Positions 1 through 38,541 of a stretch of 38,541 bases of DNA are shown here, piece by piece. Both the position numbers and the translations under genes were made by a program. Numbering within the stretch: the first letter of the stretch is position 1; each line of letters opens with the position of its first letter. The notes beneath the pieces are model-generated. The model saw only the letters and a program-made list of their open reading frames with translations, searched no databases and was not told where the DNA came from. Origin of the DNA: a bacterium (lineage in GTDB: Bacteria; Actinomycetota; Acidimicrobiia; Spongiisociales; JAENVV01); the NCBI GenBank assembly GCA_024641305.1, contig JAHEDI010000031.1:1-38541 (forward strand), in the 5' to 3' direction.

Positions 1-884
1 TCTGCCGCCATGAACGCCAGAAGGGCGATGGGGGCGGCCACATGACTGAACGCCAGGACCGCACGCCGGCCCACTCGATCGCTAATCCAGCCACCAGCGA
101 AAGCTCCGACCACTCCAGCGGCCTCCACGATGGACAGCGCCGCACCGGCCACCCACAAGTTGCTGCCCTCCTCCGTGAGGAACACTGGCAGGAAGATGGT
201 CGTTGCCATCATCATCATGCTCCGCAACGCCACCAGACCCGCCAGAACCAGCATGACGCCACGCATGGCACGAACCGCGCTTCTCCAATGGATCGGTTCG
301 CTGTCGCCCCGGCTTCGCAACGGTACGTGGCGCAGACGGACGTGGAGGACGACTGACGTGGCAATACCCGCCAACGCCAGGAAAGCCATCGAACGAAGCG
401 ACATCACAGCCAGAGCGGTGACCACCACCAACGGACCGAGCGTTCGACCGAGTTCGCCGCCCACCATCCAATACCCCATGCCCCGACCCAACCGGTGGCC
501 AGAGAGATAGCCAATCGCCACAGGCGCGGTCGCATGAAAGGCGGCAACGCTCACCCCGGCCACCAGCAGCAACAGGGCCAGGACCGGGTAACCGGGCGCC
601 CAACCCAGCAGACTCATCGCCGTCGCCGTCACGCCAGGTGCCGCCACCACGATCCACCGCAAGGCAGTCCGATCAGCCAGATGCCCGATAAACGCCTGGA
701 GCAATGACGGCAGTTGAATAAACGCCGACAGCATCCCGGCCGCCGTATTCGACAACGCCAGGGTTTCAATGAAACGAGGCAGGAGCGGTGGAAGAAACGC
801 GGTGAAGGTGTCGTGCACCGCATGGCCGCCTGCGATGGTGGCGATCCGGCCGGTCTCGAACTCGTCCCCGGTCTCTTCGATCAC
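1..884 (-). CDS. MFS transporter, fosmidomycin-resistance (Fsr)-like, 3' end beyond window
   Basis: The frame is open across the left window edge, so the C-terminus is missing. The visible part has about eight hydrophobic segments. Near the N-terminus is a GGHAVHDTFTAFLPPLLPRF stretch followed by LADR, resembling the first helices of the Fsr branch of the major facilitator superfamily; near the edge is the MFS loop motif GGWISDRVGRR. The likely role is proton-driven efflux at the inner membrane; the substrate cannot be read from the sequence. The start is uncertain: GTG at 884 is the conservative choice, while the frame stays open to 980 with another GTG at 974. A GGGAGG sequence at about 909-914 sits just before an ATC codon at 902, so the true start may lie between these points. 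A second leftward MFS gene lies upstream, but a gap of about 125 bases argues against tight coupling. Confidence 0.8.
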   Translation of the reverse strand, partial: MIEETGDEFETGRIATIAGGHAVHDTFTAFLPPLLPRFIETLALSNTAAGMLSAFIQLPSLLQAFIGHLADRTALRWIVVAAPGVTATAMSLLGWAPGYPVLALLLLVAGVSVAAFHATAPVAIGYLSGHRLGRGMGYWMVGGELGRTLGPLVVVTALAVMSLRSMAFLALAGIATSVVLHVRLRHVPLRSRGDSEPIHWRSAVRAMRGVMLVLAGLVALRSMMMMATTIFLPVFLTEEGSNLWVAGAALSIVEAAGVVGAFAGGWISDRVGRRAVLAFSHVAAPIALLAFMAA

Positions 885-1009
885 AGAGGGTTCGACCCCG
901 ATGTTGCCCTCCCGATGTGGTCCCGAGACTCTACTGAGACGGTTCCCCGGCCAACGATTCCGAGACGTAGCCACTGCCGGTCAGCCGTCGTGACCGTTCT
1001 CCGGAACCG

Positions 1010-2125
1010 TTACAGCGGGGTCGGCGGGAGACGATGACGACCCTCTTGCACCCCGATAACCGTGGCTCCCGACACGGCCAGACCGACCCCGGCCGCCACC
1101 GCCAACGATGCGTACGCACCGGCGTCGGCAAACCCCGCCCCGACCAAGGGTCCGAACGACCTCCCCATCGCCATGAACGCCTGGGCATCGCCGGCCCGTT
1201 CGGCCGGATCCAACGACCGATCCGACAGCATTTGCAGGACACCAGGAACTCCCATCCAGAAGGCAAAACCCCACCAGGCCATTCCGAAGAAATACCAGAC
1301 CGGACTTCCGCCCATGATGCAAATGACCGCCGCCGGACCGGTGGAGGCCAGCCACCATCCCGGCCGCCGATGCCGGGTCGCCAAGCGGGCCCCCAGGAGA
1401 CCCGCCGCCGCGTTGAGGCTGTACCCGAACGAGACGGCGGTCGTCGTCATCGAGAGCAGACTCACCGCAGCAGTGGCCGTAAAGATGAACAGGCTCGAAC
1501 CCGCCATCGCCAGCAGAAAGAGCGCAAACAACAAGACCCGGTTTGAACGCGACTTACTGACCCGGCCGGTTCGCTCGGGCACCCGAACATTGCCGACCTT
1601 CACGACCACCGCGGGAATCGCGATGACCGTCAGCAACCCGTAGACCCACCGGTCACCGTGGCCAGCGACCAGCGCCAGAATCGGAGATCCAAGGAAGGCA
1701 GTCATGGGACCGGTCGCCGAAATCGACGCCATGGATCGCCGATCACCCATCGCTTCGGCCCACACGATCCAGGTGATGGTCCCGGCGGCGGCACCCGCAA
1801 CGAGTCGCAGGCCAATGAGTACCCAAAACACGGACATAAACGCGCTGGCCAGGTTTACAGCCAGAAAGAGGGCGGCGGCCGTTCTCAGCAAGACCCCCGA
1901 TGGGACAGTGAACTTAGGAAGGGCAAAGCTGAACAAGGCGAACATCGCAACCTGGGCAACTGAAATCAGACCGGCTGAGCCTTCCGACACGCCATAGCGT
2001 CCGGCGATCTCCGGGATCAGAAAGGGCGTGGCGGCAAACATGGCGGCCAGGGCCACTGCCGCAGCCACCACCGACATTGGAGCATTCGGGCGAACGGCAT
2101 AGGCGAGACGGGTGGGCGTAAACAC
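1010..2125 (-). CDS. MFS transporter
   Basis: This encodes a hydrophobic protein of about 371 residues with around twelve predicted membrane segments and a central basic loop (RTGRVSKSRSNR), the usual MFS 6+6 layout. N-terminal text such as FLIPEIAGRYGVSEGSAGLISVAQ fits sugar/drug-efflux-type MFS proteins. The substrate is unknown. GTG at 2125 is chosen because a CATACT -10-like box lies six bases before it, which would give a leaderless mRNA; the frame itself is open to 2188 but that extension is basic and unlike an MFS N-terminus. The gene is divergent from the ABC exporter starting at 2240, and the 114-base gap must hold both promoters. Confidence 0.85.
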   Translation of the reverse strand: MFTPTRLAYAVRPNAPMSVVAAAVALAAMFAATPFLIPEIAGRYGVSEGSAGLISVAQVAMFALFSFALPKFTVPSGVLLRTAAALFLAVNLASAFMSVFWVLIGLRLVAGAAAGTITWIVWAEAMGDRRSMASISATGPMTAFLGSPILALVAGHGDRWVYGLLTVIAIPAVVVKVGNVRVPERTGRVSKSRSNRVLLFALFLLAMAGSSLFIFTATAAVSLLSMTTTAVSFGYSLNAAAGLLGARLATRHRRPGWWLASTGPAAVICIMGGSPVWYFFGMAWWGFAFWMGVPGVLQMLSDRSLDPAERAGDAQAFMAMGRSFGPLVGAGFADAGAYASLAVAAGVGLAVSGATVIGVQEGRHRLPPTPL

Positions 2126-2131
2126 GCTGCC

Positions 2132-2137
2132 AGTATG
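2132..2137 (-). promoter_or_regulatory. -10-like box before MFS gene
   Basis: Read leftward, CATACT ends six bases before the GTG at 2125. It is consistent with transcription starting at the start codon (leaderless mRNA). No convincing -35 hexamer is visible. Confidence 0.35.
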
Positions 2138-2239
2138 GTCCAAACGTCGACGACGCCCGTCACAACTCCTCGCACCAATCCTGCGCACCGGCCATTCTTT
2201 TCAGGCATACTTGGACGCCAGGTCAGGAGGAGGCCCCAC

Positions 2240-3184
2240 ATGACCAACGGGCGAGTGCTTGAGGCGACCGAACTCAAGAAGTCTTTCGGTGATATTCACG
2301 CGGTCCGCGGCGTTACGTTTCATATCGGCGTCGGCGAGACCTACGGGTTGCTCGGCCCGAACGGCGCCGGCAAAACGACCTCAATTTCAATGGTCAGTGG
2401 CCTGCTTCAGCGCGACGGCGGCGAGGTGTTGTTGGATGGCCAGTCCATGACAACCACCACCCTGGCTCCCAAACAGGAGATCGGCCTGGTCCCCCAGGAC
2501 CTGGCCATCTACCCGGACCTCACCGCTCGCGAGAACCTGCGGTTCTTCGGCCACCTCTATTCGATGCCGAAGGCCGAACTATCAAAACGAATCGACGAAG
2601 TCCTCGAAGTGGTCGGATTGTCCGATCGGGCCAATGACCGCTCATCGGAATACTCGGGCGGCATGAAACGACGCCTGAACATCGGAATCGGACTCCTGCA
2701 CCGACCCAAGCTGCTCGTACTCGATGAGCCAACCGTCGGCGTAGACCCCCAATCTCGCAATGCCATCCTCGAGTCCGTTGAACATCTGTCGTCCGAAGGT
2801 ATGGCCGTGCTGTACACGACCCATTACATGGAAGAGGCAGAACGACTGTGCGATCGGGTTGGGATCATCGACCAGGGCGAGATCAAGGCCGAAGGCACTC
2901 GCCGGGAGCTTATCGAGTTGATCGGCCAACGAGACCGCATCCGCATCACCGCCACGGGGGTCAATGACGCGACTCTGGCCGACCTGCGGGGCCTGGGCGG
3001 GGTCGACAACGTCTCACCGACCGATGGTTCGCTGGACATGTTGGTGAGTGACGCCGGTGCGGCACTCCCCGAAGCGATGCGAGTTCTGGCTGCCCACGGC
3101 TCGGGGGTATCGTCGGTTACCGTGGAAGAACCCGATCTCGAAGCGGTGTTCCTGCACTTGACCGGCAAGGCGCTCCGAGACTGA
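2240..3184 (+). CDS. ABC-2 exporter ATP-binding protein
   Basis: This 314-residue ABC ATPase of the drug-exporter (DrrA/CcmA-like) type should energise the two permeases that follow. Walker A (GPNGAGKTT) is at about residues 39-47, the Q-loop glutamine near 86, the signature YSGGM at 138-142, Walker B LLVLDE at 158-163, and the switch histidine in TTHYMEEAE. After the nucleotide-binding domain is a C-terminal segment of about 90 residues typical of this class. ATG 2240 is preferred over the open frame back to 2135 because AGGAGGAGG lies just before it. The stop is one base from the next start, so the three genes form one operon. The substrate is unknown. Confidence 0.92.
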   Translation: MTNGRVLEATELKKSFGDIHAVRGVTFHIGVGETYGLLGPNGAGKTTSISMVSGLLQRDGGEVLLDGQSMTTTTLAPKQEIGLVPQDLAIYPDLTARENLRFFGHLYSMPKAELSKRIDEVLEVVGLSDRANDRSSEYSGGMKRRLNIGIGLLHRPKLLVLDEPTVGVDPQSRNAILESVEHLSSEGMAVLYTTHYMEEAERLCDRVGIIDQGEIKAEGTRRELIELIGQRDRIRITATGVNDATLADLRGLGGVDNVSPTDGSLDMLVSDAGAALPEAMRVLAAHGSGVSSVTVEEPDLEAVFLHLTGKALRD

Positions 3185-3185
3185 C

Positions 3186-4364
3186 ATGCGCCACGCCTGG
3201 ACCATCGCCAAGAACGACCTGGCATTACGGGCCAGGGACCGTTCCATCTTTATCATCGGACTCGCAGCTCCGCTGGCGTTGGCGTTCATCTTCAATCTGG
3301 TGTTCGGGGCCGGCATCAGCGACGTCGGAGAAACCATCACCTTTGATGTGGGAGTGGCCAACCTCGACGGCGGGCCGATCGGTGAAGCCTTCGCGGGAGT
3401 ACTCGATTCGATCGCATCCGGCGGCCTATTGAACGTCACCGTCTTCGATTCGGCAGACGCGGCACGAACCGCCGCAGACGAAGGCGACGTCGGAGCATCA
3501 TTCATCCTCCCGGCAGGACTTTCGGACAGCATCCTCGGAGGCGCAGACGCCACCATCGAGGTGGTCGGCAATATCGACGCTCCCACTACCACCCAGGTGG
3601 CCTCATCTATCGCCGACCAGTTCGGCCTCGGGGTGAGAACCGCCAACCTCTCTGTAGCGACCGCAATGGCAACGGGCGTGCTCTCACCCCAGGACGCCAT
3701 TGCTGCCGCCGGTGAGACGGGCACCGCCCCGGCGGCCATCGAAATCGGCACCGTCGAAGCTGCCACCCGTCAGATCGACTCGGCGACATACTTCGTTGCC
3801 GGCCTGTCGATCTTCTTCCTGTTCTTCATCGCCGGAATGGCTGTGACCTCCATGCTTGAGGAGCGACGGGAAGGCACGCTCATGCGACTTCTGGCGGCGC
3901 CGATCAACCGCAAGTCGATCACGTTTGGCAAGTCCATCGCCAGCGTCTTGATCGGTCTCGTCTCGATGACCGTGCTGGTGGTTACGTCGACGTTGATCAT
4001 GGGCGCCGAATGGGGAGCGCCGATCGGAGTGGCTCTGTTGGTAGCGGGCGCCGTACTGGCCGTCGTGGCACTCATGACCTTTGCCGGTGCTTTTGCCAAA
4101 ACCGCCGAGCAAGCCGGAAACCTCCAGTCGATCGTGGCCGTCACGATGGGGATGCTTGGCGGTACGTTCTTCCCGATAACCCAGGAAGGGTTCCTCGGCA
4201 AACTATCGCTCATGACACCCAATGCCTGGTTCATGCGGGGCCTGGGTGAGTTGGCCGGAGGCGGAATCAGCGCCGCGCTCCCCGCCTTCTTCGTTCTCGT
4301 CGGTATCGCCGCGGTGGCCGGCACAATCGGCCTCTACATAACCGGGAAGATGCTGAAGCCATGA
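3186..4364 (+). CDS. ABC-2 type transporter permease (first)
   Basis: This 392-residue membrane protein has one N-terminal membrane helix (about residues 18-38), a large extracytoplasmic domain (about 40-195), then about five helices. The layout is that of ABC-2 half-transporter permeases of the YhhJ/DrrB-like group. A cytoplasmic segment (MLEERREGTLMRLLAAPI) matches the conserved coupling region before the third helix. It starts one base after the ATPase stop and overlaps the second permease by four bases (ATGA). The two permeases probably form a heterodimeric channel with two copies of the ATPase. Exported substrate unknown. Confidence 0.9.
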   Translation: MRHAWTIAKNDLALRARDRSIFIIGLAAPLALAFIFNLVFGAGISDVGETITFDVGVANLDGGPIGEAFAGVLDSIASGGLLNVTVFDSADAARTAADEGDVGASFILPAGLSDSILGGADATIEVVGNIDAPTTTQVASSIADQFGLGVRTANLSVATAMATGVLSPQDAIAAAGETGTAPAAIEIGTVEAATRQIDSATYFVAGLSIFFLFFIAGMAVTSMLEERREGTLMRLLAAPINRKSITFGKSIASVLIGLVSMTVLVVTSTLIMGAEWGAPIGVALLVAGAVLAVVALMTFAGAFAKTAEQAGNLQSIVAVTMGMLGGTFFPITQEGFLGKLSLMTPNAWFMRGLGELAGGGISAALPAFFVLVGIAAVAGTIGLYITGKMLKP

Positions 4365-5524
4365 AAAAAGTACTCGCCATCGCCCGGGTCGCCCTGTTGC
4401 GTTTCCTTCGAGATCGATCGACGGTCTTCTTCGTATTCGTGTTGCCGATCGGAATCGTCATGCTCATCGGCGCCCAATTCGGCGGCGACTTCTCGCCCCG
4501 GCTTGGAGTAGCCGCCGGTGACGGACCGGTCGCTACAGACATCGCGACCCGCCTCAAGGCAGAGGACAGCATCACCGTGATCGAGTTCGAGACCGAGGAC
4601 GAACTGCTGCTGGCGGTGGAGCGTGGCAACGTATCGGCGGGGGTCTCGATTCCAGATGACCTTGATTCGGCACTTGCGATTGGCGACACCGGCAACGTCG
4701 GGTTCATTTCTCGCCCCGATGGGGTGGGTCCCCAACTTCAGGTAGTCGTCAGCGAGGCCGTGGCGGGCGCGGCCGAACAGGAAATGGCGGTTCGATTCGC
4801 CGTATCCAAGGGGGCCGACCCCATCGCTGCCGCAACTGCCGCAGCCGCGGTAGCACCAACGATCCCGAATCTGACCGTCGAAACGATCGTGGAAGGAGAG
4901 TCGCTGTTTCCGGCATCAATGGGCCAGTTCGACATCGGGGCCTCGAGCCAACTCGTGCTGTTCATGTTCCTGACCGGCCTCACGGGCTCTGCGGCCCTCA
5001 TTCAAAGTCGCCATCTCGGCATGACCACCCGGATGGCCGGCACCCCAACATCGGTGCGCACCATCATGGCGGGCGAAGCGCTCGGTAGGTTCATCATCGT
5101 GTTCCTGCAAGGCATCTACATCATGGCGGCCACGACGCTTTTGTTCGGGGTGGGTTGGGGCAACCCACTGGGCGCCGCCGGAACCCTGGTCCTGTTCGCC
5201 GCCGTTGGAGCCGGCGCAGCAATGTTGGTGGGGGCGATTTTCCGAAACGACCAACAAGCCGGAGGAGTGGCCATTGTGGCCGGCATCGGGCTGGCTGCCG
5301 TGGGAGGGTCGATGTTGCCGATCGAACTGTTCAGCGACACCCTTCTGCGAATTGCCCGGTTCACTCCGCATTACTGGGCCAACGATGCCTTCGCACAACT
5401 GGTACGCCATGACGCATCATTGGTCGATATTCTTCCCCAGCTGGGCGCTCTGGCCGGCTTTGCGTTCGTCCTCATGGCCATCGCCTCGTGGCGGATGCGC
5501 CGGGTCATCGCTCAGGCCGGATAA
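4361..5524 (+). CDS. ABC-2 type transporter permease (second)
   Basis: This 387-residue permease is the paralogous partner of the preceding gene: an N-terminal helix with a basic entry (LLRFLRDRSTVFFVF), an ectodomain to about residue 195, then five or six helices. Its coupling segment (IQSRHLGMTTRMAGTPTSVR) corresponds to the EERREGT region of its partner but is less conserved, as is usual for heterodimeric ABC-2 pairs. Its start overlaps the upstream stop as ATGA. Its last 13 bases overlap the 3' end of the convergent gene at 5512-6000. Confidence 0.9.
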   Translation: MKKVLAIARVALLRFLRDRSTVFFVFVLPIGIVMLIGAQFGGDFSPRLGVAAGDGPVATDIATRLKAEDSITVIEFETEDELLLAVERGNVSAGVSIPDDLDSALAIGDTGNVGFISRPDGVGPQLQVVVSEAVAGAAEQEMAVRFAVSKGADPIAAATAAAAVAPTIPNLTVETIVEGESLFPASMGQFDIGASSQLVLFMFLTGLTGSAALIQSRHLGMTTRMAGTPTSVRTIMAGEALGRFIIVFLQGIYIMAATTLLFGVGWGNPLGAAGTLVLFAAVGAGAAMLVGAIFRNDQQAGGVAIVAGIGLAAVGGSMLPIELFSDTLLRIARFTPHYWANDAFAQLVRHDASLVDILPQLGALAGFAFVLMAIASWRMRRVIAQAG

Positions 5525-6000
5525 CCACCGGCGGCTTGGGAGCGACGAGCGCTCCATGCCGCGTATTCATCGCCAAATCCAACCATCATCAGCGGCAACA
5601 GACCTCCCGAGAAGACGCCGGCCGGGGTGGCGAAAAGCAGCAGAATGAGCGTATAGAACGTCATCAATACCACAGCTGAGATCCGCCACCTGGCGACGTT
5701 GGGGACATCAGGCGGCAGCAAGCAGATCGCTCCGCCCGCTCCGAATCCAGCGGCAGCCCCCAGAACCGGAGCAAAGAGGCCCACCGTGAACCCCACCCCC
5801 AACAGAATCACCATCGCCTCGAGAACACGTCGGGGAGCCTTGGGGTTGCGGGAAATGAAGGCGAGGAGAACAAATACCAATGGGGCGAGTGCCAGTGCGA
5901 TCGCTGCCAACCCGCCGTCCATGTCATCAGACCCAGCAAAGGCTGCTGCATAGGGGAAGTAACTAAACATCATGGCCACCGTGGCAACCGTGATGGCCAT
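5512..6000 (-). CDS. Small integral membrane protein, function unknown
   Basis: This 162-residue protein has about four hydrophobic segments and no family motif I recognise. It follows the sugar permease gene in the same direction, 51 bases after its stop, so it may be the last gene of the sugar ABC operon. ATG 6000 is the only standard start after an in-frame TAA, which is the stop of the upstream gene; no good ribosome-binding site precedes it. The 16 codons between that TAA and the ATG read like protein (ending in SRYRRW), so the real start may be a non-standard codon. Its 3' end overlaps the convergent ABC permease gene by 13 bases. Confidence 0.7.
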   Translation of the reverse strand: MAITVATVAMMFSYFPYAAAFAGSDDMDGGLAAIALALAPLVFVLLAFISRNPKAPRRVLEAMVILLGVGFTVGLFAPVLGAAAGFGAGGAICLLPPDVPNVARWRISAVVLMTFYTLILLLFATPAGVFSGGLLPLMMVGFGDEYAAWSARRSQAAGGYPA

Positions 6001-6051
6001 CCAGCGGCGGTAGCGCGATCGATCGGCGTCCGACGGGGATTCTGTGACGGC

Positions 6052-6924
6052 TTAGCCCTTCACTGATCCGGCGGTCATACCCCGGACAAAGAATCGTTGC
6101 AGCCCAAAAAACACGGCTAGCGGCAGGATCATTGAGACAAACGCAGCGGCCGGCATGAGGTTCAGCGCCCCCTCCCCACGGCCTGCGAGGTCGGCAAGTT
6201 CGACCGTCACCACCCTCACGTTGGGTTCGATACCCAAAAAGACCAGGGCGACCAAGTAGTCGTTCCAGACCCACAGAAATTGAAAGATCGCGAAAGAAGC
6301 CAACACCGGCACCGACAGGGGAACGATCAGCCGCCAGAAGATCGCGAAGTGGTCAGCGCCATCGATGCTCGCCGATTCAATGATCGACGACGGCAGGGAC
6401 CCCATATAGTTACGGAGCAGGTAGACCGCCAAAGGCAATCCGAACCCGGCGTGAGCCAGCCACACGGCTGGATACGTTCCTGTAACCCCGATGGTCGTAT
6501 AGATACGAAGGATCGGAATGAGCGCCATCTGGAGAGGCACCACCATGAGGCCTACGACCAACGCAAACAGCCAACTACGGCCGGGAAAGTCCATCCAGGC
6601 GAAGGCGTATGCCGCGAACGCCGCGATGGTGATAGGGATGACCACCGATGGAATGCTCACCGCCAACGTGTTGGCAAACGCATTCCCGAAACCTTCGTCG
6701 AGGACCCGGGTGTAGTTGCCCAAGGTCCACGCCGTCGAGTCAAAAAGGTGACCGAATACAGTCCACCATCCCGACGCACGGATTGAACGAGGCTCGCGAA
6801 ACGAGTTGATGAGCAGGCCGATGGCCGGGATCGCCCACATGGTCGAAACCAGGCCAATGGTGAGGTAGATGGGCCACGGCGAGCTCTGACGAACTTTCGA
6901 AGGCGCAGCGGTTCTCGCAGTCAT
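6052..6924 (-). CDS. Carbohydrate ABC transporter permease, MalG/AglG-like
   Basis: This 290-residue permease has six predicted membrane helices. Near the C-terminus is the EAA loop of binding-protein-dependent permeases (ESASIDGADHFAIFWRLIVP), the contact site for the ATPase. It is the second channel subunit for the importer encoded with the permease at 6921-8078 and the lipoprotein at 8176-9531. The start is chosen because ATG 6924 overlaps the upstream stop as ATGA; the frame continues upstream to 7101 only as an antiparallel-phase extension with no transporter character. No ATPase gene follows, so ATP hydrolysis must be supplied by a protein encoded elsewhere, as with the shared MsiK ATPase of Streptomyces (established knowledge). 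Confidence 0.9.
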   Translation of the reverse strand: MTARTAAPSKVRQSSPWPIYLTIGLVSTMWAIPAIGLLINSFREPRSIRASGWWTVFGHLFDSTAWTLGNYTRVLDEGFGNAFANTLAVSIPSVVIPITIAAFAAYAFAWMDFPGRSWLFALVVGLMVVPLQMALIPILRIYTTIGVTGTYPAVWLAHAGFGLPLAVYLLRNYMGSLPSSIIESASIDGADHFAIFWRLIVPLSVPVLASFAIFQFLWVWNDYLVALVFLGIEPNVRVVTVELADLAGRGEGALNLMPAAAFVSMILPLAVFFGLQRFFVRGMTAGSVKG

Positions 6925-8078
6925 CGAACGGCCTCCTCGGCGCGGAATCGGCGAATATTGATGACAAGAATGGGAAGGACTGCAACGAATAGCAGCACGG
7001 CGAGCGCCGCGCCGACCCCGTTGTTGCGATTGGTAAAGAACTCCTGAACCATCTGTTGAGCTACCACCTGGGTCCCGTCCCTTCCTCCGGTCATGACCCA
7101 AACGATGTCAAACACCTTCCAGACGGTGATGAGAACCGTGGTCCACACCACCACAATCGTGGACAGGATCGAGGGAAACACGACTTTCCAGAAAGCCTCC
7201 CATTCGGTGGCTCCGTCGATGCGGGCCGCCTCCAGAAGAACGTCCGGGACGCCTTTGATCGCTGATGAAAGGATCACCATGGAGAAGCCAGTCTGCAACC
7301 AAACGAGGATCACCATGAGCATCAGGTTGTTCCACGGTTTCTGGGCAAGCCAGTTGACCGGACTCATCCCCGCAACTCCACCCAGGGCATTCAGCAGACC
7401 AATCTGATTTCCGAAGCCCTCGGGCCGGAACGAGTACACGAAGGTCCACACAACCGAAGCTCCGACAAACGAGATCGCCATCGGCAGAAAGATGACCGAC
7501 TTGGATACCGACTCGGACCTGGCTGAGATCTTGTCGGCCATGGTGGCAAACGCCAAACCGATGCCAACCGCCAATACCGGCACCACAATCACCCAGATGA
7601 GGCTGTTGCGAATCGAGATCAGGTACTGACTCTCGGTGAAAATCCGCGTGTAGTTATCGAGCCCGATCCAGTTCTGGCTGCGTCCATCCTTGAAGCTGAT
7701 GATGGTCGTATTGACCGCCGGATAGATCAGATAAAAAGAAAGAATCACCATCGCCGGGCCCACGAACACAAACGGTCTTACCGACGCCCCAAGACTATCG
7801 GGGAGCAGGTTGATCAAGCGATCCATTCCCCAATACATTGCCCATACTCCGACAATGCCAACCACCACCGCGACCAACACCTGAACGGACTTGCTCACGT
7901 CGTCCCGCTTCAAAAAACCGAAAGCGAAAAAGAAGACAGCTATGACGATCGGCAGAATAAGGGCCGAGGTGATCCTTATGAGCCACGCCAAAACACCTTT
8001 GGATGCATCCGGTCCTACCGGACTACCACCCCCGGCGCCGGGGGCGATTTCCTCTTTGAGCATGGGCGGGGTGGTCAC
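6921..8078 (-). CDS. Carbohydrate ABC transporter permease, MalF/AglF-like
   Basis: This 385-residue permease has two extra N-terminal membrane helices (about residues 30-50 and 62-85) ahead of the canonical six, as in larger MalF-type proteins. The EAA loop EAARIDGATEWEAFWKVVFP lies near the C-terminus. It starts at GTG 8078, five bases or less after a strong AAGGAGG ribosome-binding site. Its stop overlaps the next start by four bases. The 98-base gap to the upstream binding-protein gene holds a long perfect hairpin, so the permeases are probably expressed below the level of the binding protein. Confidence 0.9.
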   Translation of the reverse strand: MTTPPMLKEEIAPGAGGGSPVGPDASKGVLAWLIRITSALILPIVIAVFFFAFGFLKRDDVSKSVQVLVAVVVGIVGVWAMYWGMDRLINLLPDSLGASVRPFVFVGPAMVILSFYLIYPAVNTTIISFKDGRSQNWIGLDNYTRIFTESQYLISIRNSLIWVIVVPVLAVGIGLAFATMADKISARSESVSKSVIFLPMAISFVGASVVWTFVYSFRPEGFGNQIGLLNALGGVAGMSPVNWLAQKPWNNLMLMVILVWLQTGFSMVILSSAIKGVPDVLLEAARIDGATEWEAFWKVVFPSILSTIVVVWTTVLITVWKVFDIVWVMTGGRDGTQVVAQQMVQEFFTNRNNGVGAALAVLLFVAVLPILVINIRRFRAEEAVR

Positions 8079-8117
8079 TACACCTCCTTGAAATCCAACA
8101 CTTCAACCCTAGTCACG

Positions 8118-8147
8118 CAGAGGGGCGGCCTGTCGGCCGCCCCTCTG
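8118..8147 (-). terminator. Perfect 13-bp intergenic hairpin between binding-protein and permease genes
   Basis: CAGAGGGGCGGCC and GGCCGCCCCTCTG form a perfect 13-bp stem around a 4-base loop. In the direction of transcription (leftward) no U-run follows, so it is more likely a partial terminator or an mRNA 3'-end stabiliser than a full stop. Such elements commonly raise binding-protein levels over permeases in sugar ABC operons. The T-rich side lies on the other strand. Confidence 0.7.
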
Positions 8148-8175
8148 TTATTTATGTTGTTCGATAGGAATCGGG

Positions 8176-9531
8176 TTACGGCCAGCTGGCCTCAACTGTG
8201 GCAGTCACATCTTGCGACGAGGCTCCACGGCTCCAGTCAACCATCGCCGTCCAGAACGTACCCTGACCGACTACGGCCGGCATAAGGTCCGAGGCGTCGA
8301 ATACGAAGGTGTTGGCTGCCAGAGCAGCGGTCACCGAAGTTGCGAACGCCTTGCCCGCATCCGTTTCGTAACAGTTCGGATCGACGTCCTTGTTGCCAGG
8401 TAGACGTTCTACGCCGGCTACGCCGTGGCCACCGTACTTGGCAATGCCACCACCGGACGCCGAAGCGAGGGTGCAACCCCAGTCGGCTGAGATCCAGTCC
8501 TTCACGACCTGGACGTTCTCGGCTGCGCCGTCGAAGACGATGATCGTGTCGCCGCCACCCATGGCGCCGACGTTGCCATCGATGCTTGGGAAGGCGAAGG
8601 TCTTGATCTCGGACTCTTCCCCGGCCTCGTAGTCAGGCTGATCACCGAACATGTTCGAGATGAACGAACCCTGCTTGAGCATCAAACAACCCGGGGTCGG
8701 ATCGGTAAACAACGGACCCGGCGAGTCCTGGAAGGCCACGCCCGCCACGTTCTCGGCTCCACCAAGCACAAATCCGGGAGTGAGGAACAGTTGGCCAAAC
8801 GTATCGAACGCCGAAACCACCGCTGGATCATTGAACGGAATCTTGTGATTCACCCAGTCGGAATACGTGGCCGACCCTGACTGGCGAACAAGGATGTCTT
8901 CGATCCAGTCCGTACCAGGCCAACCAGTGGCACCGCCAGACTCAAACCCGAAGCACCAAGGCGTCATGCCATCGTCGACAATCTGCTGCGACAAAGCCAA
9001 CATGTCATCCCACGTCTGGGGAATCTCATAGCCCTGCGCGGTGAATGTCGGCTCATGGTAGAACACGATCGACTTGAAGTTCGGGAACCACGGAACGCCG
9101 TAATGCTGGCCATCGGCGCAAAGACCGAGGTCCATCCAGTACTTGGAATGGTCCGCTTCCATCTGAGCGATATCGAAGCCCATCGTCTCAAGCGAGACGA
9201 GTGCGCCTTCATCGGCCCACGTGCAGATCGAACCAGGCTGGGGCGTAAATGCCACGGCGGGCGGATCGCCACCATCGACTCGGATTCGGAGTTGCGACTC
9301 GAAATCGTCTGACCCCGTGTAGGTGATATTCGATCCGGTCTCTTTGTTGTAAACGTCTACGAAGCCCGCCAGGGCGTCACCTTCGACACCGGTTGGGGCG
9401 CCAAACAATGTGAACTCGGCAGCGGAATCCCCGCTGGCTCCTGCGGTTGTCGTCGTGTCTCCGCCACCGCCACATGCTGCGGCGACAATTGACAGTACCG
9501 CTAGTACTGCTATCCATCGTACTCTCTTCAA
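8176..9531 (-). CDS. Carbohydrate ABC transporter solute-binding lipoprotein, AglE-like
   Basis: This 451-residue protein captures sugar outside the membrane for the downstream permeases. The N-terminus is a lipoprotein signal peptide: KRVR, a hydrophobic stretch, then LSIVAAAC with the lipidated Cys at residue 20 and a Gly/Thr-rich linker. The mature part has the extracellular solute-binding family 1 pattern, including GYEIPQTWDDMLALSQQI and ESGGATGWPGTDWIEDI, which I associate with alpha-glucoside (AglE-type) binders; substrate assignment is an inference. The mature chain has six further cysteines, which may form disulfides. TTG 9531 is chosen as start because AAGGAGG lies five bases before it and the signal peptide begins there; the frame is open to 9669 but that extension is not signal-like. 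Confidence 0.88.
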   Translation of the reverse strand: MKRVRWIAVLAVLSIVAAACGGGGDTTTTAGASGDSAAEFTLFGAPTGVEGDALAGFVDVYNKETGSNITYTGSDDFESQLRIRVDGGDPPAVAFTPQPGSICTWADEGALVSLETMGFDIAQMEADHSKYWMDLGLCADGQHYGVPWFPNFKSIVFYHEPTFTAQGYEIPQTWDDMLALSQQIVDDGMTPWCFGFESGGATGWPGTDWIEDILVRQSGSATYSDWVNHKIPFNDPAVVSAFDTFGQLFLTPGFVLGGAENVAGVAFQDSPGPLFTDPTPGCLMLKQGSFISNMFGDQPDYEAGEESEIKTFAFPSIDGNVGAMGGGDTIIVFDGAAENVQVVKDWISADWGCTLASASGGGIAKYGGHGVAGVERLPGNKDVDPNCYETDAGKAFATSVTAALAANTFVFDASDLMPAVVGQGTFWTAMVDWSRGASSQDVTATVEASWP

Positions 9532-9654
9532 TGCATCCTCCTTGGGGAACGAATACCGCCTCAGCAGTGTTCGAATAACCAGCCTACTCCTCACTACCCG
9601 ATCGAAGCATTGCGTTGGACCGTGTAAAAGGTCAGGCCTCGGCCGCAGATCGGG

Positions 9655-9668
9655 TGGAACCCGTTCCA
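9655..9668. promoter_or_regulatory. Inverted repeat, possible operator of the sugar operon
   Basis: TGGAAC-CC-GTTCCA is a perfect 6-bp inverted repeat about 125 bases upstream of the binding-protein start. Its size and symmetry suit a dimeric repressor such as a LacI-family regulator, but no such regulator is encoded in the window. It could also occur by chance. Confidence 0.3.
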
Positions 9669-9767
9669 CGACGTGCCCACGTTACTCAGGTGGTCTACCG
9701 AATCGCAACAGAACACGATCTCTACCGAAAGCTGCGCTAGAGCCGTTGTTTGCCAATCGGAGAACAT

Positions 9768-9785
9768 GTTTTAGTCCGTTCTTAG
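9768..9785 (+). promoter_or_regulatory. Direct repeat GTTTTAG-n4-TTCTTAG, likely response-regulator site
   Basis: Two heptamers with an 11-base period lie upstream of the response-regulator gene, centred about 56 bases before its start. One-turn spacing is typical of OmpR-family regulators, and the position suits activation. The same arrangement with two perfect TTCTTAG copies recurs at 12031-12048. Confidence 0.5.
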
Positions 9786-9818
9786 GATCAGCTCATCGGG
9801 TATTGAACCGAACCGTCG

Positions 9819-9824
9819 TAAACT
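9819..9824 (+). promoter_or_regulatory. -10 box (TAAACT) before response regulator
   Basis: TAAACT ends eight bases before ATG 9833 and no ribosome-binding site is visible, suggesting a leaderless mRNA. The direct repeat at 9768-9785 would sit at about -48 to -65. Confidence 0.45.
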
Positions 9825-9832
9825 GATCCCAC

Positions 9833-10510
9833 ATGAGTACCGTCCTGATCGCTGAAGATGATGAAGGTGTTCGTACCGCGCTGTCGCGAGCCCTGAAGTT
9901 CGAAGGCTACGACGTGGTGCTGGCGTTCGATGGCGCCGAGGCGCTCGAGGCGGTCGGCACGGCTGAGCCAGACGTGATCGTTCTCGACATCATGATGCCC
10001 CATATCGACGGACTTACCGCATGCCGGCGGATGCGCGCGAAAGGCATCCAAACGCCGATCCTCATGTTGACCGCCCGCCAGGACGTCTCCGATCGTGTGG
10101 CTGGTCTCGACGCAGGCGCGGACGACTATTTGCCCAAGCCATACGCGCTCGAAGAACTACTCGCCCGCCTACGCGCCCTCCTGCGCCGGACCGAGCCGGT
10201 CGAAGGAGATAGCGACGAACTCGGCTACGACTCACTCACCATGAACCTGTCCACGCGCGTCGTCAAACGCGGCGACCATGAACTGGACCTGACCAAGACC
10301 GAATTCGACCTCCTAGAACTGCTCTTGAGTAACTCCGAGATCGTTCTCACCCGCGACGTCATCTATGACCGCATCTGGGGCTACGACTTCGAGACGTCAT
10401 CCAATTCGCTTGACGTGTATATCGGCTATCTCAGAAGGAAGACCGAAGACAACGGCGCCGGCCGGCTCATTCACACCGTACGCGGTGTGGGCTACGTCCT
10501 GCGCTCATGA
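9833..10510 (+). CDS. OmpR-family response regulator, MprA-like
   Basis: This 225-residue two-domain regulator has an N-terminal receiver domain (1-120) with the acidic pocket E8/D9/D10, phospho-acceptor D52 (VIVLDIMMP), T80 and K102 (LPKPYA). A C-terminal winged-helix DNA-binding domain follows (about 130-225), with the usual [14 protein letters not shown] and [13 protein letters not shown] elements and the closing [12 protein letters not shown]. It should be phosphorylated by the histidine kinase whose start overlaps its stop by four bases. The receiver sequence and partner resemble the mycobacterial MprA/MprB envelope-stress system, but orthology is not proven. A direct repeat upstream suggests autoregulation. 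Confidence 0.93.
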
Positions 10511-11829
10511 ATCTCCGCAGTCGGATTGCCCTACTCGTTGCCGGCTCGGTAGCGGTCTGCATGCTGCTGGTGGCAGCCATCGCGTTCATTTCGACCGTTC
10601 ATGAGATCGAAAGGGACGCCGATCGGCAGCTCAGCGCCCGCGCCGAACGCCTCCGCTCCGGGTTCGGCCCCGGTCAGGCCGACAACCCACCGTTGCGCGG
10701 CTTGTTCGGTCCCAATCAGCCGGTCCAGGTGATCGACGACCTAGGCACCCCGCTGCTCACCTACGGAATCGAAGAACCGCTTCATGTCAGCGACATCGAC
10801 ATCGCAGCCATCAAGAATGGCTTGCCATCGATCATCCACACCGAACAAACCGCCGGGGGGGCCTACCGGATCATCACCGTTCCATTGGAGAACGGGGGCG
10901 GCCTCATGCTGGCGGAGAACCTGCTCGAACAGCAGGAGTTTCTCAATCGTATTCAGGGACAATTCGTCATCATCGGTCTCATCGGGGCGGCAGTCGCCGG
11001 GCTGATCGCTTCGGGCCTCGCCGCTGCCTCACTCCGTCCGATGGGATCGCTGGCTGCCGCCGCCGAGAACGTCGCACGCACCCAGGACCTTGATGCCACC
11101 ATCCAGGTTCGCCGTTACGACGAAGTGGGTCGGGTGTCAAGCGCCTTCAACACGATGCTGGCGGCGCTGGCGGCGTCGCGCAGCCAGCAGAAAAGACTGA
11201 TTGACGACGCCTCTCATGAGTTACGGACCCCACTGACCGCCCTCCGTACCAATATCGACTTCCTTCAACGAGCCGACGGTCTTGAGCTGTCAGAGCGAAA
11301 AGACATCCTGCGCGACGTGAACTTCGAGCTTGAGGAATTGACCACCCTTGTGTCGGAACTGGTCGAGCTCGCCAAAGACAACCAGACAAGCGACGAAGCC
11401 ATCATGGAGATCGAACTCGGCGCTCTGGTTGGCCGGGTCGCCGAGCGGGCCGAACGCCGTTACAACCGGGCGGTGATAGTTACATCCGACGACACACACG
11501 TCACCGGTCGTCCCACCCTCATCGAGCGAGCCGTCTCGAACCTCATCGACAACGCTCACAAATGGAGCGGACCCGATCAGCCCATCGAGGTGTCCGTGGC
11601 GGCCGGCGAGGTGCGCGTCCGCGACCACGGCCCGGGAATCAGCGACGCCGACAAGAGCCGCGTCTTCGATCGGTTCTACCGCTCTGACCAGGCCCGGACG
11701 CTGCCAGGATCAGGTCTTGGCCTGGCCATCGTCCATGAAATCGTGGCATTCCATGGTGGCACCACGATCGTCGAGGATGCTCCCGATGGCGGAGCCATCG
11801 TCGGTTTCCGGGTAAAAGCCGCCTCATAG
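10507..11829 (+). CDS. Sensor histidine kinase, MprB-like
   Basis: This 440-residue membrane kinase has a first helix at about residues 8-30, an extracytoplasmic sensor of about 120 residues, a second helix near 152-175, a HAMP segment, then the dimerisation domain with H237 in [11 protein letters not shown]. The ATPase domain shows the N-box [11 protein letters not shown], the G1-like RDHGPGI, the F-box FDRFYRS and the G2-box GSGLGLAIV, so it should be catalytically complete. It phosphorylates the adjacent response regulator (ATGA overlap). The sensed signal is unknown; the domain layout matches MprB. Confidence 0.93.
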
Positions 11830-12030
11830 CCCGCCGGCCCGTCCGGGGCCGAAGACTCTGGTCGACAAAAGGGCGTGGCGCGACACTCACCACATCTCGC
11901 TTCGTCGAGTCGCCTACCCACCGGAACGTCACCGAGACAAGGGCTGGTTGGGCTGCTCTTCGTTCAAGCGCTCGACCCGTCGCACGGACGTTGAGAACCC
12001 TGATACATCGGGGAGGATGGGAGAAAATGG

Positions 12031-12048
12031 TTCTTAGGGTCTTCTTAG
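12031..12048 (+). promoter_or_regulatory. Direct repeat TTCTTAG-n4-TTCTTAG upstream of DUF1269-type gene
   Basis: Two identical heptamers with an 11-base period lie 60-77 bases before ATG 12108. They match the arrangement upstream of the response-regulator gene (9768-9785), so the downstream gene is probably a target of that regulator. Confidence 0.5.
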
Positions 12049-12107
12049 ATTCTGTTTCCCGTACGTTTAGGTACATCGACCATCGTTCTGTCATGGAAGG
12101 CACCACA

Positions 12108-12632
12108 ATGACCTCCACAAACGAAGAAGACACCACCCCCGTGACCAGTCTGGTTGCCGTCAGCTTCTCGGACCCCCTGCTTGCCCAAGAGGCCAGCATT
12201 GCCATGATCCGCCTTGAGCGGCGCCAATCCTTGAAGATCGACGACATGGCGATCGTCAACAAGACAACCGATGGGCGGGTCCACATCCACCAGACACGTG
12301 ACATGAGCGCCGGGCAGGGAGCTGCCACCGGCGGCATGTGGGGCGCCCTTGTCGGTCTCGCAGTGGCAGCACCGTTCATTGGCGCAGCCATCGGCGCGGC
12401 GGCCGGTGGGTTATTCGCCAAATTACGCGACATCGGCATCGACGATGCCCAGATGCGCGACCTCGGCGACAGCCTCACAGACGGCCAGGCCGCGCTGTTT
12501 GTCCTCCTCGAAGATTTCCAACTTGCCCACTTGCTTGCCGAACTCCGACGATTCGACGGTCGACTCCTTCATACGACCGTCGACGCAGAGCTCGCAGCTC
12601 AACTGCAGGAGGCGCTTGCCTACCAGATCTGA
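12108..12632 (+). CDS. DUF1269-type membrane-associated protein
   Basis: This 174-residue protein starts with a beta/alpha segment (SLVAVSFSDPLLAQEASIAM), has a glycine/alanine-rich hydrophobic hairpin in the middle (from about AATGGMWGALVGLAVAAPFI to AAAGGLF), and ends with a helical part (LTDGQAALFVLLEDF). This is the layout of DUF1269 proteins, whose biochemical role is unknown. ATG 12108 is preferred over the longer open frame from 11991 because GGAAGG lies eight bases upstream and the protein begins with a natural polar N-terminus. It stands downstream of the two-component system with its own promoter region, which carries the direct repeat shared with the regulator gene. Confidence 0.8.
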   Translation: MTSTNEEDTTPVTSLVAVSFSDPLLAQEASIAMIRLERRQSLKIDDMAIVNKTTDGRVHIHQTRDMSAGQGAATGGMWGALVGLAVAAPFIGAAIGAAAGGLFAKLRDIGIDDAQMRDLGDSLTDGQAALFVLLEDFQLAHLLAELRRFDGRLLHTTVDAELAAQLQEALAYQI

Positions 12633-12640
12633 AAGTCACC

Positions 12641-12693
12641 GGAACGGGCGGTTTCGGCCCTCCCAGCCTGATTCCCACAAGGCCGCCCGTTCC
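12641..12693 (+). repeat. Inverted repeat with 11-bp arms after DUF1269-type gene
   Basis: GGAACGGGCGG at 12641-12651 and CCGCCCGTTCC at 12683-12693 are perfect complements around 31 bases. It lies between the DUF1269-type stop and the next small gene and may act as a terminator or an mRNA-end structure. No U-run follows. Confidence 0.45.
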
Positions 12694-12722
12694 GACCGCT
12701 AGACACGAAAGGAACCGCCAAC

Positions 12723-12914
12723 ATGGACACGACATTTATTGCCAGCCGACCCTCCGGCCGTACTCGTCGACCCAAGACCTATCGAGCCGATCGAGTGTGT
12801 ACGGACTTCTCCTGCCAGACGATCCTTTCCCGCTACAACAAGCGAGACGCCTGCCACATCCACGCCCCCGTGAAGTTCCCCCGCATCCGCGGGCGTTTCG
12901 AAGACGACGAATAG
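12723..12914 (+). CDS. 63-residue basic protein with zinc-ribbon-like motif
   Basis: This short protein begins MDTTFIASRPSGRTRRPKTY, a basic tail, followed by VCTDFSCQTILSRYNKRDAC and HIHAP. Two cysteines separated by four residues, then a Cys-x-x-His pair after LSRYN, form a plausible single zinc site; a C-x(n)-C-LSRYN-x(n)-C pattern is familiar from actinobacterial zinc ribbons. AAAGGA precedes the ATG by nine bases and a strong hairpin follows the gene, so it looks like a self-contained short transcription unit. Function is unknown; the basic tail suggests binding to nucleic acid. Confidence 0.7.
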   Translation: MDTTFIASRPSGRTRRPKTYRADRVCTDFSCQTILSRYNKRDACHIHAPVKFPRIRGRFEDDE

Positions 12915-12969
12915 ACCTCACGGCACTCCGGGTTGGTTCGTGTTCAGGTTCTGAACAAAGACCAGCAAT

Positions 12970-13004
12970 CGATGGGGCGGGCCCATCTGGGGCCCGCCCT
13001 ATCG
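12970..13004 (+). terminator. 15-bp hairpin after the small zinc-ribbon gene
   Basis: CGATGGGGCGGGCCC pairs with GGGCCCGCCCTATCG through 15 positions (one G-U) around a 5-base loop. It lies 56 bases after the stop at 12914. There is no U-run, as in many GC-rich actinobacterial terminators. Confidence 0.65.
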
Positions 13005-13149
13005 TGAATCTTCAGGGTCTACGGTTCGACGATGGCGTAGACTCGCATCCACAGGTGCTACGACCAAGAAGTCTCGATTCCCGGGTGGCTTGGCATACCC
13101 CTATCCCCATAGACGTGACGTTGGTCTCGATTTTGTCCGTCCGGTGCGA

Positions 13150-13155
13150 TATGGT
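13150..13155 (+). promoter_or_regulatory. -10 box (TATGGT) before DUF2461 gene
   Basis: TATGGT ends six bases before ATG 13162, with no ribosome-binding site visible; consistent with a leaderless mRNA and useful in choosing this start. Confidence 0.4.
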
Positions 13156-13161
13156 CGTCGA

Positions 13162-13845
13162 ATGACGGTCAAGTTCTCACCCCAGATGTACACGTTCCTG
13201 CACGATCTCGAAGCCAACAACGAACGGGACTGGTTCAAAGCGCACCAGGACCGATACGACCAATACATCAAGAACCCGGCGCTTGATTTCATTGAGGCGT
13301 TCGGTCCGCACCTGTCGAAGATCAGTCCCCACTTCGTGGCCGATACCCGGGGGGTGGGCGGATCACTCTTTCGCATCCAACGCGACACTCGATTCGCCAA
13401 AGACAAAACTCCCTATAAGACCAACACGGGAATGCAGTTCCGCCACATGATGGGCAAAGACGCCCATGCCCCCGGCTTCTACCTCAACCTCGAACCGGGA
13501 GCGAACTACATGGGTTGCGGTCTGTGGCGGCCCGAGACCAAAGTGGCATATCAAATCCGTGAAGCCATCGACGCCGATCCGACCGGATGGAAGAAGGCGA
13601 CCACGAACAAGCGGTTCACTGACTACTTCGAAATCGGGGGTGACTCGTTGACCCGCCCCCCGAAGGGCTACGACGCCGATCATCCGCTCATCGACGACCT
13701 CAAGCGCAAAGACTTCATCGCCTCGACCCGCCTGACCCAGAAACAGGTTACATCGGCCGACTTTCTCAAGGATTTCACGGACTTATGTACCCGAACGGTG
13801 CCGTTCATGAAGTTCATTTGTGACGCCGTCAACGTGCCGTTCTAA
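13162..13845 (+). CDS. DUF2461 (TIGR02453) family protein
   Basis: This 227-residue protein has the hallmark opening of DUF2461: FLHDLEANNERDWFKAHQDRYDQY, followed by RIQRDTRFAKDKTPYKTN and a PGFYLNLEPGANYMGCGLWRPE core. The family is widespread and its biochemical role is not established. ATG 13162 is chosen over the longer open frame (from 13090) because the family homology begins here and a -10 box lies six bases upstream. It is followed after two bases by a methyltransferase gene, so the two are probably co-transcribed. Confidence 0.9.
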   Translation: MTVKFSPQMYTFLHDLEANNERDWFKAHQDRYDQYIKNPALDFIEAFGPHLSKISPHFVADTRGVGGSLFRIQRDTRFAKDKTPYKTNTGMQFRHMMGKDAHAPGFYLNLEPGANYMGCGLWRPETKVAYQIREAIDADPTGWKKATTNKRFTDYFEIGGDSLTRPPKGYDADHPLIDDLKRKDFIASTRLTQKQVTSADFLKDFTDLCTRTVPFMKFICDAVNVPF

Positions 13846-13847
13846 AG

Positions 13848-14579
13848 ATGGCCCATGACCACCAAGCTCGGATGGAGCACGACCGGTCAGCAATCAAGGC
13901 AGCCTTCCTCTACGGCAGGCACTTCTTCGAGTTCTGGCAAAGCGACCTCAATCGAGCGGTGGTGGAACTCGCCGATATCGAACCAGATATGACCGTCCTC
14001 GACATCGGTGCCGGCATGGGTGCGGCAGCGTTCGAGGCGGTCAAACGGGGCGGCGTCACAGTGGTCACGGTCGAACCGACCGCGTTCATGCGGGCGATTC
14101 TCAAGGCACGGGTGGCCGCCCGGCGTCTCGGGTTACGGGTGGCAGTGCTCAATGCGGGTGCCCAGCACCTGCCGGTCCCGTCCGAATCGATCGACCGGGC
14201 ATGGATGATCAACGTAGCCCACCACATCGGCGACCTGGCCGCCGCATCGGCGGAGCTGGCACGGGTGATGAAACCGGGAGGCAGGATTCTCATCGTTGAT
14301 GAGGACTTCACCAATGAGAGCCATCCGAAGTACGAGCAGATGATGAACCGACATCAAAACCATGGCGGACACGGACATGGCGAACACGCACATGAGAAGG
14401 AACCTCCGGATCATGAGGGCCATCCGGAGGGCCGTCAGACCGGCTCCGAGGAGCATCCAATGGCCATCAACTTCGACGGTTTAGCCGAGCATCTCAAGGT
14501 AGCCGGCTTCTCAGAAATCCAGGTCCGGTACACATCGCTGGCTGGGGTACCGACTCGACAGGCGATGGCCGTCCGATAG
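13848..14579 (+). CDS. Class I SAM-dependent methyltransferase with histidine-rich insert
   Basis: This 243-residue protein has a Rossmann methyltransferase core: motif I VLDIGAGMGAAAFEA (about residues 50-64), an acidic end of strand 2 (VEPTAF), PVPSESIDRAWMINVAHHI (about 109-127) and MKPGGRILIVDEDF (141-154), typical of Methyltransf_11/25 proteins. Between the core and the last helix (INFDGLAEHLKVAGF) is an insert at about 160-204 very rich in His, Glu and Gly, with eight histidines between 169 and 192; it looks metal-binding. The N-terminus (MAHDHQARMEHD) also carries histidines. The substrate is unknown. The start is two bases after the DUF2461 stop, so the genes form an operon. Confidence 0.85.
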   Translation: MAHDHQARMEHDRSAIKAAFLYGRHFFEFWQSDLNRAVVELADIEPDMTVLDIGAGMGAAAFEAVKRGGVTVVTVEPTAFMRAILKARVAARRLGLRVAVLNAGAQHLPVPSESIDRAWMINVAHHIGDLAAASAELARVMKPGGRILIVDEDFTNESHPKYEQMMNRHQNHGGHGHGEHAHEKEPPDHEGHPEGRQTGSEEHPMAINFDGLAEHLKVAGFSEIQVRYTSLAGVPTRQAMAVR

Positions 14580-14581
14580 CC

Positions 14582-14800
14582 ACGCGTGCCTATGCCGATC
14601 TTCTTGAGGCGCTGCGATCGCTCGATCTGCCTCCTGGAGGCTTCGCCGTATTCGGAAGCGGACCACTCATCATCCGGGAATCATCGATGGAAAAATGACC
14701 TTGGCGCGATCAGCCGCGGATCGACATGGGAGCGGGCGTGTCGATGGCGAGGTGGAGTTCGTTGAGGAACACGGCGTTGAAATCGTGCAGTGTTTCTTAG
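14582..14800 (+). pseudogene. Frameshifted remnant of a nucleotidyltransferase-like gene
   Basis: Conceptual translation gives YADLLEALRSLDLPPGGFAV and then FGSGPLIIRESSMEK in one frame, KNDLGAISRGSTWERAC in the next, then VDGEVEFVEEHGVEIVQCF in a third. Together these resemble the N-terminal half of small nucleotidyltransferase-like proteins (pattern FALFGSGPLAVRG...DLDV). At least two frameshifts and the lack of a start codon show it is dead. It follows directly on the methyltransferase stop. Confidence 0.55.
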
Positions 14801-15047
14801 CTTCTGGGCAATCGGTACCAGTGCCCGGTCTGCTCGGCGACGAACCTTTCCCCGCGCAATCAGCGTGATGGGAACCTTTCCGGTTTTACTGGTCCTCGCA
14901 GGAGTGGTTGGCCCCCTCGGCATCGCTCCGGACGCCGGCTACTTCGTCTAGCTCGCCTCATTCCTCGGACTCATAATCTGGTGCATCACATTTGCACTGG
15001 TTCTGCTCCTGCGTAAACGGCAACTCTCAGATTCGAGCTACATCTGA
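14790..15047 (+). pseudogene. Remnant of a membrane protein with internal stop
   Basis: One frame reads VFLSFWAIGTSARSARRRTF, PRAISVMGTFPVLLVLAGVV and further hydrophobic text, is broken by TAG at 14949-14951, and continues through a second hydrophobic stretch ending in LLLRKRQLSDSSYI with TGA at 15045. It looks like the C-terminal two or three membrane helices of a larger protein, perhaps DUF4386-like. The internal stop and missing N-terminus mark it as a decayed fragment. It abuts the nucleotidyltransferase remnant. Confidence 0.5.
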
Positions 15048-15077
15048 CAATCCTGACTGGCGACACTGACATGTCGA

Positions 15078-15083
15078 TAGAGT
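15078..15083 (+). promoter_or_regulatory. -10 box (TAGAGT) before VOC gene
   Basis: TAGAGT ends six bases before ATG 15090, with no ribosome-binding site; a leaderless start is likely. Confidence 0.4.
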
Positions 15084-15089
15084 CGCCTT

Positions 15090-15452
15090 ATGACTGACGC
15101 CAACGTGCACCACACCATCAACTACATCGAGATGCCGTCCACGGACATCGCCGCCACCAAAGCCTTCTACGGCTCGGCTTTCGGTTGGACATTCACCGAT
15201 TACGGCCCTACGTATGTAGCGTTCGAGGGAGCCGGGATCGACGGTGGATTCGAACATGACCCGGACGGACGGCGGCCCTCCGGAGACGGACCGCTCATTA
15301 TCCTGTATTCGAACGACCTCGCAGCGAGCGAGACATCCGTCACATCCGCCGGTGGTACGATCTCCCGCCCCACCTTCGACTTTCCCGGTGGCCGTCGGTT
15401 CCATTTTCACGATCCGGGCGGAAATGAACTTGCTGTCTGGTCAGACAACTAG
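15090..15452 (+). CDS. VOC family (glyoxalase/bleomycin-resistance-like) protein
   Basis: This 120-residue single-domain protein has the paired beta-alpha-beta-beta-beta modules of the vicinal oxygen chelate fold. The first module opens INYIEMPSTDIAATKAFYGS AF-type text followed by GWTFTDYGPTYVAF; the second closes FHFHDPGGNELAVWS. The DPGGNE end with its metal-ligand Glu is typical of the glyoxalase/YaeR-like branch. It may be a small metal-dependent enzyme or ligand-binding protein; the substrate cannot be inferred. It is a single gene with its own putative -10 box. Confidence 0.85.
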   Translation: MTDANVHHTINYIEMPSTDIAATKAFYGSAFGWTFTDYGPTYVAFEGAGIDGGFEHDPDGRRPSGDGPLIILYSNDLAASETSVTSAGGTISRPTFDFPGGRRFHFHDPGGNELAVWSDN

Positions 15453-15508
15453 GTCAACAGCATCCGCCGGACCAGGCCGGCCACAATCCCATCCTGGAGC
15501 CCGGCCCG

Positions 15509-15856
15509 TCAGCGGGAGGACAACACGCAGAACTCGTTTCCTTCGGGATCTGCCATGACAACCCAGGACACGTCGCCCTGGCCGATGTCGATCCGCCTAG
15601 CCCCGAGCCCGATCAGTCGGTCGACTTCGGCATCACGATCGCCGGGTCGAAGGTCAATGTGGAGTCGGTTCTTGGTCGTCTTTGTCTCGGCGGTGCGAAG
15701 GAACAACAGACCCGGCATCTGATCGGCTTCCGGACGAATCTCGAACTCCTCATGATCGTCGGACACGACGATCCAGCCAAGTGCATTGCACCACCAGCGG
15801 CCGAGATCGACCGGCGAGATCGTGTGGACGACCACCTGCTCCCACGAAAGGCTCAT
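15509..15856 (-). CDS. VOC family protein
   Basis: This 115-residue VOC-fold protein resembles the group with an opening like VVVHTISPVDLGRWWCNALG and an end like VMADPEGNEFCVLSS. Between these, LHIDLRPGDRDAEVDRLIGL gives the second module. ATG 15856 is chosen because TATTAT lies six bases upstream (leaderless start) and the 21-residue extension of the open frame is not VOC-like. It is convergent with the other VOC gene but only distantly similar, so this is not a recent duplication. Confidence 0.85.
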   Translation of the reverse strand: MSLSWEQVVVHTISPVDLGRWWCNALGWIVVSDDHEEFEIRPEADQMPGLLFLRTAETKTTKNRLHIDLRPGDRDAEVDRLIGLGARRIDIGQGDVSWVVMADPEGNEFCVLSSR

Positions 15857-15862
15857 TGAAAG

Positions 15863-15868
15863 ATAATA
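15863..15868 (-). promoter_or_regulatory. -10 box (TATTAT) before VOC gene
   Basis: Read leftward, TATTAT ends six bases before ATG 15856. It is one of the best -10 matches in the window. Confidence 0.45.
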
Positions 15869-15915
15869 GCTATAGGCGAAACCGACTCGATGCCGTCCTG
15901 CGCCAAACTTTCCGA

Positions 15916-16143
15916 TCAATCGCCTGCCGTCGGCCAGAGGAACTCGACGTTGGCGGTGGCGGCTCGCAAGCCCGCCCCGCTGGCCAGTAGGCGACGAAGG
16001 CCACTCGTCTGTCTGACGGAAGAGGCCACAGCCAGACCGAAACTGTAGGCCACGATCGTGCCCGGGCCGGAGGAGCTTTGGGTCGAGCGATTCAGATAGA
16101 ACGCCCTTTCGGGTCGAGGAATCGGGTGGTCGAATAAGCTCAT
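15916..16143 (-). CDS. Possible 75-residue hypothetical protein
   Basis: A short open frame starts four bases after the stop of the aldo/keto reductase gene, in the same direction, with GGCGGG just upstream. The product (MSLFDHPIPRPERAFYLNRS and on) has no recognised motif apart from a mildly hydrophobic middle. It could be a genuine translationally coupled gene or a chance frame. Confidence 0.35.
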   Translation of the reverse strand: MSLFDHPIPRPERAFYLNRSTQSSSGPGTIVAYSFGLAVASSVRQTSGLRRLLASGAGLRAATANVEFLWPTAGD

Positions 16144-16147
16144 GGCG

Positions 16148-17092
16148 CTACCCGCCGAGTATCGACTCGATGCGGCTCACCGCCTCGTCGTTGAGGTGGA
16201 TGCTGGTCGCCTCGATCGTCTCGGCGATTTGATCGGGTCGGGTCGCTCCGGTGATGGCTGCAGAAACCGACTTGGTCCGCAGCACCCAGGCAAGGGCTAG
16301 CTGAGCCCGCGTGGCATGCAAGCCATCCGCGATCTCCTTCAACGCCATGACCTTGGCGCGGTTGGCATCAGTAATGATGCGTTCGCGGAATCCGTCATTA
16401 TCCGACAGACGAGCGCCTTCCGGGAGCCCCTCGTCGTATTTGCCGGTCAGCATGCCCATCGCCAGCGGTGACCAAACCACCAGGCCCATCCCTGCCGGGT
16501 TGGTGACCGGCATGACCTCGTTTTCGACCCGATCCCGATGGAGCATCGAGTATTGGGGTTGATCGACGATCGGCGGATGGAGACCGTTTTCGCTGGCAAA
16601 GGCAACCGCTTCGGCGATCTGCTCCGCAGGCCATTCGGACGTACCCCAGTAGGTCACCTTGCCTGAATCGACCAGACCACTGAACGACGTGACGATCTCC
16701 TCCATCGGTACGGACGGATCATGACGATGCGCAAAATACAGGTCCAGATAGTCCGTTTTGAGGTTCCGCAACGAACCATCGATCGATTCACGAATGTGCT
16801 TACGGCTCAGCCCACGATCGTTGATGTCATCTGACATCGGCCAATAGACCTTCGAAGACATAACCAGGGTGTGGCGTGGGTAGTCAGCGAGGACCATCCC
16901 CATGACCTGCTCACCTTTGCCAATCGCATACACGTCGGCATTGTCGAAGAAGTTGACGCCACCCTCATAGGCCACCCGCACGATCTGCTTGATGACCGTC
17001 AGGTCTTCGACGGAATCACCGTAGGTAGTCCACGCCCCGAGAGCGATTTCGGACACCTTGATGCCCCATTTGCCGATATTCCGGTACTTCAT
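16148..17092 (-). CDS. Aldo/keto reductase, Kv-beta-like
   Basis: This 314-residue NAD(P)H-dependent oxidoreductase has a TIM-barrel fold. The catalytic tetrad is visible: D50 and Y55 in FFDNADVYAIG, K81 in SSKVYW and H122 in YFAHRHD. RSLG-type cofactor-binding text is represented by TGATRPDQIAETIEA near the C-terminus. The sequence, with MKYRNIGKWGIKVSEIALGA and QPQYSMLHRDRVE, is closest to the voltage-gated K+ channel beta-subunit-like (YghZ) branch, which reduces aldehydes and ketones. ATG 17092 has GAGGAG five bases upstream. Divergent from the HisA-like gene. Confidence 0.92.
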   Translation of the reverse strand: MKYRNIGKWGIKVSEIALGAWTTYGDSVEDLTVIKQIVRVAYEGGVNFFDNADVYAIGKGEQVMGMVLADYPRHTLVMSSKVYWPMSDDINDRGLSRKHIRESIDGSLRNLKTDYLDLYFAHRHDPSVPMEEIVTSFSGLVDSGKVTYWGTSEWPAEQIAEAVAFASENGLHPPIVDQPQYSMLHRDRVENEVMPVTNPAGMGLVVWSPLAMGMLTGKYDEGLPEGARLSDNDGFRERIITDANRAKVMALKEIADGLHATRAQLALAWVLRTKSVSAAITGATRPDQIAETIEATSIHLNDEAVSRIESILGG

Positions 17093-17153
17093 GCCATCTC
17101 CTCGCTGGAAGTTCAACACTAGATCACCCGTCGTGTCAGGGCGCCGCCCGTGG

Positions 17154-17159
17154 TAGGTT
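17154..17159 (+). promoter_or_regulatory. -10 box (TAGGTT) before HisA-like gene
   Basis: TAGGTT ends six bases before ATG 17166; consistent with a leaderless start. Confidence 0.4.
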
Positions 17160-17165
17160 CAATAC

Positions 17166-18152
17166 ATGGATCTATACGCGCGCGTCAATATTCTCGATGG
17201 CCGGTCAGTCAGGCTTCCCCGCGGCAAAATGACCGACGCCATTACCCTCGATAACGACCCGGTTGGACGGGCCCTCAGCTGGGTCAGCCAGGGCGCCGAC
17301 TTCATTCATGTCGTCGACCTCGACGCGGCTGCCAACCGCGACTACCGAAACCGCGATCTCATCGACCGCCTCATCGGTGAGGTGAAAGTTCCCGTCCAGG
17401 TGGCAGGTGGCGTTCGATCTCAGGTCGAAGCCGCTCGCCTCATCGAGTCCGGGGCGTGGCGAGTCGTGATGGGCACCGCCGCAATCGAAGACCAGACCAT
17501 GGTCTATGAACTCTGTCAGAAATATCCTGAGCACATCGCTGTTTCCCTCGATGTTCGCCCCAACGAAGAATTGGCCACCCGGGGCTGGACGCAGAACAGC
17601 GGACGGTTCCTCGAGGAGGTCCTTCTGGACATGGCCTCTGCGGGAGTCGCCGCCTTCCTGATCAGCGAAGCCGGGCGCGACGCCCTGGTCGAGCCACCAG
17701 ACAACTCGATGATGCGCGACGCTCTGGCCATCGTTGAGGAACCGATCATCGCCGCCGGCGGGGTGCGGCACCTCGACGACTTACGATCGTTGATGGCCAT
17801 CCAAAAAGAAGGCCATCACATCAGCGGGGTCGTCGTCGGCCGGGAGGTCACCCACGGTCGCTTTACCCTTGAAGAGGCCAAGGCGGTGATCGCCGAAGGT
17901 TATGTCCGGGACACCGTCACCCAGACGATTGACGTCGCACCCCACATCGCCGAGGCAGCCCAGGACTTTCGCCGGGTAGCTGACGAGTGCGAACTCGCCG
18001 CGTCGGAAGCTCGGACCGCTGCAGTGCGGCTCATGGAGATGGACGTTCCCAAGGGTTCTGCCCACGCCTTCGCAGCCCATGGTCACCTGCGTCGGGCCGA
18101 CCAGATGCTGGATGAGCTTGCCAAACTTCACGCTGAGCGAGCCCGCTCCTAG
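17166..18152 (+). CDS. HisA-like TIM-barrel protein with altered active site and C-terminal helical extension
   Basis: The first ~245 residues match HisA/HisF: VNILDGRSVRL at 7-17, ADFIHVVDLDAA at 44-55, VAGGVRS (phosphate site) at 79-85, MGTAA at 102-106, D129 in AVSLDVR, AAGGVRHLDDL at 197-206 and GVVVGREVTHGRF at 221-233. True HisA (ProFAR isomerase) uses an Asp in the first strand (pattern A-hydrophobic-D-L); here residue 8 is Asn, while the second Asp (D129) is kept. Residues 246-328 form an Ala/Glu/Arg-rich helical extension absent from HisA (usually about 240 residues). No his genes are nearby. It is therefore probably a paralogue with a changed reaction or a non-catalytic role, not the histidine enzyme itself. 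Confidence 0.8.
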   Translation: MDLYARVNILDGRSVRLPRGKMTDAITLDNDPVGRALSWVSQGADFIHVVDLDAAANRDYRNRDLIDRLIGEVKVPVQVAGGVRSQVEAARLIESGAWRVVMGTAAIEDQTMVYELCQKYPEHIAVSLDVRPNEELATRGWTQNSGRFLEEVLLDMASAGVAAFLISEAGRDALVEPPDNSMMRDALAIVEEPIIAAGGVRHLDDLRSLMAIQKEGHHISGVVVGREVTHGRFTLEEAKAVIAEGYVRDTVTQTIDVAPHIAEAAQDFRRVADECELAASEARTAAVRLMEMDVPKGSAHAFAAHGHLRRADQMLDELAKLHAERARS

Positions 18153-18169
18153 TCCCCGACCGACCAGCG

Positions 18170-18535
18170 CTACCGGGTGGCGACCTCCTGGATCCGCCAA
18201 CCGTCATACATCACAATGACCCCCTCATCAAGGGCGTCGGCTGCCGACAGCACCTGTTCGGCCGACTCCATGGCCCGGCGCTGATTGTCGTTCGTGGCCT
18301 CCAACCCGGTGTCCCGCACGAGCGCATCAAAAAACACCGACCGGAAGGGAGCATGACCAACATGACCGAGGTCGGCCACTCGGGCGAATCGACTGGCCCG
18401 CCCACTTGCAATCCCCATGAATCCTGGTCCGTCCGCTGGAGATTCTTGGAACGGCCGGGCGGGACGCACCAGCTCTCCCTCAACGCCGTCGAACAACTCC
18501 TCGGTTCCGACCCGAACCGCAACAAATACTTTCAC
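18170..18535 (-). CDS. Hypothetical protein, 121 residues
   Basis: It starts at GTG 18535, which has GGAGGT six bases upstream, giving good support for translation. The product begins MKVFVAVRVGTEELFDGVEG and ends VIVMYDGWRIQEVATR, with mixed alpha/beta character and no signal peptide or membrane helix. I do not recognise the family. It is convergent with the HisA-like gene (17 bases apart) and lies 72 bases downstream of, and in the same direction as, the glutaryl-CoA dehydrogenase gene. Confidence 0.7.
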   Translation of the reverse strand: MKVFVAVRVGTEELFDGVEGELVRPARPFQESPADGPGFMGIASGRASRFARVADLGHVGHAPFRSVFFDALVRDTGLEATNDNQRRAMESAEQVLSAADALDEGVIVMYDGWRIQEVATR

Positions 18536-18607
18536 CGGACCTCCATACCTTGGTCTGAGAAACGTATCTCGGGTCTGTGACAGAAACGGCGAGATGTCCG
18601 GCGCTGG

Positions 18608-19786
18608 TTACCGGGGGGCGTGGAACGCCGGGATACCCGTGATCGCCTGGCCGAGGATGAGGGTGTGCATCTCGTTGGTTCCCTCATAGGTGTACACCGA
18701 CTCGAGGTTGTTCATGTGACGCACCACCGGGTATTCGAGCGTGATGCCATTGGCACCGAGCACCGAGCGGGCTTCACGGGCGACATCCAGAGCCATACGG
18801 ACATTGGCTTTTTTGCCGAAACTCACCTGGGCGGGGTGGAGACCGGTCGAATCCTTCAATCGTCCCATCCGCAGAGCAACCTGGGTCGCCTGGTTCACGC
18901 CGATCATCATGTCGACCAGTTTGTCCTGGGTCAGCTGAAACGCCGCGATCGGAGTCCCGAACTGTTCTCGTTCCTTTGAATAGTTCAGCGCCGCCTCATA
19001 GCAAGCCCGGGCTGCGCCAACTGCGCCCCAGGCAATCCCGTATCGGGCTTCGGACAGACACGACAGCGGGCCTTTCATGCCGGCCACGCCAGGCAGCATG
19101 GCCGACTCGGGAAGTCGGACGCTGTCGAAAACCAATTCGCTCGTCACCGACGCCCGCAACGACATCTTCTTGTGGATGAGGTTGGCTGAAAATCCAGGGG
19201 TGTCGGTCGGTACAACAAAACCGCGAATTCCGTCTTCGGTGCGAGCCCACACGACGGCGACTCCGGCGATGTTGCCGTTAGTAATCCACATCTTCGACCC
19301 GTTCAAAATCCAGTCGGAGCCGACGCGTTTGGCGTTGGTCTTCATGGACCCGGCATCGGACCCGCTGTCCGCTTCGGTCAGTCCGAAGCATCCGATCACC
19401 TCACCGGTCGCCATCCTGGGAAGCCACTCCTCTTTGTGCTCCTCCGAGCCATATCTCCAGATCGGGAACATGGCCAAGGAACCCTGTACAGACACCAGGC
19501 TCCGTAATCCCGAATCGCCAGCTTCGAGTTCGAGACAGGCCAGTCCGTAACTGACCGCGTTGGTTCCAGCGCAGCCATAGCCTTCGAGGTGCATGCCGAG
19601 GAGGCCGAGTTGGCCGAGTTCCCTGGTGATTTCGATTGGGAACGTCCCCTCCTCGAACCAGTCGTCGATGTCGGGCAGAATCCGGTCCGATACGAACTGA
19701 CGCACGGTGTCCTGGATCATCCGCTCTTCGTCGGAAAGTTGTGATCGAAGGTCGAGAAAGTCGAGCGGGTCAGGTTGCGTAGCCAT
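18608..19786 (-). CDS. gcdH: Glutaryl-CoA dehydrogenase-like acyl-CoA dehydrogenase
   Basis: This 392-residue FAD enzyme of the acyl-CoA dehydrogenase family has GCFGLTEADSGSDAGSMKT and WITNG for FAD/substrate contacts, and ends in VYTYEGTNEMHTLILGQAIT followed by GIPAF. The YEGT motif carries the catalytic Glu, and the RS in GDSGLRSLVSVQGSL corresponds to the Arg-Ser substrate-binding element of glutaryl-CoA dehydrogenase. Expected reaction: glutaryl-CoA to crotonyl-CoA, with decarboxylation, in lysine/tryptophan breakdown, passing electrons to ETF. ATG 19786 has GGAGG four bases upstream. No glutarate pathway partner lies next to it. Confidence 0.88.
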   Translation of the reverse strand: MATQPDPLDFLDLRSQLSDEERMIQDTVRQFVSDRILPDIDDWFEEGTFPIEITRELGQLGLLGMHLEGYGCAGTNAVSYGLACLELEAGDSGLRSLVSVQGSLAMFPIWRYGSEEHKEEWLPRMATGEVIGCFGLTEADSGSDAGSMKTNAKRVGSDWILNGSKMWITNGNIAGVAVVWARTEDGIRGFVVPTDTPGFSANLIHKKMSLRASVTSELVFDSVRLPESAMLPGVAGMKGPLSCLSEARYGIAWGAVGAARACYEAALNYSKEREQFGTPIAAFQLTQDKLVDMMIGVNQATQVALRMGRLKDSTGLHPAQVSFGKKANVRMALDVAREARSVLGANGITLEYPVVRHMNNLESVYTYEGTNEMHTLILGQAITGIPAFHAPR

Positions 19787-19913
19787 CAGGCCTCCAGAGC
19801 GGCAGATCGTCTCTATCAGTCTATTGCCTGACCACGATGGCCGGATCGTCGCCGGTCATCACGAGTGATCAAGTGGAACGATGAACTCGTCTCATTGTGG
19901 TCTAATCAGCAAC

Positions 19914-21179
19914 ATGCGTCAGAAGATCCGAGCCCTCTCAGACCGGTTGGTTGCCCTCCAGCAACCGATTCGCATCCTCGATGCGATCGGATGGGGCGAT
20001 GATGTCGCGGCCCGGTTCTTCGAAGATGGGCAACGCTCCCAGCCCGACGTCGACGCCGACTACTACCGGAACCGCAAACCCTTGCGGTTCGAACCGGCCG
20101 ACCAACGAGAGGGACTGGCAAGTTTGCGTTCCGACGTGAACACCACATTGGGAGGGTCCCCGGTCGCCACGTTGCTTCTCGGCCGCATCAACGAATACCT
20201 CAGGGTCATCGATCTCCTCGAAGCACGCGGGACGCCGGAGTTTGGAACGATCTCTGCCGAGTTATACGGTGCCCCGACCGACGAGCTACATCCGGGTGGA
20301 CCCACATTGGCCGAGCTTGGCGAGCTGATGACCGACTCGCTTTCCAACATCGACTCGGGAGCGTGGGAGTCTCCAGAAGGAACCATGCTGGATGCCGATG
20401 CCAGCGTCGAGATTCTCAAAACTCGACTAGAGACGGTTTGTGGAACCGAGCAGGTGCGGGTCATAATCGATGACGGGATCGTGGCTGATGCGGCCGCCGG
20501 GGCTGATTACATCAAGCTGCGAGCCGACGCTCAGTTCTCCGAACGAGATCTGCGCATCCTGGAGGTCCATGAGGGATGGGTACATGTCGTTACCACCCTC
20601 AATGGCCGGAGCCAGCCATGGTGTACCTTCCTCGGGAAGGGGACACCTTCGACAACCGCCACCCAGGAGGGTCTGGCGGTGTTCACCGAGATCACGACGC
20701 TGTCCTCCACCCCTGATCGGATCCGAAAGGTCACCCGTCGAGTTACCGCCATAGCCATGGCATATGACGGCGCCAGCTTTCTCGAGGTGTATCGGTGGTT
20801 CCTGGGTGATGGCATGTCGGAGGGCGACGCCTGGTCATCGTCGGTGCGCGTATTCCGGGGCAGCGGACCGTCCTACGGGCCGTTTACCAAGGACCTTGCC
20901 TACAGCCGGGGTTTCCTGGAGGTATACGACTTCATGCGACTTGCCGTCCGGCGCGGCCATGTTGACCGGCTACCACTGCTGTTCGGGGGAAAGTTGGCCG
21001 TCCGAGAAATGGGCGCCGTGGCCGAGTTGGTGCGCCAAGGGCTGGTGATCGGGCCTCAGATCGTCCCTCCGCATGTCAGCGATCTCAGCGCGCTCGCTTC
21101 ATGGATGGCCTATTCGAACCTCCTGAACCGCATCAATCTGGCGCAGATGGAACTCCACCTGCAATCCGCCCTCGAATAG
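19914..21179 (+). CDS. DUF1704 / QEGLA-motif metallopeptidase-like protein
   Basis: This 421-residue protein carries the two hallmarks of the DUF1704 (TIGR02421) family: HEGWVH at about 219-224 (an HExxxH zinc site) and TQEGLAVFTE at about 250-259. The family is related to the eukaryotic tyrosine carboxypeptidase MATCAP, which uses an HExxxH + Glu site; bacterial members were earlier annotated only as 'flavohemoglobin expression-modulating QEGLA motif protein'. A metallopeptidase activity is thus inferred. The start is uncertain: ATG 19914 matches where the recognisable protein begins, while ATG 19881 would add 11 residues; neither has a clear ribosome-binding site. Divergent from the glutaryl-CoA dehydrogenase gene. 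Confidence 0.85.
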   Translation: MRQKIRALSDRLVALQQPIRILDAIGWGDDVAARFFEDGQRSQPDVDADYYRNRKPLRFEPADQREGLASLRSDVNTTLGGSPVATLLLGRINEYLRVIDLLEARGTPEFGTISAELYGAPTDELHPGGPTLAELGELMTDSLSNIDSGAWESPEGTMLDADASVEILKTRLETVCGTEQVRVIIDDGIVADAAAGADYIKLRADAQFSERDLRILEVHEGWVHVVTTLNGRSQPWCTFLGKGTPSTTATQEGLAVFTEITTLSSTPDRIRKVTRRVTAIAMAYDGASFLEVYRWFLGDGMSEGDAWSSSVRVFRGSGPSYGPFTKDLAYSRGFLEVYDFMRLAVRRGHVDRLPLLFGGKLAVREMGAVAELVRQGLVIGPQIVPPHVSDLSALASWMAYSNLLNRINLAQMELHLQSALE

Positions 21180-21335
21180 GCCGGGTTCGTCCCATTACCG
21201 ATCAGCGATGAGACGGGACGGATTCTCCTCTGAGATCAACCTGCATTTGGCCGACCTCGCCCGGCGGGTTGAGCGCGCCGTCAAACCTGACTGATCGGGG
21301 GTTCGGTGAGTGCCCCTGCGTGCCAGAATCAGTTC

Positions 21336-22298
21336 ATGCTCTACCCGCTGATTCTCCAACCGATCCTGGCTCCCAAACCGTGGGGTGGCGATCGCCTCGC
21401 CACCTACGGGAAAGCAGTCGCGTCCGGGGATCGCGTCGGGGAAAGCTGGGAGGTCGCCGATCTCGATCTCGACGAGTTCGGTACCGTTCCGTTCGGCAAG
21501 TCGCAGGTCGTCAACGGGCCGCTAGAAGGCGAGACGCTCCGTGGACTCATCACCGAGCATGGCGTTGAGCTCCTCGGCACGGCAGCCCGGTTCAAAGAGT
21601 TCCCGCTGCTTGTCAAACTGCTCGACGCCAGAGAACCCCTGTCGGTGCAAGTTCATCCCACCTCCGATTACGTGGCTCATCATCCCGACACGCACATGAA
21701 GACGGAGTCCTGGTACGTGGTGGAAGCCGAACCAGAGGCGGTCATCTTCAAAGGTTTCCGGCCAGGGACCCAACCATCCGATATCGCCCGCACCGCCGGG
21801 ACTCCGGAGTTGGTCAGATATCTTCAAAAGGTCCCGGTCTCGGCCGGGGACATCCACCATCTCCCCGCCGGCACGATCCACGCCCTGGGAGCCGGAGTTC
21901 TGGTCGCCGAAGTCCAAACCCCGAGCGACACGACGTTCCGCCTCTACGACTGGACGGAAGAACTCAACAGACCCGAGCGACCTCTTCAAATCGCCGAAGC
22001 GCTCGCCTGCCTCGACTATGCCGATCCGCCCCAGGCAGGTCCCATCGAGCTCGGGCCTGCCGTTCGATCCCTGATCCACACCGACCACTACTGGATCCAC
22101 GAACATCGATCACCCATCGGAACACTAACTACCGACGCCAGTCCCGGACTCAGAGTCTTCATGGTGCTGAAGGGAACCGTGGCGATCGGGGCGGTAAGCG
22201 CCGGGATCGGATCCACAGTTCTCGTGCCTGCCTCGACTCCCAGCGTGGTTCGTGCGGAGACACCTGCCATCGTGCTAGAGATCGGTCTCGCTCGTTAG
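21336..22298 (+). CDS. manA: Class I mannose-6-phosphate isomerase
   Basis: This 320-residue cupin isomerase interconverts mannose-6-phosphate and fructose-6-phosphate. It begins YPLILQPILAPKPWGGDRLA, the usual start of Bacillus-type ManA/Pmi. Zinc ligands are visible as Q and H in SVQVHPTSDY, E in KTESWYVV, and H in AGTIHALGAGVLVAEVQTPS; the catalytic-region Arg is in TFRLYDW. The C-terminal half is the second, smaller cupin. ATG 21336 is preferred on homology; a GTG at 21306 would add ten residues. Supplies mannose for glycan synthesis or fructose-6-P for glycolysis. Its stop is six bases from the end of the convergent defence-like cassette. Confidence 0.92.
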   Translation: MLYPLILQPILAPKPWGGDRLATYGKAVASGDRVGESWEVADLDLDEFGTVPFGKSQVVNGPLEGETLRGLITEHGVELLGTAARFKEFPLLVKLLDAREPLSVQVHPTSDYVAHHPDTHMKTESWYVVEAEPEAVIFKGFRPGTQPSDIARTAGTPELVRYLQKVPVSAGDIHHLPAGTIHALGAGVLVAEVQTPSDTTFRLYDWTEELNRPERPLQIAEALACLDYADPPQAGPIELGPAVRSLIHTDHYWIHEHRSPIGTLTTDASPGLRVFMVLKGTVAIGAVSAGIGSTVLVPASTPSVVRAETPAIVLEIGLAR

Positions 22299-22304
22299 CG
22301 GTAC

Positions 22305-23357
22305 CTAAATCGACCGCTGAGCGGGATCGAACAGACGGGTCTCGTCACGGCCCGCCGCCACCGGAACGTAGCCGGGCACCAGGTTATGGGGAGTGTCGAG
22401 ATACACCTTCGCTTCGGGGACCTGGGCGAACCGGCCATGACTCCAACGGATCTCGACGTGGCCGTTTACCTCGTGCGGTCTCCCATCGAGGCGATCTTTG
22501 AAGCGGGCAGCCCATTGAACAACCGGCTGCCCGCGCGATAGATCGGCCGATTGGTCGAACCCAACGAAGTCATATCGCTCCCGGAGATCCCATGGAGTCG
22601 AAACCCGATAGCGCATGTCCTGCCCATCGGCCGATTCGCCGAGCACAAAGTAGGGGGCCGATTGGAGGCGGAGCAATCTCCAGACCTGCTGCTCTCTGGC
22701 CGACTTTCGCCCGAGCTGGGCAGCCCACCGGGCGGACGATTCGGCGGCGACCGCTTCGGCGAACTCCCGGTACACGACAGCCAGGTGACCGGGCAACTGG
22801 CGGGGAACGCTCCGCTTGAGAATTTCCCGGTGGTCCTGATCAAGGTCGGTCACGAGCGTTGGAAGGTCGGCGCCCGCCTCGAGACGAACCGCTTCATAAA
22901 ACGCCTGATACGGCTCGCCCGCTACCTCGGCGAACCAGTCCCCGGTTATCTCGGTCCGGTCTGCCAGCAGTCGATCAAACAGATTCGAGGGCGACGAGTT
23001 GGTAAGGATGTTCGATCCGTACTTACACGAGACGAGGTACACGTGATCGACCCGCAGATCGGCGGGGATTTGTTCGTATCCAGGAGGGCGATGGCCGCCC
23101 TTCCATTCGACCACCCACGGCGGTCGACCCCGCAGGCCTTCCGGGGAGGCGGCGAACTGGCTTCCGTTCCGCCAGGCTCGTTCGAACAGGCTGGCGTATG
23201 TACCGGTCCGGTAGGCGCCTTCAAGACGTTCATATTCGTCGAGTCCCACGTTGCGCAACCCCGGGGGGCGGACACCCATGCCGTGGCGAAGGTCGGAGAA
23301 CCCGAACATGGCAAGTCCGGTGACGATTTCGGTGATTTCAGTTTTGAGCGCGGGCAT
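22305..23357 (-). CDS. 350-residue protein of methyltransferase cassette, putative restriction endonuclease
   Basis: It is the third gene of a leftward cassette and overlaps the second by 20 bases. I do not recognise a named family. Visible charged features that could form a nuclease site are E84-W-K86 in PPWVVEWKGG and a D104...K112 pair in VDHVYLVSCKYGSN; the SCKYGSN-x-L-x-NSSP-LFDRLL run looks conserved-core-like. The C-terminal third has a WAARFKDRLDGRPHEVNGHV, EIRWSHGRF and AKVYLDTPH pattern. Soluble, no signal peptide. Position beside a DNA methyltransferase suggests it is the restriction partner, but this is inference only. ATG 23357 is chosen over 23393 because it gives the more natural N-terminus (MPALKTEITEIV). 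Confidence 0.7.
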   Translation of the reverse strand: MPALKTEITEIVTGLAMFGFSDLRHGMGVRPPGLRNVGLDEYERLEGAYRTGTYASLFERAWRNGSQFAASPEGLRGRPPWVVEWKGGHRPPGYEQIPADLRVDHVYLVSCKYGSNILTNSSPSNLFDRLLADRTEITGDWFAEVAGEPYQAFYEAVRLEAGADLPTLVTDLDQDHREILKRSVPRQLPGHLAVVYREFAEAVAAESSARWAAQLGRKSAREQQVWRLLRLQSAPYFVLGESADGQDMRYRVSTPWDLRERYDFVGFDQSADLSRGQPVVQWAARFKDRLDGRPHEVNGHVEIRWSHGRFAQVPEAKVYLDTPHNLVPGYVPVAAGRDETRLFDPAQRSI

Positions 23358-23673
23358 CGCTTCGGAACAGTTTGGTGAACTGGAGTTGGGCACCGATCAG
23401 GTCGGTCGGGAGGTCCTTTTCGGTGAAGATGTGCCGGTACGTGTACACGTCGATCTCGACTCCTCGCAGGTCCATCCAGGCCCGCACGGCATCGCCCCAT
23501 CGTTCTTCGAGGAGGGCCTGGCGAACCTGCTCGGCTCCAACCTCTCCCAGTTCACCCGCGTTCGTCTGGGCGACCAATTCGATCGCCAGGACCCGGTGCA
23601 GCGTTTCGATATCTTCGGCGAGGTACACGTCGGGCGGGTCGTTGGCAACCACGGCGTAGGCGACCCCCGACAT
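23338..23673 (-). CDS. 111-residue middle protein of methyltransferase cassette
   Basis: The start ATG shares one base with the methyltransferase stop (TGATG), giving tight translational coupling. The product is acidic, mostly alpha-helical (IETLHRVLAIELVAQT, EQVRQALLEERWGDAVRAW) with a beta end (DVYTYRHIFTEKDL). It has no catalytic motif that I recognise and could be a controller, specificity or inhibitor subunit. The order methyltransferase, small helical protein, 350-residue protein seems to be a unit. Confidence 0.75.
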   Translation of the reverse strand: MSGVAYAVVANDPPDVYLAEDIETLHRVLAIELVAQTNAGELGEVGAEQVRQALLEERWGDAVRAWMDLRGVEIDVYTYRHIFTEKDLPTDLIGAQLQFTKLFRSDARAQN

Positions 23674-25235
23674 CAGTCGGTTTCGGCAGGAGGCAGAAGG
23701 TCAAAGCCCTTTTCGATATCGTCGTCCGACCAGAACCCGGGCAAGGGCACGTCGGTTCCCTGGGCGTAGGCCCGCAACCGGGCGACTCCGGTCGGGTCGA
23801 ACATTTCGATGGCATCGAACACGCTCCACGGACCGACCGCATGAAGCGCTTTATCACCAGGGCTGTTGGCCTTGGGCAGGTTTGACGTGACGATAAGCAG
23901 CTTGGCGGATGGTTCCTTGGCTTTGAGCACGTGAGCCCGACCGAGCGTCTTCCACAGGGTGTCGGTTCGGATCAATCCCGGCCGGACGGTGGTGAAAGCG
24001 CCCGACACGTCCACATAGAAGAGTTGTTCGCCCGGTTCGTCCTCAACGAGAAAGTTGAACTGCACACCTGCCTTGGGGAGCTTTACGTCTTCCTTGATGA
24101 TCTTGAAGCCGGCCTGCTCGAGCACCGCCTGGGCAAGATCCTGGGCCTTCTTGCCCTCCCGCGTGGCCCGCTCCTGAAAGTGTTCGGCTCGATCCTCGTG
24201 GGTTTCAAACAAATCGATCGGGAGCGGTTCGTTGTCGATCGGCATAAATGCCCGACCGGCAGGTCTGCGATGTTTGGTCGCTTCGTATCGTTCAGACGCA
24301 ATCTTGACGTAGTCCTCGTCAAGATCGAAGCCGACCGAACGACGTCCGCTCCGCATCGCCGCCACCATCGTCGTTCCCGACCCCATGAATGGGTCGAGTA
24401 CCAGATCATTCTCGTACGTGTACAACTCGATGAGTCGGCGGGGCAGTTCCACCGGGAAGGGCGCCGGATGATGAACCCTCCGGGCGCTTTCCGGGTCGAT
24501 CCGCCAAACGTCGAGCGTGGCCTCCATGAACTCGTCGGTCGAAAGCGTGTTCTCGTGCGGGTACCCCTCGGTTTCGCGTTGCTTGGCGCTCCGGGCCCGA
24601 TCAAAACGCCCTTTCGAAGCCACGATGACCCGTTCGGTGATGTCGCGCAACACCGGGTTGGCGGCCTTGCGGAACGAACCCCACGCCACCGATCCTGTGG
24701 CCCCGTCAGCCTTGTGCCAGATAATTTCACCCCGCAGCAGCAGGCCGAGGTCATCCTGGAGGATCTTTATGACATCGGCCGACAAGCTCCGATACGGCTT
24801 GCGACCAAGGTTGGCGACGTTGACAGCGATGCGACCGCCTGGTTCGAGAACTCGTTTACATTCCGCGAACACGTCCTTGAGCATTTCGAGGTATTCGAAG
24901 TAGGAGGTGGGAATCTGGGGCGTCGGGCCGTGTCCGCCGTCAGCGCCGAGCACGGCTTGTTCGTATTCTTTGCCGACGAAATACGGCGGGGAGGTAACGA
25001 CCAATGCCACCGACTTGTCGGGGAGGATGTCCATATGTCGCGAGTCGCCATGCACACAAGGAGGATCCGGAAGGATGAGCGTGGCAGGAGCGGGTCCTAG
25101 CTCGTCGTCATCGGAAACATCCGGCGGCGTGAAGCGGGCGTAGAACGCCGAAGCATTGTGGTTCTCTCGTTTGCCCACCCCAAACGCCGACGTTTCCGTC
25201 GCGCGCCGAACCTCGATATCGCTCTCATCAACCAT
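23673..25235 (-). CDS. DNA methyltransferase (N4-cytosine/N6-adenine, beta-type motif order) with C-terminal extension
   Basis: This 520-residue enzyme transfers methyl groups from S-adenosylmethionine to DNA. Motif IV TSPPY is at 81-85 and motif I DPFMGSGTT at 281-289, the order of beta-type enzymes; SPPY favours N4-cytosine but does not prove it. The part from 345 to about 485 is an added domain (DLAQAVLEQAGFKII, VQFNFLVEDE, FYVDVSGAF, DTLWKTLGRAHVL, KLLIVTSNLP) whose predicted alpha-beta-beta-beta-alpha-beta order looks like a PD-(D/E)XK nuclease fold lacking the Lys (D409-V-S). ATG 25235 has TAACCT six bases upstream, so the cassette is probably transcribed leaderless. First gene of a three-gene unit. 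Confidence 0.9.
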   Translation of the reverse strand: MVDESDIEVRRATETSAFGVGKRENHNASAFYARFTPPDVSDDDELGPAPATLILPDPPCVHGDSRHMDILPDKSVALVVTSPPYFVGKEYEQAVLGADGGHGPTPQIPTSYFEYLEMLKDVFAECKRVLEPGGRIAVNVANLGRKPYRSLSADVIKILQDDLGLLLRGEIIWHKADGATGSVAWGSFRKAANPVLRDITERVIVASKGRFDRARSAKQRETEGYPHENTLSTDEFMEATLDVWRIDPESARRVHHPAPFPVELPRRLIELYTYENDLVLDPFMGSGTTMVAAMRSGRRSVGFDLDEDYVKIASERYEATKHRRPAGRAFMPIDNEPLPIDLFETHEDRAEHFQERATREGKKAQDLAQAVLEQAGFKIIKEDVKLPKAGVQFNFLVEDEPGEQLFYVDVSGAFTTVRPGLIRTDTLWKTLGRAHVLKAKEPSAKLLIVTSNLPKANSPGDKALHAVGPWSVFDAIEMFDPTGVARLRAYAQGTDVPLPGFWSDDDIEKGFDLLPPAETD

Positions 25236-25241
25236 GCCGTC

Positions 25242-25247
25242 AGGTTA
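25242..25247 (-). promoter_or_regulatory. -10 box (TAACCT) before methyltransferase cassette
   Basis: Read leftward, TAACCT ends six bases before ATG 25235; no ribosome-binding site. Consistent with a leaderless promoter for the whole cassette. Confidence 0.4.
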
Positions 25248-25350
25248 CCGCCCTCCACCGACACTTTTCGCGACCCGCCGGAAGCCGGCATCACCTGGCG
25301 CCTAGAATCCGCCGATCCGTCGATATTGGGACGTACAGCAAAGGAAGACC

Positions 25351-26274
25351 ATGAAAGCTGTTTTCATGGAACGGCACGGTGATCCGTCGGTTCTCAAATA
25401 TGGCGATATGCCCGATCCAACCCCAGGACCCGGTGAAATCGTCGTCGATATACACGCCGCCAGTGTCAACGGAGCCGACTGGAAAGTGCGGTCGGGGGTC
25501 ACCGCCTCAATATCGGATTTCCCATACATTTTGGGGCGGGATTTCTCCGGAACTGTCAGCGAACTCGGTGCTGGAGTGGTCGACTTTCAAGTTGGCGACG
25601 CCGTATTCGCCGTATGCGACGTTGGCCAGGAAGGCGCCTATGCCGAGAAGATCTCGATCAAAGCCGACATCGTCGCCAGAAAGCCAGCCGACATATCCCA
25701 TGTCGACGCTGCGGCCATGGCACTGGCCGGACTGACCGCATTGGTTTCCATCGAAGACACGTTGGAACTTCAATCTGGTGAAAAGATCTTGATCCAAGGA
25801 GGTGCGGGCGGGGTGGCCAGTTTCGCCATTCAGCTAGCCAAACACATCGGGGCAAGGGTCATCACGACCACCAGCGCAGTCAACCGCGATTACGTTCGGA
25901 GCCTGGGTGCCGACGAGATCATTGACTACAACCTGCAGGACTTCTCCGAGGTCGTAACAGATTGCGACGCCGTGCTCGACACGGTGGGTGGTGAGGTGGC
26001 CCGTCGATGTTTCGCGGTTCTCAAACCGGGTGGCCGGGCCGCCTTTCATGCCTCAGGCCTGACGGCGCCCCAACCAGATCGAGATGACGTGCGCTCCCTC
26101 AGACCGAAAGTCACTCGGGATCGGCCTCACCTTGACCGGATCGTGAAACTGGTGGAGGCCGGTGCGGTGCGAGCACCCGAGATCACGAGGTATCCGCTGT
26201 CGGAAGCCGTCGCCGCCCACCGGGTAAGCGAATCGCGTCATCTGCGCGGCAAACTCGTTTTTGAAGTGCGCTGA
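25351..26274 (+). CDS. Zinc-independent medium-chain dehydrogenase/reductase (quinone oxidoreductase-like)
   Basis: This 307-residue NADPH-dependent oxidoreductase opens MKAVFMERHGDPSVLKYGDM, a quinone-oxidoreductase start. A GroES-like domain (1-120) has the structural ASVNGADWKVR and ILGRDFSGTVSE motifs but not the zinc-binding cysteines of alcohol dehydrogenases. The Rossmann domain shows ILIQGGAGGVASFAIQLAKH (the GGAGGV form of the NADPH motif). It probably reduces quinones or enone-type compounds. AAAGGAAG lies four bases before the ATG. Single gene between two leftward operons. Confidence 0.9.
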   Translation: MKAVFMERHGDPSVLKYGDMPDPTPGPGEIVVDIHAASVNGADWKVRSGVTASISDFPYILGRDFSGTVSELGAGVVDFQVGDAVFAVCDVGQEGAYAEKISIKADIVARKPADISHVDAAAMALAGLTALVSIEDTLELQSGEKILIQGGAGGVASFAIQLAKHIGARVITTTSAVNRDYVRSLGADEIIDYNLQDFSEVVTDCDAVLDTVGGEVARRCFAVLKPGGRAAFHASGLTAPQPDRDDVRSLRPKVTRDRPHLDRIVKLVEAGAVRAPEITRYPLSEAVAAHRVSESRHLRGKLVFEVR

Positions 26275-26291
26275 GACCGCAAGTCTCCTGG

Positions 26292-26468
26292 CTACGGAAA
26301 CACCGAGCGGATGGCGAGGATGAGACCGATGACGATCATGGGCACGCCGACGATGGCGCCGACGACGGTAAGGCTGATGATTACTCCCGCGATCATAAGG
26401 ATGAAGCCAATGACCAGCATGACCAAATGCCCGGCCAGTTTGAATGGCAGCGCCAGAAGTTTGCTCAT
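26292..26468 (-). CDS. 58-residue membrane protein, last gene of RHH/DUF4097 operon
   Basis: The frame reads MSKLLALPFKLAGHLVMLVI, then a second hydrophobic stretch (VVGAIVGVPMIVIGLILAI) ending RSVFP. It is two hydrophobic helices joined by a short Gly-rich turn, with a basic N-terminus. Its ATG overlaps the upstream DUF4097 stop by four bases (ATGA), and it is too well formed to be accidental. I know no function. It may anchor or serve as a partner of the DUF4097 protein. Confidence 0.75.
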   Translation of the reverse strand: MSKLLALPFKLAGHLVMLVIGFILMIAGVIISLTVVGAIVGVPMIVIGLILAIRSVFP

Positions 26469-27226
26469 CCTCTGGTTCCGATCTTGATATCACCCGACAC
26501 CGATTTACAGGTGATGTCGACATGTTTACGTTCCCCCTCGAAGGGGCTACCTCCTTCGGGAACTCGGCAGTTACCCGAGCGACTGAACAGGTCCACGTCG
26601 AGGATCCGCCCGCGCGGCACCGTTACGGAGACGTTGCCGGACATCGTCTTGGAACTGAAGCGTGACCCATCAAACTGGACGACCTTCACATCCCCTGAGA
26701 CCGACTTCGTGATCAAATCGTGCGAGGCGATCTGGATGTCGATGTCACCCGATACCGTCGTCACGGTGGAGTCGCCTTCGGCTCGTTCGACGGTCACGTC
26801 GCCAGACGCGCTGGCGACCGAGAGCCGCCCCGTGACCTTGCCTATATTGGCGTCGCCGCTGGCCGTCTTTAGAGAAACATCGCCGTCGACCTGGCTTGCC
26901 CGGATGTCGCCCGAGGCGAGACGGACGTCGAGTTCACCGATCCGTTCGACGTCGACGTCGACCGAAGCGCCTGCCATGTCCAAACGAGTAGACGAAGGAA
27001 CGATGAGATCGACCTGGTGACTTCCGCTCGCAATGCCGCGCCCCTCGAACCGGACGGTAATCGTGCTTCCGACCTGGGCGATTTCGAATTCAGACGATCG
27101 ACGTCCGGTAATCATGACTTCGACAAGATCAACATCCCCGGTCTGCACCGATAGGCGGCCGGCTGGAAAGCTGACCGCTATCTGCGAACGACCAATGACT
27201 TCGAATACTTCGCGACGATCACTCAT
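26465..27226 (-). CDS. DUF4097 family beta-strand repeat protein
   Basis: This 253-residue protein is built of short degenerate beta repeats: IRASQVDGDVSLKTASGDAN, GRLSVASASGDVTVERAEGD and VSGDIDIQIASHDLITKSVS, with SGD recurring at roughly 20-residue steps. This is the right-handed beta-helix-like pattern of DUF4097, a family often linked to envelope-stress loci, role unproven. No signal peptide or membrane helix is evident, so here it should be cytoplasmic unless the following 58-residue membrane protein recruits it. It is coupled to both neighbours by 4-base overlaps (ATGA). Confidence 0.9.
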   Translation of the reverse strand: MSDRREVFEVIGRSQIAVSFPAGRLSVQTGDVDLVEVMITGRRSSEFEIAQVGSTITVRFEGRGIASGSHQVDLIVPSSTRLDMAGASVDVDVERIGELDVRLASGDIRASQVDGDVSLKTASGDANIGKVTGRLSVASASGDVTVERAEGDSTVTTVSGDIDIQIASHDLITKSVSGDVKVVQFDGSRFSSKTMSGNVSVTVPRGRILDVDLFSRSGNCRVPEGGSPFEGERKHVDITCKSVSGDIKIGTRG

Positions 27227-27669
27227 GTTTCGATCCTGGTGCGCATCCGACCTGAACCGCTCGACGTCTTCCGAAAAGCCTTCGAAGACAAGTTCTTGAC
27301 AACCCAGGCGTTGACGGAGTCGCCCGACTCGCCTGCCTGGCTTTCGATGATCTCTTTGAGCGTGTCGGGTAGCCGCAGCGTGAGGCGGGCTTCGTAGTCA
27401 CCGGCACTGAAACTGACGCCTTCTGGCTGACGAATCTGAATGGTCGGGTCACCGTCCTGAATGACCACGGATACCTCGTAGTCGGGAAGTTGGGCGGATA
27501 CCTCGGTGGCGGCTTGCTGGCCGAGTTCCATGGCGACCTGGCGAATGGCTGGCTCCAATGCCGAAATCACCGCACTTGCCAGGGCGGCGATTTCGGGGTC
27601 ATTACCTGCGAGAACGAGTTGGTTGGTAAGTGATGCTTCGACGGAAGCGACCGCAGCTTCGATATCCAT
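27223..27669 (-). CDS. Ribbon-helix-helix (HicB/Arc-like) DNA-binding protein
   Basis: The C-terminal part (about residues 93-131) reads EARLTLRLPDTLKEIIESQA, GESGDSVNAWVVKNLSSK: a beta-strand, a helix, a turn and a second helix with the SVNAWVV core, the MetJ/Arc ribbon-helix-helix fold. The N-terminal 90 residues are a separate helical region followed by beta text (YEVSVVIQDGDPTIQIRQPE). It probably autoregulates the operon by binding the tandem 11-bp repeats upstream. No toxin such as HicA accompanies it. Its start is one base after the 42-residue gene's stop; its own stop overlaps the DUF4097 start. Confidence 0.85.
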   Translation of the reverse strand: MDIEAAVASVEASLTNQLVLAGNDPEIAALASAVISALEPAIRQVAMELGQQAATEVSAQLPDYEVSVVIQDGDPTIQIRQPEGVSFSAGDYEARLTLRLPDTLKEIIESQAGESGDSVNAWVVKNLSSKAFRKTSSGSGRMRTRIET

Positions 27670-27670
27670 G

Positions 27671-27799
27671 TCAGTGATTCTTCCTGGTGGTTTGGGCCCG
27701 CCGGACGGCGAAACGGCTGGGGGCAGTGAGATGACGATTGATGTCGGCCATACGTGCTTCGTGAAGTCCGCTTGCCAGTTTGAGATTCGTATTGATCAT
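27671..27799 (-). CDS. 42-residue basic peptide, first gene of RHH/DUF4097 operon
   Basis: It reads MINTNLKLASGLHEARMADI and ends RRAQTTRKNH: strongly basic at the C-terminus with no hydrophobic stretch. GGAGGG lies six bases before the ATG, a strong ribosome-binding site, and the stop is one base from the next start. The peptide is too short for a family call; it could bind nucleic acid, act as a leader peptide or work as a small regulator. Confidence 0.65.
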   Translation of the reverse strand: MINTNLKLASGLHEARMADINRHLTAPSRFAVRRAQTTRKNH

Positions 27800-27812
27800 G
27801 GTACACCCTCCT

Positions 27813-27828
27813 GACAGGTATTCCTGTC
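27813..27828. promoter_or_regulatory. Palindrome GACAGG-TATT-CCTGTC
   Basis: A perfect 6-bp inverted repeat with a 4-base centre lies between the tandem repeats and the ribosome-binding site of the 42-residue gene. It may be an operator or a short hairpin in the 5' UTR. Confidence 0.45.
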
Positions 27829-27833
27829 TGTTG

Positions 27834-27863
27834 TGATGTCACAATGATGTCATAATGATGTCA
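27834..27863. repeat. Three tandem 11-bp repeats of TGATGTCA, likely RHH operator
   Basis: TGATGTCA occurs at 27834-27841, 27845-27852 and 27856-27863, exactly 11 bases apart, so the copies lie on one face of the DNA helix. Read leftward, the region also contains two TTGACA hexamers (27864-27859 and 27872-27867), candidate -35 elements. RHH proteins commonly bind such short phased repeats; bound protein would cover the promoter. Confidence 0.65.
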
Positions 27864-27921
27864 ACTTGTCAAGACCCAATTACGGATTCTTGAAAACCCG
27901 CACGGTTAGGGGCCAAATCGC

Positions 27922-28707
27922 CTATGTAGCCGACTCGATTCGCCATCGATCGAGGTTGGCAGCGATGACATCGCGGACTTCAATCACCACATCTTCGGCA
28001 GGTTGATCGGCTTCCCGAAGAATCGGCCGGCCGAAGGAAACCCGCACCCGGGTGCCGAACGGAATCGGGAACATCTTGTTGGTGAGCAGTCGCCACGACC
28101 CATCGATGGTGGTCGGAACAACGTCCATATCCGGGGCGGCTTTCATCAACTGCACGACCCCGACCGGCTTGAACTCTTTGAGGTGGCCGTCACGGGACCG
28201 GGAACCCTCCGGAAAAATGACTGCGGAAACTCCCCTCTCCTGGCAGTGTTTACCGAATTCGCGGATCACTCGTACTGCATCACGCCCTGCCGACCGGTCA
28301 ATGATGGCGTTGCCACCGCGGCGCAGGTTGTACGAGACGAACGGGATCCACTTGCTGAGTTCTTTTTTTGCGATGTACTTAGGGAAGTTGGAGAACAACA
28401 CGCCACCAATGATCGGTACATCAAAGAACGACTGGTGGTTCGACACAAGAATGTACGGGCGGTCGCTGCGGACTTCCGGATCTCGTTCGATCTTGACTCG
28501 CACCCCTGACGGGAAAAAAGCCCAAATGAGAACCCGCTGCATTACCCCGGCGGCCACTTCCACAGAATGCTCTCCAAACAGACGGGCCACCCGGAGAGTC
28601 ACGTCGGCAACCGCAAAGACCACGCCGAAAGACAAAAGCGTGGGAATAGTCGTGATCCAATCCCAGGTCACCAACCAGAACCCACGCGGCTTTTCTGCTG
28701 CTTCCAT
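27922..28707 (-). CDS. 1-acyl-sn-glycerol-3-phosphate acyltransferase, PlsC-like
   Basis: About 261 residues with the acyltransferase signatures NHQSFFDVP (HX4D motif) and FPEGSRSRDG, the two conserved blocks of PlsC-type enzymes; the residues between them include YIAKKELSKWIPFV. One N-terminal hydrophobic segment would anchor it in the inner membrane. It should add the second acyl chain to lysophosphatidic acid in phospholipid synthesis. Adjacent ATGs at 28710 and 28707 are both possible; TACCAT ends six bases before 28707, favouring a leaderless start there. The frame stays open to 28896 but the extension is unlike PlsC. Divergent from the EamA gene. Confidence 0.85.
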   Translation of the reverse strand: MEAAEKPRGFWLVTWDWITTIPTLLSFGVVFAVADVTLRVARLFGEHSVEVAAGVMQRVLIWAFFPSGVRVKIERDPEVRSDRPYILVSNHQSFFDVPIIGGVLFSNFPKYIAKKELSKWIPFVSYNLRRGGNAIIDRSAGRDAVRVIREFGKHCQERGVSAVIFPEGSRSRDGHLKEFKPVGVVQLMKAAPDMDVVPTTIDGSWRLLTNKMFPIPFGTRVRVSFGRPILREADQPAEDVVIEVRDVIAANLDRWRIESAT

Positions 28708-28713
28708 CATGCA

Positions 28714-28719
28714 ATGGTA
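28714..28719 (-). promoter_or_regulatory. -10 box (TACCAT) before PlsC-like gene
   Basis: Read leftward, TACCAT ends six bases before ATG 28707; no clear ribosome-binding site. Confidence 0.35.
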
Positions 28720-28794
28720 ATCGGACACCCTAAACAGGCTTCTCCTCACGGTTCGGGAATCCATCCGAGTGAATCGATCACGTCCCGCCCTGCG

Positions 28795-28800
28795 TAGGAT
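28795..28800 (+). promoter_or_regulatory. -10 box (TAGGAT) before EamA gene
   Basis: TAGGAT ends five bases before ATG 28806, suggesting a leaderless mRNA divergent from the acyltransferase gene. Confidence 0.4.
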
Positions 28801-28805
28801 GCCGG

Positions 28806-29699
28806 ATGATTTCGACCAATGCCGGAAGTCATCCCGGTCGCATCTCAGCGCGCGACTGGGGCCTTCTGCTGACGATCTCGGTGATCTGGGGATCATCGTT
28901 CTTGTGGATCGCCATCGGCCTCGACCATCTCGGGCCGGGAGTCATCGCCACGGTCCGGGTGGCACTCGGAGCGGCGTCTCTGTCGACCCTGCGGGCTTCC
29001 AGGGTCACTATCGCCCGATCCGACTGGCTGGCTATCGCCATCGTCGGTGTGGCCGGCAATGCCGCGCCTGCGCTGCTCTTTGCGCTGGCCGAACAATCGG
29101 TGAGTTCGTCGATTGTCGGCATGTTGAATGCCGCCGTCGGACTCGTGACTCTGTCGATAGCGTTCGCCATGGGTAACCGATCAATGACCGGTCGCCATGT
29201 CGCCGGCCTCACCGTCGGACTGGCCGGGGTCGGCCTTCTGATATGGCCGACCATGCAAGGAGCCCGCGCTGGAGTCGTCGGGGTCGGCTGGGTTGCCCTG
29301 GCGTTGCTCGGGTACGGCCTAACCAACAACGTTCTGCCGCCGTTGCAGCAGAAATATGGTGGTATTGCGGTGATCGCCCGGGCCCAGATGATCGGCACCC
29401 TCGCCCTGCTCCCCTTCGGTATCGCCGACTTTGGCGAATCTACCTTCGCCTGGGGCTCGGTTCTCGCCGTGCTCATCCTGGGGGTCTTCGGGACAGGTGT
29501 CGCCCGGGCCATGTACGCCACCATCCTCGGCCGGGTCGGCGCCCCCCGAGGATCGATCGTTGCCTACATCATCCCGATCGTCGCCGTCATTCTCGGCATC
29601 ACGTTCCGGAACGAACACGTCCAGCTCATCCAACTGGCGGGCCTCGCCCTGGTCCTCGGTAGCGTGTTGCTGACGTCTTCTCGCCTCAAGCAGACCTAG
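28806..29699 (+). CDS. EamA/DMT superfamily transporter
   Basis: This 297-residue protein has ten predicted membrane segments arranged as two EamA repeats of five. The first begins GLLLTISVIWGSSFLWIAIG (the typical WG-S-F start) and the second starts near WVALALLGYGLTNNVLPPLQ. It ends ALVLGSVLLTSSRLKQT. The family exports metabolites such as amino acids or nucleotide bases; substrate cannot be predicted. Confidence 0.9.
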   Translation: MISTNAGSHPGRISARDWGLLLTISVIWGSSFLWIAIGLDHLGPGVIATVRVALGAASLSTLRASRVTIARSDWLAIAIVGVAGNAAPALLFALAEQSVSSSIVGMLNAAVGLVTLSIAFAMGNRSMTGRHVAGLTVGLAGVGLLIWPTMQGARAGVVGVGWVALALLGYGLTNNVLPPLQQKYGGIAVIARAQMIGTLALLPFGIADFGESTFAWGSVLAVLILGVFGTGVARAMYATILGRVGAPRGSIVAYIIPIVAVILGITFRNEHVQLIQLAGLALVLGSVLLTSSRLKQT

Positions 29700-29913
29700 C
29701 TCGTGGCAGTATCCACGGGACCGGAATCTCTCACTGAGTTGGGCCAGGTCGATCTGTAAGCGCGCCGGACCGAGATCAAGATCTGCCACCCGCCCAGGGT
29801 CGTGACGGTTTGTTTCGACCATCGAACCGACGCCTCGTTCAAAGACGACCAGTTCGGAACCGTCAGAATCGATCACCCCATACCGGACAACACCCACCCC
29901 CGCGTTGGGGAGC

Positions 29914-30285
29914 TTAAGAAGATTTCCGAAGGATCTTGTCCATGGCCTTCCCCTTGGCCAGTTCATCCACCAACTTGTCGAGATAGCGGATCTCGCGCAT
30001 CGTAGGTTCCTCGATATCTTCGACCCTGACTCCGCAGACGACGCCGGTGATCAGCAACCGGTTCGGGTTCATCGGCGCCTTGGCGAAGAACGTCTCGAAA
30101 TCGGTCTCCTTCTCCAACTGCGCTTCCAGACGCTTCTGGCTGTAACCCGTGAGCCAACGGATGACTTCGTCGACCTCAGCCTTCGTCCGCCCCTTCCTCT
30201 CGGCCTTCGCCACGTAGAGCGGATAGACACTCCCAACGCTCGTGGAGTAGATCCGGTGCTTCTTCTCGCTGGTTTCTGTCGCCAT
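29914..30285 (-). CDS. DUF2200 family protein
   Basis: This 123-residue protein opens with [20 protein letters not shown], then [20 protein letters not shown] and [20 protein letters not shown], which is the pattern of DUF2200. It is a soluble alpha/beta protein of unknown function. ATG 30285 has GAGGG about seven bases upstream. Divergent from the HNH gene; the region 29700-29913 downstream holds no gene I can support. Confidence 0.85.
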
Positions 30286-30399
30286 CGCGCCCTCGTTCCG
30301 TCATCGTGGTCTGGCCTCAAGCTAATGGATACCATTCGATGAATGGCGGAGCCACGCCTGTCGGGCGAGGAGGGCACATTTTCTGTCACAGGGTCGAGC

Positions 30400-30405
30400 T
30401 AGGAT
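30400..30405 (+). promoter_or_regulatory. -10 box (TAGGAT) before HNH gene
   Basis: TAGGAT ends seven bases before ATG 30413; no ribosome-binding site; leaderless start likely. Confidence 0.4.
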
Positions 30406-30412
30406 CGAACGT

Positions 30413-31687
30413 ATGTTCGACATCGTGATTGATCCGACATCTCAACGAGTGGCTTCTGATGGGCTTCCCGAAGAGCTTGATGACATGGAACCGGGCCTGT
30501 TCCTGGCAGCCATGCTGTCGTCGATCGAGGTGGCCGACCTGTCAGGCTATGACCGGGTCGTCGTGCTGCGGGCCCACCAGAAGATGGTCAACCACCATCA
30601 GGCCCGCCTATACGAGGCAATGGCTTCGATAGAGGACCATTGCGCCGACCTGTTTGACGGTGACACCGAGATCGCCTACCTGGCTGCGTCGGCCGAAATC
30701 CGTTGCGCCTTGAACCTGACCCGCCGGGCGGCCGACCAGGAACTCGATTTGGCGCAGACACTGCGCCAGCGCCTTCCGAACGTGTGGGATACGTTGGTGG
30801 AGGGAACCCTGGATGTTCGGCGGGTACGCACGATCACCGAGGGCACCGACCATCTATCAGCCGAAACCGCCCGGGAAGTGGTCGACCTGATCCTCGAACC
30901 GGCCGCCGGGTGGACGACCGGACAAATCGCTGCTCGCCTGCGCAAACTATGTATCCAAGCCGACCCTGAGGAAGCCAAAGACCGCTACGAGGACGCCGTC
31001 GACGGACGCCACATCGAGCTGCGTCCCAATGAAGCGGGAACCGCCAACCTCGGCGGCTATGACCTACCGCCCGACCAGGCAGCCAGGGTCATGTCCCGCA
31101 TCAATCGGATTGCCGAGAGTCTGCGAGTTGACGGAGAAACTCGCACCATCGACCAGCTACGAGCCGACGTCTTCCTGGACTTGCTCGACGGCGGGAAACT
31201 CGCCATGACGGGCAAAAGAGGAATCGTCGACCTCCACGTCGACCTCGAAACCCTCACCCGCCTATCCAAACATCCCGGTGACCTTGCCGGATACGGACCA
31301 GTCATCGCCGACATCGCCCGCCAGGTCGCCGAGAGCCGGCAACGCCAACAATGGCGCTGGCGGGTAGCCAACCAAACCGGCGAGATCATCGACCACGGCA
31401 TCACCCGGCGCCGTCCCACCGCCACCCAACGTCGACACGTGGAGATCCACCACCCGACCTGTGTGGCGATCGGCTGTCGGGCACCGGCCACCACCTCAGA
31501 CATGGATCACACCCAACCCTGGGCACAAGCAGGACCAACCAGAACCACCAACCTCAATCCCGTCTGCGCCCACGATCATTACGTGCGCCACCAGGCCGGT
31601 TGGACTTACCAGCGGGCGGCCAACGGGGACCACATCTGGACCTCCCGCCTCGGCCATACCTACCGAAGACGACGAGATCCTCCGTAG
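30413..31687 (+). CDS. DUF222 / HNH endonuclease (13E12-repeat-like) protein
   Basis: This 424-residue protein has a helical DUF222 region (about 30-320) with YDRVVVLRAHQKMVNHHQAR and EIRCALNLTRRAADQELDLA text, followed by a C-terminal HNH nuclease domain: CVAIGCRAPATTSDMDHTQP, NLNPVCAHDHYVRH. Metal and catalytic residues are the D-H of MDHTQPW, the N of NLNPVC and the H of HDHYVRH. DUF222-HNH genes are highly repeated in actinobacterial genomes and are thought to be linked to mobile DNA, but their function is unsettled. Only one copy is seen here, without flanking repeats. Confidence 0.9.
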   Translation: MFDIVIDPTSQRVASDGLPEELDDMEPGLFLAAMLSSIEVADLSGYDRVVVLRAHQKMVNHHQARLYEAMASIEDHCADLFDGDTEIAYLAASAEIRCALNLTRRAADQELDLAQTLRQRLPNVWDTLVEGTLDVRRVRTITEGTDHLSAETAREVVDLILEPAAGWTTGQIAARLRKLCIQADPEEAKDRYEDAVDGRHIELRPNEAGTANLGGYDLPPDQAARVMSRINRIAESLRVDGETRTIDQLRADVFLDLLDGGKLAMTGKRGIVDLHVDLETLTRLSKHPGDLAGYGPVIADIARQVAESRQRQQWRWRVANQTGEIIDHGITRRRPTATQRRHVEIHHPTCVAIGCRAPATTSDMDHTQPWAQAGPTRTTNLNPVCAHDHYVRHQAGWTYQRAANGDHIWTSRLGHTYRRRRDPP

Positions 31688-32105
31688 CCGGCACCGATCA
31701 CCCGGTTACGGCGGCAACATCAAGAAGAACTCCGCAATCAACGGAAGCCCAGCGAAGTCGAGACCAAATCCGGTACTGCCCTCTTAAGGCAGCTGACCCT
31801 GGATCACCAATCTGACCCCATCCGGGATTACCTTTGGCTCCGTAGGAAGACCTGATTAAACGGCGAAAGCCGGGGAACGGCTCCTCGACCAATGGACCTC
31901 ATGTCAAGGGGCGACGGCCGGTCAAGGTTACTGACAGATACGCCAGCCCCTCCGGCACCGTTCTCGTCCGGCTCTCGCTTGAATTAGATCGAATCCTACG
32001 ACAGCTGCCCTCACCCCTCTAGGGCACAATTCCCCTAAATGCTGACTTACTGCTCCGGCACTATGGCACGAGGTCCCTGGTCATAGGGTCACCAAAGAGA
32101 CCAAG
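31688..32105. other. Long intergenic region before pyruvate:ferredoxin oxidoreductase gene
   Basis: This gap holds no open frame that looks like a gene on either strand. Seen in it: a 17-base stem-loop (CTGCC-CTCTTAA-GGCAG) at 31776-31792; a short CGGC-GAAA-GCCG hairpin with a GNRA tetraloop at 31861-31872; a GCCCT...AGGGC inverted pair at 32007-32025; and TAGGGT at 32084-32089, a possible -10 for the downstream gene. It presumably contains the promoter and a structured leader or a small RNA; none can be assigned to a known class. Confidence 0.4.
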
Positions 32106-32135
32106 ATGTACCTTGCCTCGACTACTTGGAGTGCC

Positions 32136-35100
32136 GTGCCCTATATCACCGTTGATGGCAACGAAGCTGCAGCTTCGGTTGCCTACCGCTTGTCCGAAGT
32201 CATCTCAATCTATCCGATCACACCGGCATCGCCGATGGGCGAACTATCCGATACCTGGTCAGCAGCCCATCGACCCAACCTCTGGTCGACCGTCCCTCAA
32301 GTCATCGAAATGCAATCTGAGGGCGGCGCCGCTGGGGCGCTGCACGGAGCGCTCCAAGGCGGCGCCCTCACCACCACCTTCACCGCCTCCCAGGGCCTCC
32401 TCCTCATGATCCCCAACATGTTCAAGGTGGCTGGCGAACTGCTCCCATCGGTGATTCATGTGGCGGCTCGCTCGGTGGCAACCCACGCTCTATCGATCTT
32501 CGGAGACCACTCGGACGTGATGGCCGCCCGCATGACCGGGTTTGCAATGTTGGCTTCGTCATCGGTTCAAGAAGCCCAGGACCTGGCGCTAATTTCCCAC
32601 TCCGCCACCCTGTCCTCGCGAGTGCCCTTTATGCATTTCTTCGATGGATTCCGCACGTCGCATGAGATTGCCAAGATCGACAGCCTCCTCGATGCCGACC
32701 TCCGGGCGATGATCGACGACGACGCAATCCTGGCCTTCCGGAACCGTCGTCTTACCCCCGACGAACCGGTCATTCGCGGCACGGCTCAGAACCCCGATGT
32801 TTTCTTCCAGGGTCGTGAGGCTGCCAATACGTACTACGACGCCGTCCCGGACCTGGTCGTGTCTGCCATGGACCGGTTTTACGACCTGACCGGCCGCCGC
32901 TACCACCTGTTTGACTATGTCGGAGCTCCCGATGCCCAGCGAGTCATCGTCATGATGGGGTCGGGAATCGGCGCGGCCGAACAAGCCGTCAACCGACTCG
33001 TCGCCGACGGCGAAAAGGTCGGCCTACTCAAGGTACGTCTATACCGACCGTTCTCACCGCAAGCCCTCATCGCGGCGCTCCCTCCGACCGTCATCAGCCT
33101 GGCCGTCCTCGACCGGACCAAAGAACCGGGGGCTGTTGGCGAACCGCTCTACCAGGATGTCGTAACGGCGCTCGCCGAAGAGACCGCCCTGGGCCGTACT
33201 GCCTGGGACATTGCCCCACGCGTGATTGGCGGACGCTACGGATTGTCATCGAAGGAATTCACGCCTCCGATGGCGATGGCGGTGCTCGACGAACTCCGCG
33301 AGTCGCATCCCAAACCCCACTTCACGGTCGGCATCATCGACGACGTAACCCATCTGAGTCTCAAGTACGACCCCGACCGATATCTTGAGGACGCCACCGT
33401 CCACCGCGCCGTGTTCTACGGCCTTGGGTCAGACGGCACGGTTGGCGCCAACAAGAACTCCGTAAAAATCATCGGAGAAGCCACCGATATGTACGCTCAG
33501 GGGTACTTCGTCTATGACTCACGCAAATCGGGCTCGCAGACCGTGTCGCATCTTCGTTTCGGTCCAAAGCCCATCGATTCGACCTACCTGATCGGTTCTG
33601 CTCAGTTCGTCGGCGTGCACCAGTTCGAGTTCTTTCATCAGATGAATCCGCTGGCCATTGCCGCCCCAGGAGCCAAAGTCCTCATCAACTCTCCGCATGG
33701 TGACGACCTGTGGGACCACCTCCCCGCCGAAGTGATCGCCACGGTGGTCGAAAAACAGCTCGAGGTTCATGTCATAGACGCCAACCAGGTGGCATCTGAC
33801 GCCGGACTCGGTGGTCGGGTCAATACGGTTCTCCAGGCCTGTTTCTTCGATATCGCCGGCATCCTCGATCCACCGGTTGCCATGGAGCAGATCAAGAAAT
33901 CGATTCGCAAGACGTATGCCAAATTTGGCGAAGTAGTGGTTGCTCACAACGAGGCGGCCGTCGAGGACGCCGTTATCAGCCATCGCAGAATCCGCATCCC
34001 TGAAGTTGCCCCGTCCGTAACAACCCGCCCACCACGATTGACCGAGGCAGGTCCGGACTTCGTCAAGAAGGTCACCGCTGCCATGCTGGCCGGCCAGGGC
34101 GACCTGCTGCCGGTGAGTGCCCTGCCTGCCGACGGGACGTTCCCGACTGGCACCACCAAGTACGAGAAGCGATCGATCGCCATCGAGATACCAACGTGGG
34201 ATCCCAGCTTATGCATCGACTGCGCCAAATGCGTCCTCGTCTGCCCCCACACCGCCATCCAGATGAAGGTCTACGACCCGGCCTTCTTCGCCGGTGCTCC
34301 GAGCGGATACCAGTCGAAACCATGGACCGGCAAGGACTTCCCGGACGCCACCATGACCATTCAGATCGCACCGGACGATTGCACCGGGTGTGGAGTCTGC
34401 GTCGACGTCTGCCCGGCTCGATCCAAGGAAGAGGCCAAGCACAAGGCTCTTGACATGATCCGCAAAGACGATGTGCTCGAACAGGAGCGAACCAACTTCG
34501 ACTTCTTCCTCGGGTTGCCGCAACAGGACCGCAAGCTCATCAAAGTCGACAGCGTCAAGGGGAGCCAGATACTTCAGCCGCTCATGGAATTCTCTGGCGC
34601 ATGCGCGGGATGTGGTGAAACGCCGTATCTGCGACTCCTATCCCAGATGTTCGGCGACCGTCTAACCATGGCCAACGCCACGGGTTGCTCGTCGATCTAC
34701 GGTGGAAATCTTCCGACAACCCCCTGGACCACCAACGAGCAGGGGAGGGGTCCTGCCTGGGCCAACTCGCTCTTTGAAGACAACGCAGAGTTCGGTTTGG
34801 GAATGCGCCTGGCCCTCGACCAGCAAATTGTCGAAGCAGACGCCCTGTTGGTAGACCTCGCCAAATACCTACCCAACAACCTGGTTGCCGAACTCCAGAC
34901 GGGTCGTCTTGCCGACGAAGTTTCGGTCGAAGCCCAACGCGCCAGGGTTCTCCAACTCAAAGACGCCCTCACCGGCATCGATGATCCCCGGGCAAGCCGA
35001 CTCAAGACCGTCGTCGACGCTCTGGTTCATAAGACGATCTGGATTGTGGGTGGCGACGGCTGGGCCTACGACATCGGATTTGGCGGTCTCGACCACGTGC

Positions 35101-35705
35101 TCGCCTCCGGGCGCAACGTGAACATCCTCGTGCTCGACACCGAGGTCTATTCGAATACCGGTGGGCAGGCGTCCAAGGCCACCCCCCGTGCGGCGGTGGC
35201 CAAGTTTGCGGCTGGCGGCCGACAGGTCGGCAAGAAAGACCTTGGGATGATCGCTTCAGCGTATGGGGACGTATACGTCGCCCAGGTGGCCATCGGTGCC
35301 AACAACACCCAAACGGTAAAGGCCTTCGCTGAAGCCGAGGCGTACGATGGTCCGTCGCTGATCATTGCCTACTCCCAGTGCATCGCCCATGGCATTGACA
35401 TGTCGACCGGCTTCTCGCATCAGAAAGATGCCGTTACGTCGGGTTACTGGCCGCTCTACCGGTACGACCCCCGGGCGGCCGGTGAAGGCAAACATCCGTT
35501 CCATCTTGATAGTCGAGCACCGACGATCTCATTCAAAGAGTTCGCTACAACCGAAGCCCGCTACGCCATGTTGGCGAGGTCGAAACCCGAAACAGCCGAG
35601 GTACTGTTCGGTCTGGCCCAGGACGACATCGACGCCCGGTGGAAACTCTACGAACAAATGGCCGACGTCGAACGTCGGGTCCCTGACTTGGAGGATCACG
35701 AATGA
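32136..35705 (+). CDS. nifJ: Pyruvate:ferredoxin (flavodoxin) oxidoreductase
   Basis: A single-chain PFOR of about 1,190 residues, oxidising pyruvate plus CoA to acetyl-CoA and CO2 with reduction of ferredoxin. Domains in order: N-terminal TPP-binding region (ITVDGNEAAASVAYRLSEVI, SIYPITPASPMGE); the gamma-type domain (GLGSDGTVGANKNSVK); a two-cluster ferredoxin domain with CIDCAKCVLVCP near 693 and CTGCGVCVDVCP near 749; the third-cluster Cys in CAGCGE near 823; and the C-terminal TPP site GGDGWAYDIGFGGLDHVL to VYSNTGGQASKATP near 972-1010. All cofactor ligands appear intact. GTG 32136 has GGAG four bases before it and gives the usual N-terminus; ATG 32106 would add ten atypical residues. 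It overlaps the next gene by four bases. Confidence 0.95.
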   Translation: MPYITVDGNEAAASVAYRLSEVISIYPITPASPMGELSDTWSAAHRPNLWSTVPQVIEMQSEGGAAGALHGALQGGALTTTFTASQGLLLMIPNMFKVAGELLPSVIHVAARSVATHALSIFGDHSDVMAARMTGFAMLASSSVQEAQDLALISHSATLSSRVPFMHFFDGFRTSHEIAKIDSLLDADLRAMIDDDAILAFRNRRLTPDEPVIRGTAQNPDVFFQGREAANTYYDAVPDLVVSAMDRFYDLTGRRYHLFDYVGAPDAQRVIVMMGSGIGAAEQAVNRLVADGEKVGLLKVRLYRPFSPQALIAALPPTVISLAVLDRTKEPGAVGEPLYQDVVTALAEETALGRTAWDIAPRVIGGRYGLSSKEFTPPMAMAVLDELRESHPKPHFTVGIIDDVTHLSLKYDPDRYLEDATVHRAVFYGLGSDGTVGANKNSVKIIGEATDMYAQGYFVYDSRKSGSQTVSHLRFGPKPIDSTYLIGSAQFVGVHQFEFFHQMNPLAIAAPGAKVLINSPHGDDLWDHLPAEVIATVVEKQLEVHVIDANQVASDAGLGGRVNTVLQACFFDIAGILDPPVAMEQIKKSIRKTYAKFGEVVVAHNEAAVEDAVISHRRIRIPEVAPSVTTRPPRLTEAGPDFVKKVTAAMLAGQGDLLPVSALPADGTFPTGTTKYEKRSIAIEIPTWDPSLCIDCAKCVLVCPHTAIQMKVYDPAFFAGAPSGYQSKPWTGKDFPDATMTIQIAPDDCTGCGVCVDVCPARSKEEAKHKALDMIRKDDVLEQERTNFDFFLGLPQQDRKLIKVDSVKGSQILQPLMEFSGACAGCGETPYLRLLSQMFGDRLTMANATGCSSIYGGNLPTTPWTTNEQGRGPAWANSLFEDNAEFGLGMRLALDQQIVEADALLVDLAKYLPNNLVAELQTGRLADEVSVEAQRARVLQLKDALTGIDDPRASRLKTVVDALVHKTIWIVGGDGWAYDIGFGGLDHVLASGRNVNILVLDTEVYSNTGGQASKATPRAAVAKFAAGGRQVGKKDLGMIASAYGDVYVAQVAIGANNTQTVKAFAEAEAYDGPSLIIAYSQCIAHGIDMSTGFSHQKDAVTSGYWPLYRYDPRAAGEGKHPFHLDSRAPTISFKEFATTEARYAMLARSKPETAEVLFGLAQDDIDARWKLYEQMADVERRVPDLEDHE

Positions 35706-36715
35706 GTGCTGATCTGACCACCCGTTATCTGGGCTTTGAGCTTGCTCACCCGATCATCCCGTCGGCCTCGCCGCTGACCGGATCACTCGGCACGCTCCAC
35801 AAGCTGGAAGAAGCCGGCGCTCCTGCCGTGGTGCTTCCTTCACTGTTTGAGGAGCAGATCGTCCACGAAGCGGCCGAGCTTGCCCACCTCGTGGAATCGC
35901 TGGCCGGCAGTTTCGTCGAATCCCCGGCCGGATACTTCCCGGAACTCGACACCTACAACACGGGCCCGGACGCCTACCTTCGTCTGGTCGAAGATGCCAA
36001 GCGGGAACTACGCATCCCGATCATCGGCAGCCTGAACGGGTCGACCCGTGGTGGCTGGGTTCACTATGCCCGGTTGATCGAGGACGCAGGTGCCGACGCC
36101 CTCGAACTCAATATCTATGTCGTGGCCGCCAACCCGATGTTCTCAGCATCCGACATGGAAACCCAATACCTCGAATTGATCGAAGCCGTCAAGGAAAAGA
36201 TCAAGATCCCGCTGGCTGTCAAAGTCAGCCCGTACTTCTCAGCGTTCGCCAACATGGCGAAACAGATGGTCGACGCAGGAGCGGACTCACTGGTCATGTT
36301 CAACCGGTTCTATCAGCCCGACTTCGATATCGAGGAGATGGGCGTCACACCCAACCTGGAGTTATCGACGCCTCACGACCTCCGACTTCCGTTACGTTGG
36401 ATTGCCATCTTGTTCGGACGGATCAAGACCCAGTTCGCCGCGACGTCCGGGGTTCATTCAGCCGAAGACGTCGTGAAGCTGTTGCTGGCCGGCGCCGACG
36501 TGACCATGACCACCGCCTCGTTACTCAAGTACGGTCCGGGCCATATGACTGATCTCGTATGCGATCTGGAACGGTGGCTCGACGAAAACGAATACTCATC
36601 GGTGTCCCAACTACGGGGCAGCCTTTCCCAAGTCAATGCCCCCGACCCGACCGCCTTTGAGCGCCACAACTACATGAAAGCCCTCACCACGTTCCGCACT
36701 CCGTCGGTGGCATAG
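35702..36715 (+). CDS. Dihydroorotate dehydrogenase-like FMN protein
   Basis: This 337-residue TIM-barrel protein resembles dihydroorotate dehydrogenase (SASPLTGSL, GSLNGSTRGGWVHYARLIED, ADALELNIYV, AVKVSPYFSAFANMAKQMVD, GVHSAEDVVKLLLAGADVTM). The loop that in PyrD carries N-x-S-C-P-N is replaced by NIYVVAAN, so the canonical base is absent and true DHOD activity is doubtful. The ATGA overlap with nifJ indicates co-translation. DHOD-like proteins are known to accompany PFOR genes in many bacteria, but their job is not settled; an electron-transfer or FMN-dependent reductase role fits the pairing. Confidence 0.88.
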   Translation: MSADLTTRYLGFELAHPIIPSASPLTGSLGTLHKLEEAGAPAVVLPSLFEEQIVHEAAELAHLVESLAGSFVESPAGYFPELDTYNTGPDAYLRLVEDAKRELRIPIIGSLNGSTRGGWVHYARLIEDAGADALELNIYVVAANPMFSASDMETQYLELIEAVKEKIKIPLAVKVSPYFSAFANMAKQMVDAGADSLVMFNRFYQPDFDIEEMGVTPNLELSTPHDLRLPLRWIAILFGRIKTQFAATSGVHSAEDVVKLLLAGADVTMTTASLLKYGPGHMTDLVCDLERWLDENEYSSVSQLRGSLSQVNAPDPTAFERHNYMKALTTFRTPSVA

Positions 36716-36752
36716 CCCCCGAAATTCGTACAAACGCAGACTCCCTAACACA

Positions 36753-36780
36753 GTGAAGGACCGCAGGAGCGGTCCTTCAC
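36753..36780 (+). terminator. Perfect 12-bp hairpin after the nifJ operon
   Basis: GTGAAGGACCGC and GCGGTCCTTCAC pair perfectly around AGGA, 38 bases after the stop at 36715. No U-run follows, but position and strength suggest it ends the two-gene operon. Confidence 0.65.
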
Positions 36781-36960
36781 ATGGTGAGCGTACTCATGGC
36801 GTCCATATCAGGCCGGAATCCGAAGACGGTTTCTCCTGAAGTGGTGCTCACCCCTTTTGCCCTTTAACGCCATCTAAGGCCAAGAACCTGAGCGAAACTT
36901 CAAAGAAGTCCTATCCGGATTCGGCGTCCAACCCCAACAGAACCGGTAGCGACCGGGTGT

Positions 36961-38136
36961 ATGGTTCATCGGCTCATGGAAAAACTGGTCACCCGGGCGT
37001 TCGGATTCGCCTTCACATCGAACCTGCTCATGGGGTTGACCTTCGCGTTGTTCATCCATTACGCCGGATTCCTCGTCTCCCTCGGAGCCAGCGAGCGGAC
37101 GGTCGGTGTAATCGTCGGGGTCGGATCGATCGGCTCGCTGGTGGTTCGTCCGTACGTTGGGCACCTCATGGATCGAATCGGTCGCCGACCGCTCATCCAC
37201 ACCGGCAACCTGATCAACGTCGCCGGACTCGCCGCTCTGACCACCGTTACCTCGATCTCCTGGTGGGTCTACGCCCTCACCATCATCCACGGGATCGCCG
37301 AAGCCGTACTATTCACCTCTTTCGTGACGTACACGGCCGACATCGTCCCGGCATCTCGTCGTACTGAAGGCATGGCGCTATTTGGAGTATCCGGACAAAT
37401 GCCCCTGGCACTCGGCGGGCTCCTCGGTGATTTCATTCTCCGGACGAGCACCTACACCACGCTGTTCTGGGTGGCGGTCGGGCTTGGAACGGCCGCCTTC
37501 GCCATGGCGCTGCCTCTTCATGAGTCGAAAGGCGTTCACACCCGGCCAAGTCTCGGTTTCCTGGTGGCCATCCGCCAGCACGAACTTTCACCAATTTGGC
37601 TCATCACGGCTTCGTTCTCGCTGACGCTCATCTCGATTTTCACGTTCCTTAAAACGTTCGTCGACACGACGGGATACGGCTCTGTGGGCGTGTTCTTTGC
37701 GGCCTATTCGACCATGGCTATCGTCGTGAGGTTGGGCGGCCGACAGCTTCCACAGCGATTTGGCGAAATCCCAGTGCTGAGCGCAAGCCTGATCATCATG
37801 TCGGGCGGCATGGTCCTGCTCGGGTCCGCCACGACAAGTCTGGCCATTGGAATCGCCGGTGCGACTGCCGGAATCGGTCATGGATTCTCATTCCCGATCC
37901 TCAACTCACTCGTGGTTGAACGCTCGACCACCGAAGAGCGGGGAGCGGCACTCTCCGGCTTTTTGTCGTTCTTCCCACTGGCATCGTTGATCGGCGCCCC
38001 GCTTCTCGGTTGGGTCATCGAATCCGCCGGCTACACATCGATGTATCGGGGTATCGGAGCCCAACTGCTTGTCGTCGTGATGGGCTATGCCCTTTGGGAA
38101 CGGCACCGCCATCATCAGGGAATCGCAGTTCGTTAG
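36961..38136 (+). CDS. MFS transporter
   Basis: This 391-residue protein has twelve predicted membrane segments with the MFS loop motif RPYVGHLMDRIGRRPLI after helix 2 and an analogous LGGRQLPQRFGEIP in the second half. EAVLFTSFVTYTADIVPASR marks helix 4-5. It is a drug- or sugar-type MFS exporter; substrate unknown. ATG 36961 gives MVHRLMEKLV; ATG 36976 (MEKLVTRAFG) is equally possible, and neither has a clear ribosome-binding site. It ends only four bases before the stop of the convergent cNMP-domain gene. Confidence 0.88.
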   Translation: MVHRLMEKLVTRAFGFAFTSNLLMGLTFALFIHYAGFLVSLGASERTVGVIVGVGSIGSLVVRPYVGHLMDRIGRRPLIHTGNLINVAGLAALTTVTSISWWVYALTIIHGIAEAVLFTSFVTYTADIVPASRRTEGMALFGVSGQMPLALGGLLGDFILRTSTYTTLFWVAVGLGTAAFAMALPLHESKGVHTRPSLGFLVAIRQHELSPIWLITASFSLTLISIFTFLKTFVDTTGYGSVGVFFAAYSTMAIVVRLGGRQLPQRFGEIPVLSASLIIMSGGMVLLGSATTSLAIGIAGATAGIGHGFSFPILNSLVVERSTTEERGAALSGFLSFFPLASLIGAPLLGWVIESAGYTSMYRGIGAQLLVVVMGYALWERHRHHQGIAVR

Positions 38137-38140
38137 ATCG

Positions 38141-38541
38141 CTACTCCATCGCTTTTCGAAGTGCGGTATTCGTCTCGGTAACCCGGCGTGACAACGACCC
38201 CGCCATCCGGCGGTGGACCTCGGCGGCGAGGCGAGGATTGGTGGAAAGCAGGCCCTCAAGTTTGGATTCGGAGAGGGCATAGGCCACCACCTCGGTCTCC
38301 GCGACGACGGAGGCGTTTGCCGGTTGGCGGGTGTAGTACGCCATTTCGCCAACAATGGCCCCCGGTCGCATCGTCCTGAGTCGGGTACCACTGGCTTCGA
38401 GGACCACCCGGACGCGACCGAACTCAATGACATAGATCGGATGTCCGACCGACCCCTCGGCGATGATCGTCTCACCTACGCCAAACTCGACTCGCTCCAT
38501 CATTTCGAATACCCCATCGGCCCATGGCCCGGCGATTTCGG
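38141..38541 (-). CDS. Cyclic-nucleotide-binding-domain protein, 5' end beyond window
   Basis: The frame is open through the right window edge, so the start may lie outside; the first ATG visible is at 38503 but the residues before it (EIAGPWADGVFE) read as protein. The rest is a cNMP-binding jelly roll: FGVGETIIAEGSVGHPIYVI, GAIVGEMAYYTRQPANASVV, then a helical C-terminus. The phosphate-binding cassette keeps G-E but has Asn-Ala where CRP-type domains have Arg-Ser, so cAMP binding is doubtful. No helix-turn-helix follows, so this is not a complete CRP-like regulator; it could be the C-terminal domain of a larger protein. Confidence 0.75.
   Translation of the reverse strand, partial: EIAGPWADGVFEMMERVEFGVGETIIAEGSVGHPIYVIEFGRVRVVLEASGTRLRTMRPGAIVGEMAYYTRQPANASVVAETEVVAYALSESKLEGLLSTNPRLAAEVHRRMAGSLSRRVTETNTALRKAME

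Follow-up and report, generated by a model that had tools for sequence, protein, structure and literature searches.

The window analysed here (the whole stretch of DNA, 38,541 nucleotides in length) makes up a single contig of an assembly of 3.4 Mb, the named relatives of which are Acidimicrobiia MAGs. A compact operon of four genes encodes a basic micro-protein, a putative repressor of the ribbon-helix-helix (RHH) type, a DUF4097 (Toastrack) protein and a small membrane protein (Table 1). A single base (27670) separates the micro-ORF from the RHH gene, and 4-base overlaps join the RHH gene to the DUF4097 gene (27223–27226) and the latter to the gene for the membrane protein (26465–26468). All coordinates of this four-frame layout agree with those of the sequence-only reading, which had taken the genes for a co-translated unit. 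The unit is real: RHH and DUF4097 form a fixed pair, and the overlap of RHH stop and DUF4097 start recurs exactly in 56 of 57 related loci. The neighbours of the operon code for a zinc-type dehydrogenase and an acyltransferase. Nearby, a 520-aa ORF (23673–25235, minus strand) carries the DNA methyltransferase-type motif DPFMGSGTT.

Table 1. Features of the operon and its control region (positions in the window).
Feature	Position	Strand	Remarks
Operator, three TGACATCA boxes with an exact 11-bp period	27834–27863	−	TGATGTCA on the plus strand at 27834–27841, 27845–27852 and 27856–27863
Promoter: TTGACA (27872–27867), 17 bp, CATCAT (27849–27844)	27844–27872	−	Consensus match; operator boxes within
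AGGAGG ribosome-binding site of the micro-ORF	27807–27812	−	Read from the sequence
Micro-protein, 42 aa, basic	27671–27799	−	Opens the operon; conserved in operon and regulon
RHH protein (putative repressor), 148 aa	27223–27669	−	N-terminal helical hairpin and beta-hairpin, C-terminal RHH
DUF4097/Toastrack protein, 253 aa	26465–27226	−	Soluble all-beta solenoid (predicted)
Two-helix membrane protein, 58 aa	26292–26468	−	Accessory gene, two genera

Profile matches and predicted-structure matches place the 148-aa protein in the RHH superfamily of DNA-binding proteins. Its match to the HicB Pfam family is weak (4e-4, 20.7 bits against a cut-off of 21), as are its matches to TacA1 and Arc, and a distant paralog exceeds the HicB cut-off with 27.8 bits. 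A profile built from 58 relatives hits AtaR, KacA, Arc and CopG, all of them RHH proteins. The C-terminus of the AlphaFold model fits AtaR and Arc to about 1 Å or better over some 40 residues, and model helices 102–115 and 119–131 superpose on AtaR at 0.7 Å over 39 residues. The RHH strand reads ARLTLRLP, and residues R95, T97, R99 and N120 are invariant. The N-terminal part is modelled as two helices and a beta-hairpin, and a structure search of the PDB returned no match for this domain. The protein is present in 58 of the 99 genomes of the order; a phage collection gave no RHH match.

The DUF4097 protein matches PF13349 far above the cut-off (E-value of 1.1e-16, 61.5 bits against 22.9). Its predicted fold is a right-handed beta-solenoid (pLDDT 94.7) that matches the solved Toastrack-type structures 3pet, 4qrk and 4opw with E-values down to 3e-7. 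We saw neither a signal peptide nor a transmembrane helix in the DUF4097 protein of the operon. A beta-solenoid partner stands beside RHH in all 57 related operons, and the complete DUF4097 genes in loci devoid of RHH (L074 and L077–L082, three further cases being truncated or masked) encode secreted lipoproteins or membrane-anchored proteins. Thus, it is the soluble Toastrack that accompanies RHH.

The operator boxes at the window operon form two exact pairs, against 0.10 expected with two mismatches allowed, and are the sole exact pairs in that genome. The same layout lies upstream of nearly all homologous operons. Among 78 operator sites, the best-scoring promoter has an exact TTGACA in 64 and CATCAT in 59. 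Of the 58 genomes with RHH, 44 contain exact box pairs, as against 2 of the 41 that lack it (Fisher 2e-13, with phylogenetic clustering). One of these two exceptions (G002) is 68% complete and the other (G023) reads N upstream of DUF4097. A reversed control pattern had zero matches across all 99 genomes. Furthermore, the identity of RHH residue 97 follows the box across the phylum: threonine or serine goes with TGAYRTCA and asparagine with TGGYRCCA (72:2 against 1:10, a statistic that is not independent evidence since the groups are phylogenetically clustered). Such covariation of strand and operator would be expected if the RHH protein contacts its own operator. A factor other than RHH could read the box; this reading is partly answered because the box co-occurs with RHH and covaries with its strand.

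We also identified exact operator sites away from the operon. Among the 22 such places listed, the next gene is an MFS gene in 16, an ABC ATPase gene in 4 and a lone micro-ORF in 2, in a list that runs through genome G082 and covers the sites of about six further genomes in part. The exporter targets begin 12–234 nt behind the operator. The MFS targets are homologous to one another, with 45–88% identity to the own-genome copy over long matches (at L099 and L101 the alignment covers the first part of the gene only), and so are the ABC targets (66–71%). The window's own genome has a second operator site (L112), one mismatch from the pattern, in which the boxes accompany a TTGACA-N17-CATCAT promoter before this same MFS exporter gene. 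An ABC-2 permease gene follows the ABC ATPase gene at L103, and in distant relatives (L061 and L062) and in Streptomyces the RHH, DUF4097 and ABC genes lie in one operon. The MFS target scores above the cut-off for MFS_1 (3.6e-32) and under the cut-offs for both TIGR00900 (4.4e-62) and Mef(A) (1e-40); it is a DHA3-type, Mef-related protein that we do not identify as Mef.

Some of the exporter loci have further features. At L095, L098, L099 and L105 (family f8) the MFS gene is divergent from a gene for a PHP-domain DNA polymerase-like protein (DnaE2-like, by eye), and at L095 and L105 near-palindromic boxes of the GAACN4GTTCG type, similar to LexA sites, precede the DnaE2-like gene. In the window's genus (L083, L085, L086 and L112), a P-type cation ATPase-like gene diverges from the MFS exporter gene out of the same intergenic region and might respond to the operator as well. 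At L100 (genus g7), the stretch that separates the micro-ORF from the MFS gene contains a strong GC hairpin (CTCCTCCGGCCACGGTGGCCGGAGGAG), a possible attenuator.

Since copies of the RHH-type operator at the operon promoter also lie ahead of exporter genes of the MFS and ABC types elsewhere in these genomes, the output of the system would be an efflux regulon. The sequence-only reading had proposed a small envelope-linked regulatory unit. This description is too vague and its emphasis is probably misplaced, given the recurrence of the operator before exporter genes.

In 54 of 58 operons RHH is preceded by a short basic ORF that follows a ribosome-binding site, and the four loci without it belong to family f5. 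In genus g7 of this family a micro-ORF with the same operator is found ahead of the gene for the MFS exporter instead. The micro-proteins have 24–57 residues, a median net charge of +4, the pattern M-L-W-Y-N-N-P-E...I..HE.R and arginine-rich ends. Between the window and G003, the micro-ORF has 20.5 synonymous changes over 30.8 sites and 9.5 non-synonymous changes over 95.2 sites (omega of 0.07). A ratio could be defined for 16 close pairs, which are not independent of one another; omega was 0.51 or less in 15 of them and 1.11 in one. Most comparisons thus show purifying selection on the micro-ORF, and the 58-aa ORF gave omega values of 0.11–0.40; both short frames called by the sequence-only reading are therefore under selection.

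The micro-ORF also occurs in other arrangements. Two genomes of genus g6 carry a second, stand-alone copy (L089 and L094) composed of operator, Shine-Dalgarno sequence, 35 codons, stop, a GC hairpin resembling a terminator and a T-rich run, with no gene behind. G092 (L047) has tandem micro-ORFs of 40 and 34 aa upstream of RHH that overlap each other by 4 bases, and a few more distant genomes (L129 and L143) have one behind the operator too. Common descent of all the micro-proteins is likely but not proven because, with leave-one-family-out profiles, about half of them exceed the 5% level set by shuffled peptides (none in f4 and only one of three in f7) and similarity between families is weak. 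Searches of Pfam and NCBIfam gave no significant match for the window micro-protein or for seven relatives, and the family is probably new. We tentatively suggest, as one possibility, that it represents trans-acting regulatory micro-proteins that join the RHH-Toastrack repressor in drug sensing and in switching the efflux regulon. The stand-alone copies offer a natural experiment on the role of this conserved micro-protein, which routine gene prediction may miss.

The membrane protein has a narrower distribution. Its gene takes this place in just two genera, that of the window and g6; in other genera different genes follow DUF4097, often uridine-kinase-like by our own reading. It is thus a local addition, an accessory gene, and recruitment to the membrane by the 58-aa peptide would be at most a feature of two genera. 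Hence, the four-gene order described from the window is kept in part across homologous loci: RHH and the micro-gene are retained, whereas the 58-aa gene is missing from most.

We consider it likely that the operon is an autoregulated RHH-Toastrack repressor switch for efflux genes with a co-regulated micro-protein, an interpretation drawn from comparative sequence data. RHH dimers would bind the promoter at TGAYRTCA boxes that follow one another by one turn of the helix and thereby silence the operon that encodes them, with repression as the presumed sign of control. Elsewhere in the genome, they would also shut off the genes for DHA3-type MFS exporters and, in some relatives, for an ABC-2 exporter. 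Toastrack, translationally coupled to RHH, most probably serves as a cytoplasmic partner of RHH and senses or relays the inducing stress, which may be drugs or envelope stress, and would relieve or tune the repression by RHH. The co-regulated micro-protein probably acts in trans on the RHH-Toastrack pair or at the envelope, and the 58-aa peptide of the window's genus and one other is perhaps a membrane tether.

A possible, though rather unlikely, alternative is an envelope-stress unit akin to the PSP and Lia systems, in which Toastrack builds a sensing complex under the membrane, held by the 58-aa tether, and signals to RHH. Toastrack proteins may, according to one proposal, assemble signalling complexes beneath the membrane, with a coupling to transcription and transport (Ravi et al., 2024, PMC11237479), the two-helix peptide is under selection, and the Listeria lltR operon, with its PadR-DUF1700-DUF4097 order, offers a loose parallel (PMC6624303). 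However, the 58-aa gene is missing from most of the homologous loci, the DUF4097 protein lacks a membrane segment and the operator points to exporters. Genes for PspA, PspC, LiaI/LiaF-TM and LiaRS were absent from the operon neighbourhood, and none were recognised in the operons of the relatives. Such a unit is compatible with the repressor switch for efflux genes, of which it could be the sensing half.

Less probable still, and in our view unlikely, is that the micro-ORF encodes a leader peptide on which drug-dependent ribosome stalling controls downstream translation or transcription. Resistance genes with stalling leaders are known. The position of the micro-ORF just after the promoter would suit a leader, as would its arginine-rich ends, the kinship of the MFS target with Mef exporters and the placement before the MFS gene, rather than RHH, in genus g7. 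Purifying selection alone does not separate a leader from a trans-acting peptide. However, the stand-alone copies have no downstream gene to control, most MFS promoters lack a micro-ORF, and pairing at the RHH start is not above that of shuffled sequence (median z of −0.34). On this last result we also rejected RNA attenuation by pairing at the RHH start.

That the micro-protein is an exported signal or antimicrobial peptide, with the MFS and ABC pumps as its exporters, is very improbable. The shared operator and the small size and basic charge of the peptide fit this idea, but no leader or cleavage motif was seen, the pumps are of the drug-exporter rather than the peptide-exporter type, and linkage to the repressor operon is far commoner than linkage to a pump. 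A HicB-type toxin-antitoxin pair, suggested by the weak HicB match and by database names, can be ruled out, as the sequence-only reading had suggested: no gene for HicA or another toxin was seen in this operon or in its 57 counterparts among the relatives, the HicB score is below the cut-off, the partner is invariably a beta-solenoid and the operator recurs at exporter genes.

The repressor switch for efflux genes has elements in common with several known systems. RHH repressors of the Arc, CopG and omega types bind arrays of short boxes on one face of the DNA inside promoters. The window's protein has the same fold, and its boxes are likewise arrayed within the promoter, but it differs in its extra N-terminal domain, for which the PDB holds no match, and in its exporter regulon. 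LiaG and LiaX belong to the same Toastrack fold family by weak matches; the operon's DUF4097 protein lies far below their curated cut-offs and has neither a surrounding Lia operon nor a membrane anchor. In Listeria, a DUF4097 gene forms part of the PadR operon lltR, and an antibiotic pump is under the control of a second PadR repressor, lftR (PMC6624303). Like lltR, the window operon combines a small repressor with a DUF4097 gene and, like lftR, which responds to a natural product, it would place an efflux pump under the repressor. However, the repressors are PadR there and RHH here, the Listeria DUF4097 is a predicted exoprotein and no micro-protein is reported in the accessible part of the source. 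A Streptomyces antibiotic cluster also has DUF4097 genes, one of them adjoining drug-resistance ABC genes (PMC9866976).

The closest parallel is an actinobacterial operon of Toastrack, an ABC exporter and an RHH factor, already mentioned in the study that named Toastrack (Ravi et al., 2024, PMC11237479). RHH-Toastrack-ABC operons are thus known; the unlinked regulon, the operator code and the micro-protein, which we did not find described in the open-access literature, are apparently new. Both systems have a homologous RHH protein with an N-terminal helical domain, an adjacent DUF4097 gene, an exporter as output and upstream operator boxes. They differ in that the exporter genes here lie apart from the operon and are tied to it by a common operator, and in the box itself, TGAYRTCA here and TGGYRCCA there. 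The 4-base RHH-DUF4097 overlap, the micro-ORF in first position and the extra membrane peptide in two genera also set the present operon apart. On Streptomyces plasmids (L148–L150), the RHH gene lies by DUF4097 and ABC exporter genes and its product carries the RefSeq name 'toxin-antitoxin system HicB family antitoxin', which is probably a misnomer. The antitoxin name would be misleading for the RHH proteins of such pairs in general, and the common but unexplained pair of 'HicB family antitoxin' and DUF4097 gains a concrete, testable job: the control of exporters via a readable operator code.
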